This document shows positions 1-64,000 of a stretch of DNA of 64,000 nt, in pieces. Source of the DNA: Atrichornis clamosus (Eukaryota > Chordata > Aves > Passeriformes > Menuridae); contig WBMZ01015305.1 in NCBI GenBank assembly GCA_013400975.1, forward strand, positions 1 through 64,000, read 5' to 3'. The stretch's first letter is position 1, and each line of letters starts with the position of its first letter. The notes under the pieces are model-generated. The model ran no database searches, was not told the origin of the DNA, and saw only the letters and a program-made list of their open reading frames with translations. The position numbers and the translations under genes are program-made.

Positions 1-190
1 ATGGGCGCCGGGCGGGGCAGCACCGCCCCTGGCGGCGCGGAGGACTCAGCGGCGCCCTCAGCGGGCCGCGAGGGCAGCGCCGCCCGCGGGACGCGGCGGC
101 CCCATGGAGCGAGGGTTCGAGACCCGCCCCGGGCAGGAGGGAAGAGCAGGGGACACTGCGGGATCCCCCGTGAGCCCGGGGTGTATCGGC
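1..190. promoter_or_regulatory. CpG-rich edge, possible 5' end of a neighbouring gene
   Basis: The first 190 bases are very GC- and CpG-rich and then drop sharply to ordinary composition, as at the edge of a CpG island. A frame opens at base 1 on the plus strand and a donor-like CCCC/GTGAGC sits at about 169, but I recognise no protein in it. In human synteny the gene to the left of RAD51D is RFFL on the same (minus) strand. The best guess is therefore the promoter or 5' exon of an RFFL-like gene running leftward out of the window. This is inference only. Confidence 0.4.
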
Positions 191-2800
191 ATTGCACGGG
201 AAGTGAATATATATCGACAGATCACGAATCAGTCAGCTTGGAAAACACTTCGGAGATCACCGAGTCCAACCTGTGACCGATCCCCAGGTTGTCAAACAGA
301 CCAGAGCACCCATTGCCACATCCAGTCTTTCCTCAAACACCTCCTCTATGGCTCCACCTCCTCCCTGGGCAGCCCATTCCGATGTTTAATCACCCTTTCT
401 GTAATGAAGTTCCTCCTAATGTCTAATCTGAACCTCCCGTGGCACAGCTTGAGACTCTTGGCCTCTCATCCTGGGATACCCCCATATGGAGACAGACACA
501 CAGCCAGACAGAAACAGACATGGGCACACACCCCCAAGACTTATATACACACATATATGCACACAGTACACATAAACACACACTTATATGTGTATTTTAT
601 ACATATCAAGGGCAAATAAGCCCTTAGTGCCAAAAGCCACCCCTGCTGCTTGGAGCAAGAGGTGCCCTGTCTGCCCTGGGATGGGTTTCATTGCCCTGCT
701 CCAAGCCTTTCCAGCAGTGTTCCACCTGTTTTGGGCATGGGGAAGAGGCAGGGGAAAAGGATATCCCAAGCTCTGCTTTACAGGGCTGCAGGAGTGCCTG
801 CCTGAGAATGGAGGAGAAAGGCTGAATTAGGATATTCAGGTCAGAAACTCTTCTAAGCCTAATTACACTATGCAGATTTAGGGCAAATGAGCTTGAGCAA
901 GAAGTCAAGTTTTTCCAGATCGGGTAATAGATTCCCATAGCCTGAACCCTTCTGCTGTCCCCACACCATGCAATAATCAGCACCCACAGCAACGCCATCC
1001 CGCAGCAACACAGCCAGAAATTCAGGACATCCCTGTGGCCTCAGAGCATAGCCCAGAGCAGAGGAGCTGCCACACCACACTCAGCAAGGCTCTGTATCGC
1101 ACTCTCCTCCCCAACCTATGCAGATCTTTCCCAAAAGGGCATAAAACTCCCACAGCTGCAATTAGCAGATTGCCATGGAGAGAAAATCCCCCCCAGTCAC
1201 GACTATGCCAGTGAAAGCTGGGATGGGAAGCTTTGGAGGAGCACAGACTTCACATCATCACCTTTCCTGACAGACTGGCACTGTCCCTGTTGTGTCACCA
1301 CCCCATGACTCCCTGGTGACTGAGTGCAAGAGTGGAATTTCTTCTGCCATTTCTCAGGGATCACGGGAAAGATGCACACTGGGCACATGGCTGGTCTCAT
1401 GCTGAGCCTAATGAGGGTTCAGTGTGAGTTGTTCCTCTTCTCAGCCTGCTAGTTAGGGGAAGGAAACGTCTGGAAAGCTCTCTTGGTTCAAATATAACCC
1501 CAGAGGCTTCTATTTGGCTCTTCCCTGCTCCACACTCCCCCACGAGAGCTCTGCTTCCCCTACAGAACCTCAGGCAGAGATATGAAACAGTTGTTGGAAT
1601 TTGTGTGTACCAGCTCTTTATGCACAGCAAATTAATTAACTAAAAAGAAATTAACTAACAAGCTAAATTTCTGCTTGTAAGGACACATCAGCACAGGTCT
1701 CCAGCAGACAGGAAAACCATCCTCTTCTTCCTCACTGCAGCCAGCCAGGCTGCAATCCCTGGGGCCAAACCTCCCCTCCTGAGCTTGGAAATCCCAGAAA
1801 TGCAAATAAATACACAACTTTGAACAGTTTTTAGTAAAAATTATGTTATTTAATGGTTCAGCTCATGTTGCTTTGACACATTTCTCTCCTCGACAGGACC
1901 TACTGGAAGCAGACTACGTGCATGGAGCCAAAGGCAGGGTGGCCACAATGGAGGCAGGACCGGCCCCCTAAGCCACAGCCCTGGGAGCACTAAAAGCTCA
2001 CTTTCACAAGAAACATGGCTCTGATACATGTTTAAAACATAAATCCATGCTGAGACCTGGTGTTGCCTCTTGGGAAACCAAAATGTGCATTTCAGCTGCC
2101 CTTTCCCCACAGCAGCACAGGGCTGTCCACTGTTTATGTGTACTCTTGAGAAATTAACACCCAAATTCTGGCTAAATCAGGCTCCTCTTTGCCAAGCACA
2201 GCCTTAGAGGGCTCCAGGAGCTGTGCTGCTGTGTTATTTGTTTAATGAGCATGCCCTGATTAGTCCCAGCCCCCAAATTCTACATCAGCAGCCTGGAAGT
2301 GCAAGCCATGGCTCAGCTCACCTGCCGAGGAGGGCTCTTGTTATGCAGAGGATGAGGGTGTCTGAGACATCTGGGATCAAGAGCAAACACCACATCCCAG
2401 CCTCCCCTCTCCTCAGGAGGTTGCCCAGAGCAGGCAAGAGCAGCTGGAAAGCACTGGAGCAGGGAGAGATTATTTTAAACATCACCACATGCAATTCAAT
2501 AGGTCCTTGAACAACAAGCAGGGCCAGCTGGTGCCAGCCAGGACCCATCTGCCCCAGCAGATCCAGATCAGAACCTCCATCAGTTACCAGCAGTTTACAC
2601 AACCCAGCAGTGCCCCAAAAACACCAGCAGGTCCCCCCAGGGCCTGGTGTTACTCTGGGGAGAAGATAAGATCAAGCATCTGATTATGTCCCTGCTTATC
2701 AGCAGCCTGTCCCTCCCCAGTCCTGCTGGGGACTAAACCTCAGCATTTTAATTAAATTCAGAGCAGTTGTCATTAGTTGAATTCCAGCTCTCAACAGCCA
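190..2800. other. Non-coding stretch left of RAD51D
   Basis: Apart from the CR1 fragment, this stretch shows a degenerate CA/TA dinucleotide tract at about 540-605. It also has a pair of GATA-type sites, GATAAG at 2665-2670 and its mirror CTTATC at 2695-2700. The open frames are short, unrelated to known families and not bounded by convincing splice sites. I see no gene. Part of the right end may be distal RAD51D 3' flank. Confidence 0.5.
340..470 (-). mobile_element. CR1 LINE fragment (3' region, antisense to the plus strand)
   Basis: The stretch reading ctccctgggcagcccattcc, followed by a line resembling 'tcctcctaatgtctaatctgaacctcc', is the familiar complement of the avian CR1 3' region. 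It is short, diverged and lacks coding capacity. It appears to be the same CR1 subtype as the copies near 8.3 kb and 48.7 kb. Confidence 0.75.
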
Positions 2801-2825
2801 CAGCAATGTGCAACAGCTTTCTTCT

Positions 2826-2831
2826 TTTATT
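2826..2831 (-). other. Candidate poly(A) signal of RAD51D
   Basis: TTTATT on the plus strand reads AATAAA on the RAD51D strand, 410 bases past the stop codon at 3241. It is the first perfect hexamer I see downstream, so it is a plausible 3' end giving a UTR of about 0.4 kb. Confidence 0.5.
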
Positions 2832-3240
2832 TCTGTACCAAGACCACTGTGGGCCCGAGGATGATCAGAACTCCAGGACCAGAGAGCAGTGAGTCATGGG
2901 GGGAACAAAACCAGCACAGGGAGTTGTGGGTTTGTGCAGGGACAGGCCAGCTGGTCCCAGCCAACACCTGAGGACAGGGCAGGCTCTGTGGGGTGAAGAC
3001 AAGCCTGCAGCAGAGGACAGCACCTGGCTGTTGTGCTGCCCACTGCAGGCAGCAGCTGCTGGGCATGGAGATGTCCAGGGAACCCCAGGCTCAGTTTCTC
3101 CCCAGGGCAGAAGAACAAGAGCTTCTTCATGTTGGTCCTTCCCAGGGCTGCACAACTCCCAGAGTCAGTTTGTAAAACCTTCAGTGCTTGCCTGCTTTTG
3201 TGCAGCTCTCCTGGACCTTCACATTTGCTTTTCCATCACA

Positions 3241-6200
3241 TCAAAGCCCCTCTGTGGGTGTCACCGGGCTCGGCTCCGACACATCACCATTTCCAATATC
3301 CAGCTCCACCTGTATCCCTGTGGGCTGCAAGGAGAAACGGAGAAGCTTAACCTCCCAGTGCTTGGACTCTGCATCACTCCATCACCTGTCTCAGAGCCAG
3401 AAATCCCAATTACAATCCACAGAGGATTTCTTTCTGCTGGTGCCCCTGTTTTAACTGGGTCTGCTGAATGCAGAGATACAAATAGACAATGCCATTTAGC
3501 AAAGAAAGAACATCTTGCTCTGAGACATCCCCAGACACACCATTATTCAGCACATCCAGGATTTATTTCACAGCCCAGCACACCACCATATCCAATTTTG
3601 TTTGGAACAGCAGAGCAGGCTCAGAGCCAGGAGGCTCAGGCAGTGCTGCCAGCACACAGGCAGGATTCAAGCTGAAGTCACCTTTGAAAGTGTCAGAGCC
3701 ATTTCTACAGGACCCCTCACTGCCCACACACCATCAGGAGAGTGAGACCAACATCAGGAACACAGTGACCTGGATCAGAAGTGGTGCCACTCATTCATCC
3801 TGCCTATAAATACTCAGCTCAGGCTGTTGGGAACACATGCTCTTCTCTTCTGCAGCACTCAGCCAGGCTGCGTGAGCAACTCTCTCACTGCCATGGCTCA
3901 CCCAGTGAGGCTGGATCCTGCCCCACTCCCACAGGAGCCAGGGCCAAGTCACCCAGCTGCTCCTCCATTCCCAGAGGGACAGATCCAGGGAGCCTCACCT
4001 GCCGGGGTGACTTTGCCAAGGAGGCAACATGCTGTGTGGTGGCTTTTTCCCACGTGGCTTCTTTGCTTTCCAGCAGCACCCGGGTGCTGGGCACGAAACT
4101 CCAGGAGCGGCCCAGCGCTGGCTTCAGGGGACCAGTGCTGCTGTCCCTTGTCACCTGGTTGGTCACCTGCAGCACAAACAGGCTTATCAGTGCCTGGGAA
4201 AAGCAGTGCCACTCGGTGTAATGGAACACTGGAGGCCACCAGGAAATCCTGGCCAGTCTGCTCCTTCTAGGAAGGTTTTTCCTTCTCCATCCTGAGACCT
4301 CCTTCTCGGCACAGCCGTGCTGTCCCCTCTAAACACAGCCCAGGCAACTGCCCCAGACTAGAACTCAGGGAGCTCACTCATATCTGCAAACTGCATCACT
4401 CCTGGTGCTGAAGTCACCCACAAAGTTTAACTTGGAGCCTCCAAGTGTCCTTCCTGACACCCTGTCCTTTATCAGAACGAAGGGCAGGACTGTCTCACCA
4501 GCTTCCAGTGCCAGGCTCAGCAGATCACCATCTTCTGTTGTGGCCTTCCCAGTTCAGACACATTAACTGTGGTCCCAGCAACCTGTCTGGGTGCACTGGC
4601 AAATGCATCTGCTTGGTCAAAAGCTGGGAAGACTAGAGCAGGGCCCCTTCCAGCTCCCTTGGAGCAATGCAGTGCCCTGCAGTTCCTCCAAGGTAACTAA
4701 GAGGTGACCCAGGAAGCTGGCCAGCCTCTTAAATGAATGGTGTTATATCAAAAATAAACACAACCAGCCTTTCAATGTCCCTGTACTTAAATCTGCCTTG
4801 CTCAATGCTGTGTTGGCTGAGGACAGCAAGAGCAGGAGGCAGCACATCAGCCCAGCTCTTGCTCCGTGCTTGGAACAAAACTTCTGCAGGCTGCAGAGAC
4901 ATCACGGAGCAGGGCACTGTGGAGCTCAGGCCTCCTGCTACTGCTTAGCTGGGAGTGGGGCTCCCTCTCCCAGAGGCTCCAAAGCCTCCCCAGGGTTCCT
5001 CACCACAGCACACACCAGCACACGAAGTGCAGCAACACTCACCACAACAGCAAGGCTGAACTCCCTGGCCAGTGTCTTCAGCTCCCTGGATAGCTGCATC
5101 ATGAGGGCCAAACCTGGAGCAGGACAAAGCATTTGGCTGTCTGGGGATCAGCTCCCAAAGTGCATCTTGGAAGCAGCAGACCTCTGGATTTGCATGAGCC
5201 CTGGATTCAGTGCCAGTGCTCATGTTCATGGACACCTTCACCAGATCATTCCCCATCTTTTCCTATCTTAGAAGCACCAAGGCCAAAAAAACCCTACAAA
5301 AGCACCAGCAGCTCCAGACAAAGCTGGCCAGGTTCATTTAACAGGTATAGGACCCATCTCTCAAGATCACAGCTTCACTTCCTACAGCTCATGGCCGTGA
5401 GGGGATCTCCTGTGATAGAACTGGCTGCCAATCAGATGTGCAAGACCCTTTGGGAGGTGATTGAGGGGCCTCCTTGGCATCCTCACTCCTAATGTATGAT
5501 TCTTTCTGGCAGAAAGAGCCTCAGGGGAGCTCTGCAAAGTGTGCCAGCAACCATGATGTATCTGTGACACTGTAAGAGAAGTTTTCCTTTGTGGGCAACC
5601 AGTTCAGTGCCTCCTCCGGGTGGGTTTGAGACCACTGCCAGCTTGACTGTTTGCTGATAACACTCCAAACAGACTTCCCTTTTATCCAGTCCCAAAGGAA
5701 AAGCTGGGAGCAGTCACATCCACATCTTCCAGTCTTAGCATACATGGGTGGAAGAGGCTCTTCAGCATGAGCAGAGAGCTCTGCAGCCTCCTGGATCACA
5801 ACACAGCTCACCCTCTGACTGCCTGCCACCCAGCAGAGGGTAAATCACAGCCGACACCGAGTCCATCAGCACCATCTTCAGATGTCCCACGGAGCTCATG
5901 ACCTGAAAGGAGGCACCACGTGCAAGGTGGAGTAACAAATCCAGCAGTCTGGGAGGCTGTGAGCTGCACAGAGGCTCCAAGGTCCCCAGGATGAGGTGAT
6001 CTGGAGTCACTGGTCAGGCACTGCTGCCCTCCCTGCAGCTCTGGGGAAGGGAAGGGGGCCCAGAGCCTCGCTCCTACCTGCTGGGAGAGGCGATCCCGCA
6101 GCTCCTGCAGGGCACTCAGCACTTCATAGATGTTGAACACACGGACCACCTGGACCCGCTGCAGAGCCTCCAGCTGCAGCACAAAGCAGCATCACCAACA

Positions 6201-8196
6201 GCCTCACTCCCCCCAGGACTTGTCACATTCCTCCTGCCCCAGCTGCCACCAGCTCTTTGCATTCACACCGTGCCATGGAGCCAGGGGCCCTCATTCTTCC
6301 ACATTTGCCTCCACCCCATGAACACCATTGTCCCCACTGCATTGACTGAAGAAGCAACATGGATTGAGTTCAGGGAACAAAAGTGTGAGAAACTACAGTA
6401 AGTCTCTCCCTTCTCCCAAGAAAAACAACAAAGAGCAGTGTCTGTCCTGAGCATGGCACCCCTTGGGCCATGGAAGGCAGAGTTTGGACCCAAAAAAGCC
6501 CATGGGGACAAAGGCAGAGCTGGACAAACAAACTCTCTCTGGAGTTTTCTGCAGTTAAGAGCAAAGGCAGTTTTAGAAAGAGCGGAGGCACCAGCTCCAG
6601 GGGAACTTGCCTGCTCTTCCTCATCCTCCGTCTGGGCTTGGATCATCTGGTAGAGACGGGAGGCAGTGAAACCCCCCGTGGAGTCGAGAAACAGGACGTG
6701 CTGCTTGAGGCTGAGAGACACGCTGGCTGCAATGCCCAGGCACACCTGGGGAACAGGGACGGGGTGTCACATGTCCCTCTGCTTTATGTACCCCACAGCA
6801 TCATCTTCACCCTGCCTGTCCTCTCACCTCTCCTCTCCATCCCACTCACCTGCGTCTTCCCACTGCCCGGTGCTCCCATGAACTCCGTCACTTCCCCCGT
6901 GTACAGCCCGGAGTCCAGCAGCTGGTCCAGGCTATGGGTTGGACACAAGGTGGGATAATCAACACCCCTTCAGCCAGAATGGCAGGGGCACCAGGAGGCA
7001 GCAGTTCCCACCCATTTGTCCCTAGAGTCCCCTTCCCAAATGCAGACAAATGCGTGGGGGTGGTTTGGAGATCACCCAGCCTGCTCAGGGCATGCCCCCA
7101 CTGCAATTCAAAGCCTGTGCTGGTAACCACAGCCTTGTGCAGCAAGCCCAGCCCCGCGCAGGGCTGGTGGGTGAGGTACCCACCTTGGGTTGCCAGTGGG
7201 CAGGATGGCTGTGGAGCTCTTGAGCTCCTCATAGAGGTCTGCTCCATTGGCAGGGAAGGCAGAGAACTGGGCCAGGAGCACACGTCTCACTGCAACCAAT
7301 GCCTGGGGGACACAGAGGTATCTGGAAAAGGGACTGAGCAAGTCCAGGGCCAACATCTGCTGCAGAGGGTCTCCCCAGACAAGCCCATCCTTGTCCATGA
7401 GACAAACAGCTCTGAGCTCCCTGGTTAATGTACCAGGACTTAGGAATCTCATTTACCTTGTAAGACAGGGAACACTTCTGGGCAACATCCTCCAGGTCTG
7501 ATGACACAAAGTCCACCACTGCAAATAACATGAGGGACAAAAAGCTGGAAGCCAAACCCCAAACCACAAACAGCACGAGACAACCAGTTTAGACAAAACC
7601 TGCATCAACAAAGTGTCTGTGCCCTCTCCTCACAAAATTGGAGTATTGGAGTTTTTTCTCCAAGATGAACTTGACACCCATCACAAAACAAACTGGTTTT
7701 TGCAAAACAGACCAGGGAGAGAAGCTGGAAAAAATTCTCCCTATCTTGCTCAAGAGCTGCCCAGCACCACCTTTTCCTTCCCCTCTAAGGGCAGGAGGGT
7801 GCAGCATTCCAGGAATTCGGGCATTTTTCAGAGGGAAAACCGGACAAATCCTCCCAAAATACTATTCAAAAGCCATACTTGATTAACCCTGAGTAAGCCT
7901 CTGCAGAGATCTCTGCCATGTCCTTACACTGTCCTGCTCCTACGGAGAAGTCCTGACTCACTGTATCCACCCAGGGGGACCCAGAAGATATCCAGCAAGG
8001 ACACAGAAGGGTATTCCACCACCACCACCTTTCCAGGGTGTGGGATGATGCAGATACACCAAATGCACAGCGGATGATGTTCCCCAGCCCGAGACCCCGA
8101 TGCCACCTCGTTACCCGTCCTGATGCCATTTGCCCTGAGAAGCTGGATCATCTCTTCGGTGAGACCAGGGCAGAGCCCAGCCCGCAGAACCACCAT
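3241..8196 (-). CDS. RAD51D: RAD51D, RAD51 paralogue (homologous recombination ATPase), complete
   Basis: RAD51D is the BCDX2-complex RAD51 paralogue that helps load RAD51 at broken forks and double-strand breaks in the nucleus. Ten coding exons join in phase: 8196-8115, 7518-7457, 7302-7184, 6931-6850, 6745-6611, 6173-6078, 5902-5812, 5113-5043, 4166-3999 and 3324-3241 (stop). They encode 329 aa against 328 in human. Exon lengths 82, 62, 119, 82, 135, 96, 91 and 71 match my memory of the human gene. Walker A GAPGSGKT lies at residues 107-114 (catalytic K113). Walker B is degenerate, MVLMD, with D206. The start at 8196 is chosen because M-V-V-L-R-A-G aligns with the mammalian N-terminus; an in-frame ATG four codons upstream is less likely. 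Intron 5 has a GC donor (CAG/GCAAGT). The last exon begins PTGI and its tail has diverged from mammals. The gene is certain; exon 10 rests on a short PTG match plus phase. Confidence 0.96.
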
Positions 8197-8257
8197 GTCC
8201 ACAGCCACAGGGGCGGGGGAACAGCAGAGACCTGCGGAGGAGATGGAAGAGTGGATT

Positions 8258-8360
8258 TCATGGAATCATTAAGGTTGGAAAAGCCATCTAAGATCATCAA
8301 GTCCAGCCATTAACCCAGCACTGCCAGAGCCAACACTGAGCCTCGTCCTGCCATGGATGG
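8258..8360 (-). mobile_element. CR1 3'-end remnant in the RAD51D 5' flank
   Basis: The plus strand reads ggaatcattaaggttggaaa, then a form of 'ctaagatcatcaagtccagccattaacccagcactgcc'. This is the complement of an avian CR1 3' end, in the same orientation as RAD51D. It lies 62 bases outside the RAD51D start codon, between the coding exon and the CpG island. The far (CR1 5') boundary is blurred. Confidence 0.75.
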
Positions 8361-8399
8361 TGCCTGCCCCTGGAGGAGCTGGGGAGAAGCCACCCAAGC

Positions 8400-8775
8400 T
8401 GTGTCTGGGATGGGTGCTTACAGTGGTGTTTAAACCCTCTTTGGGGCCAAAGAGCCCAAAATCCTGCACGGGAGCATCGCTGCGGCTCCTGCTCAGGGTG
8501 CGGGAGCACAGCGGGCGGGGGGACTCCCCCCATCCCGAGCCACCTCTACAAGAGCCCCTCTCTGCGTGTCCCACCCCACGCCCACCGCCCGGCGCTCCCT
8601 GCGCACCCCGCAGCCCCCGCGGCCCCTGCCCGCTATGTTCCTGCTTCCTGCCGCCGGCGGAAGGGCCGGGACGGCTCCTCTTCCCCGTCCCGTGTCCCGT
8701 TCCTTGTCCCAACCCGGTCAGGTTAATCTTTCCCCAGCCCCTCCGCCGAGACCGGCAGAGCTCTGAGGTCCCTTC
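8400..8775 (-). promoter_or_regulatory. CpG island, RAD51D promoter region
   Basis: This is dense GC with many CpGs, including ccgccggcgg-type runs, directly upstream of RAD51D. No other coding gene starts here, so I assign it to RAD51D. On the minus strand a donor ACT/GTAAGC at 8422/8421 could pair with an acceptor CTCCTCCGCAG at 8234-8232. That would make a non-coding first exon in the island and an intron of about 190 bases. The splice model is inferred. Confidence 0.55.
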
Positions 8776-10380
8776 CCGCCCAGACCATCCCGGGATCCTG
8801 TGGTTATCCCAGGACTGGGTTTGTCCAGACTCATCAGCCAGTGCTGCAGGGTGAAAAACGAAGGTGCACGGGGGGCTGGGGGTCTTCGCTGCCCTGCACG
8901 TGTGGGGAGCCCTGTGCCCCTCCCTGACTCCTTGGGGGCTTGAATTTCTCCTGGAAAAGCCTTTTTTTTTGGTTATTTATGATTAGGTTTTCCTTTCCCA
9001 GCCGAGGCCTGAAGAGGGCTCCCGGCACTCGCTGCTGAGCCTGCCCTGCCCGCCCTGCTCTGCGCTCTCAGCTCTGCCTTGAGCATTAACAGCACCGAAC
9101 ACCCTTTGATTTTGTAACTCAGTTTACCTGCAGTGCTGCCGCTTGTGACAGTGAAGCTTTATTCTGGCTGACTCGAGAAAGGCCGTGCTATATCCCACGA
9201 GTACTGAAATGAAGCCAGTTGAGTCTTTCCCAGTACTTAAAGCCATGTGGGAAGGGGTTTCTGGTGTGTCAATCCAAGTGGATTCTAGAAAAGCCACTGC
9301 ACTGAGTCTATCCAAGGCAGGAATGGCCACTTGCATTTTCCACAGCTGTCGTCCTTGTGCTTTGGACTTACTCCCAGACTGGTGGAGGTGTGTGAGCTGC
9401 CCTTGATGGAGCTGCCTGCAGCTGCAGTGCAGGTGATGTGCTGTGAAGGGATTTCCAAATTGCTTTGGAATCACCTCCTGCAGGAATACCAGGGACCAGG
9501 CAGTGCTCCTCGTGCTGGGTGAATAAAACAGGAGACCTGGGCAGGGCAGTCCTGTGCCAATTCTTGCTGCGTAAGATCCACAAGACTCAACATAAATCTC
9601 AGGATTAAAGACAATGGTATTTTATCTCTTAGTGTCTGTGGTCAGCCAGTGCTCTCCTTGGTCATTTCCCAGTCCTTCTGCCAGCTCCCCCATTTGCTTT
9701 ATAGCTGGGATGCTCGTAGGTACACTGGGGAAGGCAAGGCCTGTGTTTTGGGGGAGATCAGTCACAAAGCAGAATTCCTGATGGTGATCCCTGGGAAACA
9801 GGGGGGATTGAATGGCTCAGCTCTCTTGGAGCTCAGTGCTGCTCTGTCGGCTGGTGTCACTCAGATTGAGCCCTGAGCCACTGTCACAGCAGTTCCAGTA
9901 TGTTCCAGTACAGACGTGTGTGTTAGTCCGTGTCAATGTGCTGCTGCATGACAGGGGTGGCAATGCTGGACACAGGGGATTTCCAGTGGGATGGGCTCCC
10001 AAAGGCCCTGCAAGGAGCAGGAGGCAGCACTGGGTGTCAGTCAGTTTTCCATCCCAGGGAATTCTGGAAGGTGCTGGGCACTGCTGCAGCTGCTGGCGTG
10101 GGGCCGCTTGTCCCCGAGGCTCAGCTGTCTCACGCTTCCCTAAATAGAAAGGGAAAAGGGTCTGAGCACTGTGACAGGGGTCAGCCATCCCAGCCGTGGG
10201 CTTTTTTGGCATGAGCCCCTCCACTTCCTGCTCCCCCACGCCCTGTGCAGCTCTGCAGGCACAGGGAAGCTGGGATTTGGCCTGGCAGGTGGAGAGGATT
10301 CCCTCTTGCTGCAGAGGGGTGCTGCCTGCTTGCAGCCAGGTGCCCCCCCTGAGCTGGCCCCGGCTCCCAGCCCTCCTCAG
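8776..10380. other. Non-coding interval between RAD51D and UNC45B
   Basis: Reading both strands, I find no exon of a recognisable protein. In human this interval holds FNDC8 and NLE1; neither is visible here. The right end contains E-boxes belonging to the UNC45B promoter. The rest is ordinary unique-looking sequence. Confidence 0.5.
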
Positions 10381-10430
10381 TCATATAAAGCATGAGGGGA
10401 CAAGGAGGGGACAGGCTGTGGTGACAGGTG
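10087..10430 (+). promoter_or_regulatory. UNC45B proximal promoter: E-boxes and TATA box
   Basis: A TATA element, TATAAA at 10384-10389 within tcatataaagc, lies 415 bases before the UNC45B start codon. Around it are E-boxes: CAGCTG at 10087-10092 and CAGGTG at 10286-10291, 10337-10342 and 10425-10430. An A/T motif CTAAATAG at 10140-10147 resembles half a MEF2 site. A TATA promoter without a CpG island, with clustered E-boxes, fits a muscle-restricted gene controlled by MyoD-family factors. A donor CCTG/GTAAGC... variant (exon end at 10666) and an acceptor just before 10790 suggest at least one 5' UTR intron. Confidence 0.5.
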
Positions 10431-10798
10431 ACCCTGACAGGCAGCAGGAGCTGCCAAGTCCTGCCCAAACTTGGAGTGGGAAGCGAGCTCTTTCCTGAGC
10501 CACAAGGACTCCCCGTAGTTCCGGCAGACTTCTTTAATTCCTTTTTTTGTTGTTTTCTTTCCTGTATTAATTGATTCCTAAGGATCTACAGTGGTGGGAA
10601 AAGCTTCTGAGAAGCCACAGCCTCGAAGAGCAATTTAGGTCTTCATTTTCAAAACTCTTCAGCCTGGTAAGCTGCTTTTATTAATGAGTGTTACTTGTAT
10701 GTCAGTCTCATGGTGAAACTCAGCTTGGGGGAGTAGGCAGGCAGCCCAGGCAGTTGAAAATGGCACAAAAATTGATGTTTTTCCTTAAAGATCACCAG

Positions 10799-13700
10799 AT
10801 GGAGGATCCCATCCAGCTGAAAGAGGAGGGCAATAAATATTTTCAGGCCAGTGACTACGAGAAAGCCCTTCAGAGCTACACTCAAGCCATAAAGCTCAAC
10901 AAGGACAAGGCGCTGCAGGCAGTGCTGTACAGGAACAGGGCAGCCTGTTTCCTCAAAAAGGTGAGAAGAGCTCCCAGCTCACCTGGGCAGTGCTCAAGGG
11001 CAGAGAAGCAAGAAGGGAGCCAAGGGCACTTACTGGTTGTGGACTGTGTGGTTTGTCCGTTTATTGAATGGGGTGTTTCCAGCTGGTCTGAAATGATGTG
11101 TTCTGGGCTCGTGCTGGAGCTTCACTGGGGTGTCCTGTTGGGAAGCGGGAACAGAGAGGTCACCGTGTCCATCATCAGTGGGGACATGCCCTGCTATTCC
11201 ATGGCTAACAAATCTTTCTGCTTTAACAGGAGGAATATGCCAAGGCAGCCTCGGATGCATCTAGAGGTAAGGAGGGGGATGTTCTGAGGAGAGCTGTGTT
11301 GCTGGGAACAATGGCTCAAGCTGCTCTCACATCTGCTTTTGGGACACTGTGGCATTATTCCTTGATGTCCACTAACACCCAAGTGCTGAGGCCACAAGGG
11401 AATTCATGGAGGTTCAAAAGATGTCATACCAATTCTGTGTGTTGGTGCAATCAGTGCTAATCAGGCACTGATCGACACACAGTGTTAATAACAAAGCAAA
11501 TTACAGTTTCCACAGGCCCTTTCCAAGCAGCAAACTCTGATGCCTGATGTTTTGGATCACTTTTCCAGCTATTGACACCAATGCTTCAGATATTAAAGCC
11601 TTGTACCGGCGCAGCCAAGCCCTGGAAAAACTGGGGAAGCTGGACCAAGCATTCAAAGATGCTCAGAAATGTGCCACCCTTGAACCTCGCAACAAAAACT
11701 TCCAGGAGACCCTGAGGCGACTGGGGGCCAACATCCAGGAGAAGGTAAATGCCAGGGGAGCAGTCCTGGAGTCACAGAGCAGGTGTGGGAAGTCCTTGCT
11801 CCGGATTACACCAATGGATTTTTGGTCATGCTGGAAACTTGTAACAATGTAGGGGGATAAATAAGCTCCATTAATTGGAAGGTCATACTTGTGTGTAAAT
11901 CTGAGGATTGGGTTGAATGGTTACATTAGAAACCATTAGAGTGTGGCAGCTCCCTCCTGAGGCTGGCCTGGTCCTGAGTGTCTTGGGAAGGAACTGGGGC
12001 AGCTTTGAACTGGTTCTGACAGTTGCCACATTGACACAGTTACCTTTACAGGGGTGCTGTGAAATTCTTGCACCACTAGGTACTGTGAGGTCTCAGAAAT
12101 GATGGTTTAGGGCTGGCTCTGCCCATGCCCATGAGATGGGTAATGGATGCTGATCACTGAGAAATGATATCTCTTGTTATTCAGCTTAAACTGTCTGTGG
12201 TTTGAGGGTGTGGAGTGTTCTTGAAGCAAGGAGAATTGCTCCTCGATGTTCTCCCTCTGATGCTCTGTGCTCTCTCTCCCTTGGCACAGCTGCGCATTCA
12301 GTTCTCCACGGACTCGAGGGTGCAGAAGATGTTTGAAATCCTGCTGGATGAGAACAGCGACAAAGAAAAGCGAGAAAAGGTGAGAAGTGCCCTGGGCTTG
12401 ACAAAATGGCTGCTTAATGTCAGAGGCTGCACCAGGGAGCAGAACACTGCGTTCCCTTCCCCACCTCCCCTGCATGGAGGATGAGGGACGGAGCTGGGAG
12501 GAGAACTGCACTCAGAGACAGCTGAGAGGGGACATGGCCCGTGAGGAATCACCCCTGTGCCAAGGGAAGGTGGCCCAACCTCCCAAATACCAAAGGTGGG
12601 ATCAGACTGGACTTCTGCTAGGTCCTACTCTGCCACCCTCCAGATGTTCCCCTCCAACCAGTGACCCACACTTCTTGGGCAGAGTGGAGCTCATCCCTAA
12701 ATGCACCTGGATAAACTGTCTGCTGGGGTTTGAGCTGGTCTGCTGCATCTGCCAGGAGATGGCCAATCACAGCACCCACCAGGATCTCCCAGAGCTGCAG
12801 GGAGATGTTCTGGAGGCTGGGCTGTGCCACTGACCCCTGGTTCTTCTGCCTCCCACCCAGGCTGCAAACAACCTCATAGTCCTGGGGCGGGAGGAAGCAG
12901 GTGCCGAGAGGATTTTCCAGAATAATGGGGTCAACTTGCTGCTGCAGCTGATAGAAACCAAAAATCCTGAGCTGATCCTGGCAGCCGTGAGGACACTTTC
13001 AGGAATGTGCACAGGACATAAGGCTCGGGTAAGGACAGGGTGCTTGGACCTGCACTGCTATCGTCTTGCACATGGGGAGGGGGAAATTGCAATGCTTGTG
13101 GTGTTTGTGAGCAGTGGGAAAAAATTAAAACTCTGCCATGTACTGACCCAGGATTCACTGAGGAAATTGTTTCTTTGTCCCAGCTGAGCCTGACCTTTCT
13201 AAAGCACACAAGAAGGAAAAGCCTTTGCTAACACTGTGCTGCTCTCTCCTCCCTGGGGCCAGGCCACTGCCATTCTCCATTACCTGGGCATCGACAGCAT
13301 TTGTACGTGGATGTCGGTGGACAACGAGGAAATCTCCCTGGCTGTCTGCAACCTCCTGCAGACCATCACCGACTGCTTGCTGGGCCAGGGCAAGGAGGAG
13401 CACCACGGCAAGGAGGAGGCTCTCGTGCTAGGTAACAGCACATCACCTGCTGGTGCTTCCCTCTGGCTGCAGAAGTGGGCCAAGCAAGGAGGGCTCTGCT
13501 CCTGGGATTCCACCTAATTCCTTGTTCTTTGGTGAAGTGGGGGCTTCACCCTTCAGCTGTGCAGGATAGCAGCCTGCACAGAGCTCTTATCCTCAAGGAT
13601 AGCTTAAATACCTCTGTTCCAGTCACACGATGGCTTTGAGTGGTTTTACTGGGTTCACCTGCTTTCAGAGATAATTTCTTGTAACTGGCTGCTTCTGTTT

Positions 13701-16700
13701 TCCTCTGTGTAGATACTAAGAAGGATTTGAAGATGATCACAATGCATTTGCTGGACATGCTGGTCAGCAAGAAAGTGTCTGGGCAAGGGCGAGACCAAGC
13801 TCTCAACCTCCTCAACAAGAATATACCAAGGAAGGACCTGAAAGACCATGACAACAGCAGGAGCATCTTTGTCATCGACAATGGTGAGTCCTTCCCTGCC
13901 ATCCTGTCCTGATTTGGGAGATGTGGAGCTGTGTGTTCTTGCCTGAATACCTGTAGAACTGATCCTCCCTATAAAGTAAATCCTCTCTGGCTTTTTTTTG
14001 GTGCAGGCAAGCCTGGAGGAAAATTAGACTTATTAGCAGGAAACAGTACTAAGAGAAAATAAACTGTGTATGGGAACAAGAATTTTTGAGTTTTTAAAGG
14101 ACTGCCTAACATCCCTGCTTAGTTTTTTCCAATGTATCTGCTAATGTTAGGAGGATTTGGCTTGGATAAATTGTCTAGTTTAGAGGGTATGAGATGAGAA
14201 CCTGCGGAGTTTGGTGGACCCATAAACTGATCAATTCCAAAACTGAACAAGGGTGAGGAATTTGTGTGCTGTGTGTTTTTACACTAATTCCAATGCATGT
14301 GTGTGTTACCATTTTGATGGAAGTTATTTAATAATAATTCAGCAAAAGGAGGGCTAAGACATCCAGAATCACTTGAGTTTTCCTCAGTCAGAGCCTCCAG
14401 CCCTGGAGGTCAGTGGGTTAAATGTCTGCTGACAAAAATGACAGATCCAGCCAGGGGCCTAATGCAGTTTTGCTTATCTCACTCTTGAGAGTTGGAAAAA
14501 AGCCTGATGCTGCAAACCTGTAATCTCACCAGCAGAAGCTCCTCCCCAGTAAATATCAGAGTGTCTTTTCTGCTTAAGACTTCTGTGATTAGGTTGCAAA
14601 ATAATTGAAAATCAACCAAGTTGGCTATTCCACAGCAAGAAGGTAAGAAATGGTATCTTGCGTTTTGCACAGACCCTCTCCCCTCTGACAGCCGTGTCCC
14701 TCCATCGTTTCCAGGCTTAAAAAAGATACTGAAAGTGGTGGGCCAGATTCCTGAGATGCCTGACTGCCTGCCTCTGACAGAGAACACCCAGCTGACTGCT
14801 TCTGTCCTCCTAAATAAGCTCTACGATGACCTGCGCTGCGACCCCGAGCGTGACAACTACCGGGTGATCTGCGAGGAGTACATCAAGTGAGTCGGGGTGA
14901 GCTGCCCAGAGGGGCAGGAGCAGGGGGTCTTAAGGATGAGTTGAGGCACTTGATGTCCACTTCTGTTTAAAATTGAGACTCTGGGAGATCATTATTTGCT
15001 TGAGATCCTGCTGGATCACGGCCTTTGCGGGAATTTGTGCTCAGCTGTGTCCCAAATACCAATATAATTCAGCAGCAAAGCTGAGGGAGGACATTCCCTC
15101 CCCACTACTGTTCCATACACTACTCCCTCCATCCCATGCAGGAGCAAAATCGACCCACAAGACATGGATAAGACACTCCATGCCGTCCAGATTGTGTCTG
15201 GAGTTCTGCAAGGCCCCTTTGATTTAGGCAACAAGCTGCTCGGTATGAAGGGAGTGATGGAGATGATGGTTGCCCTGTGTGGGTCCGAGCGGGAGATTGA
15301 CCAGCTGGTGGCTGTGGAAGCCCTCATCCATGCTTCCACCAAGCTGAGCCGAGCCACCTTCATCATCACCAACGGCGTGACGCTCCTGAAGGAGATCTAC
15401 AAGAAGACCAAGAACGAGAAGATCAAAATCCGAGCTCTGGTGGTAAGGATGCAGCCACTGCCTCTACTGGCTGCCACACTCACCAGCTGAATCCTGGGCT
15501 TGGGAGAAGAGGGAGGTTCTGGGAATGTGTTGGGTTCACTCGCCTCAGCTTGGTGATGGTTTATGGTGTTCCTCCCTGCAAGGAAGGGGCAGACAGCAAA
15601 CCTGGAGGGCACATGGATTATTGGTAGATTTGGAAGGAAAACTGGTTAATCTTCCATTAAAGACATCCAACAGGAGAACAAGGCATCCCTTTGCTGTGCT
15701 ACAAGCTGAACGATCTACTGGCTGTTAGAATGCTTCCTCTTTGCTAGAACTGACTTCACACTTGAGATATGGGCTTAGGCTGGTTTGGGGCAGCAACACG
15801 AGAGGATTAATGAGCCTTTCTCACGGGTATGACCTCCTCATCCTCCTCAGGGTCTCTGCAAGCTGGGCTCAGCAGGAGGTACGGACTATGGCCTGCGGCA
15901 GTTTGCTGAAGGCTCCACTGAGAAGTTAGCCAAGCAGTGCCGAAAGTGAGTGACTTCAGTGATTTCTTCAATCCTTCTAATCTTTGCAAAATACAATATG
16001 TTCCTTTCCCACGAGATCCTGCCCACACACTGCCTTCATATCCTGTTGCTGCCTGACAGCTGATGATGCCCCCAGAGTCCTTGCACTGGGACCTGGAGCT
16101 CCTCTGTGCCTGAAGCAGCCATATGTTCCTCCTGCCTCAGTATCCAGATGAGCCTTCTCCCTCCCTCACTGCCCACGGGAACACCAGGCCTCCCTCTGAG
16201 GTGCCTCCCTCTTTGCCAGAGTGGTACAGCCTAATCAAGTGCTACCTTGAATATGCACAAGTCCCTTCTGAAGGTGAATTTACCAAGTGGGGTAACCAAG
16301 GAGATGGGATGACGTTAGAAGTGACAGAATGGGTGGTCAGTCCTGCAGGCATCTCGTGTTTTGTGGCATGGTGAAGGCAAAGCAGTGCCGAGTGCTGTCC
16401 TGGTCTGTCATTCCCTGCAGCATTTAGATCCCTCAAGTTGAGCCATGGGAGGAAGGTCATGTCTCAAGGGAAAGCATCCAGAGTCTTAGGAGCTGCAGCA
16501 GAACCTGAGGACATGTTTGGACCTGAATCAGTATTAATATCTGTTTTTCCTCCCTCTTTTTCCAGATAAATTAGTCCTGGCTCCCGAGACAGAAATGTGG
16601 ATGTTTTTCTCTCTTCCAGATGGTTGTGCAACACCAGCATTGATGCTCGCACCAGGAAATGGGCTGTGGAAGGGTTGTCGTATCTCACCCTCGATGCAGA

Positions 16701-19700
16701 TGTGAAAGATGACTTTGTTGAAGATGAGCCAGCCCTGAAAGCTATGTTTGATTTAGCCAAGGTCTATCTCCTTTCCTTGTTTCCTCATTCCTCTGGTAGC
16801 AATCAGTTCTCCCAGCTCTCCAGCCCTACACTGTGTCCCCAGTCAGGAGGAGCTCTGACCCCAACCTCTCACCTCTAGTTCAGCAGAACTTCAGTTTTGC
16901 CTGTGCCCTGAAGACACCTCAAGGCTGTTACCATCCTGCTCTTTTCCCTAGACCGAGGAAGGTTGCTCCTACCTTCACTGTCAGCAACTGCATGAAAACC
17001 AAAAGCATCAAGGTGTTGACAGCACCTGATGATGTCAAACAGCTTGTTTGACCATAAAAACTTTTGGTTTTCCCTGCCATGGTTTATAAAGTTGGGGATA
17101 AGGCTGAGAACATTTCCACCAGTGCAAAACAGCATGATGGCAGTCCAAAGGCACCCGTTTCCCTGGTGTGTCCTCACCCTCACATAAAGTTTTGTTTTTC
17201 TGCACAGACAAGTGACAAGACTATCTTGTATTCTGTGGCTTCTGCACTGGTGAACTGTACCAACAGCTATGATACCAAGGAACTGGTCCCAGAGCTGGTG
17301 CAGCTGGCAAAATTCTCCAAGCAGCACGTGCCGGAGGAGCATCCAAAGGTGGGTTGTGTACAGCTGGAGGTGCTGCTCAGATCTGAAAACTTTCTTTGGT
17401 GTATCCATTGTCACAGGCTTCACATCTCCTGTCTCTGATACTGCTTTGCTCTCCAGCCAGGCTTGGCTGTAGGTAGCAGAATGGCAGCTGCTAAGGGCTA
17501 ACCCTTTTCCAATGTTTTCTCCTCAGGACAAGAAGGATTTTGTGGTGAAGCGGGTGAAGCGGCTGCTGAAAGCTGGGGTTGTGTCTGCCTTGGCCTGCAT
17601 GGTGAAAGCTGACAGTGCCATTCTGACAGACCAGAGCAAGGAGCTCATTGCCAGGTGCCTTCACCGCTCTCCTGGGAGCCAGGAGCACTGGCCAGCCCAC
17701 AGGCCATGGGGATGGACACTTGGGCTAGCTCCTTGTTCATGGGGTGGGGCATTCTGTCTGGGGGAAGCGATGAAAGGGAGGTGGAGAAAAGATTTAAAAC
17801 CAAAGATTTTGTCAGCAATGTCATAAAAATCCACATTCTGACCTTCAAGCTGGCTTACAGGGCTGCCTTGCTAGGATGCATTTTGAATTTCTAGTCCTCT
17901 GTATTGGTCCTGACTGGAATAGAGTTCATCTTACAGATCTGGCAACTTCTTACTGTGCCATTTGTTGCTTCTTCATAGAGTGCTGTGTGCACTGTGTTAA
18001 GCATCTGGAATTTACCTGGTGGCTCTGGCACTCCTGCAGAACCTCAGCCCCTTTCCATGAGGGCTGTTGGCTGTTGCTGTCCCATGTGGCTGTTTCACTG
18101 AGTGTTCTGTGCTTCTGCAGGGTGTTTCTTGCCTTGTGTGAAGACCCCAAGGACCGTGGGACCATTGTTGCTCAAGGCGGAGGGAAGGTGATCACTTTTA
18201 TGGCAGTTCCTGATGTGCAGTTGTGTTTGCTGGGAGTTTGGGATGTGTCTCCAGTGAGGGACAGTGACAGAAAAGCACGAGCTGCCCTGGTAGCCCCTGA
18301 GGCCACACTGACATTCCAGTGCCACCTCTGCAAGGCTCCAAAGAACTGATGTTCTTGGAGTGACTGTGTGTGAGCTACAAGCTCTGGTGTGGTGCCTATT
18401 TGAGAACAACACCAAGACATCATGGAGGGCTACAGAATATTTTTAACTTATTTCAGTCTGTTAGGGCAATCCTGTAAATCTTCTTAGAACACTGAATGCT
18501 CTCCTGTGTGTCTCCAGGCCCTGATACCTCTGGCTGTGGAAGGCACAGACGTTGGCAAGATAAAGGCTTCTCATGCTCTGGCAAAAATTGCTGCTATCTC
18601 AAATCCGGACATTGCATTCCCAGGGGAGAGGGTAAGCTTAAAAAAAAATAATAAAAACCACAAAAGTATTGATAATTCCTTTAGCAAATGAACATTGCTA
18701 ATACCTGAGAGCTGGAAAAGCAGTGACATGCCTTCCTTTCCAGGTGTATGAGGTGGTGAGGCCCCTCGTCAGCCTGCTGAACACAGAGAGAGATGGCCTC
18801 CAGAACTACGAGGCTCTTTTAGGTCTCACTAACTTTTCAGGAAGAAGTGATAAACTTAGGTGAGTTTACCTGCTTTTTATCATTCTTTCTTCCCCAGGAG
18901 TGAATGTAAACTACAGCTGAACACTTGCTGGACTATGAAGACTTGTCAGTTTGAGCTACCTTTGACAGAGGTCTCAGAGCTAAAAGATTAATAAAATAGG
19001 AAAAGGAGAGTGGCACATTTTCCTGTGGAAACAGGAAAGACGTGAACCTCATCTGCATTAGACAGGGAATGAACCACATCACGAGCTCCAGTGCTGCAGA
19101 CACTGATTTGTTTCAAGACCTTCCCTGCAGTTAATATTTGATCCATTGATTATTGCTTGACCCGAGATGTGGGGTTTTTTTTATTGTTCTTTGACACAGG
19201 TTGAAGATAGTCAAAGAGAAGGCCCTGGCAGATATTGAAAACTACATGTTTGAGAATCATGACCAGCTCCGGCAGGCAGCCACAGAGTGCATGTGCAACT
19301 TGGTGGTCAACAAGGAGGTAACTCACAGACAAACCTGACTGTCTGCAGCAGCCCCTGTGATGAGCCATTCCTAAATGTGTTATCTCTGGGTATCCTGGGG
19401 TTTGTTTTTTTTTAGGTTCAGGAGCGGTTTGTGGCTGATGGGAATGACAGGCTGAAGTTGGTGGTGTTACTGTGTGGTGAGGATGATGAGAAAGTCCAGG
19501 TGGCAGCGGCAGGAGCCCTGGCCATGCTTACGGCAGCACAGAAGAAACTCTGCTCTAAGATGACTCAAGTGGTAAGACCATAACTTGGATTGTGGGCAGT
19601 GTGGATGTACCCTGGAAGGGTCCTGGCTCAGACAGGAAAATGCCTCTCAAAAGGAAGTTGCAATCTACTAGTTTGATAGTGAAAAACCTGGTGGAGTTGG

Positions 19701-20571
19701 GGTCTAGATGTGCATGCTCCTCTTCCATTTTGATAAATAACCTGAAATCCTTGTTTACTCAGAAATGAGAAAAGCTTGATCAATAACCTAATGAGCTTTA
19801 CAGATCCCAAAGGATCCCTTCCCTGCACAGATCTGTAGGCCTTGGCAACCCAGATGTTGCATGGCTGAGTGTCTGAAGAGCTGTGGTTGAGAACCCCTGA
19901 AGTCTGTTGTGTTGCACACATGATGATGTTGGACACTGGGGCTTTTTAGGATAAAAATGATTAATTGAGCCAGAAGAGAGGCTCAGGAATATCAGGGTGG
20001 GGGAGAGTGTGGTCTGCTTCTGGTCATCTCAGCTATGTCAATACTCTGGTCAGATTCTTTACACAGAGATTATGCAGCAGCCTAAGCATGAAACGTTTCA
20101 TATAGTGCCAGTGCCATGAAAGACTCTGAGTTTGGTGTAACAAAAATTGAGTTCAAATGTTTGGAGTCAGGTTTCCTTAGTTAAAGAATGAAATAACCAT
20201 AACTGACATGAGTATTGCTGTTCCTTCTGCTAAGGAAGGAAAAGTTGTGTTCCTGGTTGAGATATTCTTCACATCAGTACTAAGGATCTCTCTCTCCCTT
20301 CAAGACCACCCAGTGGCTTGAAATCCTGCAGAGGCTCTGCCTGCATGACAACATGGAGGTGCAGCACCGAGGATTGGTCATTGCTTTCAACTTAATCAGT
20401 GCTGACAAAGAGCTGGCGAAGAAGCTGGTGGAGTCGGAGCTCCTGGAGATCCTGACGTACATCGGGAAGCAGGAGGATCACCCCCAGAAGCAGCACATCA
20501 TTAGTGTGGCACGTGATTGCCTCACGAGGTGCATGGATTATGAGCTGATCAAACCTCTCTCTCAGGCATGA
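10799..20571 (+). CDS. UNC45B: UNC45B, muscle myosin co-chaperone, complete
   Basis: UNC45B is a cytosolic HSP90 co-chaperone that folds the myosin motor domain and is needed for sarcomere assembly in striated muscle. Nineteen coding exons join in phase: 10799-10960, 11230-11266, 11569-11744, 12290-12379, 12861-13028, 13263-13431, 13713-13883, 14715-14886, 15142-15442, 15851-15945, 16620-16761, 17208-17348, 17527-17654, 18121-18187, 18518-18631, 18744-18859, 19200-19317, 19416-19571 and 20305-20571 (TGA). The product is 929 aa; human is about 931. Residues 1 to about 115 form three TPR repeats that bind HSP90. The rest is the armadillo-type central and UCS domains that bind myosin. The residue pattern follows UNC45B, not UNC45A, throughout. 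I chose the start M-E-D-P because it aligns with family members and sits just after a splice acceptor; an in-frame ATG at 10760 would add 13 residues. The donor after codon 350 (AAG/GTCTAT) is weak, and two residues seen in human are absent there. Confidence 0.97.
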
Positions 20572-21085
20572 GGAGATGAAAAGCACCAAAAAAGGCTGAA
20601 TGTAGGGGGAAAAAAGATGGAGAAATGCGGAAAAGTGAGGGCCATGAGGGGAATCTAGTGCCATTGTCAAGGCATGGAATAGTTTGGGGACAACTTCGGA
20701 GGATCATAAAATGTATGAGGAAAAGAAGGGCATTTGCCTGGGAAATTTGGAAAGTGTCCATCTGAGCAATTCCCAGATGGTGTAAATCCTTTCTCTGCCC
20801 CCATTCAGCTGATAATGATGAAAGCTTCAAGGTCCAGCAGTAAAAGAGTTGGTTGCGTTGGAGATGTGTCAGGAGGCTGTTGGAAGGAAACTCAACTAAG
20901 CTGAAATCTGTTCTGCATTCATCTCTAGCTCCGGGTACTTCTGGAATTCCCAGCAATGGTGGAACAGGGAGAGTTAAGTGCCTTCTAAACTGTAGTCAGA
21001 AAATAAGTTGGATTTTAGCTGTGTGCTTTTTTGTTCTTTTATAGTTAGTTGTGTGCCAAAGTGTGAGGATGGTGGATGAACTCTT

Positions 21086-21091
21086 AATAAA
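21086..21091 (+). other. Poly(A) signal of UNC45B
   Basis: A perfect AATAAA lies 515 bases after the UNC45B stop and is followed within about 35 bases by a GT/T-rich stretch (tctgttctgattttatt). This is the usual layout of a cleavage site. No earlier AATAAA occurs in the 3' UTR. Confidence 0.75.
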
Positions 21092-21099
21092 TTCACTAC

Positions 21100-22240
21100 T
21101 TTGTTCCATGTGGAATTTCTGTTCTGATTTTATTAAGCAAAAGGAGGATGTAAGGCAAGTCTCACTTGTAGTTTTGCATCACACCTGGAAAACTGGAGTA
21201 ATTGGTAGCACAGGCTGATTTTTCACCCTTTGCAAACCATCCAGTGCTGCCCAAATGCAGCAGAGTCACCACAAAAGGCTTTACGACAAGGTGGGCACCA
21301 AGGGGTTAAGCTGAGGTTCACACCAGGGCACAGTGTTTGGCTCAACAGGGAATGTTGAAAATATTTATCGAAAAAGTGGAATGAGAAGCAACGCACCAGT
21401 TGGTCTTCACATTAAACTTCATTATATAAATGTTTTCATTCAAGCACAAACTCCTAATGCATTCTGTGGACAACAGAAAAAAATCACAGACCCTTGCTTT
21501 AGTCCCTGGGGGGAAGTCCCTAAGCATGTAGTAAATATAATCTTTCTCAGCGATGATTTACATGTGAATTCAAGCGCATTAAAATATTTCTGGTTATGCT
21601 AAGCATCAGTGATGTCCATGATAGGCATAGCATGATGAAATGTTGATGTCTGGGGCTTATGGGGATAGTCTTTTCTTGCATGTTGATTACGGGGGGGGGA
21701 AAAAATCAATGGAAAGTGCCTCTAGTATCCTGTCTTTGGAAAAGATTAAAGATTTTAAGCTAATAGGTTTGATGACCTAAAGGCAAATTTATTCGGAGGG
21801 TGATTCCAGCTGTGTACAATGTCTTCTCCTCATTGCAAGCACATTTAGTTAAATCACTGGTGCTTTATAATCACAGCAGGGGGATATCAGACTGTTCTTC
21901 CAAATCAAGGGAGCCACATTCTGTGGTGAAAAATATGGTTTGTTTTCTACCAGCCTTCAATTTTTGGATATCCAGTTTAGGGGATTTTGAATCTGTCTTT
22001 TGGAAGTACTTTATATTAACTCTATACAGTTTTATCTAACCAGCATTTCTGACACCAAGACAAAATGCCATGGGTATTGAAGGGCAAAGTTTTCTTTCTC
22101 CCACTAAAGTTTCTCTTTGGAGCAACTGGGTTCTACTAAGCCGTGTTGATTGCTGCTGAAGTTGAGTGGGGAAATAACTTCTGTAAAAGCCATTTATTGG
22201 CATTTTTCAGCTAAAACATGGACAGAACACCCACCCCACA
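21100..22240. other. Non-coding interval after UNC45B
   Basis: The sequence is A/T-rich, with a short G run at about 21690, and no recognisable exon or repeat family. The open frames are short and unsupported. I see no gene here. Confidence 0.5.
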
Positions 22241-22730
22241 CCGACGCAGCCCTCACTCCCCCTCAGGCTTCCTCAGGGCGGGAAACGCTCGCACCGCCCC
22301 CAGCTCCTCTAACGCGCCCTCCTATTGGCTCCCGCTGCTCCCCGGCAGAGTCGTGCACTGTCATTGGTTGTTTCCACTGAGGGGCGGGGCAAAGCGGGCG
22401 GCTCCGCCCCGGCGCGTCTGGGCCTGCGGGGGGGGAGCGGCGTGAGGGGACACGGGGTACCGGGACACGGGACGTGGGACACCGGGGCTGGGTAAAGAGG
22501 GTCCGGGGGTTGTGGGACCGCGGTGGGGCAGGTGAGGGTTCGCGGTGTGGGAGTCCAGGGCTAGGGAGGCTGAGGGAACGCGGAGGCGGCTGTGGGAGCT
22601 GGCTGAGGGGGCTGAACCCGACGGAGGTCGGGCATGTGGGGATTTGCGGGATGGGGGAGGATATCTGGAAGCTTGGGGGATGCGGGGCTGGGGTAGGGCG
22701 GACACGGGCAGAGGAACTGGTTACTTAAGA
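22240..22730 (+). promoter_or_regulatory. Isolated CpG-island promoter between UNC45B and PEX12
   Basis: A CpG island stands about 1.2 kb beyond the UNC45B poly(A) signal and nearly 6 kb from the PEX12 start, so it belongs to neither. It contains two inverted CCAAT boxes (ATTGG at 22324-22328 and 22363-22367) followed by a GC box GGGGCGGGGC at 22381-22390. This is the classic order of a housekeeping promoter firing rightward. The following 300 bases are strongly G-rich. Reading into it I find no conserved protein; the first recognisable product is the snoRNA 0.7 kb downstream. Confidence 0.65.
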
Positions 22731-24080
22731 GCTGCAGGGACCTGGGGTAAAAATACAGGGAAGGAGATGGAAAACAGTGTAAACGAGTGGCATGAGGGAA
22801 GGGTGGGATCCAAACAGGCCTCTGGACCCTTGGAGAGACACTGTCTGCAGCAGCATTTATAGGTATGACACGGTTTTTAACTCTTAGGTTTGCCTGGTAC
22901 TGGCTCTCCTAATCTTGGAAACCCAGCTTGTGACCTGGCTTCCCCAGCTCCTGCGGGGTTCCAGGAGGGACGTCACCTCCTTTCCTGTGCTCCACTGCTA
23001 CACGTGCTTCATCCTCCTAGGGAGGGGGGAAACCTTCCAGCCCCTGGCTTGGGAGCCAGCTCCTTATTGAAGGGAAATAAACTTGCCCAAAGCAATGATG
23101 AGCGAAGTATAGTCTGAACTGGTATTGCTGAGATGTTGTGTCTCTGCTCTGACCAGGGAATGATCACTTAATCTTCTCTCTGAGCTACTTTAGGCTAAGC
23201 TCCTCTGGAGGAAACAGCTTTGCTGCTTCTTGAAACTTTGATGCACCCTAAGAAAAAAAAACCTAAGAATTTTTAGCAATTTAACGGGAGAAAAACAAAG
23301 CCTTGATTTGAAAAGTATGTAACTCAAATACTTGTTGCTGCAGCATTAGTGTGAGCTTGCAGTGAGGGGAGCTTCTTGGGTTTTCTTCTACGTGTGAGGT
23401 GGATCATGAAATTCCAGGTACTCTGCCACTGTATCTTCTATGTAAGTGCAGTGCAGACTCTGTAAGATGAAGTTTTAGCTGTCTGTCCTGTCGCTGCTCA
23501 TTAGCAGTTGGTTCAGCTGTATTCTCATCCAGCAATTGCCAGCAGGGAGCCAGAAGTATTTTTGGAATACTCTTGATGAAGTGCAGCCCCTTTGGGTTTG
23601 GGGACAAAGGCTGGGCTAATCAGACAAGTGCAGGAAAAGAGATGGAGCTATTCTCTCACTGAGTTTTTTGTTCCTTTCCAGGTGCTGATGACATCTCTAT
23701 ATTGATTTCTCTCTTCCTATGGGGAATATATACCTAGGAGTGTGTTACGGTGATTTCCCCTTAACAGGAGAAGGCACTTTGTTCTGTTAAGGAAGTAGGA
23801 AAAGCAGCTCTGTTGCTTCATGCACTAATTTTTGAGCACTGCCTAGATGTGCTGTGATTGTGCTGTAGATTGACTAATCATTTTTTAAATGACTTGCAAA
23901 GTCAAGTTCTGGCAGTGAGATACTGAGCAACTCCAGTGCTGTTGTTAATGTTGATGAACTTGTACTAAGCAACAACAAAGCATCCTGAGGGCGTATATGA
24001 TACATGACTGTATAGAAATCACAAATTAGTATGTAAGCCCAAGGGTTGGTTTAATAAAGTTGATGGTCTCTGAAAAATCT
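22430..24080 (+). ncRNA. Probable non-coding host transcript of the SNORD7-type snoRNA
   Basis: This unit is inferred from parts. There is a rightward CpG-island promoter, an acceptor-like ttttaactcttag at about 22876-22888, and another (aatttttag) ending at 23276. The second is about 80 bases after the snoRNA, the usual spacing for intron-encoded C/D snoRNAs. An AATAAA follows at 24053-24058. No conserved open frame runs through it. The ends and exon boundaries are guesses. RNA evidence would show whether the snoRNA is intronic or independently transcribed. Confidence 0.35.
23085..23195 (+). ncRNA. SNORD7: C/D-box snoRNA guiding U6 A47 2'-O-methylation (SNORD7 class)
   Basis: The C box ATGATGA is at 23095-23101 and the D box CTGA at 23180-23183. 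Immediately before D, TAATCTTCTCT (23169-23179) is perfectly complementary to U6 snRNA nucleotides 43-53. The fifth base upstream of box D (T23175) pairs with U6 A47, exactly as the D+5 rule for mgU6-47/SNORD7 requires. The flanks form a terminal stem: 23085-23092 (GCCcAAAG) pairs with 23188-23195 (CTTTaGGC) with one mismatch. An internal CTGA at 23114-23117 and TGAGATG at 23129-23135 fit D' and C'. The C-to-D span of 89 bases agrees with the roughly 97-nt human RNA. As I recall, human SNORD7 lies between the Schlafen cluster and PEX12, so the position also fits. U6 was recalled from memory. Confidence 0.85.
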
Positions 24081-24089
24081 TCTCTTGTC

Positions 24090-26090
24090 TATCTTTAGCC
24101 CATCGTGGTTTTAAGAACACTGTTACAAAGTAGATAAATGGGAATTTTTCTATAACCCCTGTTGGTTTTGTAGCTTCATTTTAGAGCAAGAAACCTGATA
24201 AATGGGTATTTATTTGGCTGCTAAGGACAGGAAGTTTTAAAGGAGCCAAATCCAAGTAGGCATTGTGAGCCCTCTACAGGAACACAAAAAATCTGCCAGG
24301 TAACTGCTGAGCCTGTCACCATTGCGAGTTTAATGCCTGTTACTCAGCTAGGTTTTAAAGGGCAATTTTATGTGTAAAAGAGTAATTACAGCTGCTCAGA
24401 ACTGAGGTTTAGATGTGAGTAGTTCTGTGCAGGCCTTGGAGTTGGCCATATCGAAGTTTGGCAGGGACAAAGTGCAGTGGGGCATGGAAAGCAGCTAGGG
24501 CCTGGCAGGCGGGCACCTGGTGGGCATTTTGGGGAGAGGAACAGATTAATCCTGGGAGAAGGAGCTGTAGAGATCCTGGAGCAGTGTGGGATCAGGTCTT
24601 GCTGTTCAGCCACTGGTGAATCCTGGATCAGAGGGAGGATGGTGCAGAACCTGTCCAAGAGCCCTGCAGTGCTGGTGGGTGAGTCAGCACTGGTCAGTCT
24701 GTCCCAGGCCTGCCCAGCTTCTCCCTGAGCAGCAGACAGATAACTTGGAATGTATAGGAAGGATAAAAGGAAAATAAACCTATCCTGAAGTGGAATCATC
24801 AGTTAAATGATCATTTAAATGAGCAGTTGCACTGGAGTAACCAGGACATAAACATCCAGCCCAAAGCCAGCCCCATAAAAAGTGATTTGAAACCTCAGAA
24901 AATCTCACTTTGATGTGCTTGTTCTTCTAGTAAGATGTGTGTGCTCTTACTGGCTCTCTAAAGGAAGAGAGGTGTCCATGGATCCTGTAGCTACTGGAGA
25001 AGGAAGAAATGAGAGGTTTTATTATTCCATAGTGGCACAGGTAGAAGGGTAAGGAAGGTGTACGGAGATAATAAAGCATCAGGAACAAATCTCGTTTATT
25101 ACAGGGGTTTTTCAAAGCATCTTTGGGAGGATGCAAATTACTGTATTTTCCCGCATTATTCAATAACTGTACTCTCTTGCTTACAGGTGAGGGAGGATAT
25201 TGGAGATTTTTATCTTCTGAAGCAGAGCTAAAGTGGAGGGAAAAATGAGATGCCTGGTTCAGTGGATTAAATGTTGGAAGATATCTTAATATAGAAAGAC
25301 CAAAGTGGGATCCTGTTCTCCCCTGTACTTTGTACAGCAAACTTGGCTCTTGTATTCTCTAAGCACTGTCACAATGATATCTGGAGCACTGCTGCTCCCT
25401 AGAGTCAGGAAAACAACCTTCCATCCTGAAAAATCAGGTGTCAAGCAAGAGCTAACCATGTCACACGGGTTTTCTTTCCTCCTGTGTTCAGTGAAAGGAT
25501 GTTTTGTTAGGATATGAATGTGCTACATGGCTGGGACTGGAATAATTGCAATATAATGCTTAGACATGAAAGATTCTCAGCTTACAAAATGCTAATCTTA
25601 CATCCACTATCATCACGTGAGAAGGTGAAAGCAGCTTTAGTCTTGTCTCTCTTATGTAAATAGAGCCCCCAGAGGAGCATACTGTTTTTCCAATAACCAG
25701 AAAAGAATTAAATTAGGTTCTCAATCAAGAAAGAATTTTGCTTTATAAAAGCAGAATGCAAAGACTTACTTAACAATAAACCACTCTCATCAGTTGGCAG
25801 TTTCTGTTTTAATCTGGTTTGTCACTTTTGTGCAGAAAATGTCACATCCCTCTTGTTCCTTTAAAGAATCAAAAGTCTTAATTTAGAACCGTTGATGGGA
25901 ATTAGGAGGGTGGTGTTCTCAATTCCAAGGTGAAGAGCCTGAAAATTCAGGAGACTGAAGAGCAGCATGACCAGAGCAGAGGTTTAAGCCTTTCTCCACC
26001 TCTGACAAGGACCAGTGTCAGAGCTCACCCTGGGCAGCACGAGGGCCTGGAAAGCTGCTCAGGGAGGAAAAACTTGCCTGGAGATCTTCC
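24090..26090. other. Non-coding interval before the PEX12 3' end
   Basis: I recognise no exon, repeat family or RNA here. A reverse-strand ATTAAA (plus-strand TTTAAT at 26098-26103), 330 bases beyond the PEX12 stop, may be the PEX12 poly(A) signal. The mammalian Schlafen genes would be expected in this interval but are absent. Confidence 0.45.
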
Positions 26091-26429
26091 CTACCTCTTT
26101 AATTTGCTGGCTCATGCCCTCGAGCAGAACTTTTACCAATGCTGGTCTTTGATCCTCACATCTGCATTCTTATCCAAATTAATGTTTCTTCCCTTTCAGC
26201 TGGTCTTTTTAAGGCATTTCTGTGCCAGCTGACAGACTGTGGCTGTCAGATCCCCCTGGAACTGCCACAGGGTGTTTGAACAAGGGGAGAGCCTTGGCAG
26301 AACGTGCGAAGGCAGCAAAGCTGATGAACCACAGAGTTCAAAGCAGCTTGAGAGCTCACAGGTGAGCCGTGGCGGTCGGATGTCTTCCATGGGATGTAAG
26401 AAGGGGTGGTGGAAGCTCCCAGGAGCCTT

Positions 26430-28546
26430 TCAGCTCTCGGGAGAGTACAGTTTGACCAGGTGCTGCAGCTCTGTGGCATAACCTGTGACGGGGCAGCGCT
26501 GGTGAGTCTTCACATAACCGTAGATGCAGCGGTAGCAGAACACAAAGCCGGACGTGGCCAGGGCCGTGGCGTTCACGCGGATCTTGCGGCACAGAGGGCA
26601 CACGGTCTTCAGTTTGGGCAGCAGAGCTGAGCTGGCCTCGTGGTCCAGGTGCACAGGGGGTGGGGGAGTTGGGAGCGCTGTCAGAGACTTGATGGTCTCC
26701 TGGTTTTCCGAGGAGTACCACCAGTCCAGGAACTGGAGGAAGAACACGCTGACGGACAGTCCGGTGGACAGGGAGAAGGCAATGCCACCCAGAGCTTTCC
26801 TCAGGGCCAGCTGCACTCGTGATGTAAAGCTGTAGCAAAGAGAAGTAGGGAGAGATGGTTACTGCTGCACATTTATCCACCTAGAAACCATGGGAAAAAG
26901 CATTTGGGGAGTCACTGCTTCATACAGCTCCTTAATGCTAAGTAAGCTGGTCAGCGTGTCCCGTGTTTGTAACGAGGCACTTATTAGGATGTTTCAAATT
27001 CTTTATATTTTAAGAAAGATCCAAATCCTGTTTTGTTCAGAAGTCTAAATCAGAAGAGTTTGGATTGAGGGGACCTGGACCACAGAGTGTTTCACTCCTG
27101 GATCACCATTTCACAGGATATTAAGTGTGCTCATGAATAGCTGCTGCTCAGGGAAATCAAAGAATTAAGTTTTGATCCTTTTAGCAACATTGCTCAGTCT
27201 ACTTCTCCTGTTGGAAAAGTGCGAGGGAAGGCTGAACAGAATAAAGGCTTGTGTGCCCCCAAACGCTGCAATTTTATTACCACAAAATCCTTTTAAGCTA
27301 ATCCCTGCTACTTATTTCCTTATTTTCACTAACAATACACCCTTTTGGAGCACATTTTGCCAGAGAGAACTTTCATCTTGAATTTTTGGAGAACAAGGCA
27401 CTTTTACTTGCAGCCATCACCTTTAAATTAACACACTCACGGAATCTCCTGGAGAGCAGCTGAGCCAGGTTCTGACATACCTGTGTGTTTGATTTGAGGT
27501 GGTTTCAGCCCATTTCCTCTCCAGGGCCTGGATATCCTCTGGAGTCAGCCTGACTAGGCGAACACCAGCCAGCCTCAGCATGGGGGAATGATGCTCAGCT
27601 TTCCCGAGGATGTAGCAGAGTTGCTGGATAAGAAACCAGCCCTCCCAGGTCATGTTTACAAAGGGGTAGGCAGCTAGAAAGGCTCTGTAGAAGCGCTTCC
27701 AGGATGACGATGGAGGGTGGATGGAGTACTCATCCTCTTCCCTCAGGCTGGACACCAGTTTCTCCAGCTTTCCTTTCAGGTAAGGAACAAGAACCAGCAG
27801 GAGCAGAGACTTCCAGTGCTGCCTCTTTGGCAGGCCAGCTGTGGCCAGAGGCTGCTGTTTGCCATTTCCCATCGGGATCCTCTTCAAGCTATAGAAGTTC
27901 TCGGAGAAGGATGCGCTGCAGTTGGCCAGGTAGTGCTGCTGGAGCAGCAAATCCAGAAGGACGTAGATCTCATCAAACCAGCGCCACAGGAAGCCGTATC
28001 GGCCAGGATTAGACTCAGCAAGCACCTGTTGTGAAAGAGACATAAACCAAAAGGAATCACAGAATGGTTTGGGTTGGAAGGGGCATTTAAACCATTTGGT
28101 TCCACTCCCTGCCATGGACAGGGACACCTTCCGCTAGACCAGGTCGCTCCAAGCCCTGTCCAGCCTGGATTTGGACACTTCCAGGGATGGGGCAGCCACA
28201 GCTTCTCTGGGCAACCTTTGCCAGGGCCTCCCCCCCTTACAGGGAAGGACCTGAAAGCGGAGTAATGTGCTAAATTATAAACTACAGCAGCTATAAGTCA
28301 TGCCTCTAGTTCACAACACAAGCCAGGTGGGTCACAACTGTCCCGCTGCTTGTGAGTGCGGCCGGAGGTACATCCCGTTCCCCCTCCTCTCCCCTCACCC
28401 GCGGCCCGCCTCGCCCTCACCTTAACCAGGTGCTGCAGGGCGGGTTTCACGGCGGACATCAGACTGTCCTGGGCCACCGCCTCGAACACGGACGGTCGGT
28501 CCCCGCCGGCCGGGGCGGCCGTGAGGTGCGCGCCCACCTCCGCCAT
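26430..28546 (-). CDS. PEX12: PEX12, peroxisomal RING E3 ligase subunit, complete
   Basis: PEX12 is a peroxisomal membrane RING protein that works with PEX2 and PEX10 to ubiquitinate and recycle the import receptor PEX5. Three coding exons join in phase: 28546-28421, 28025-27481 and 26829-26430 (stop). They encode 356 aa against 359 in human. The N-terminal half carries hydrophobic helices of the PEX2/10/12 membrane channel. A further hydrophobic stretch lies at about residues 238-260, followed by a proline-rich linker and the C-terminal RING with cysteines at 301, 304, 322, 325 and 336. As in other PEX12 proteins this is a degenerate RING lacking a full zinc-ligand set. The start is firm because M-A-E-V-G-A-H aligns with human; a longer upstream frame on this strand is only GC-rich promoter sequence. 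The linker around residues 216-230 is the most diverged part. Intron 1 contains a CR1 fragment. Confidence 0.97.
28056..28256 (-). mobile_element. CR1 LINE 3' fragment in PEX12 intron 1
   Basis: The plus strand reads tcacagaatggtttgggttg, then a form of 'ctgccatggacagggacacc' and 'ggacacttccagggatggggcagcc', the complement of the standard CR1 3' region. It is 5'-truncated. It lies in the same direction as PEX12, about 30 bases upstream of its exon 2. Confidence 0.88.
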
Positions 28547-28800
28547 GACACCGCCGTGCCGCCCCGCCACCAGAGGGCGCCCCCGCCTCGCCCCGCCGGA
28601 CGCCGCTCCGCCCCTCCTCCCGGAAGCGCGGACCGCCGGCGCTCCTCCCGCTCCCGCCGCTCTATGGTGACGGGGCGCGGCCGCTCTGGGCGGGGGAGGG
28701 TTTGATCTCGCTGCTCGCGAGTCCGCCCGTCCCCATCGCTTCCGGTTCCGCCGCCGCCCCCGCAGCGGTGAGTCCGGTCCGTGAGTGGGGCCAGGGCGTG
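28350..28800. promoter_or_regulatory. Bidirectional CpG-island promoter of PEX12 and AP2B1
   Basis: The PEX12 start codon (28546, minus) and the AP2B1 first-exon donor (28767/28768, plus) lie 220 bases apart, head to head within one CpG island. ETS-type sites face each other: CCGGAAGC at about 28619-28626 and CTTCCGG at 28739-28745. A palindrome CTCGCGAG at 28714-28721 resembles the BANP-type TCTCGCGAGA motif. There is no TATA box. Human PEX12 and AP2B1 have the same divergent arrangement, consistent with joint housekeeping control. Confidence 0.8.
28650..28767 (+). other. AP2B1: AP2B1 non-coding first exon (5' boundary approximate)
   Basis: A strong donor GCG/GTGAGT at 28767/28768 in the CpG island, on the AP2B1 strand, matches a 5' UTR exon that would splice to the acceptor at 32914. 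The transcription start is not visible, so the left boundary is a guess. The resulting intron 1 is 4.1 kb. Confidence 0.6.
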
Positions 28801-29660
28801 AGCGGACTGGGAGAGGTGGGAGGGACACTGGGGAGGATACTGGGAGGAGATGGGAGTCACTGGTGGGGTACTGGGATAGTGCGGGGAGGGGCACTGGTGG
28901 AGTATTAGGAGGGGCTAGGGGGTGATGGGAGGGCGCTGGGAGGGGATACTGGGGGGAGACGACGGGTGGGGGTACTGGCATAAGGTGGGGAGGGGCACTG
29001 GGGGGCGGCTGGGAGGGGATACTGGGAGAGGCGAGGGGTGCTGGTGAGGTCCTGGTGGGGTACAGGGAGGGGGAACTGGGATAGGATGGGAAGGGACACT
29101 GGGAGGCATCGGGAGGGGATACTGGGAGGAGGGACTGGATTAGAGTGGGGAGGGTCACTGATGAGGAACTGGGTTATGTACTGAAAGAGGATGGGGGGGT
29201 TACTGGGAGGACTGGGCAGGTGGGTGCAGAAGAGCTGGGAGGGGCACTGGAGGGGTGAGGGGTGGGGTCGCTGGTCCTTGGGAGGAGCCACTGGTCTGGG
29301 AGGCGGTGGTAGGGCAGGTGCTGGAGAGGAGGTGGTGCTGGTAGATGGACTGGGATGGGGTTTGATGGGACTGAGCACAGCGAGGTACTGGGATATTGGT
29401 GAGACTGGGTAGAGATGAGGGCTAGGTGCTGAGGAAGACTGGCCAGGCACTGCTGGTGCTGGGAATGCTGGGGGAGGGATCTGGGATTGGTGGGGAATGC
29501 TCTTGCAGCTGGAGGATACTGGGAGAGTTCTGGGGAATGCTGCTGAGGGTGAAGGGCTGGTGGACAGGGGGTTTGAGGGGGATACTGGGATGCCAGGCAA
29601 GAATGTGGGTGGGTGGGTGCTGTGGGTCCTGCTGGAGATGTGCGGGGGGCTGGCAGCAAA
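28790..29660 (+). repeat. G-rich minisatellite-like tract at the start of AP2B1 intron 1
   Basis: About 0.9 kb consists of imperfect, overlapping copies of motifs such as gggaggggatactgggag and ctggtggggtactggga, with variable spacing of roughly 15-40 bases. The plus strand is heavily G-biased and full of GGG runs, giving G-quadruplex and R-loop potential just downstream of a CpG-island promoter. Stop codons are scarce on the complementary strand, so long proline/serine-rich frames appear there by composition alone. Confidence 0.7.
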
Positions 29661-32600
29661 GCTGGGATGGGGATTCCAAGGAGTGGAGAGGTGACAGGAG
29701 GAACAGGGTGGAATGGAGAGCACCAAAGGGGTGTTTGGTTCCCAAGATGAAAACAAATTCCCTGCCCCAGCACAGGTGTCAGGGTTGCAGGCACTGCTCT
29801 CCCTCTGCCATCCATGTTCCATCATTCTGTTTGTTTTCCTGGTTCTCCAGTGTCCCTGGGCCACACTTGGGTTGTCATGCAGCTCCTTGAGAAGCTTTTC
29901 AGGAAAAATGGGTGGCACCACTTACGCTGGAGTTAAACCAGGGATCACTTGAGAGATTTAGGGATTGATGGTTTCAATGCCTGGGAGCTTGGCTCGATCC
30001 TGAGGCCCTTAAACCTGCCACCTTCCTGTTTATCCCTGTGTAGAATCAGTGCTGGGGAGCGGGTCAGGCTGGTTGGAGTCATGTGTGGGGTCAGGCAGGT
30101 GCTGGTCAGACGCAGGATCAGTTTTTCTGTGTGGTTTTGGGCTGAGGAGGCTTATCTTGCATTGGTTCAGTCTACATTTAAATGTCAAGTCACTGTTTAT
30201 AGCATTGCTGGAGCTTTCTGGAGCCAATCCTTTATTTTTTCATCTCCTGTTTGCTGAGTTGGATCAGGAGCCTTTTGCTGTCAGCTTTGAACACCTCTTA
30301 CCTGTTTCCATCTTAGCAAGTGCTGGACACACAACAAGAGTAAAGGGAGGCAATCTGAAGTAGGTTTTTTTCCTAAAGATACGAGCCTCTTCATGACGTT
30401 GTAATTTATCTTGGCTCTCCTCAGTTTAGATTTGTGTACGAGGAGCTGGAATTTTCTGCAGTTATACAAACAGCAGTGTTTTAACTATCTGGGTTGTTTT
30501 GGTTCCATTTGCTGTAAACCATGCTGAGATTGTTGGTGATGAGATAATACTCAGTGCTGCTGGCAAGCTGTCTCTCAACACTGTGCAAAGCAAGCTCTGA
30601 CATACATGAAGCAGCAATCTGTGTGCTCATGAGAGAAAGAGCTTTATCCTGTGCTGCACTTGGAATAGGGTAGCTTGGTTATTGACCTAAGTCAGCTCTC
30701 TTTTACATCTATCAAAGCAGGTTGTAAAGACATGGGCTGTGCTTGGCCCTGTCTGAGTGTTTCGAGGATTTTTCATGTTTCCAAGTATGTGATCTGAAGG
30801 GAGACAAGCAGCAAAATGTCCTGCCTTTGGGGTTTAATGACATCTCTGAAATTCGGCGGGGTTCCTTCCTCTCTGTGTGCAGCTTTGTGCAACTGGGATG
30901 ATGTTTATGGTGGGGAGGATTTTTTCCCCCCCTCGATTTTCTCTCTAATCTGCTGCTCTGGCCCCAGTTAAAGCTGTATTAGAGTAGCTCGGCTGGGCTG
31001 TGACCCTGGATGACAAATCCCCATAAAATGCAAACAAAGAACATCGGGGCCACGTTGAATGCTTTCTGCATGGCACTGTGCCAGGTGCTCTCGTAGAGAA
31101 AAACATTTTAAGTCTTCCTTTAAGCTCGGCTCAAATCCGAAGGACTGTGTCAGCAACAACATTGCAGCTGAGCACAGACCCTGATTTTAATTACAAAACA
31201 CGCCCCACAGCAGCCTCTGCTTTCAGGGGGCTGGGATATTTTTGCTGGAAAAATTGGACTGCTGTGGCTCATATGGCTTTCCCAACACAGCCTCTGTTTT
31301 GGAAGGAGGTTAAGCCTCCTCTGCAGGAGGAATATGCTTCCAGAGCTGTCTCCAGGCATGGTTTGATCTCCAGCTTGGCAGGAGCAGAAAGAGAGAGAAA
31401 TCAAACCAAACCCACTAATTCAGCCTAATTGGATGAGGTGGCAACCACACAGGCACAGGGCAGGCAGTAGCTTCAGGAAACTGGGAAAAGCAACAGGTTG
31501 TTCCTCATCCAATTGTTTGGCAATTGGGCAGGATGACCCCAGCATTGCCATGAGAAAAGGATGGAAATGTGGGCATTACCCCTCAACTGCTGCTGGGAAT
31601 ATAACTGCTGAGGTGTTAAACTGATCCGTGTGGACAGGGGAGAAAGGAATGGTGATGGCATTGGGGTTGTCTAAGGGATGAGGAAGGAAAGTGTTAAGGA
31701 ACAACAAGCTGCTTGCACTGCTGGGCAGTCCTGGAGTTCAAAGCTGTGCTGGTCCTTTTGTTGCTGAGCCAGCAAGACCTGCAGGGTTTAGAGGCAACAC
31801 AGAAAGCATTTAGGGAACAGATGATTTACTGCTTTGCTGGCAGCATTTAAGGTCATGGAAGGATGTGTAAGAAAAGGGGAATTGGGGGGGGGGGAATTAT
31901 AAAAAGGAGCAGAGAAACGGATAAATCCTTTTTGAGATGGTTTTAGGGTCATAGTTCCTAGCATTGATACAGACTTCCATAAAAAGCGGTAAAACTACCC
32001 AGTGCTCTGCTTGTTTTGAAAATTATTTAATGTTTGTCACAGAAGTAGCAATTGTAAGAATGAAATGATTGATATCCACATATGTTTGGGCTATCCCTGT
32101 ATTCTAAGGCATTAATTTAGTTCCATGGAGCAAGAGGAGTGCTGGTGGGACCACTCCTGTGGCTCAGCTGAGCACTTGCTGGTCCAACAGCATTTTTCCA
32201 TCCTGTCCACAAAAAAAAGCAGAGCAGCACTGAAATAATGAGCCTGTGTGTGTCTCAGAGGTGGGATGTCAGATCTTGGCAGAGAAAGGTTTCAATTTCA
32301 AGCTTGAGAGAACTGAAAACTAATGGCTTTTCTTTCCAAAAAAACGCTGTTTTGCATCTCCTGGGAACAAAAGAAGGGAAAGAAATGAAAGGCCTGGGGG
32401 TGGGTGCTGCAAGTGGGGTTAATTGTGCCTTCCATCAAGATGCAGCACAGGCTGATATCGTTAGGGGGAGATGACAGTTTCCTTTGTCTGGACTTCTCAC
32501 TGCCAGGCGAGATATTGAATGTGCTTTTCCTTGGAAAATGGGACTGTGTACCCAGGAAAGACAGCTGCAGAACACACCAGCATCTGCTGATTTTAAGGAG

Positions 32601-32935
32601 TTAAAAAAATGCCTTTTGCCTTCTGAGACTGAGAATCTGGGGAGCTGGGCCGAGCACCACTGCTTTCCCAGGCTGTTGTGTTTTCACCAACATTGCTCAT
32701 CCGAGCCCTTTAAATCCCTGGCTTTGCCAAGTAATAGCAGCAGCAGGTGCAGGATGAAGATTGGGGAACTTGTGGATATGAAGCTTTTCCTCCTTCCCTC
32801 ACGTTACTCACTCACCAACCGTCCTTACTCCGAGTTCCTGCCTCACAAACCGGGAGTTGCCACCAAACTGCATTTGGAGCTGACTGGTTCTTTTTTTATT
32901 ATTCTTATTCTCAGGTGTTTTAAGGAACTGGAACC

Positions 32936-35900
32936 ATGACGGACTCCAAATACTTCACAACCAATAAAAAAGGTTGGTGTTAAGCTGGTGCAGTGGATTG
33001 GAGGTGGTGGGTGGCTATTTTTACACAGCTTTTTTAACTGCATGCAGGAGAACTTGTGCTTTTCTGGTAGCTCTGTCCTTGTTTCTCTTCTTAATCATCC
33101 AGGGAGAAACTTCCAAAGTAGGTCACATGGTGGCAAAAGACAAAACTGGTGTATTATATAGTTTTATGATGCACAAAATGGCCCAAATTTCTGCTTTCTC
33201 AAGGATCAGAAAGCCAAAACATTGGGATTTGAGAGCAGATCTGGTAAGAGACAAAGTTTTAGTTATGGGTTAACAAGTTCCAGACTGAGGATGGTTGTTA
33301 AGTTAGGCATCACAGGATTGTGAGGCATTTAATATTTTGGGTATAAGAGTATCTCTACATCAAATAAAGATAATGGGTGTTCCTTTTGCCATTTCCTCCA
33401 AAGCTGCAGTGCTCTCTCTGACTTTCCTGTGCCTTTACTGCAGGTGTGGTGGTCACCTCACCACAGGACAAACTGCTGCCCTTAAAAATGGGAAACCTGG
33501 AAAGGATCTTTGGATTTATTTTACCCATTCAGCTCTTTCAAAGCAGGGCTTGTTCTGCTGACACTGTCCCAGGCAGATTTTTATAACCTGTACTTGAACA
33601 AAACACTGTTGCTGAGTGCAATTTAAGCCTGATCATTCTCCAGTAGATGTGGAAAATGGTTTGCATTAACCTCTCCTTTGCAAAATGGCTGAGTGCTTCC
33701 TATGAAAGCTCACCAGTGAAAAAAAACCACACTGTTGATCTATTTATGTGTCATTAAGCTGCACAATGAGCTCATAAACGAAGCTAATGCAGTTGGCATC
33801 TTTCTGAGGAGCAGCTCTGTGAGTTCAGGCCTAAAGGCAGGTTTTTCTGGGGTGGCTGCAGGAAGGCAGCCTGCTCTGTCTGAGCTGTGTGAGAGCTGGA
33901 GCTGGCTCAGCTCTGCTCTGGGGCACGAGCTCTGGGTGAGTAATGCCAGGCTCTTCCTCAGGCAGGAGGGATGACGAGTGGTCTCTGCACTGCAGCAGCT
34001 GCTCTTCTCTTTTGGAGTCCCTGGGAGTCTCTCTGTGTCACGCTCTTCAGGAAATTAGTGCTGCTGCTCTGCCCAGGTGTAGGAATTGAAAGTTGGTGCT
34101 GGAATGTATTTTGCCAGAGATATTTTGATGTTTGTAATGTGTGCTCAGCCTCTGGCTGCCCGTGGGGAATTCTGCTGGCTGTCCTTCCTGAGCAAAGCTA
34201 TCTGTCTGTTGGGAGCATTATCCTTCTCAGACCACTTGCTCTGTCTGGAACAGGCCTGATAAACAGCCTTTTGCATGTGTTGCTTTATTTTATGAACTTG
34301 CTTTGCCACTTTGGTGACCCAGCCTGAACTGACACAGTAATGTCTGCAAGAATTATTGTGGAAAAGGCTGCTTTGGGAACCTTGGAATCCAGGCAAGCTG
34401 TGTTACATGGAGCTTTTGTTAATAGTAGCTCTGTCTTTCTAGCTTTATTCCACTGGACTAAACACATGCTTTTCTGTTTCAGCCTCTGTGTACCACAGCA
34501 TTTGGGCTCCACTCCAGCTTTCCCAGGAAGCAGGCAGTGATGAGCAAAACTTAAAAAGTCTGGGCAAAATTCCTAAGCTTAGTTTGTTTCTTGCAGGCAC
34601 AAATCTGGCATCTCCAAATATCTTTTCATCCTGATTATGTAATGGCTGCCTCAGAGAAACAGAGGCTCCAGGGATGTGATTTGGTGTTCTGGAAGTGGGA
34701 GAGCTGGCACATGCAGCATGGTTCTTGTTAATGCCTCCTTCCTCAGCAAGGTGTAGCCCTTACCAGTCCCTTGAATGTTGCAGCTTTGCTTCTCATCGAA
34801 CCATGTGCTCCATAAAGTCTGACAGCTTCCACATGCTGCTGGAGCAGTTTTGTGGGAATTACAGGCCAAGGAAGTAAAAAGTCACTCTGAGCTATCCCTA
34901 AAGCAAGACCCTTTTCTTCTCCCAAGAGGCTCAGTCTGTTTTGTCTTCCCTCAGGAGAGATTTTTGAACTGAAGGCTGAACTCAATAATGAAAAGAAAGA
35001 GAAGAGGAAAGAAGCTGTAAAGAAGGTTATTGCAGCCATGACTGTGGGGAAGGATGTCAGGTAAAAGCAACTTGTACCTGTAGCAGCTCAGGTTGTCTTG
35101 GGACTTGGGTGTGGTGACACGTGGCCATGGAACAGCTCTGAGTTCGGCATCTCAGTGAGTCTGGGGGTGAGGCTGGCTGTGTCCCTGCCTGTGCTGTGCC
35201 AGAATCTCAGGTTTCTCAAGCTCCTTCCTATTACAAGAAAACAAGAGAAACACTTACCTTCAGTGTGGGTGTAGCTCAGTGCCAATGGCCCTTTTTATTT
35301 AAAACGTATCCAGAATTTGACCATTTTGTTTGTCACTTGAGATGATGTTTTCTGGCTGCTTCCTGTCCTGGGTTTTAGTGTTGCAAAGAAAATTCCAAGT
35401 TTTTCTTAGCCTTATTTGGCATAGCACAAATTTAAGCTACATTTTAAAATGAATGATTTTTAATTTGAACCTGTGTCTTACTGCAGCTGAAGGGCCCTGG
35501 CATTTACCTTCTGCAGCACTGTCCCCAGTACTATTTTCTGTCTTTGAGACAACCAGAAGAACCTGTTTGAGGGAATGCTTTCTCCCTTCCAGCTCCTCCT
35601 GGTACTGGAGCCTACCAGAGAGTCACAGTAATTCTGGATTCATGGCAGCCTGGTCTGTTGCCACGGAAATGAATATCAAGTTGCAAATTTAGCATCTTGA
35701 CTTCATTGTAGAATGAAGGGAGATGTAAACTGGGAGGAGAAAAAAACCTAATCTTTTTTGTCAGCAGCAAAAAGCCTTCACCTTTACATCCCTACAGCAA
35801 ACCTGGGAGCTACAAAATCCTTGTGTAACTTCCTGTGTTATTCTGCAGTGCTGTGGACAGATTGCTGCTTGACATTTGAGTGAAACCCAGCTTGTCAGTG

Positions 35901-38900
35901 TTTAAGCTTCTAATCACTCTGGAATCCTCTAGTCTGAAATCTGGCAGGTTCTTCAGAAGTGTTCTGCACGACCAAAATGTTTTTAAGCAACTCTTTTTGT
36001 CTTGTGGGTTCATTTTTAGGCCTGACATGGTAGAATTTTCTTGTTTGGTGAACTCCCCAGTTAAAACATGTTTAGAAAATTGTATTAGTTTTCACCTCTT
36101 CCTGTGTTAAAGGCACAGAAGAGATTAAATGATTATTATAAAATCCACTGCAAACTGCTTTGAAAGGGAAGGTGACCTTTCACTAAACAGCAGGATGCTT
36201 AAAATGGTTAAAATGCCAGGTTTTTCTGACTTCCTTGATATTGTTACTATCCCCTTTGCGTGCCATGCAATCTCTCTTTTTTACCTTGTGGATGGGAGTG
36301 TTGATCTGCTGGAGGGCAGGAAGGCTCTGCAGAAGGATCTGGACAGGCTGGGTCCGTGGGCTGAGGGCAGTGGTGTGAGGCTCAGTGGTTTGAGGTCCTG
36401 CACTCAGGTCACAGCAGTCCATGGAACACTCCAGGCATGGGGAAAAGCAGCTGGAAAGCTGGAAAAGGACCTGGGGGTGCAGGTTGACTGAGCTGGTGTG
36501 TGCCCAGGTGGCCAAGAAAGCCAAGGGCATCCTGGGCTGTATCAGGAATAGTGTGGCCAGCAGGACCAGAGCAATGACAGCTGGTCTTTTTAACCTCAAC
36601 AATTCCATGCTTTTATCCTTGCTTATCCTTGTGTTGTCTGTGCAGCTCCCTGTTCCCTGATGTTGTGAACTGCATGCAGACCGACAACCTGGAGCTGAAG
36701 AAGCTGGTCTACCTGTACCTGATGAACTATGCCAAAAGCCAGCCAGATATGGCCATCATGGCTGTCAACAGCTTTGTGAAGGTAACCTGCTCCCATGGCA
36801 CACCCGGAAATGGCCCAGCACCTTGGCTGTCAGCACATCTCCTTTGTCCATGAGCCTTTTGGAGCTGTTTATCTCTGCTTCTGGGGAGAGGAGGGTGCTG
36901 AGCCCAACAGATCCGGGTCCTTTCCCTCACTTGTTGCTGCTGGTTATTGCAGAGGAGATGACTTAAGCACCCCTGTAAGTGGCTGTGAGAGAGCCTGCTC
37001 CAGGGAAAGCTGCTTCTCTTGTTTTACCAACTGCTGGTATTGGATAACAGATTTTATCTGTTTCATCTTCCAGCCTTTGTAGTGTCTGATACAGGGATAT
37101 CAAACTTCCTGTTTGAATGCTTCAGCTGTGCTCTGTGTGGAAAACCTTTATCTCTGGTGAAACAAAGACAGTTCACTGGAAAAACAACAGCCTGATGGCT
37201 GTGTTGCCTTTAGTTCTGTTGTCAAGTTGCCTCCCTTTATCTAGGAAATGTTATTTCAGTCCCATGTTATGCGAGATAAAACCCAATGCTTAGGAGAAGT
37301 TTGAGAATTGTCGTAGAGTATTATAAAATTTGAGATATTGGAGAATGGGATTAAGTTTCAAGTTTATTGTGGTTCTTGAGGCAGAGAGAGGTGAGAAGAC
37401 CTAGGGTGAGAGCAGGTCTGTTCTTCTGGCCAGGATGTCCCTAACTTCCTTTTTGGAAGGAATATTGTCTGTCTGTAAAGTGTAATTCTGTTAGAATGGA
37501 CTAACAAAATGGTGTTTTCCATCTTTGTGCTTTTCCCTGCAAGGAAATGTCTGGTGTCCCTTCTGGCAGGTTGGGGGACAAGTGTTAGTGAAGAGCAAGT
37601 GTTGACACTGGTCTGCACTAACTCAGCACTTCACACACAGTTCCCAGTTCAGGGTGTGGAATGCACTGGTAGGACGTGTCACTTCTCTTGTAGGCTTCAA
37701 ATGTGTTTTTTCAGCTGTAGGAAACTTTAACAGTGAAAGGTAAATGCTTTTGTAGGTCATTCTGTAGCCATCCTTTCATAGGCTGATTTTGGAGGAGCTC
37801 AGAGATGTGGATGGATTGGATGTATGGAGAACTATGTAGTCTTGAAGTATGAAGTGCTGTATCCCTGTTCTTTTTCCTCTTCAGGAAAGCACCTCTAGAG
37901 TAGCTTTTGCCTAGTGCTTCATACCTTGTAACTTAAGAGATGTTTGTAAGATTCCTTGGCCTTTAAGGAATAGGCCTTGATGACTTGTATTGTGTTTAGT
38001 TGTTGATTTTCCCTTTTATATCTGTTGCTCCTTTAAACCAGGAAGGCTGGAATTCAGTGAATTACTTTGCCTGAGGGTTGCCAGTGGTTCGATTTTGGGT
38101 GCTGAGAGCTGCTGCTCCAGCTTAGCTGTAGCTGCTGGATCATGCTGAAAGCAGCTTTGCCTGGGAGAACGAAGGGACACCGAGATCCCAATTTCACAAG
38201 CTACCACAGCCTGGAAACATCTTGAGAAAGTGTAAAACTTCCTGTGAACCAGCAAGTGCCCCCTTTTATCCCTGATCTGAAATAATTGCCTGGCTCTTAG
38301 CACGTAATCAGAGAGAACGCTTCTTAAGTAAGAACAGCCTGGTTCTGGCAGCAGGGAGTCGGTGGCTGGTGGTGCAGGTTTGTTCACTGGGCGTTCTGTT
38401 GCAGGACTGTGAAGATCCAAACCCCCTGATCCGTGCCCTGGCCGTGCGGACGATGGGATGCATCCGGGTGGACAAAATCACGGAGTATCTGTGCGAGCCC
38501 CTCCGCAAGTGTCTGAAGGATGAGGACCCCTACGTGAGGAAGACTGCCGCTGTCTGCGTGGCCAAGCTGCACGACATCAATGCCCAGATGGTGGAGGACC
38601 AAGGATTTCTGGATTCCCTGCGGGACCTGATTGCAGACTCCAATCCCATGGTAACGTGTTCCCAGCGCGTTGCTGGAGTCTGTCGTGTTTGATAATCGGG
38701 AATGTGAAAGGTTTTCCATTGCAGCTGCTGCACTGGGGCGAATGTGTTGGTTAGAGAGCACTTGTTGCCTCAGAAAACAGGAAATACCTTCTGGTTTTAG
38801 ATCTGTTTGGGCTTTTGCCTGTTTTGCCTGTCTTGAGTGCTGCAAAAGTGTAATTTCCTGATCAGGTGACTCTGGAGCAAGAAATATGTGATGCCGCTCC

Positions 38901-41900
38901 ATTGTAGCTCTTGCTTTCCTACAGGCTCTGTCTCTTCTTGGAATAAGAGTTTGGATGAATTCATTTGCTAATGCAGATAAATCCAGTGGCTTGTAATGAG
39001 TGGAGAAAATCAATGCTAATGTTTTTAATAAAGTTAAATGAGTTGTCAGAGCAGAGGTGGAGATCATGACCAAGAATTTCACAGGAGTAAATTACCTACT
39101 AAATCAACATTTAATCATGGTTGATGAAGGGTCCATTTTCAAGCCAGGTGTCTTCTGCTATTATTTAGTAACTAAAAGGTGGTGGCCAATGGATTGAAGT
39201 GGCCCACTGCATAATCCTTTCATTCAAGATTGTTTCCTGTTTTCTGCCGGAATCCAGCCAGCATACCAATATCATCCTGACTCTTAGCAGGGAAGAGAAC
39301 TTCTGCAGCTCAGCTTAACTCAGAGTTTAAGGATGTGACTGCTACTTTTTTAGCCCTTTTAGAGCACAGACTCTGCTTAAAGACACAATCTCACTTTATT
39401 AGGGCGGGTCTAACAGCTCTTTCTGTGGTACATGAATCAAAGCACAGAAAGCAAATTTGTGTCCTCTTGTAGCTGTCTTTGGACCCCTCAGATAAACCAA
39501 GTGCAGGTGATAATGTGCCATTCCCTTTAGCAGGAGAATGAAGGCTGCTGATTGCTTTTTGTCAGACCATCTAGAGACAGTAAAATTCGAGGTGTCTGAC
39601 TTTCACAGGCACCAGTCTGAGTGGTGATGTCTCAGGAGATACCTATTTTCTCTGATATCCAGCTCTTTTACAAGTTGTCTTTTTTATCTGCCTCCCTGAT
39701 TTTTTTTCTCATGCCGGGTTTCTGTATGAATATTGATGACTACTTGAAGATGCTTTCTTTGTGTAGGCAACTTTGAGGCACATAGAGAAACACCTGCTGT
39801 TTTAGCTCAGTGTGGAGGGTGTGCCTTGCAGCCTCTGAAGGGACTTGCTTGGGCTGCTTTAGTTCCACTTCAGTGCAGGCCCTGGTGTTCAGCAGCTCCC
39901 AGGCAGCAGTGGAGTGTGCTGTGGTCAGGGATAGAACCTCCTCTTCTCCTAGCCTTGGTTCAGCTCTGATTTTTTTCTGGTTACAGCCACGTGCATATGA
40001 GTTGAAGAGCTCAGGCTGAATAGATGGGGTACTTCAGGAGAAATTATTAAGGTTTTGCTTGCCCTTTCTGCCTTTTGATCTCTGTGGAGCTCACTGGGTT
40101 GGTAAATGAACCCTTGGCTGATAGGAGAGCACAGATATGTATTTGAAAAGTGCGTTAACTTAATATTGACTGAAATAAATGGAGACAAGAGGAAAAATAC
40201 CAAAGGGCGATGTATGCTCCATTTGCTAAATAAACCTCCAAAAGTAGCACAGGGGTTCCTAATATAATATCAGTAAAACTAATGAGCTCCTTGGTGGTAA
40301 TGAGGGTGGGCTGGGACAGCAGAACCTTCGCAGCTGCTGCACTGGACTGCAGCTCTCCAGCTGCTGAAGCTGTGCAGGCTCACAGTACCTGCCCCACGTT
40401 GTACTCACCTGCTCTCCCCAAAACTGAGGATTCTCAGCAGGAAAATGCAATTTGGAGGAGTGATGGTGATGAAGGACAGGCCTGTGGTATGTTTTCAGGC
40501 CCACAGGCTTTGAGAGGATCATGGAGCTGGTGTTCCATGTACTGGTTTGCCAGGTTTTACTGTGGGATGGGGCATTTATATTTTTGCCTTTTAAGAATGC
40601 ATGGGGAGAGATTTTATCAAAGGTTTGAGGCTCTTATAGCTGCTGATTTAATGCAATATTTAATCTGGTTACAATTTTAGTCGAAAAAGACATTCCTTCT
40701 AATTAAGTTTATTCCTTCTTTGAAATTCACACCTTTGTGGCACGGTGTTTCCCTCAAAAGTCCAGGAACTATCCACCCCTAATTAGGGTTCATCTTCCTG
40801 GTCAAACCATCCACCTCACTGCTGCTCTCCCCGTGGGAAATGCCAGTGGGGTTCCTGATGACCTTGAATTGTGTTTGCCAGGCAGGTTAAATTTGTGTGC
40901 AAGTTGATATTTATGAAGGTATTTTTCCTTGGAATGCAGTCCTGCCTGGAAGGTCTCTTCAAGTTAAATGTGTATATCAGTACTGGCTATCAAAAGAGAG
41001 ATTGCTGGAAGGAATGGTGCAGATGGAGATATTCTTATGGCCTAGTCCTCTGTAAATGGTGCATCTCAATCATTGCAACCTGTTATCTGAGCTCATTCAT
41101 ATTTATTTTATAAATGTTTCTCCTCTTTTGATGGCTTGTGGAAATGGGCAACATTAGATACTTAATGAAGCAGAATTTTTTAGATGGGAAATCCACACTT
41201 GTTCTCTCTTCTGAGAAATGAAGGTTTTGAGCGGGAGCTAAAAAAGGCTGCAGTTGAAAAATAGTCTTGGAGAAGGGTTTTATTATGGTTTTGTAATTGG
41301 TTGCCTCTAGCACATAAGCAAGCTCTAAGCTTTTTAGCTGGGTGCTTGGTAGAGTAACATCTCCATCTGTGGCTCACTAATTGCCTCATAATTGTGCAGA
41401 GATCAGGGTGCATATTTCTCTGGGCTCAGATCACCTTCATCGTAACCACGTCTGACTAAGTTGGAGGCAATCTTGTCAGAAACATTTTGGGTTTATTTGG
41501 TGTTTTCCTGTATTTTTGGACTAATGGTGTGATTCTGTGTTAATAAACCAGCAGCAATGGGGGATTCAGGGCAGTGAAGTCCAGTTGAGGTGCTGTAGGT
41601 GCACAGCCAAGGTGCTTTCCCCCTTTATCCAGGCATTTTGTTGCCAGGATGTATCCTGAGTTCACATAAAGTGATCTTTTGAACAGGTGCATCCCCTGGG
41701 TGAATTAATCCAAATTTCTAATGGCATCTCTATTGCAATGGATGTATCTGGCAAGGTACCAGGGGGTTGGTGGCTGGTGACATGACAGCAGAGTTAGCTG
41801 AGATGTCTTGTAGGCAGTGGGCCTACAACCCCCCCCAAGGGCATGGTTCAGTTGCACTGCAGAAGTTTGATTGTGGAAGGAGTCTTTAATCTCATTTTAC

Positions 41901-44900
41901 AGATGAGTCTAAAGTGCTTCTGGCTGCCCTTCGTCACATGGGATCCTCCCAAAGAGGATCCTTCCATAGAGGGAGCCCTCATTTCTTCCCAGAGCTGTCT
42001 TAAGGCAAATCCTTCTTTTTTTGCCCTGCGTTTCTGTGCATGGAGCTCAGCAGGAGCAGATCTGGAGGAGTATAAAGTTGGGGCCTGGCTGCTGGGCTTG
42101 CTCAGTCCTCAGCACCCTTCTTGCTGGTAACAAGACAACATGTTCTCCCATAATCCTCATGTTCTAACAAAAATACGACTCCAAAATGGCATCCCAGGAT
42201 TTCTGTGTACTCCAGGTTACTGCAGGACCCTGTTCACACCCAGCAGCAGCAGTAGGTGTTAGTGAGGTGAGAGAGGTAGGAGTGTTTCACACCTACTGGT
42301 GGCCAGAGGTTCTCTGAGGTCTCAGACAAACCTTCTTTTTTTCTTTTTTTCCTTTTTCCTGGTGCTGTCTTGTTCTGGCCTGTGTGAATCACATCCAGTG
42401 ACTGCTCATCCTTGGAGCATTGGAAGTGCTGAGCCCGGGTGAGGGAGAGCAGACCACGAGATGGCAGCAGCTTAAAGCAGAACCAAAGCTGAATATCCTT
42501 AGACACTTTATTTTGTAACTAGTTCCCTCCTGGTTTTTATCCCTGCACTTGATTTTCTTCAGGAATGTAAACATTAGCAGAAAAACATGAGAGGAAATTC
42601 ATCTTAAGCCTTACTGCTCTTTTAATATTTGAGTGGAACAACCTTTCTCTCCAAATATTTTCAAACCTTGACCTTCTAAGGTAACTTTTAACCCATGGAG
42701 TAGATTTCCTGCCAATCTATCTGTTATCTACATGGGTTAAGTTAACTGATGTCGCATTCTCCTTGTTATTTTCTAGGTTCTGTTCAGTTTTTTAATTCCT
42801 TCCTGTAGCATTTCTTCTTCCTCATCCTCTGCTTTGTCACTGTGGTGTGCTGGATCAAAGCTTCTCAGGTGTGGCTGTTCTGCTCCTGTGTTTTTACGGG
42901 CTGTCCAATAACTTTCCCATCTACACGTCACAATTTAGTGGGAGAAACACTGTCGTGACTCAACATGGAGTAAACCGAGATGACATAAGCTGGGAAATAC
43001 TCCGCACACTTGGTGCATAATTCAACTCTGTTGTACCTGGGAGTTTTTTGCCTTTAGCATTAACTATGAAAGGGATCTGAGATCTGACAACTGAAGATGG
43101 TGAGGTCCACCTTGATCTAATGGGAATTTCCTCCAGCAGTATTGAGTTTCCACAGTTCACAGATGAGACTAAAAACCTGTAGATAGAAATCAGTGCTGTC
43201 CTGTCTCTCCTGCTGTGTCTGTGAGCAAGGTAGGTTCCTCCTCTGCCAGAACTTCAGAGTGTGTGTGTGAGCTTCCTGGATGATCCTATGGAGGAAGACG
43301 AGCTTCCTTTTGTTCTTTTTCCTACTAGCTGGCAAAGCAGTTTATCTTTGAGGTGGTGTCCTGGGCAATGAACCTGTTTAGAAACAGAAGCAGCTTTTGT
43401 CTCCTGGGCCTGTCCTCCACTGAGTATCTGCAGGAATTTTATCCCTCTCTGTGTAGTAAAGCTGAGAAAAGAACCCCTGGCTGAGAAACTGGTGATCCTC
43501 TGAGTCCCTAAAGGACTGTGTGGGAGGCAGTCAGGGATGTGGGAATTCTCTTATACAGCAGGGAGTGGAACACCACCTTCTCCACGGGCACAGGAGATCA
43601 CTTGTTCCTTGTGGGGACCCTCCCAGCCGTGTGTTTTCCCTCTACAGCTGGTGTTTTTTCTGGTGGGAGGAGTGAGCTGTCAGTGCTGGGTGAGTTTTAT
43701 GATTCCTGCTCATGCAGGTTGTAATGGCTTGAAGATTCACATCCCAGTATGGAGCTGAATTTTGCTGGGAGCTGTAGGCTCTGCAGGATCTCGTCAGCTT
43801 GGGGCTGCTCCAGGATACCCTCTGGATGAAAAACATCCCTCTTCTTTTCAACCCAGATGTTGAAGTCCTCCAACCATGTCTGAAGCTGTCCTGTGTGTGG
43901 TTTGTTGGGTTTTTTTTAATGTTTGTGCTGCAAGTGGAGATAATATTTCCTTCTGGGAGACACTTGATGGCATTTGTAGGCGGAATTTCTTTTACCCAGT
44001 GATGGATATGTTGCAGTGAATGAGAACGTTGCTTGGGGCTGTTGAAGAGTGGTGGTGTCACTTTGGAGCTCTTTAATTGATGTTTCTGCTGTTTACATGA
44101 GGCTGCCCAGGAGGGAGAGCGACACTTTTTGTAAAGTATGCAGCCAAAAGCAGCAACAAGCTGGAAAAAAGATAGGGAGAGGCTGTGGAGGAGCCTGTCT
44201 AGAAGAGTGGCTTATGTGTGGTGGGATGCTTGAGGGAGGAAATCTGGGAGATTGCGAGGGAGTGCAGGAACCAGCTGTGTGTTGCAGCAGACACCAGCAC
44301 AGACTGAAACTAGGGAAGAAAGGAGAGTTGCCACCTGTAATTGGTGGCACAGCTTCTGATTACCCACTCTGACCCCCTCTTGCTCTGCTGGGTTTGGCTT
44401 TGGAATGAGCTCTTGCAACAGCTTCTCCAGAGGAAGGCTGGAATCTGACTTACTGAGTAGGTGTTTCCTTCTCCAGGTTGCCATCCTAAACAAAGCTGAG
44501 GGGATTTCAAGCCTGCATGTGGGACTTGGTTTATTGGTTGGTTGGTTTTGGTAGGCTTGTGGATGAGGGATACAGGTTGTGAGCATCTTCCATGGAAGCT
44601 GTGCTTTTCCCTGTGTCTTCAGTACTGGCAGAGATGCAGTGAATTTGTGTGATAGCTTTTGAATTTCTAGGGCTCCAGAGCCTGTCTTCCCAGATCCCCT
44701 CATTTATAAAACTTAATTGACAAATTCATCCATCAGAGACCTGTCTCCTTCCAATTACAGCCACCAGGATGTGCCTAATTTCCAAAGCATTTAGTCTTGC
44801 TGAATAGATCATTCCGGGATCTCTAACATCAATCATTGTGCTGGGAATTTTGTTGACATGTGTCTCCATGTTAGATTTGCAATGGGAACAGACACTTCAA

Positions 44901-47900
44901 GCTATTGACAAGCACCATTTGTCAGAAAATGCTGTGGTTGTGATGTTTTGTAACTCTGCCCCCCTCTTTTTAGGGCTCTGTAAGGGTTTTGTTGGTGCTC
45001 TTTTCCCAATAGTGGCTCAGACCAGAGACAGCCCTTTTGCCGCTGGATGGTGCCAGTGAGAACCCCTGCCAGGAAAATTGCAAAAAAATAAAGCAAAAGA
45101 AACCTTCCTCTGTGTGGTAGCTGCCTGATCCAGACTGGGATCAGACCACAGTGCTTTCTGGAATGAAAATAGGGAGTTGCAGACTCTGTGTCTTCCTCTG
45201 GAGTTTAGTTTCCTGCACTGGGGGCTCAGCTGTGCCAAGGAGAAGCCCTTGGTGATGGAGCCATCCCTGAACAGCTTCTTGCCCACCTACCGCAAGAGTT
45301 TCAACAGTTGGGGGAGGCATGTTTTCCTGTCTTACAGCTCACACATCCTGATTTTTGCAAGGATGTGAGTGCAGGAGTGATGTTCTAGTCTGCCATAAAG
45401 TGCCATTTTTCTGCAGGGAAGTGCAAAAACCAGTTAGGGCAAGCACACCGTGGGAAGTATAACACTTAACTTCCCTTCATTGCCACCTCCATAAAAATTC
45501 AGCCCACTTGCAAAAAGCAAGCCAGGAGGTCTTCCCCACCCAGGCAGTTTTTGGGACGTGATCAGGAACTGGGAATGTGTTAGTCTCCCAGAGCTTTAAT
45601 TTGTATTTATACATATAAACATGCATTAACAGTGTGAGAGGTTCATATAGAATCTCTGACTTGCATGATTGAGCCATTTTATAGAATCATTGAATCACAG
45701 AAGGGTTTGGGTTGGGAGGGACCTTAAAGATCATCTGGTTCCACCCCCTGCCCTGGGCAGGGACACCTCCCACTATCCCAGGTTGCTCCAAGCCCTGTCC
45801 AACCTGGCCTTGGACACTTCCAGGGATGAGGCAGCCGCAGCTGCTCTGGGCACCTTGTGCCAGGGCCTCCCCACCCTCACAGGGAAGGATTTCTTCCCTA
45901 AAGTGAGTGATTTTAATTGTTCTGGACTGTTTTTAGGGAAGCACAGTAAAGGGGGTTTGGAGATAAAAGTTACAATGTGAGCAGGAGTAGGGGTCATGTT
46001 CTCTGGAGAGCACCCCTTAGGGAGCTAGGCACACAGCATGATCTGTGTCCTTGGAAACAAGTGGCCCTGTGAGATACCCATCCCCGTGGATGCTCTGAAT
46101 ATCCCATCCGGGAGTCTGTGCTTAATGACACAGATGTACCATGCGAGCCAGGAGTGCTCTTTGAAATGTCAGCACCTCTCCTTTCTCGGAAACATCGTGT
46201 GGTGCCTGGGCTCCCTCCAGGGCAGGAGCCTCCGGCCGCGGGGGGAACGCTGCCTTCCCTCAGCATCTTCTCAGAGCCCCTTAATTCTCCCTTCTTTTCT
46301 TCATTTTCACTTCACTTTAATGGCATGGCGAGCCAGAGGTTCCTGTTTTAAGCAGCAGAACGTTGTATTTCATTAACTCCATTACACACTTGGTTTAATT
46401 TCCAATTAGCATGGGATGCTAGGGAAATAATCTGCTTGCTTCGACTGGTTGGCGTTCTGGATGTGCCGAGCTTCCCTCCTGTCCCCCCACCCCCTGCAGA
46501 GCCTTTCTGTGTGGGCTGACAGGCAGACACGCAGGTTTTCACCCACCCCCTTTCCTCCTTGTTCGTGTGTCTTATACCATTTGCTCTGAGCTAAAGGTTT
46601 GAGCTGCCAGAAGGAATAACTGGCAAATCCGTGCTCCTACCTCTGCAGCTTTCCGTGAGGTCAGATCTGGCCTCTCTGGCTGCAGAGGGAGTTTGTCTGT
46701 AGGTGGATTTTAAAATGTTGGGTTCTTGTTAAAGCTGTAATGTAGTTCTAAGTGCAGGGTTTGGATTTTTTTTTTTTTTTAAATAAGAGCCTGTGAGATT
46801 TAGTTACCCTCATCCCAGTGATGCTTCTCCCAGAGCCTAAATTTATTGGGATATTCCAGCCAAAAGCAGGTTTATTGTCATTCAGCTCATCTGTGCTCCA
46901 AAGGGATGTTACTGTGGCTGCATTTGAATAATGTGAAAATGTACCCAGGGTGAACTGATTTACATCAGCAAGCCAGGGACCTGTTATTATTATTAATTAT
47001 TATTAATTCTTCAATCTGCTCTGCATTTTTATTTTCTAGGGGATTTTTAGGTGGATCCTCGTTTGACAGCTCTTAGCTTAAAGTTGATATTCTTAATTTT
47101 GAGTCAAGTGAGGCACTTTGCAGTGGAGTTAACTTAGAATTTTAAGCTCTAAAAGCTTTTCCTATTCATTAGTTGTTTGGGCTCACATAGCTGTGACTAG
47201 TGGGTTGACAGTGTTTTCATTATTTTTGAGAACTAAAGACTTTACCAGCTGTAGTTTCACGTCCTTTTAGTCTGCTTCTTCCAATCTATGGAATAATCAT
47301 ACAACTCCTGGTTGGTTTCTCATCAAAATAAAGTTTTGAAAAGCAGAGAATTCTTTGTTTGTTAAAGAAACTTAGGGCTTTTTTTCATCAGCCTGTGCAA
47401 CTTGTCCAGTTCCTTTGTCCTATACCATTCGTTGAGCTTTAGCTGACTTCTGTATGTTTCCCAGCAATTCCATCATCATTGCTGTTTATTTTAAAGAGAA
47501 AATAACCAACCTTTTGTGTGACTTATCATTTTGTTCTTGCTGTTCAGTGCAGTTGGACTTCATGATGTGTTGCTGTGTTACGGAAAAGGTGTCAACTGAG
47601 TTAAGCCTTAAGGTTCAGCTTTGCTTTAGGGTTTTTTTGGCCAAAACCCATCTTTCTGAATATTTCCAGTGACACTTCCATGACTGCCAGAGTACACACT
47701 GGATTAGCAGGTGATGTAATGCTGGAACTGGTGGCCTTTTTTCCACACCTGAGTGATAACTCTTAGTGGGCAGTGCTTCAGCCTTTGTTGAGCTGCCCTC
47801 TCACCTGGTGGGAGCTGTTGGCAGAGCAGGACTGGGGTGCTGGGATGGAATTGTGCAGTGCTGGCTCGTGCTGCTCTGTGTTCCCATCTCCCAGCACAGC

Positions 47901-50900
47901 CAGTGGCAGTGCCAGGGAAGAGGTGAGTGTGTGTACTCCAACCAGTGTTTGTGTTGGACTGCTTCCTGAAAGCTGTTTGCATTTCAGCTGTGCTGTGGCT
48001 GTGTAAAAAGCCTCGAAGATGCTAATTATTTGTGTTGGAATACCATAACACATCAATATGTTCAGTGCAAATCGCCAGCAAGTCCTTTTTTTAATAAATG
48101 TTGCTTAAAGTTTGAATATATTCCACATCCCTTCCCTTATCCCCTTTTCCTTCATTTATTTTTTTGTCACCAGGCTGACAGCAGCACTGTTGTGCTGAGG
48201 TAGGAGGTGAGGACCAGCTTTAGTTGTGGACTACAAATTGTAGATCCCAGCTCCTCTGGCAGAACTGAGCTGTCACCAGAGGTTTCACAACCTTTTCCAG
48301 GCCTTTTCACAACATTCAAGGAGACCACAGCCCATGTTCCCATGTCCATCTTGCCTTCTGCCACGTCCTCATGGATGCTTTTAATGGAATTATGAGTGGA
48401 TTGCCATGTGGTGTCTCATCCTCAGCTTTGGTTTGGATACTTGCATTTTTGCTTCCATGTTAATTCCCAGAAAAGGACCCAGCAGATCCTAAGAACAAGA
48501 TCTCATTTACAGCTGGGTCTCTGGGTTGGAGCTGCTGTGCCCCAGGCCCATGGGAACAGCGTTTCTGTGCATCCCTTGTCCATGGCAAACACAGGGATAG
48601 ACTCCATGGACCCTGCAAGGAAGGAATCGTAAGCACAGCTGCTTTGACTTGTACTTGCCCCAGGGTTTAGGATATCCTGGAAGTGTTCAAAAATATCTAA
48701 ATATGGCACTTGGGGATATGGTTCAGTGGTAGGCCTGGCAGTGCTGAGTTAATGGTTGCACTCAATGATTTTGGAGGTCTCCTCCAGTCTCAATTCTATT
48801 CTATAATTCTATATTAATTACTAATTTATCAAGTACTGTAGCAAAGGTACTGCCTGGCAGTGTGAGTGCATTTGCCAGAGCTCAGCCCTGTCCCTTACTA
48901 CAACTGAAAGGTCCCTTTTTCTCATGCTTTGGCTCTGTACATTTTCTTTTTAATTCAAGATCACTTTCCAAAGCAGTTTGATTTTATAAGTGCTTTTTCA
49001 TAAGGATTTTGAACTTTATTTGCTTTTATGATTTGTCTTCACTTCTAAACTTCCAAAATACAGTGACATTAAAAAAGTCTTTTACTTCATTTTTATGCTG
49101 TGTCACATTAACCATTCAGGAATTAGGCAAATTAAATAATGAGGAGAATAAGCAGCATGTCTTAATAAGTTACTCATTAAAACGGTACAAGAAGACAGCA
49201 GCACTGATTGCTAATGATTTTGGTGACAGAAGGCTCATTCAACTAATGAAATTCATAAAATCTTGGATCAAAATCCTATCTCTGACCTCTAGGTGTGAAA
49301 TGCAAAACAATCAACATTACTGTGCTTGTGCAATGACTCTGGAATATATTGGTTTAATGACAAGCAGTGATGGGAACAGTGCAGGGAAAGTTCTGGTCGT
49401 GCTGTTCTTGTTTTCATTGTACTGCATCAAAAGCATCTTTAGTCATCCAAACAATCAGATGATTTTAGATAAGATGTTTCTTTGCCTTAATCTCATAGAA
49501 AATAACCCTATAAATCTTCATTTGAGCAGGTGTTTACTGTGAGTTGGGCTGGACATGATGTACATTGCAAAATGTCCTGAAAATGCCTTTTCATAGGGTG
49601 TTCCAGTTTTGTGTGTCAAATTCAGCTTAAATCCCTTTTCTAGTTAGTTAAACAAATAAGACTTTAGTCTCATCTGCAAGTTTTCTGTTTTTGTTTCTAT
49701 ATTCTGCAACTTTCCTATTTTAAAAATCTTCACGTGGAGTCTGTTAGAATAAGTGTTGAATTTGAGTATGGAACTAAGAATTAGAAATTTGTGCTGCGCT
49801 CCCACGTCTCATTTTTATCAAACTGGACCCTGGACCTCCTTTCTGTGCTTCCTTTCATCTGTGCTTAGAAAATAGCAGACCTTCTATAGTCCCAAATGTA
49901 GCAAGAATGTTTTCAGGGATGAGTTGTGCTGAAATACTCGTTTTAATGTGACTCCATAAGGCAAATGGATGTTACGGAGACTGTTTGAAATTGAAATATG
50001 TGTTGTTAAAAATGTAGCAGGAGTTACCCATTTTAGGGCAATTGTTTGTTTGCTCTCAAACTGTGTGACCTGCCAGTGCTGCTCCAGAGCTGGAGGCTGC
50101 CAGGCACCCGACAGCTCATTCCTGGATCGCTTTAAGCCACGTGCCGTGGGGCTGCCAAGGGGAAATTGGGCAAGAGGCACACATTCCTCAAAAAGTAGAG
50201 CAGCTGGAGCTTTTGAGACCTTGACTGTGTTAGCTGAGCTTCTCCTGGAACTGGGGGGAGATGCTTGAAGCCAGGGTGGAGGTCTGGAGCCTGCAGGAAG
50301 GCAAGGTGGTGGTGTTCCCTGTGGATGCCATCTCTAGCTCCTTCCAGAGCAAAGTCTCTTGTGCTATCCCGGTCCTGGGTTCCCGTTTCTCCCGGTGAAA
50401 CTTTGGGCTCTCCAGGTTGGTTATGCAGTTGTAGTGTGTCCTGCAAGGCCTGGATAACTGATGTGGCAGCTGGTAGATCTCCAGTGTGCTTCCCATGTGT
50501 GGTCAGCCCCTGCCAAGCCCCTGATGTGCTAACAAGGAACTCCTCCCCTCTCTTCTCCCAGGTGGTAGCGAACGCCGTGGCCGCGCTGTCGGAAATCAGT
50601 GAATCCCATCCCAACAGCAACCTGCTGGATCTGAACCCCCAGAACATCAACAAGCTGCTGACAGCTTTGAACGAGTGCACGGAGTGGGGGCAGATCTTCA
50701 TCCTGGACTGTCTGTCCAACTACAACCCCAAGGATGACCGGGAGGCTCAGAGGTGCGGCGGGTTTTTGGTGCGGGGGAACCTGGGGGCTGCTGGGGGTGT
50801 TACAGCTCAGGGCACTCTGAGGTCTGTGCTGATAACGTAGATAAACATAGATTTGATAACATAGATTTAAAAGCGAGGCTACTTTTGGTCCTTTGGGCTG

Positions 50901-53900
50901 ATGCTGGAAACCTGCCCCTTCCCTCTGCAGAACAACTTTCTCTGTTTTCCTTTTTTTAACGTTTTTTTTTCTATTAAAAAGGCTGGTTCTTGTGGGAACT
51001 GGCACTACTAAGAAGGGATCAGCCCAAGACCAAACCTGTAACAGTGGAAGCACTGTTTGGAGGATTTTCTGGTTTAAAGCAGAATTTTCTTATCTAGTTT
51101 TGCATGTTTGAGAGCGAGAAGCCTTTATAGGTTTGTGGGTTTCCAAAGTACTGCAGGTCTGAGACTGGAATATTTTCCAAGTGAAAACTAGTCTGTGATA
51201 TGGTAGAAGTGAAAATAAAGGTAAGAAATTATTTTTGTTACTGCTCCAAATTCACCCTTGTGTTTTTACCTTTAGCTGCAATGACTAAGCCTAAATAGCA
51301 AGACTGTAGGGTTTAGGTAGTGGGGTGTTAGTTCGTGCACTTCAGGCTTCTTTCTCATCTGTCTCCAGAATCACAAAGTCAGATGGTGTCCCAAAGAAAA
51401 CAAGGAGTCAGCAAGAAAAGTAACTTGGAACAGGGAGACTCTCAGATGATTTATTTCATGTAGATGATGTGGGGGGTGGAGGGGTCACAAGCCCACATGC
51501 AAAATCCTGCACAGGCCATTTTGAATTTGATGGGTTTCTTCCTTGACTCTTTTTTGAGGCACAAAATGCACTGTTTCTAAGAAGCCTGCCAGCTGATTTA
51601 TTTTTCATTTTTTTCCCCACCACCTTCCCCGTTGTGTTCTGTTTCTGTGCCAGAAACAGCTCTTAATGAGTGCTAGAAACCTGCAGAGATCTCCAGGGTG
51701 TCAGGCTGGTGTTATCCCAGCTCTGCCAGACAGGGACCACTAGTCTGAACAACTGTGAACATGTCCCAGTTCCTCAGCTGCAATTCTTCTGTGGAGTGGT
51801 TGATCAAATTGCATGGGCAGGAGCTGCTTTCACTTCCTTGTGTGGAGTTTGTCTTGGAGTCTGCCTCATTTCAGCCAGGGGATTGACAGCACTGGGAAAG
51901 GACACCCTCCTTGGCAGCAAGGCTGGTGTCACTACCCTGTGCGTGGGGAAACTGAGGCACGGAGAGATGAAGCAGCTTGGACATGCAGGTGACCTTGGGC
52001 AGAGGCGGCTGGAGGCTGCCCCAGCTCTGACTTGGACTCCTCAGCTCTTCACTGAGCTGTGCTGCTTCCCTTCCAGCAGGGCTGAAAGCAGATCTTTTGG
52101 GGGAAAAAACTTCAGGAGGCACAGATGGGAATAAGATTGTTCTGGGTTAGCAATAAGCAGGAGGGAGTGGGAAGAAACTTGACAGATGCTGTAAGAAAGA
52201 CCATATGAACCCAAACTTCCTTTCTCTTTGGGATGGGTTGTTTAGGGTGCTGTTTGATTACAGGATCCTTTATGGCAAGTGGTGAAGCTGAAACTTGGGA
52301 TGGATTTAGGTCATTCTTTCCTTGTGTATTCAGAGAAACAGAAATCTTTTTTTGTAGATACAAATGGTTGAAATGACAACAACCCCCCAAGCAAGTCAGA
52401 AGTGTGTATCACCTCTGAATGATTATATGGAGGTTAAAGTGTTTTTCCAATAGCTGTTTTTGTTAAAGTTGTGTTTGTAAGTGACAGACAAGATCACAGA
52501 GATAGCAAACACCACCAGGAAAAGGCAGGAAGCATGTAATTGTCCCTGAGCTAATTGTAGCAGGAGAGAAACTTGAAGGTGTGAGAGAAGACCTTATTTG
52601 CTTCCTGCTGTGTTCAGGAAAACAGGACTTCGCCTGTCCATTGTGAACAAAACAAAAATCAAAGCAGTGTCTGAGAACCTGTCTTCAGCCCTGTGCGGTG
52701 TCCTACATTTAAACTTGAAATATTTGACATTCTGAAATACATTTGAACCCTTTCTTTTGCCCCTGTCCCCAGTATCTGTGAGCGGGTGACCCCCCGGCTG
52801 TCTCACGCCAACTCCGCAGTGGTGCTGTCAGCAGTCAAGGTCTTGATGAAGTTCTTGGAGCTCCTTCCCAAGGATTCTGACTATTACAACATGCTGCTGA
52901 AGAAACTTGCCCCTCCTCTTGTGACCCTGCTGTCTGGGGAGCCTGAAGTTCAGTATGTTGCCCTGAGGAACATCAACTTGATTGTGCAGAAAAGGTAAAG
53001 GCTCAGGGGGTGTTATTCCTGCCTTGTCGGAGGGCACCTGGTTATCTCAGACCTTCAGATATTTCCACATGCACAGAATTTCTTTTAATCCAGGCTCAGA
53101 TCCCTTGAGAGACAGATTAAACTGTCTCATGACTCTGGTAGCCTGAATTAATTTTCTTTACAGCATGCCTGTGATACCACTTTCATGCAGTATTTCTTTA
53201 CCTGCCTCTCTTCACCGTCTTTTTACGAGTAGTCAGAATTGCCCTCTATAAACAAAAATGGCAAATAGGAACAGTTCACAGTGTTCATAGTGCAGTTCAT
53301 CGTGACCTGCAGGAATTCAATGTGTTATTCTGCTCAGCACAGAACCACCAGGCTGGTGACATCCAGAGGGTTGGGGTTTTTTCACCACTTCAGTCCCACG
53401 TACATGTTTTAATGCTACTGTTCCTTGCTGGAAGGGTGAGATAGCTTGGATAGCACTTTGTGATTGTATTCAGGGCAGAGTTAATGTGCACTGGCATCTT
53501 GCAAGTGAAAGTGGAAATGAATTTGTACGTTTTGCATTTAGATAAGGATGTTACTCTTTCACCGAAAATGAGGTCGTTCACTGCCTGTAGTGGTTGGCTC
53601 AGCAATTCAAATGGAGGAAGTGGAGATGTAGCCATAGAAAGACTTGAATTCTACATTTTTTGTGTCTAAACAATGTTTTTATCCAGCCTTCTTTCTCCAA
53701 ATTGGTGATTGTCTGCATGTCCTGGGTGTAAAATCACAGAATCATAGAATGGTTTGAGTTGAAAGGGACCTTAAATATCATCCAGTTCTAGCCTCCCCTG
53801 CAGGTTTCCTTTTCACTAGACCAGGTTAATTCAGAGCCCGGTCCAGCCTGGTCTCGAACACTTCCAGGAGTGGGGAGTACACAGCCTCCCAGGGCAAAAT

Positions 53901-56900
53901 GGCACCATTCTGTTTCTCAGTGAATATTTGGGTAGATTTCTAAAGAAAAGATGCCTTCTGCTACAATAGAGCCCGTTGGGTTTTTTACCAGCCTCGAGTG
54001 ACACAACATTCTGTTTCCTCCAGGCCTGAAATCCTGAAGCAGGAGATCAAAGTGTTCTTTGTGAAGTACAATGACCCCATCTATGTCAAACTGGAGAAAC
54101 TGGACATCATGATCCGCCTGGCTTCCCAAGCAAACATTGCCCAGGTCAGCTGAGGGAATTCTGCTGTGTTCTGGGAGGGGAAAACTCTCTCATGGTCCTT
54201 GTGTGAGGATGTTTGCAGCTGCTGCTGGAGCTTTCCTGGCTTTTAGGCATCACTGTGCCTGGCACAGCGCTCTTTGCAGCTTTTTGAAGGGAGGTGCTGG
54301 ATTTTCCTCCCTGATTTAAATGGTATTGGTATGACCTGGCCTGCGTCGTGACCGTGAGGTAGATCTTGCTTCACAGATGACAATTCCAGGAGGAGAACTC
54401 ATGGCTCCTGTCAAATGAGTCACTGCCAGTGCTGAGCTTGGAATGAGAGGCATGTTTCAAGTGAGAGGGGTGTGCCTGTGAGGGAGACATTCAGAAAGGC
54501 CAAACATTATTGAAGTGTGAATTTCAAGTTAGTAAAATTGTTCAATGCTTGCACAGGCACTCTTCAGAGCTAAAAAAAAAAAATCTTTTGCTTAACTTGC
54601 TTCCAGAGTGGAAATAGCACAAAGCTGAAGCTAAACTGAACTGAGATTTGCTTTGCAGTGTAGATTCTTCTTGTATTTGATATTGGTTTAATGCAAATTC
54701 CTTCCTTAGAGGAGGTGTTTTTGAGTGCATCCCTGGCCATGAGGACAAACACTAATGCAGAATGATTAATGCCTCTGGTTAGTGCTATTATTGTCCTATC
54801 CTAATTGTCACAGAGTAATTTCATTTAATGTGACATTTTGAAGCAGCTCTCTTCAGCTCTCTCCTGATGTTTTTTGGAACTGAGCAAGGTAATTCATGCC
54901 CTTTTTGTGCTGGGGGCATGGAAAATATTTCAAAAATCAGCTTCCATGAGAATATATTCAGAATTTTCTCTTTACTCTTGGTAGGCTCCATACCAATTTT
55001 AATTTATAATGTTCCAATAATCTGGGCTGTTTGCATGAAAGGCAGTGGTGTCTGGAGGGCAGAGTCTGAGATCTGCAGACTAATGAATGAATCTCTTCCT
55101 GCTTCTGAAGAGGCATTCATAAAACAACACAAGCTTTATCAGGAATATGTCCTGGAATGAGACCTGAGAGCAGCTTCCACCCACACCCTCCCTGTGCTGC
55201 TTGAGGAGATTCTCCACCTCCATGCCCATGCTGGCCCAACCTGTCCCAACCAGGATGGTTCTAGCCCAGGGCTTGGGCAGTTTTTGGGAAGCATGAGCTG
55301 CTCAAGCCGGGTGCTCCGAGTGCTGTGCAACATAGATCATCCAAGGAAATAATAAAACTTCAAAACACAGATGTCCCGTCTCCTCCTTGCAGATTTATGT
55401 GTCTGCAGTCTGGCCCTTCATGGCCTCTTTATCTTGTCATTGTCCTGAGCGATTGGCTTTGATCAGAGATTTTTCATAGAACTGTCTGGCTTTGTGCTGT
55501 TCACATCTCCCTCACCATCTACTTGTGACATCACGATTAAATCCCTGATGTCATGTTTGGCATGAGAAACTGAAATAAATTGAGCTTTGGAGGGAATATA
55601 AATTACATGTGGTCTTTTATTAAAATAATTTTTCTAAGATCAGTGATTTAAGACAAAGTAGCTTTTTAGTTAAAGGTCTGGAAGATCCCAGCAGGTCCTG
55701 GGTTTAGCCCTTCATCGGTTTCCATTAGCAAAAACACTGAGACAAAATAATAAATCTTACTTTTAAGAGGAGAAGTATCTTCACACTTATTAATCTCCGT
55801 ATAGATGTTCCAGGGTATCCTCAGATCTCCTCTGCATCTTCTGTTTGGATTCAGTAGGAATCCAAAGGTTCATCTGAGCACAGAAGGGGAGAGATCAAAA
55901 CCGGCTGTTGCCGAGAGCTTTGCATACAGCAAATGTATTTTCAGTGTAGGAAGGAACAGCAACCTTTAAGTTTGGCAAGGCTGATTTTTTTTTCTCCAGC
56001 TCTTGTTCAGGGAAATTCGAAAATAGTCAAGGCCAAGCCACCTTTTGCCTCTGTCCAGCCTACCCCAAGTGCAACCCAAACCAGTGGGTTCCCGAGGCTG
56101 AGGGTGGTGGCAGAGCTTGGCTGTGTTAGCTCTGGCTGTGTGTGGTAGCTGTGGAAGAACATCCTGCTCGTGCTCTGGTGTCCAGGCAGCACCACCTGTG
56201 AGGGTGGGCCGTTCTCTGAGTGTCCCAGGGGCTGACATTGGTGTGGTGTCCCCACAGGTGCTGGCAGAGCTCAAGGAATACGCCACTGAGGTGGACGTGG
56301 ACTTCGTGCGCAAGGCCGTGCGAGCCATCGGGCGCTGCGCCATCAAGGTGGAGGCAAGTATCTGATCCTGGAGGCTCTCTGTGATCCTCTGCCTTCAGAA
56401 ACAACGATGGGCTTTGCCACCTCGTTTCTGTGTTGCTGGAGCTTATGTGTTGGCCATCAAGTGACATGCATACCTCACAGTGATGGGCAGAGCACCACTG
56501 AACAAGAGCGTGCGAGCTGGGAGTACCTCACAGCAGGGTGAGGTGCTCCTCTCACCTTGCAGGCAGAGCAAGGCAGATCATTCATCCTTGATGGAATATT
56601 TTACTGCACTGGCCTTAGTGGAACAATGACCACTTATCCATCCGACTCCTTTAATAGCTGTGGCCTGACCTTTTGAAGGAGGAAGAAGAGATTGTACAGA
56701 GAAACTCAGCATTATGAAACATTTTGTGTCATCCCTCCCCTCCACTTCAGAAGAGCAGAACACACAGGCCTAGAATTGCAGATATTTGGGGCACTTAAGA
56801 GCAATTTATACAAACACAGAGTTACTATTTCTTGTAGATCCCTGTAACTTGTGGCTTCATTTGGAGTGTGCTCTCCTTAGCCTAGATGCTTATGCAAACA

Positions 56901-59900
56901 AGTTCCCAGAAATCCCTGCAGTTACCCAAAACAGGTCTGAAATGTCCTCTGCCAGTTGAACATCCACCGAAGTGCTCATAATAGCATATTATTTTTTTAC
57001 TGATGTCTCTGTTAATTTCCCTGTAAGTGAATTTGAAATGCCTGACAGGAGCTCAGAAATCCTGTGAAGAGAGGAAGGATTTGTGCTGTGGTGTTGGTAC
57101 TTTTCAGTAAACTGATGACTGAGTGCAAAATGTCACATAAGTGGTCTAATTTCAGCTGAGCTCATTTAGCTTTTGCTAAAGTGTGTTCCCATGAGCATTG
57201 CCTGACAGCAGATTTAAATAATAACCTAATCATGCCTGGCTTAGTGTGGTGTCAGTGCACAGGATTCTCTTGTTTCAGCTAGGCTGCTGCAAGTCTGTGC
57301 ACAGAGGACACCAACTTCTGTCCTCTTGAGAGAATTGACTGCCCTTTTGTGCAGCTTTCTCATCCTTCCTTCAGCCCTCAAAGGTTTGTCCCTGCCAGGG
57401 GCTTTCTTTGAAGCGTGGCCCCATGGAGCAGGGGCTGCTGCTTCTGTTTCATGTCTGCAGTTCAAAATAGCAGAGCTCTCCTTCCATGCTGCATCCAGGC
57501 AGGAGCCTGCCTGGATGGAGCCACAGCAGTGACAGTAGAAAATCCCCCTGAGCATGGAAAAGGGCTACAGAGAAGTTAAAAGAAACTGGTGACAGCCCCG
57601 TTTGTAGCAGTGCTGTGCTGGGGGGGGTGGGAGTTTGTTTTAGTTCTCAGCAGGGATTTTCTCACTAGGTTTTGGCCATGTGTCTGTCCTAGTTTCACAA
57701 GGAGAGTGGTGTATTCCTGCAGTATCAAGGTGCTTTTAGAAGTTTTTACCCTTTCCTGCCCTCATCCCCCACATTCCTTTTCCCTCATTCCTGACACCAC
57801 AACTGTTATATTCAATATGGAACGGACTAAAAATAATTCCCCACAAATTTGCAGTGACCCTCTAATTGTAATTGTGCCTCTCCATAAGTCGTTTTGACCT
57901 TGATTTTTAGCACTGCTCCGTTGAAGATGAGGGTGAGGTCTGTTCCCTGCTCTGACAAGAGCCGGATTTAAAAGAGGGCAGATACAGAACAACTCATTAC
58001 GGTGTCCTCATGTCTAGGTTAATCCCTGTCCCCAGTGCATCTGTGTTTACTAGGGGCTGTTTACGCTGTGAGTTATGACAAATGGAACAGCATTCTCACA
58101 GCCATCAGTGTCCAAGTTCCCATGGCTCAGAAATCTGCTTTTTTGACACAGGACGCAGCCGGTGGGAGCTGTTGATGAATGAATATTCACAGAGCACCTC
58201 AGCTCTGCCTTCAAGGATCCTATCTTTTGTCTAATTGTCACTCCTAGGAGAGCAAGACAGCAAATAAATTTGTCTGCTGAGGGTTACCTTTGCTCGTGGT
58301 GCTTGTTTTGGGTATGGAACCAATACACTGAGCAGCAAGATTTTGCCCAGGCTTGAGTAGTTACATGGTTTTGAGGGGTGTCAGAGCATCATCATTTTGC
58401 ACGGATAAGGGTGGGCTTTTGATGGCAGGGCTCAAGAGTTAGCTTGGGTATTTCCACAACAAACTCTGTGGTGGAGCTGCACTTGTCTGGCTTGTGCATC
58501 AGTGTGCTCCACTGACAGCACTACCAGAAGTTGTCATGCCATGCTTTGATTGCAAGGAAAACAAGCGCCACTCCTGTGGGAAAAGGAAATGAAGTGGATG
58601 CAGTAAGAACAGGGATTCCTCTGGAGCAAAGGAGAAGCAGAAGGAGCCGTATTACAGGGATATTTGTCTCATTTCCAGGAGATTCTGCCAGCAGCCTGGT
58701 TCTTAGAAATCATTGAGGCTTATGGCTGAGTGTGATATGTGCTACTTCAGTAATCTTGTGGGCTTTCATTTGGTTTCTGCAGGAAAACAAAGCAATTTTG
58801 ACTTTGGTGGGTTGTCCTCCCTCACTCCAACTTGAAAGCTGTTCTAGTTGGGGCACTCTTTCATCAGTTTGCAGAGCTCTGTGGTCCCCAAGGCTGTCCA
58901 CCTTCAAAAAGCAGTGTGTTTACAAGGGATGGGCTGAGCTGAGATCTGTTTAGTTACAGGGACTGCTCTTCTGGGCATGCGCCCACCCCTGCTCTCTTTC
59001 CGAGGGACTCTTGGGCTAAAAATCATTGCTGCGTATTTCAAAGTGGATGTTGTGCTCTTCCTGGAAAAATCATGCTTCAAAGTGTCTAAAGGAAAGAAAA
59101 CTAAAGCTTAATTTGCTGTTCCTTAAATTCTACAGCTCTTAAAGCTCTGCTTTTGCAGGCTCTGACAGGGCTGCACTGCTTATTGCCAGCCCTGACTGGT
59201 GCTGTAGAGTTGGCCTGGGACAGATTTACCCCCATCAGGTCACTTGTTAAAACATCTGGTGAAAGTTATTGAGATGAAGAGGTGAAATTTCAAGCTCTGA
59301 GGCATCGATCTTCATCTCTGAAGCATCTCTCTTGCAAGGGCTTTGAGCAGGGCTCCCACTGTGAGCAAAGTCAAACTGTGGGGAGCCAGGTCAGTCTCCA
59401 TGAAGTGGAAGTGTCCTGCAGGTCACAGGCCTCAAATCCCTTCTGGAGCAGAAGAGATCAGAGCAGGACATTGTCAGGTTGCCATTCACTGCCTCCATAG
59501 TGGCATAGTACCCATAAAGCTGTGCTAAGGAGGGAGAGGTATCATAAAAAAATACTATACCAATCACCTGCTTTTATGTGGTGCCTCTCTTTACTCTGAC
59601 ACCAATTGTGTTGGATATTGTTTCTGTTTGGTCTGAATTTCAAGGGAGTCTTATGACTTACTGCCAGTTTGCACAGACAGAGCAAATGCTGGTTTCTGGT
59701 GTCCCTCCCTTAGCCCTTGTTTGTGCTGACAGGCCCTGTGTAAGGTACCCCAGAGAGCCATGAGGGCAGAAAATTGCCAAGAGGTTTTAGTCTCTGACCC
59801 AAATTCAGCTTTACAAGTCTTGAGGTTTGTCCTTGAGGTTTTTGCCCATTCTCGAAAAACTGATTCCTGTGACTGAAATGCCATTTCATTCCTCCTCCTC

Positions 59901-62816
59901 CTGCCCAGCCTTTAAGTGCTCTGTAGTCAAGGGGGCTGTTAACTCACTGGAATTGAAAAACCCACCTACCTTGCTGTTGTTTGTGCCCTACAGTGTTTGT
60001 CTCCATCCCGAATCCTTTATGAGTGTTCCGATGGCGACGGCCTCGGCAGTGTGGGGAGCAGTCTGCTTCTCACATTAATCACCAGCTGTGTAATGAGGCT
60101 CCATGTGGGCTCTGCTAATAACCAAATCACTGCCCTTATTTGAGACTGCCTTGTGCTGAAGTTGGTTGCTCCTGTGATGTCCTGCCTCACTGTGCTGTTT
60201 GGGAATAGACCTCCCTGAATTATTTGCCTCTGACTCCAGTTCTGGTTCCTGGAGCATGACAGTGTCCAGTCCTTGTTATCTTACTGCCTGTGGATTGTGA
60301 ACTAATTAATGTGAAAGCTGCATTAGGAACAGCTGAATTTCTATTTTTAGCTATACATTCACATGTTGCTAGTGACCTCACCCCAAAACTACTGAACCTC
60401 TTGCTGCTGGGAGTTGCTTTTTGCTGCTGGTTTTGACAACACAGTTTTCTCCTGCCTTCTGGCTTTGCTAGAAGCCTTCCAGCAGTCCCTATCAAAACTT
60501 TCCCAGCTCTGATTGCCTGGTGTGAGAAGCCCAGGTAAGCTCATTCAGTGGCCTGTAAGTTCCTGGCCAGCCAGAGGGTGATACAAATAGCAGTGTAGGT
60601 GATGTTCTCAAGGTCTCTCATGTGGTGACCCAACCATCTACTGGCACAGTTGCTTCACTTCTTACAGGAGCTGGAGTCAGCTGATGTCTCCACTGTAACA
60701 AACAACCTTTTGGTAACCTGCAGTTTGTTTCTGGACAGAATTGGTAGCTGTTGTCGTCTCATTTTCCCCCTCTGGGCCTTTTCTCATACACATGCCTTGT
60801 TCCTCAGTGTGTGCTGTGGGCTCGGGAGTGTTTCTTCAGCTTTTTTAATTGTGCTTTTCTGCTCCTCTAGCAATCAGCAGAGCGCTGTGTGAGCACACTG
60901 CTGGACCTCATCCAGACCAAGGTCAACTACGTGGTGCAGGAGGCCATCGTCGTCATCAAGGACATCTTCCGCAAGTACCCCAACAAGTGCGTGCAAGTAG
61001 CCTCAGATTTTTTGGAAGCCCTTGTCTGCTATAGTCAGAATAGTGCAGAACTCAGCATAGCTTACCAGGGCTCTGAAGCAGAGGTGGAAGCAGTGATCCC
61101 ACTCCTAGTTTGGTAGGGTTCAGATGTTGGCTCTAGGTGAGGTATCGGCCTTGACTCGTTTTTGGTTTGAATGGAAAGCTTTTCCTTTCCCAGCACTCCA
61201 TAGTGAAGCCTTGATCAAAAGCTAGGAAAGCTCCTGCAGAGAATGCCAGAAGGAATATTTAGCCAAGTTTACAGCGTCAGGCTTTTTTGGTTTTGCTCAT
61301 CTCTAGAAGTGTAGAAGTCTCATGCAAGGCTGTGAAAGTTCATGGCTCTCATGGTCTGAGATCCCAGTCAGGTTGTGCTGAACAAAGCACTGCTGGCTTT
61401 TCCCATCACATATCCCCTCTGGCTTGGGCAGAACTCAGCTTCTCTTGTGCTGGTTCTGCAATAAGGTTTTGTCTCCTCAGCCACAGAACAACAGTGTTTT
61501 TCAGCAGAGACTTCATGATCACCTAAAAAATAATATGGGACATCTGCAGGCCTCTCTGGCAATTTCTGCTGTCAGTCTCAAGACAGATTCCTGCTTGTGA
61601 CAGGGATACCCACGCATGGGAATAGGGGAAGCTAAATTAGTGTGGGCTATTGTCTGTTTTAAAAGCCTTGGGGGAAGTGTAATACCCAGCTTGGAGTTAC
61701 CAGTCTGAAGACTCCAGCGAGGCTGCAGGATCTGATTCAGACTCGTGGTCTGAGGTGTTGGATCAAATGTTCCCCTCAGCAAACAACAAGGAGGCAGCTT
61801 TATCTTGAATTCCACATCTGGGTGGTCTTGCTGATCGATTAAACTGCAAAGGCCCTGTGAGATCTCACTGCTCAGCTTGGGAAAAGAAAAAGCCTGGGAG
61901 TATCTTCTGTAGTTGAATGAAAATGCTGCTTGTGGTGTAGAAATACAAGACGTTAATTCAGTCCAGGATTCTCTGCAGAATGATGTGAGCAGAAATGGAG
62001 TCAGGCAAGTCCAGTTCATCCCAGTAATCCACCTGTCCTCTGACAAACCAGGTATGAAAGCATCATTGCCACTCTGTGTGAGAACCTGGATTCCCTGGAT
62101 GAGCCAGATGCCAGAGCTGCCATGATCTGGATAGTGGGTGAATACGCCGAAAGAATTGACAATGCAGATGAGCTGTTGGAGAGTTTTTTGGAGGGCTTCC
62201 ATGATGAAAGTACTCAGGTAAAATTGCATCTTGTCTGTAGTGTTTCATGCAGTGTGATTATGGGATGGGCAGTAAATGTTGCTGCAGTGGTCAGACAGTA
62301 CCTGTCAATGAAAGCTTCAATATTTGGCTAAAATAAAACTTTTGTACTCTTTAGTTTTACTTTGTTGTTCATGCCTCCAAAACTTCTCTTCTTGGAAGCA
62401 TAAGACAGAACTGGAGGGGGTTCCAAATGTTGCATGCTTCTTGGGGGGATAGCTGTACTAGGGACCAGAGTTGTAGAGGAGTAGTGGTGGGATGCATCAC
62501 AACACAAACCTCAGTGTGCTGCTCACGGACTTGTCTGTGAAAATGTTTTGCCACAGGCAGGAGCCTGAGCCTTGTACTGGGTTTCACTGACAAAGAATAG
62601 TGTAATGCTGTGAGCAAACTCAAATTTTAATGCTTTATATCAGTAAAGGATGTGGAGACTTGAGAGACATTGAGCATGGATGAATTTTCTAATCTCTGCT
62701 GTGCCCCTTTGTCTCAGGTGCAGCTCACCCTCCTGACTGCCATAGTGAAGCTGTTCTTAAAAAAGCCTTCTGAGACACAGGAGCTGGTTCAGCAGGTCCT
62801 CAGCCTGGCCACACAG
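32936..62816 (+). CDS. AP2B1: AP2B1, AP-2 clathrin adaptor beta subunit, 5' part (residues 1-512)
   Basis: AP2B1 is the beta-2 adaptin large subunit of the AP-2 complex. It binds clathrin and cargo (dileucine) signals at the plasma membrane during endocytosis. Eleven coding exons join in phase: 32936-32972, 34955-35060, 36646-36781, 38405-38650, 50562-50752, 52773-52994, 54024-54144, 56258-56353, 60871-60986, 62052-62217 and 62718-62816. The next exon lies beyond the window, so the clathrin-binding hinge and the C-terminal appendage are not seen. The 512 residues form the N-terminal HEAT-repeat trunk and are nearly identical to mammalian AP2B1 as I recall it. The N-terminus [14 protein letters not shown] is the AP2B1 form. 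The initiating exon has its acceptor at 32914 and 21 bases of UTR before the ATG. The intron after codon 385 uses a GC donor (GAG/GCAAGT). The intron after codon 175 is 11.9 kb. Confidence 0.97.
36296..36580 (+). mobile_element. CR1 LINE reverse-transcriptase remnant
   Basis: Translated pieces resemble the C-terminal reverse-transcriptase region of avian CR1 ORF2: [25 protein letters not shown], then in another frame [19 protein letters not shown] frame change and a stop separate them, so the copy is dead. It is in sense orientation within the AP2B1 intron and ends only about 65 bases before the acceptor of the exon at 36646. Confidence 0.8.
45683..45905 (-). mobile_element. CR1 LINE 3' fragment in the AP2B1 long intron
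   Basis: The plus strand reads tagaatcattgaatcacaga, then a form of 'gggttgggagggaccttaaagatcatctggttcc' through to the 'ccctcacagggaaggatttcttcc' line. This is the canonical complement of the CR1 3' end, including the terminal ATTCTATG-type repeat. It is well preserved and antisense to AP2B1. Confidence 0.92.
48655..48815 (+). mobile_element. CR1 LINE 3' end, sense orientation
   Basis: The motifs tggcacttggggatatggtt, 'cagtgctgagttaatggttg' and 'gatgattttggaggtctcctcc'-like wording lead into a short attctatt/ctataattctat tail. This is the 3' terminus of the same CR1 subtype whose complement lies at 8258-8360. It is diverged and 5'-truncated. Confidence 0.78.
53731..53905 (-). mobile_element. 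CR1 LINE 3' fragment in an AP2B1 intron
   Basis: The plus strand reads atcacagaatcatagaatgg, then a form of 'gagttgaaagggaccttaaatatcatccagttc' and 'cactagaccaggtt', ending near 'cagcctcccagggc'. This is the complement of a CR1 3' region. It ends about 120 bases before the exon at 54024 and is antisense to AP2B1. Confidence 0.88.
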
Positions 62817-64000
62817 GTAAGCCAAGATATCCAGAGCCCTCCAGACACTGTGTTGGCCTGCTGTGTGTTGTCTCCCATCTGCCAGGCCAGTCTGCTTTGC
62901 AGTAGATGGGATTCAGGCGTGTTCCTTTCTCTCCCAAAGAGATTCCATTTAAGAGCTGCTCTGTGCCTGTTACCATCTGGAATCTGCTTTCTCCTGCTTA
63001 GCTCTTGCTTTATCTGAATTCCTTCACCATTCCCTCACTAAATGGAAAGTTAGAGACAAGGCAGAGTTATCAAGAAACCAGAATGCTTTCTCCTTGAAGG
63101 TGTCTTGCAGTTAAAACATCTGGAGCTGTGAGAGAGGGAAGGAGTGTGGCAAAGACTTCGTTCTGTGAACAGTAAAGTTCAGGCAGCGCTGTGAAAAAAA
63201 AGAACTGAAGTTTGGGGTTTTTCCCTTGTACTTGGATGCTGTCAGCCAATGTGGCAGCTTTGCTGGAGGCTGTAGCAGTGGGTTAAGATCATGGATTCAT
63301 TATGCATGAGGTGCTGATTTATGAGCTCAGATCACTGCAGGCAAGGCTGGGCTTGAGCTGGCAGACACAAATGCTGTAATTCTAGAGGACAGAAGTGAAG
63401 ATGTCCTGGTGGCAGGGGTGCTTAAACCTCAGCTGATCTTCCTACACTCCCTAGCTGTAATGACTGGGAAAAACTGCCCAAAAAGAGCAGCTCCTCTCCA
63501 GACCTGCTGTGTCAAGTGATAAAAATAGCTTCCCAGCTGAATGGGCTGTGATTGTTTCTGAGCAGAAAACCTGGAGTCAATCATCAGCTGGCCTTTTTGA
63601 TCCTCTTTGCTGCAAGAAATCATGCCTGTGGACTTACGTGTACTTAAAACTTTTATTCATCCCTTTGGGGTGTTGCATTGGTCAGCAGCAAGAAATCCAT
63701 GGCCTGCTTTTCTTGCTTCCAAACCTGCTATTAGGCAGGATCTGAGCTGCTCTTCAGAGAGGAGTGGGCCAAGGGCAAGCTGTATCATTTGTCTAAGCCA
63801 ACAGAAGAAAGGTACTAAGTGCTAAAACCCACTGTGCTGAGTCACAAAACATTTAATGGCACCCTAGGAATATAATGGGCGTCTGTTTTTTTTTTTCTCT
63901 ATTTGTCACAAATGTTGATTCAGTCTGGCTTTTTGTATTTTATATGAATAATAAGTCAATGTAGGATAACTGGCTGTAAAACACTAAAAAACCTTGTGCT
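62817..64000 (+). other. AP2B1: AP2B1 intron running off the window
   Basis: After the donor CAG/GTAAGC at 62816 no further AP2B1 exon is present. The next one, encoding an acidic D-S-D-N-P-D stretch in mammals, should lie to the right of the window. I see no repeat or RNA in these 1.2 kb beyond a T run at about 63887-63897. Confidence 0.75.

What the first reader, a model, noticed from the sequence alone, without database searches (positions are those of the whole stretch)
23085..23195. Unannotated-looking U6 A47 guide snoRNA (SNORD7 class) between UNC45B and PEX12
Box C, box D, an 11-base perfect guide to U6 nucleotides 43-53, the D+5 position falling exactly on A47, and a terminal stem all coincide within 111 bases. 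The syntenic position next to PEX12 agrees with mammals as I recall it. Small RNAs like this are often missing from bird annotations.
Basis: partly seen in the sequence, partly recalled or inferred. Interest (0 to 1): 0.75.

Follow-up and report, generated by a model that had tools for sequence, protein, structure and literature searches.

The report
Bird-like copy of snoRNA gene SNORD7

Summary
Rfam RF00288 (snoZ30, i.e. SNORD7/mgU6-47) matches window 23090-23187 (+) end to end at 100.7 bits (gathering score 50), the window's only match at that threshold. Box C, an 11-base guide and box D are present; the guide is the exact complement of U6 43-53, with A47 at D+5 (published U6 letters). No second copy was found in the 1.01-Gb assembly. 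The locus lies about 2.5 kb past the UNC45B stop codon and 3.2 kb from the PEX12 stop codon. It is not new: Shao et al. 2009 list chicken GGgCD81, U6-A-47, 11-nt guide. Two supports are weak: C/D pairs alone are at chance level (7 against 8.15) and folding energy is ordinary (z -0.42). One added inference: the snoRNA may lie in intron 1 of a small noncoding host gene starting in a CpG-rich stretch at 22.2-22.8 kb, the possible counterpart of human LINC02001; the chicken paper's listed host runs antisense. Expression and methylation could not be tested.

The parts
23090..23187 (+). SNORD7 / snoZ30 box C/D snoRNA gene (Rfam RF00288)
   Evidence: 100.7 bits, model 1-97 of 97, gathering score 50
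23095..23101 (+). box C, AUGAUGA
23102..23113 (+). D'-side guide-like element, target unknown
   Evidence: 9 of its 12 positions are capital letters in the Rfam consensus (capitals mark well conserved positions, recalled); genome places of its complement; no Rfam family at gathering score in the five other loci
23114..23117 (+). box D', CUGA
   Evidence: named as D' by its position (two further CUGA lie at 23128 and 23149)
23119..23156 (+). hairpin between D' and C', closed by CUGGU/ACCAG
   Evidence: -15.2 kcal/mol; 10 of 1000 mononucleotide shuffles fold at least as well
23161..23166 (+). box C'-like UGAUCA
   Evidence: named as C' by its position
23169..23179 (+). guide UAAUCUUCUCU, complementary to U6 43-53; A47 lies at D+5
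23180..23183 (+). box D, CUGA
23085..23092 (+). 5' arm of possible outer stem GCC.AAAG
   Evidence: fold not more stable than shuffles
23188..23195 (+). 3' arm of possible outer stem CUUU.GGC
   Evidence: fold not more stable than shuffles
22201..22800 (.). CpG-rich stretch (o/e 0.65-0.88 in three 200-base bins), proposed promoter and first exon of a noncoding host gene
   Evidence: ATTGG (inverted CCAAT) at 22324 and 22363. Inferred
22532..23681 (+). proposed host intron 1 holding the snoRNA: donor CAG|GUGAGG, acceptor UUCCUUUCCAG|GUG
   Evidence: best-scoring donor of about 22301-23090 and acceptor of about 23211-24400; 7 donors scoring 11.2 or more and 3 acceptors scoring 10.7 or more on this strand of 64 kb. 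Inferred, no transcript seen
23682..24075 (+). proposed host exon 2 with AATAAA at 24053; end approximate
   Evidence: signal; longest ATG frame of the joined exons 23 aa, three assumed starts. Inferred

Best explanation
[not shown]
For: Full-length RF00288 match at twice the gathering score. Boxes present and a perfect 11-base guide in the D+5 register. One match in the 1.01-Gb assembly by DNA and one by RF00288 (52 of 114,559 first-look candidates scored). Flanked by UNC45 exons, a Pex2/Pex12-domain gene and an AP beta-subunit gene whose best match is AP-2 beta, agreeing with human SNORD7 beside PEX12 and AP2B1. Chicken GGgCD81 has the same target and guide length. SNORD7 is listed as the guide of human U6 Am47 (PMC7960923, passages). 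Deletion of fission yeast snoZ30 removes methylation at U6 A41 (PMC10484740, passages); that A41 corresponds to human A47 is my inference. For the host: CpG-rich stretch, strong donor and acceptor, no long reading frame, human host LINC02001 (PMC6466398, table passage).
Against: No expression or methylation data for this genome. C/D boxes and stem taken alone are at or below chance level. The U6 gene of this assembly could not be fetched, so the target letters come from published U6. For the host gene: Shao et al. place the chicken snoRNA in intron 1 of mRNA CR389942 but mark it as transcribed in the opposite direction, so a sense host is unproven in birds; the table in PMC6023535 gives SNORD7 no host; the splice sites were picked as the best of a stretch, with weight tables from recall.
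Confidence: 0.96

Rival explanations
1. The snoRNA is right, but it is made from its own promoter or from a host of other structure (for example read-through of UNC45B, or an exon arrangement other than the one drawn here).
For: Chicken's listed host is antisense; one table gives human SNORD7 no host; the UNC45B stop codon lies about 2.5 kb upstream on the same strand.
Against: Polyadenylation signals lie between UNC45B and the snoRNA, the first at 21086. A CpG-rich stretch and the best donor and acceptor bracket the snoRNA. No snRNA-type 3' box, by one recalled pattern, in the 213 bases after the snoRNA. One paper states that nearly all vertebrate snoRNA genes are intronic, naming SNORD3, SNORD118, SNORD13, SCARNA2 and SCARNA17 as those with their own promoters (PMC3349704, passages).
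Confidence: 0.35
2. A snoRNA pseudogene: a decayed or retroposed copy that makes no RNA.
For: No expression data here; most snoRNA-like sequences found by screening the human genome were nonfunctional retrogenes (PMC3349704, passages).
Against: It is the only copy found, beside PEX12 as in human, with boxes and guide intact. Shao et al. suggest that retroposed snoRNAs arose in mammals and are scarce in chicken (passage).
Confidence: 0.02
3. A chance alignment of box-like words.
For: Boxes C and D alone occur about as often as in surrogates (7 against 8.15).
Against: Covariance-model E-value 1.5e-20; exact guide plus box D expected 0.00015 times in 64 kb.
Confidence: 0.001

Closest known systems
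Chicken GGgCD81 (Shao et al. 2009, PMC2653536)
   Different: Its letters and place were not seen, so identity and synteny were not measured; its listed host transcript CR389942 runs antisense, whereas I propose a sense host.
[not shown]
   Same: Guide of U6 Am47 (PMC7960923); in one segment with PEX12 and AP2B1; noncoding host LINC02001.
   Different: In human, SLFN genes lie in the same segment; here none was looked for, and UNC45B is the neighbour on that side. No letter-by-letter alignment was made.
Rfam RF00288 snoZ30; fission yeast snoZ30
   Same: Matches the family model; the yeast RNA of the same name guides U6 A41 (PMC10484740).
   Different: No alignment to the yeast RNA was made; that A41 corresponds to A47 is inferred.

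Membership tests
Box C/D snoRNA | Box C RUGAUGA near the 5' end and box D CUGA near the 3' end | tested here: met
   AUGAUGA 23095-23101, CUGA 23180-23183
Box C/D snoRNA | Terminal stem bringing the ends together | tested here: inconclusive
   Rfam pairs three bases; an outer 7-pair stem with one mismatch is predicted, but the fold is not more stable than shuffles; my strict four-pair test close to the boxes was not met
Box C/D snoRNA | Binding of fibrillarin and the core proteins | not testable with these tools
   needs pull-down from tissue
SNORD7 / snoZ30 (RF00288) | Full-length covariance-model match above gathering score | tested here: met
   100.7 against 50 bits, positions 1-97 of 97
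SNORD7 / snoZ30 (RF00288) | D-side guide pairing with U6 so that A47 is at D+5 | tested here: met
   U6 letters from a published goose primer, not from this assembly
SNORD7 / snoZ30 (RF00288) | Gene neighbourhood of human SNORD7 (PEX12, AP2B1) | tested here: met
   for the window (gene names partly by domain and gene order); for human
SNORD7 / snoZ30 (RF00288) | U6 A47 2'-O-methylated in this species, dependent on this RNA | not testable with these tools
   needs RiboMethSeq or primer extension
LINC02001-type noncoding host gene | Spliced noncoding transcript with the snoRNA in an intron, sense strand | tested here: inconclusive
   signals found; no transcript seen; chicken's listed host is antisense

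The most novel reading that the evidence does not exclude
SNORD7 is a double guide: besides U6 A47 through box D, the stretch before box D' (23102-23113), largely conserved in the Rfam consensus, directs or assists an interaction with a second RNA not yet named. The chicken table lists only the 3' guide.
Probability: 0.1. Interest if true: 0.4.

Novelty: already known. Interest (0 to 1): 0.08.

Why it matters
It is a correct annotation of a conserved housekeeping RNA gene in what is probably a bird genome. A47 lies in the ACAGAGA stretch of U6, so the mark is tied to splicing. The small added value is a testable proposal for a sense-strand noncoding host gene; the chicken catalogue lists only an antisense one.

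Full report
What was claimed.

Observation. A scan of the whole 64-kb window against Rfam 15 gave one match at gathering score: RF00288 snoZ30 at 23090-23187 (+), 100.7 bits, E 1.5e-20, model positions 1-97 of 97. The focused scan of 22700-23600 gave the same match and four others, each below its family's gathering score. Box C, D', C', the guide and box D were located at 23095-23101, 23114-23117, 23161-23166, 23169-23179 and 23180-23183; which CUGA and UGAUCA serve as D' and C' is my reading from position.

Guide register. The guide UAAUCUUCUCU is the exact complement of AGAGAAGAUUA, which occurs in a 20-base U6 primer printed in a goose study (PMC10095183, passage). Taking the first base of that primer as U40 fits the published human marks Psi40, m6A43, Am47, Am53 and Gm54 (PMC7960923, passages). 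The guide then covers 43-53, the fifth base upstream of box D pairs with A47, and a wobble pair with G54 extends the duplex to 12 pairs, -14.5 kcal/mol.

Against chance. Results that do not help the claim: box C followed by box D at 45-130 nt occurs 7 times in the window and 8.15 times on average in 40 first-order surrogates; a strict four-pair stem close to the boxes occurs 0 times in the window and 1.3 times in surrogates; the 111-base fold has z -0.42, with 69 of 200 shuffles at least as stable. Results that do: with a guide of at least 9 of 11 matches, 1 in the window against 0.025 in surrogates, and an expectation of 0.00015 for the exact guide plus box D. The hairpin between D' and C' folds at -15.2 kcal/mol, and 10 of 1000 mononucleotide shuffles reach that. 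The covariance model settles the matter.

Surroundings. UNC45 exons lie on the + strand: a UNC45-central domain at 15 kb, and a C-terminal exon whose frame closes just after 20568 and matches UNC-45 structures. A polyadenylation signal follows at 21086. A Pex2/Pex12-domain frame and a RING-finger frame (the latter below its Pfam cut-off) lie on the - strand between 26430 and 28133. A + strand frame at 38 kb matches AP-2 beta best, with AP-1 beta close behind. The gene names UNC45B, PEX12 and AP2B1 rest on these matches together with the known gene order. In human, SNORD7, PEX12, AP2B1, SLFN12L, SLFN14, LINC02001 and LOC107985033 lie in one duplicated segment of 181,927 bp (PMC9822900, passages). 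One match was found in the 1.01-Gb, 11,269-contig assembly by DNA search and one by RF00288 (52 of 114,559 first-look candidates scored); both are this locus.

Host gene (inference). A CpG-rich stretch covers about 22201-22800. The best-scoring donor in about 22301-23090 starts an intron at 22532 (CAG|GUGAGG), and the best-scoring acceptor in about 23211-24400 ends it at 23681. The whole + strand holds 7 donors at 11.2 or more and 3 acceptors at 10.7 or more, in which true exons of the neighbours may be counted. The weight tables were textbook values from recall. Joined, the two proposed exons hold no ATG frame above 23 aa for three assumed starts, and AATAAA lies at 24053. Human SNORD7 is listed with host LINC02001 (PMC6466398, table passage), though another table leaves the host blank (PMC6023535). 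Chicken GGgCD81 is listed in intron 1 of mRNA CR389942 with a footnote that the snoRNA runs in the opposite direction (PMC2653536, passages). A sense host in birds is therefore a proposal, at about 0.6.

Mechanism. Sequence shows the guide and its register. From the family it follows that the RNA directs fibrillarin to 2'-O-methylate U6 A47. SNORD7 is the listed guide for human Am47 (PMC7960923), and deletion of fission yeast snoZ30 removes methylation at U6 A41 (PMC10484740, passages), which I take to be the same position. In human cells, TFIP11 loss reduces A47, C60 and C62 methylation to about 50% and lowers SNORD7 bound to fibrillarin (PMC8599867, passages). None of this was tested for this genome.

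Open point. In the stretch between box C and D', 9 of 12 positions are capitals in the Rfam consensus, yet the chicken table gives only the 3' guide. I found no target, and the U6 and rRNA genes of this assembly could not be fetched.

Noticed in passing
22201-22800: CpG-rich stretch between UNC45B and PEX12 with no coding gene recognised, a likely promoter; proposed here as the start of the snoRNA host gene.
   Followed up: partly
28401-28800: Second CpG-rich stretch (o/e about 1.0), just upstream of PEX12 (-) and on the AP2B1 (+) side: possibly a shared two-way promoter. The first AP2B1 exon was not mapped.
   Followed up: no
23102-23113: D'-side guide-like element of the snoRNA, largely conserved in the Rfam consensus but with no target found.
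   Followed up: partly
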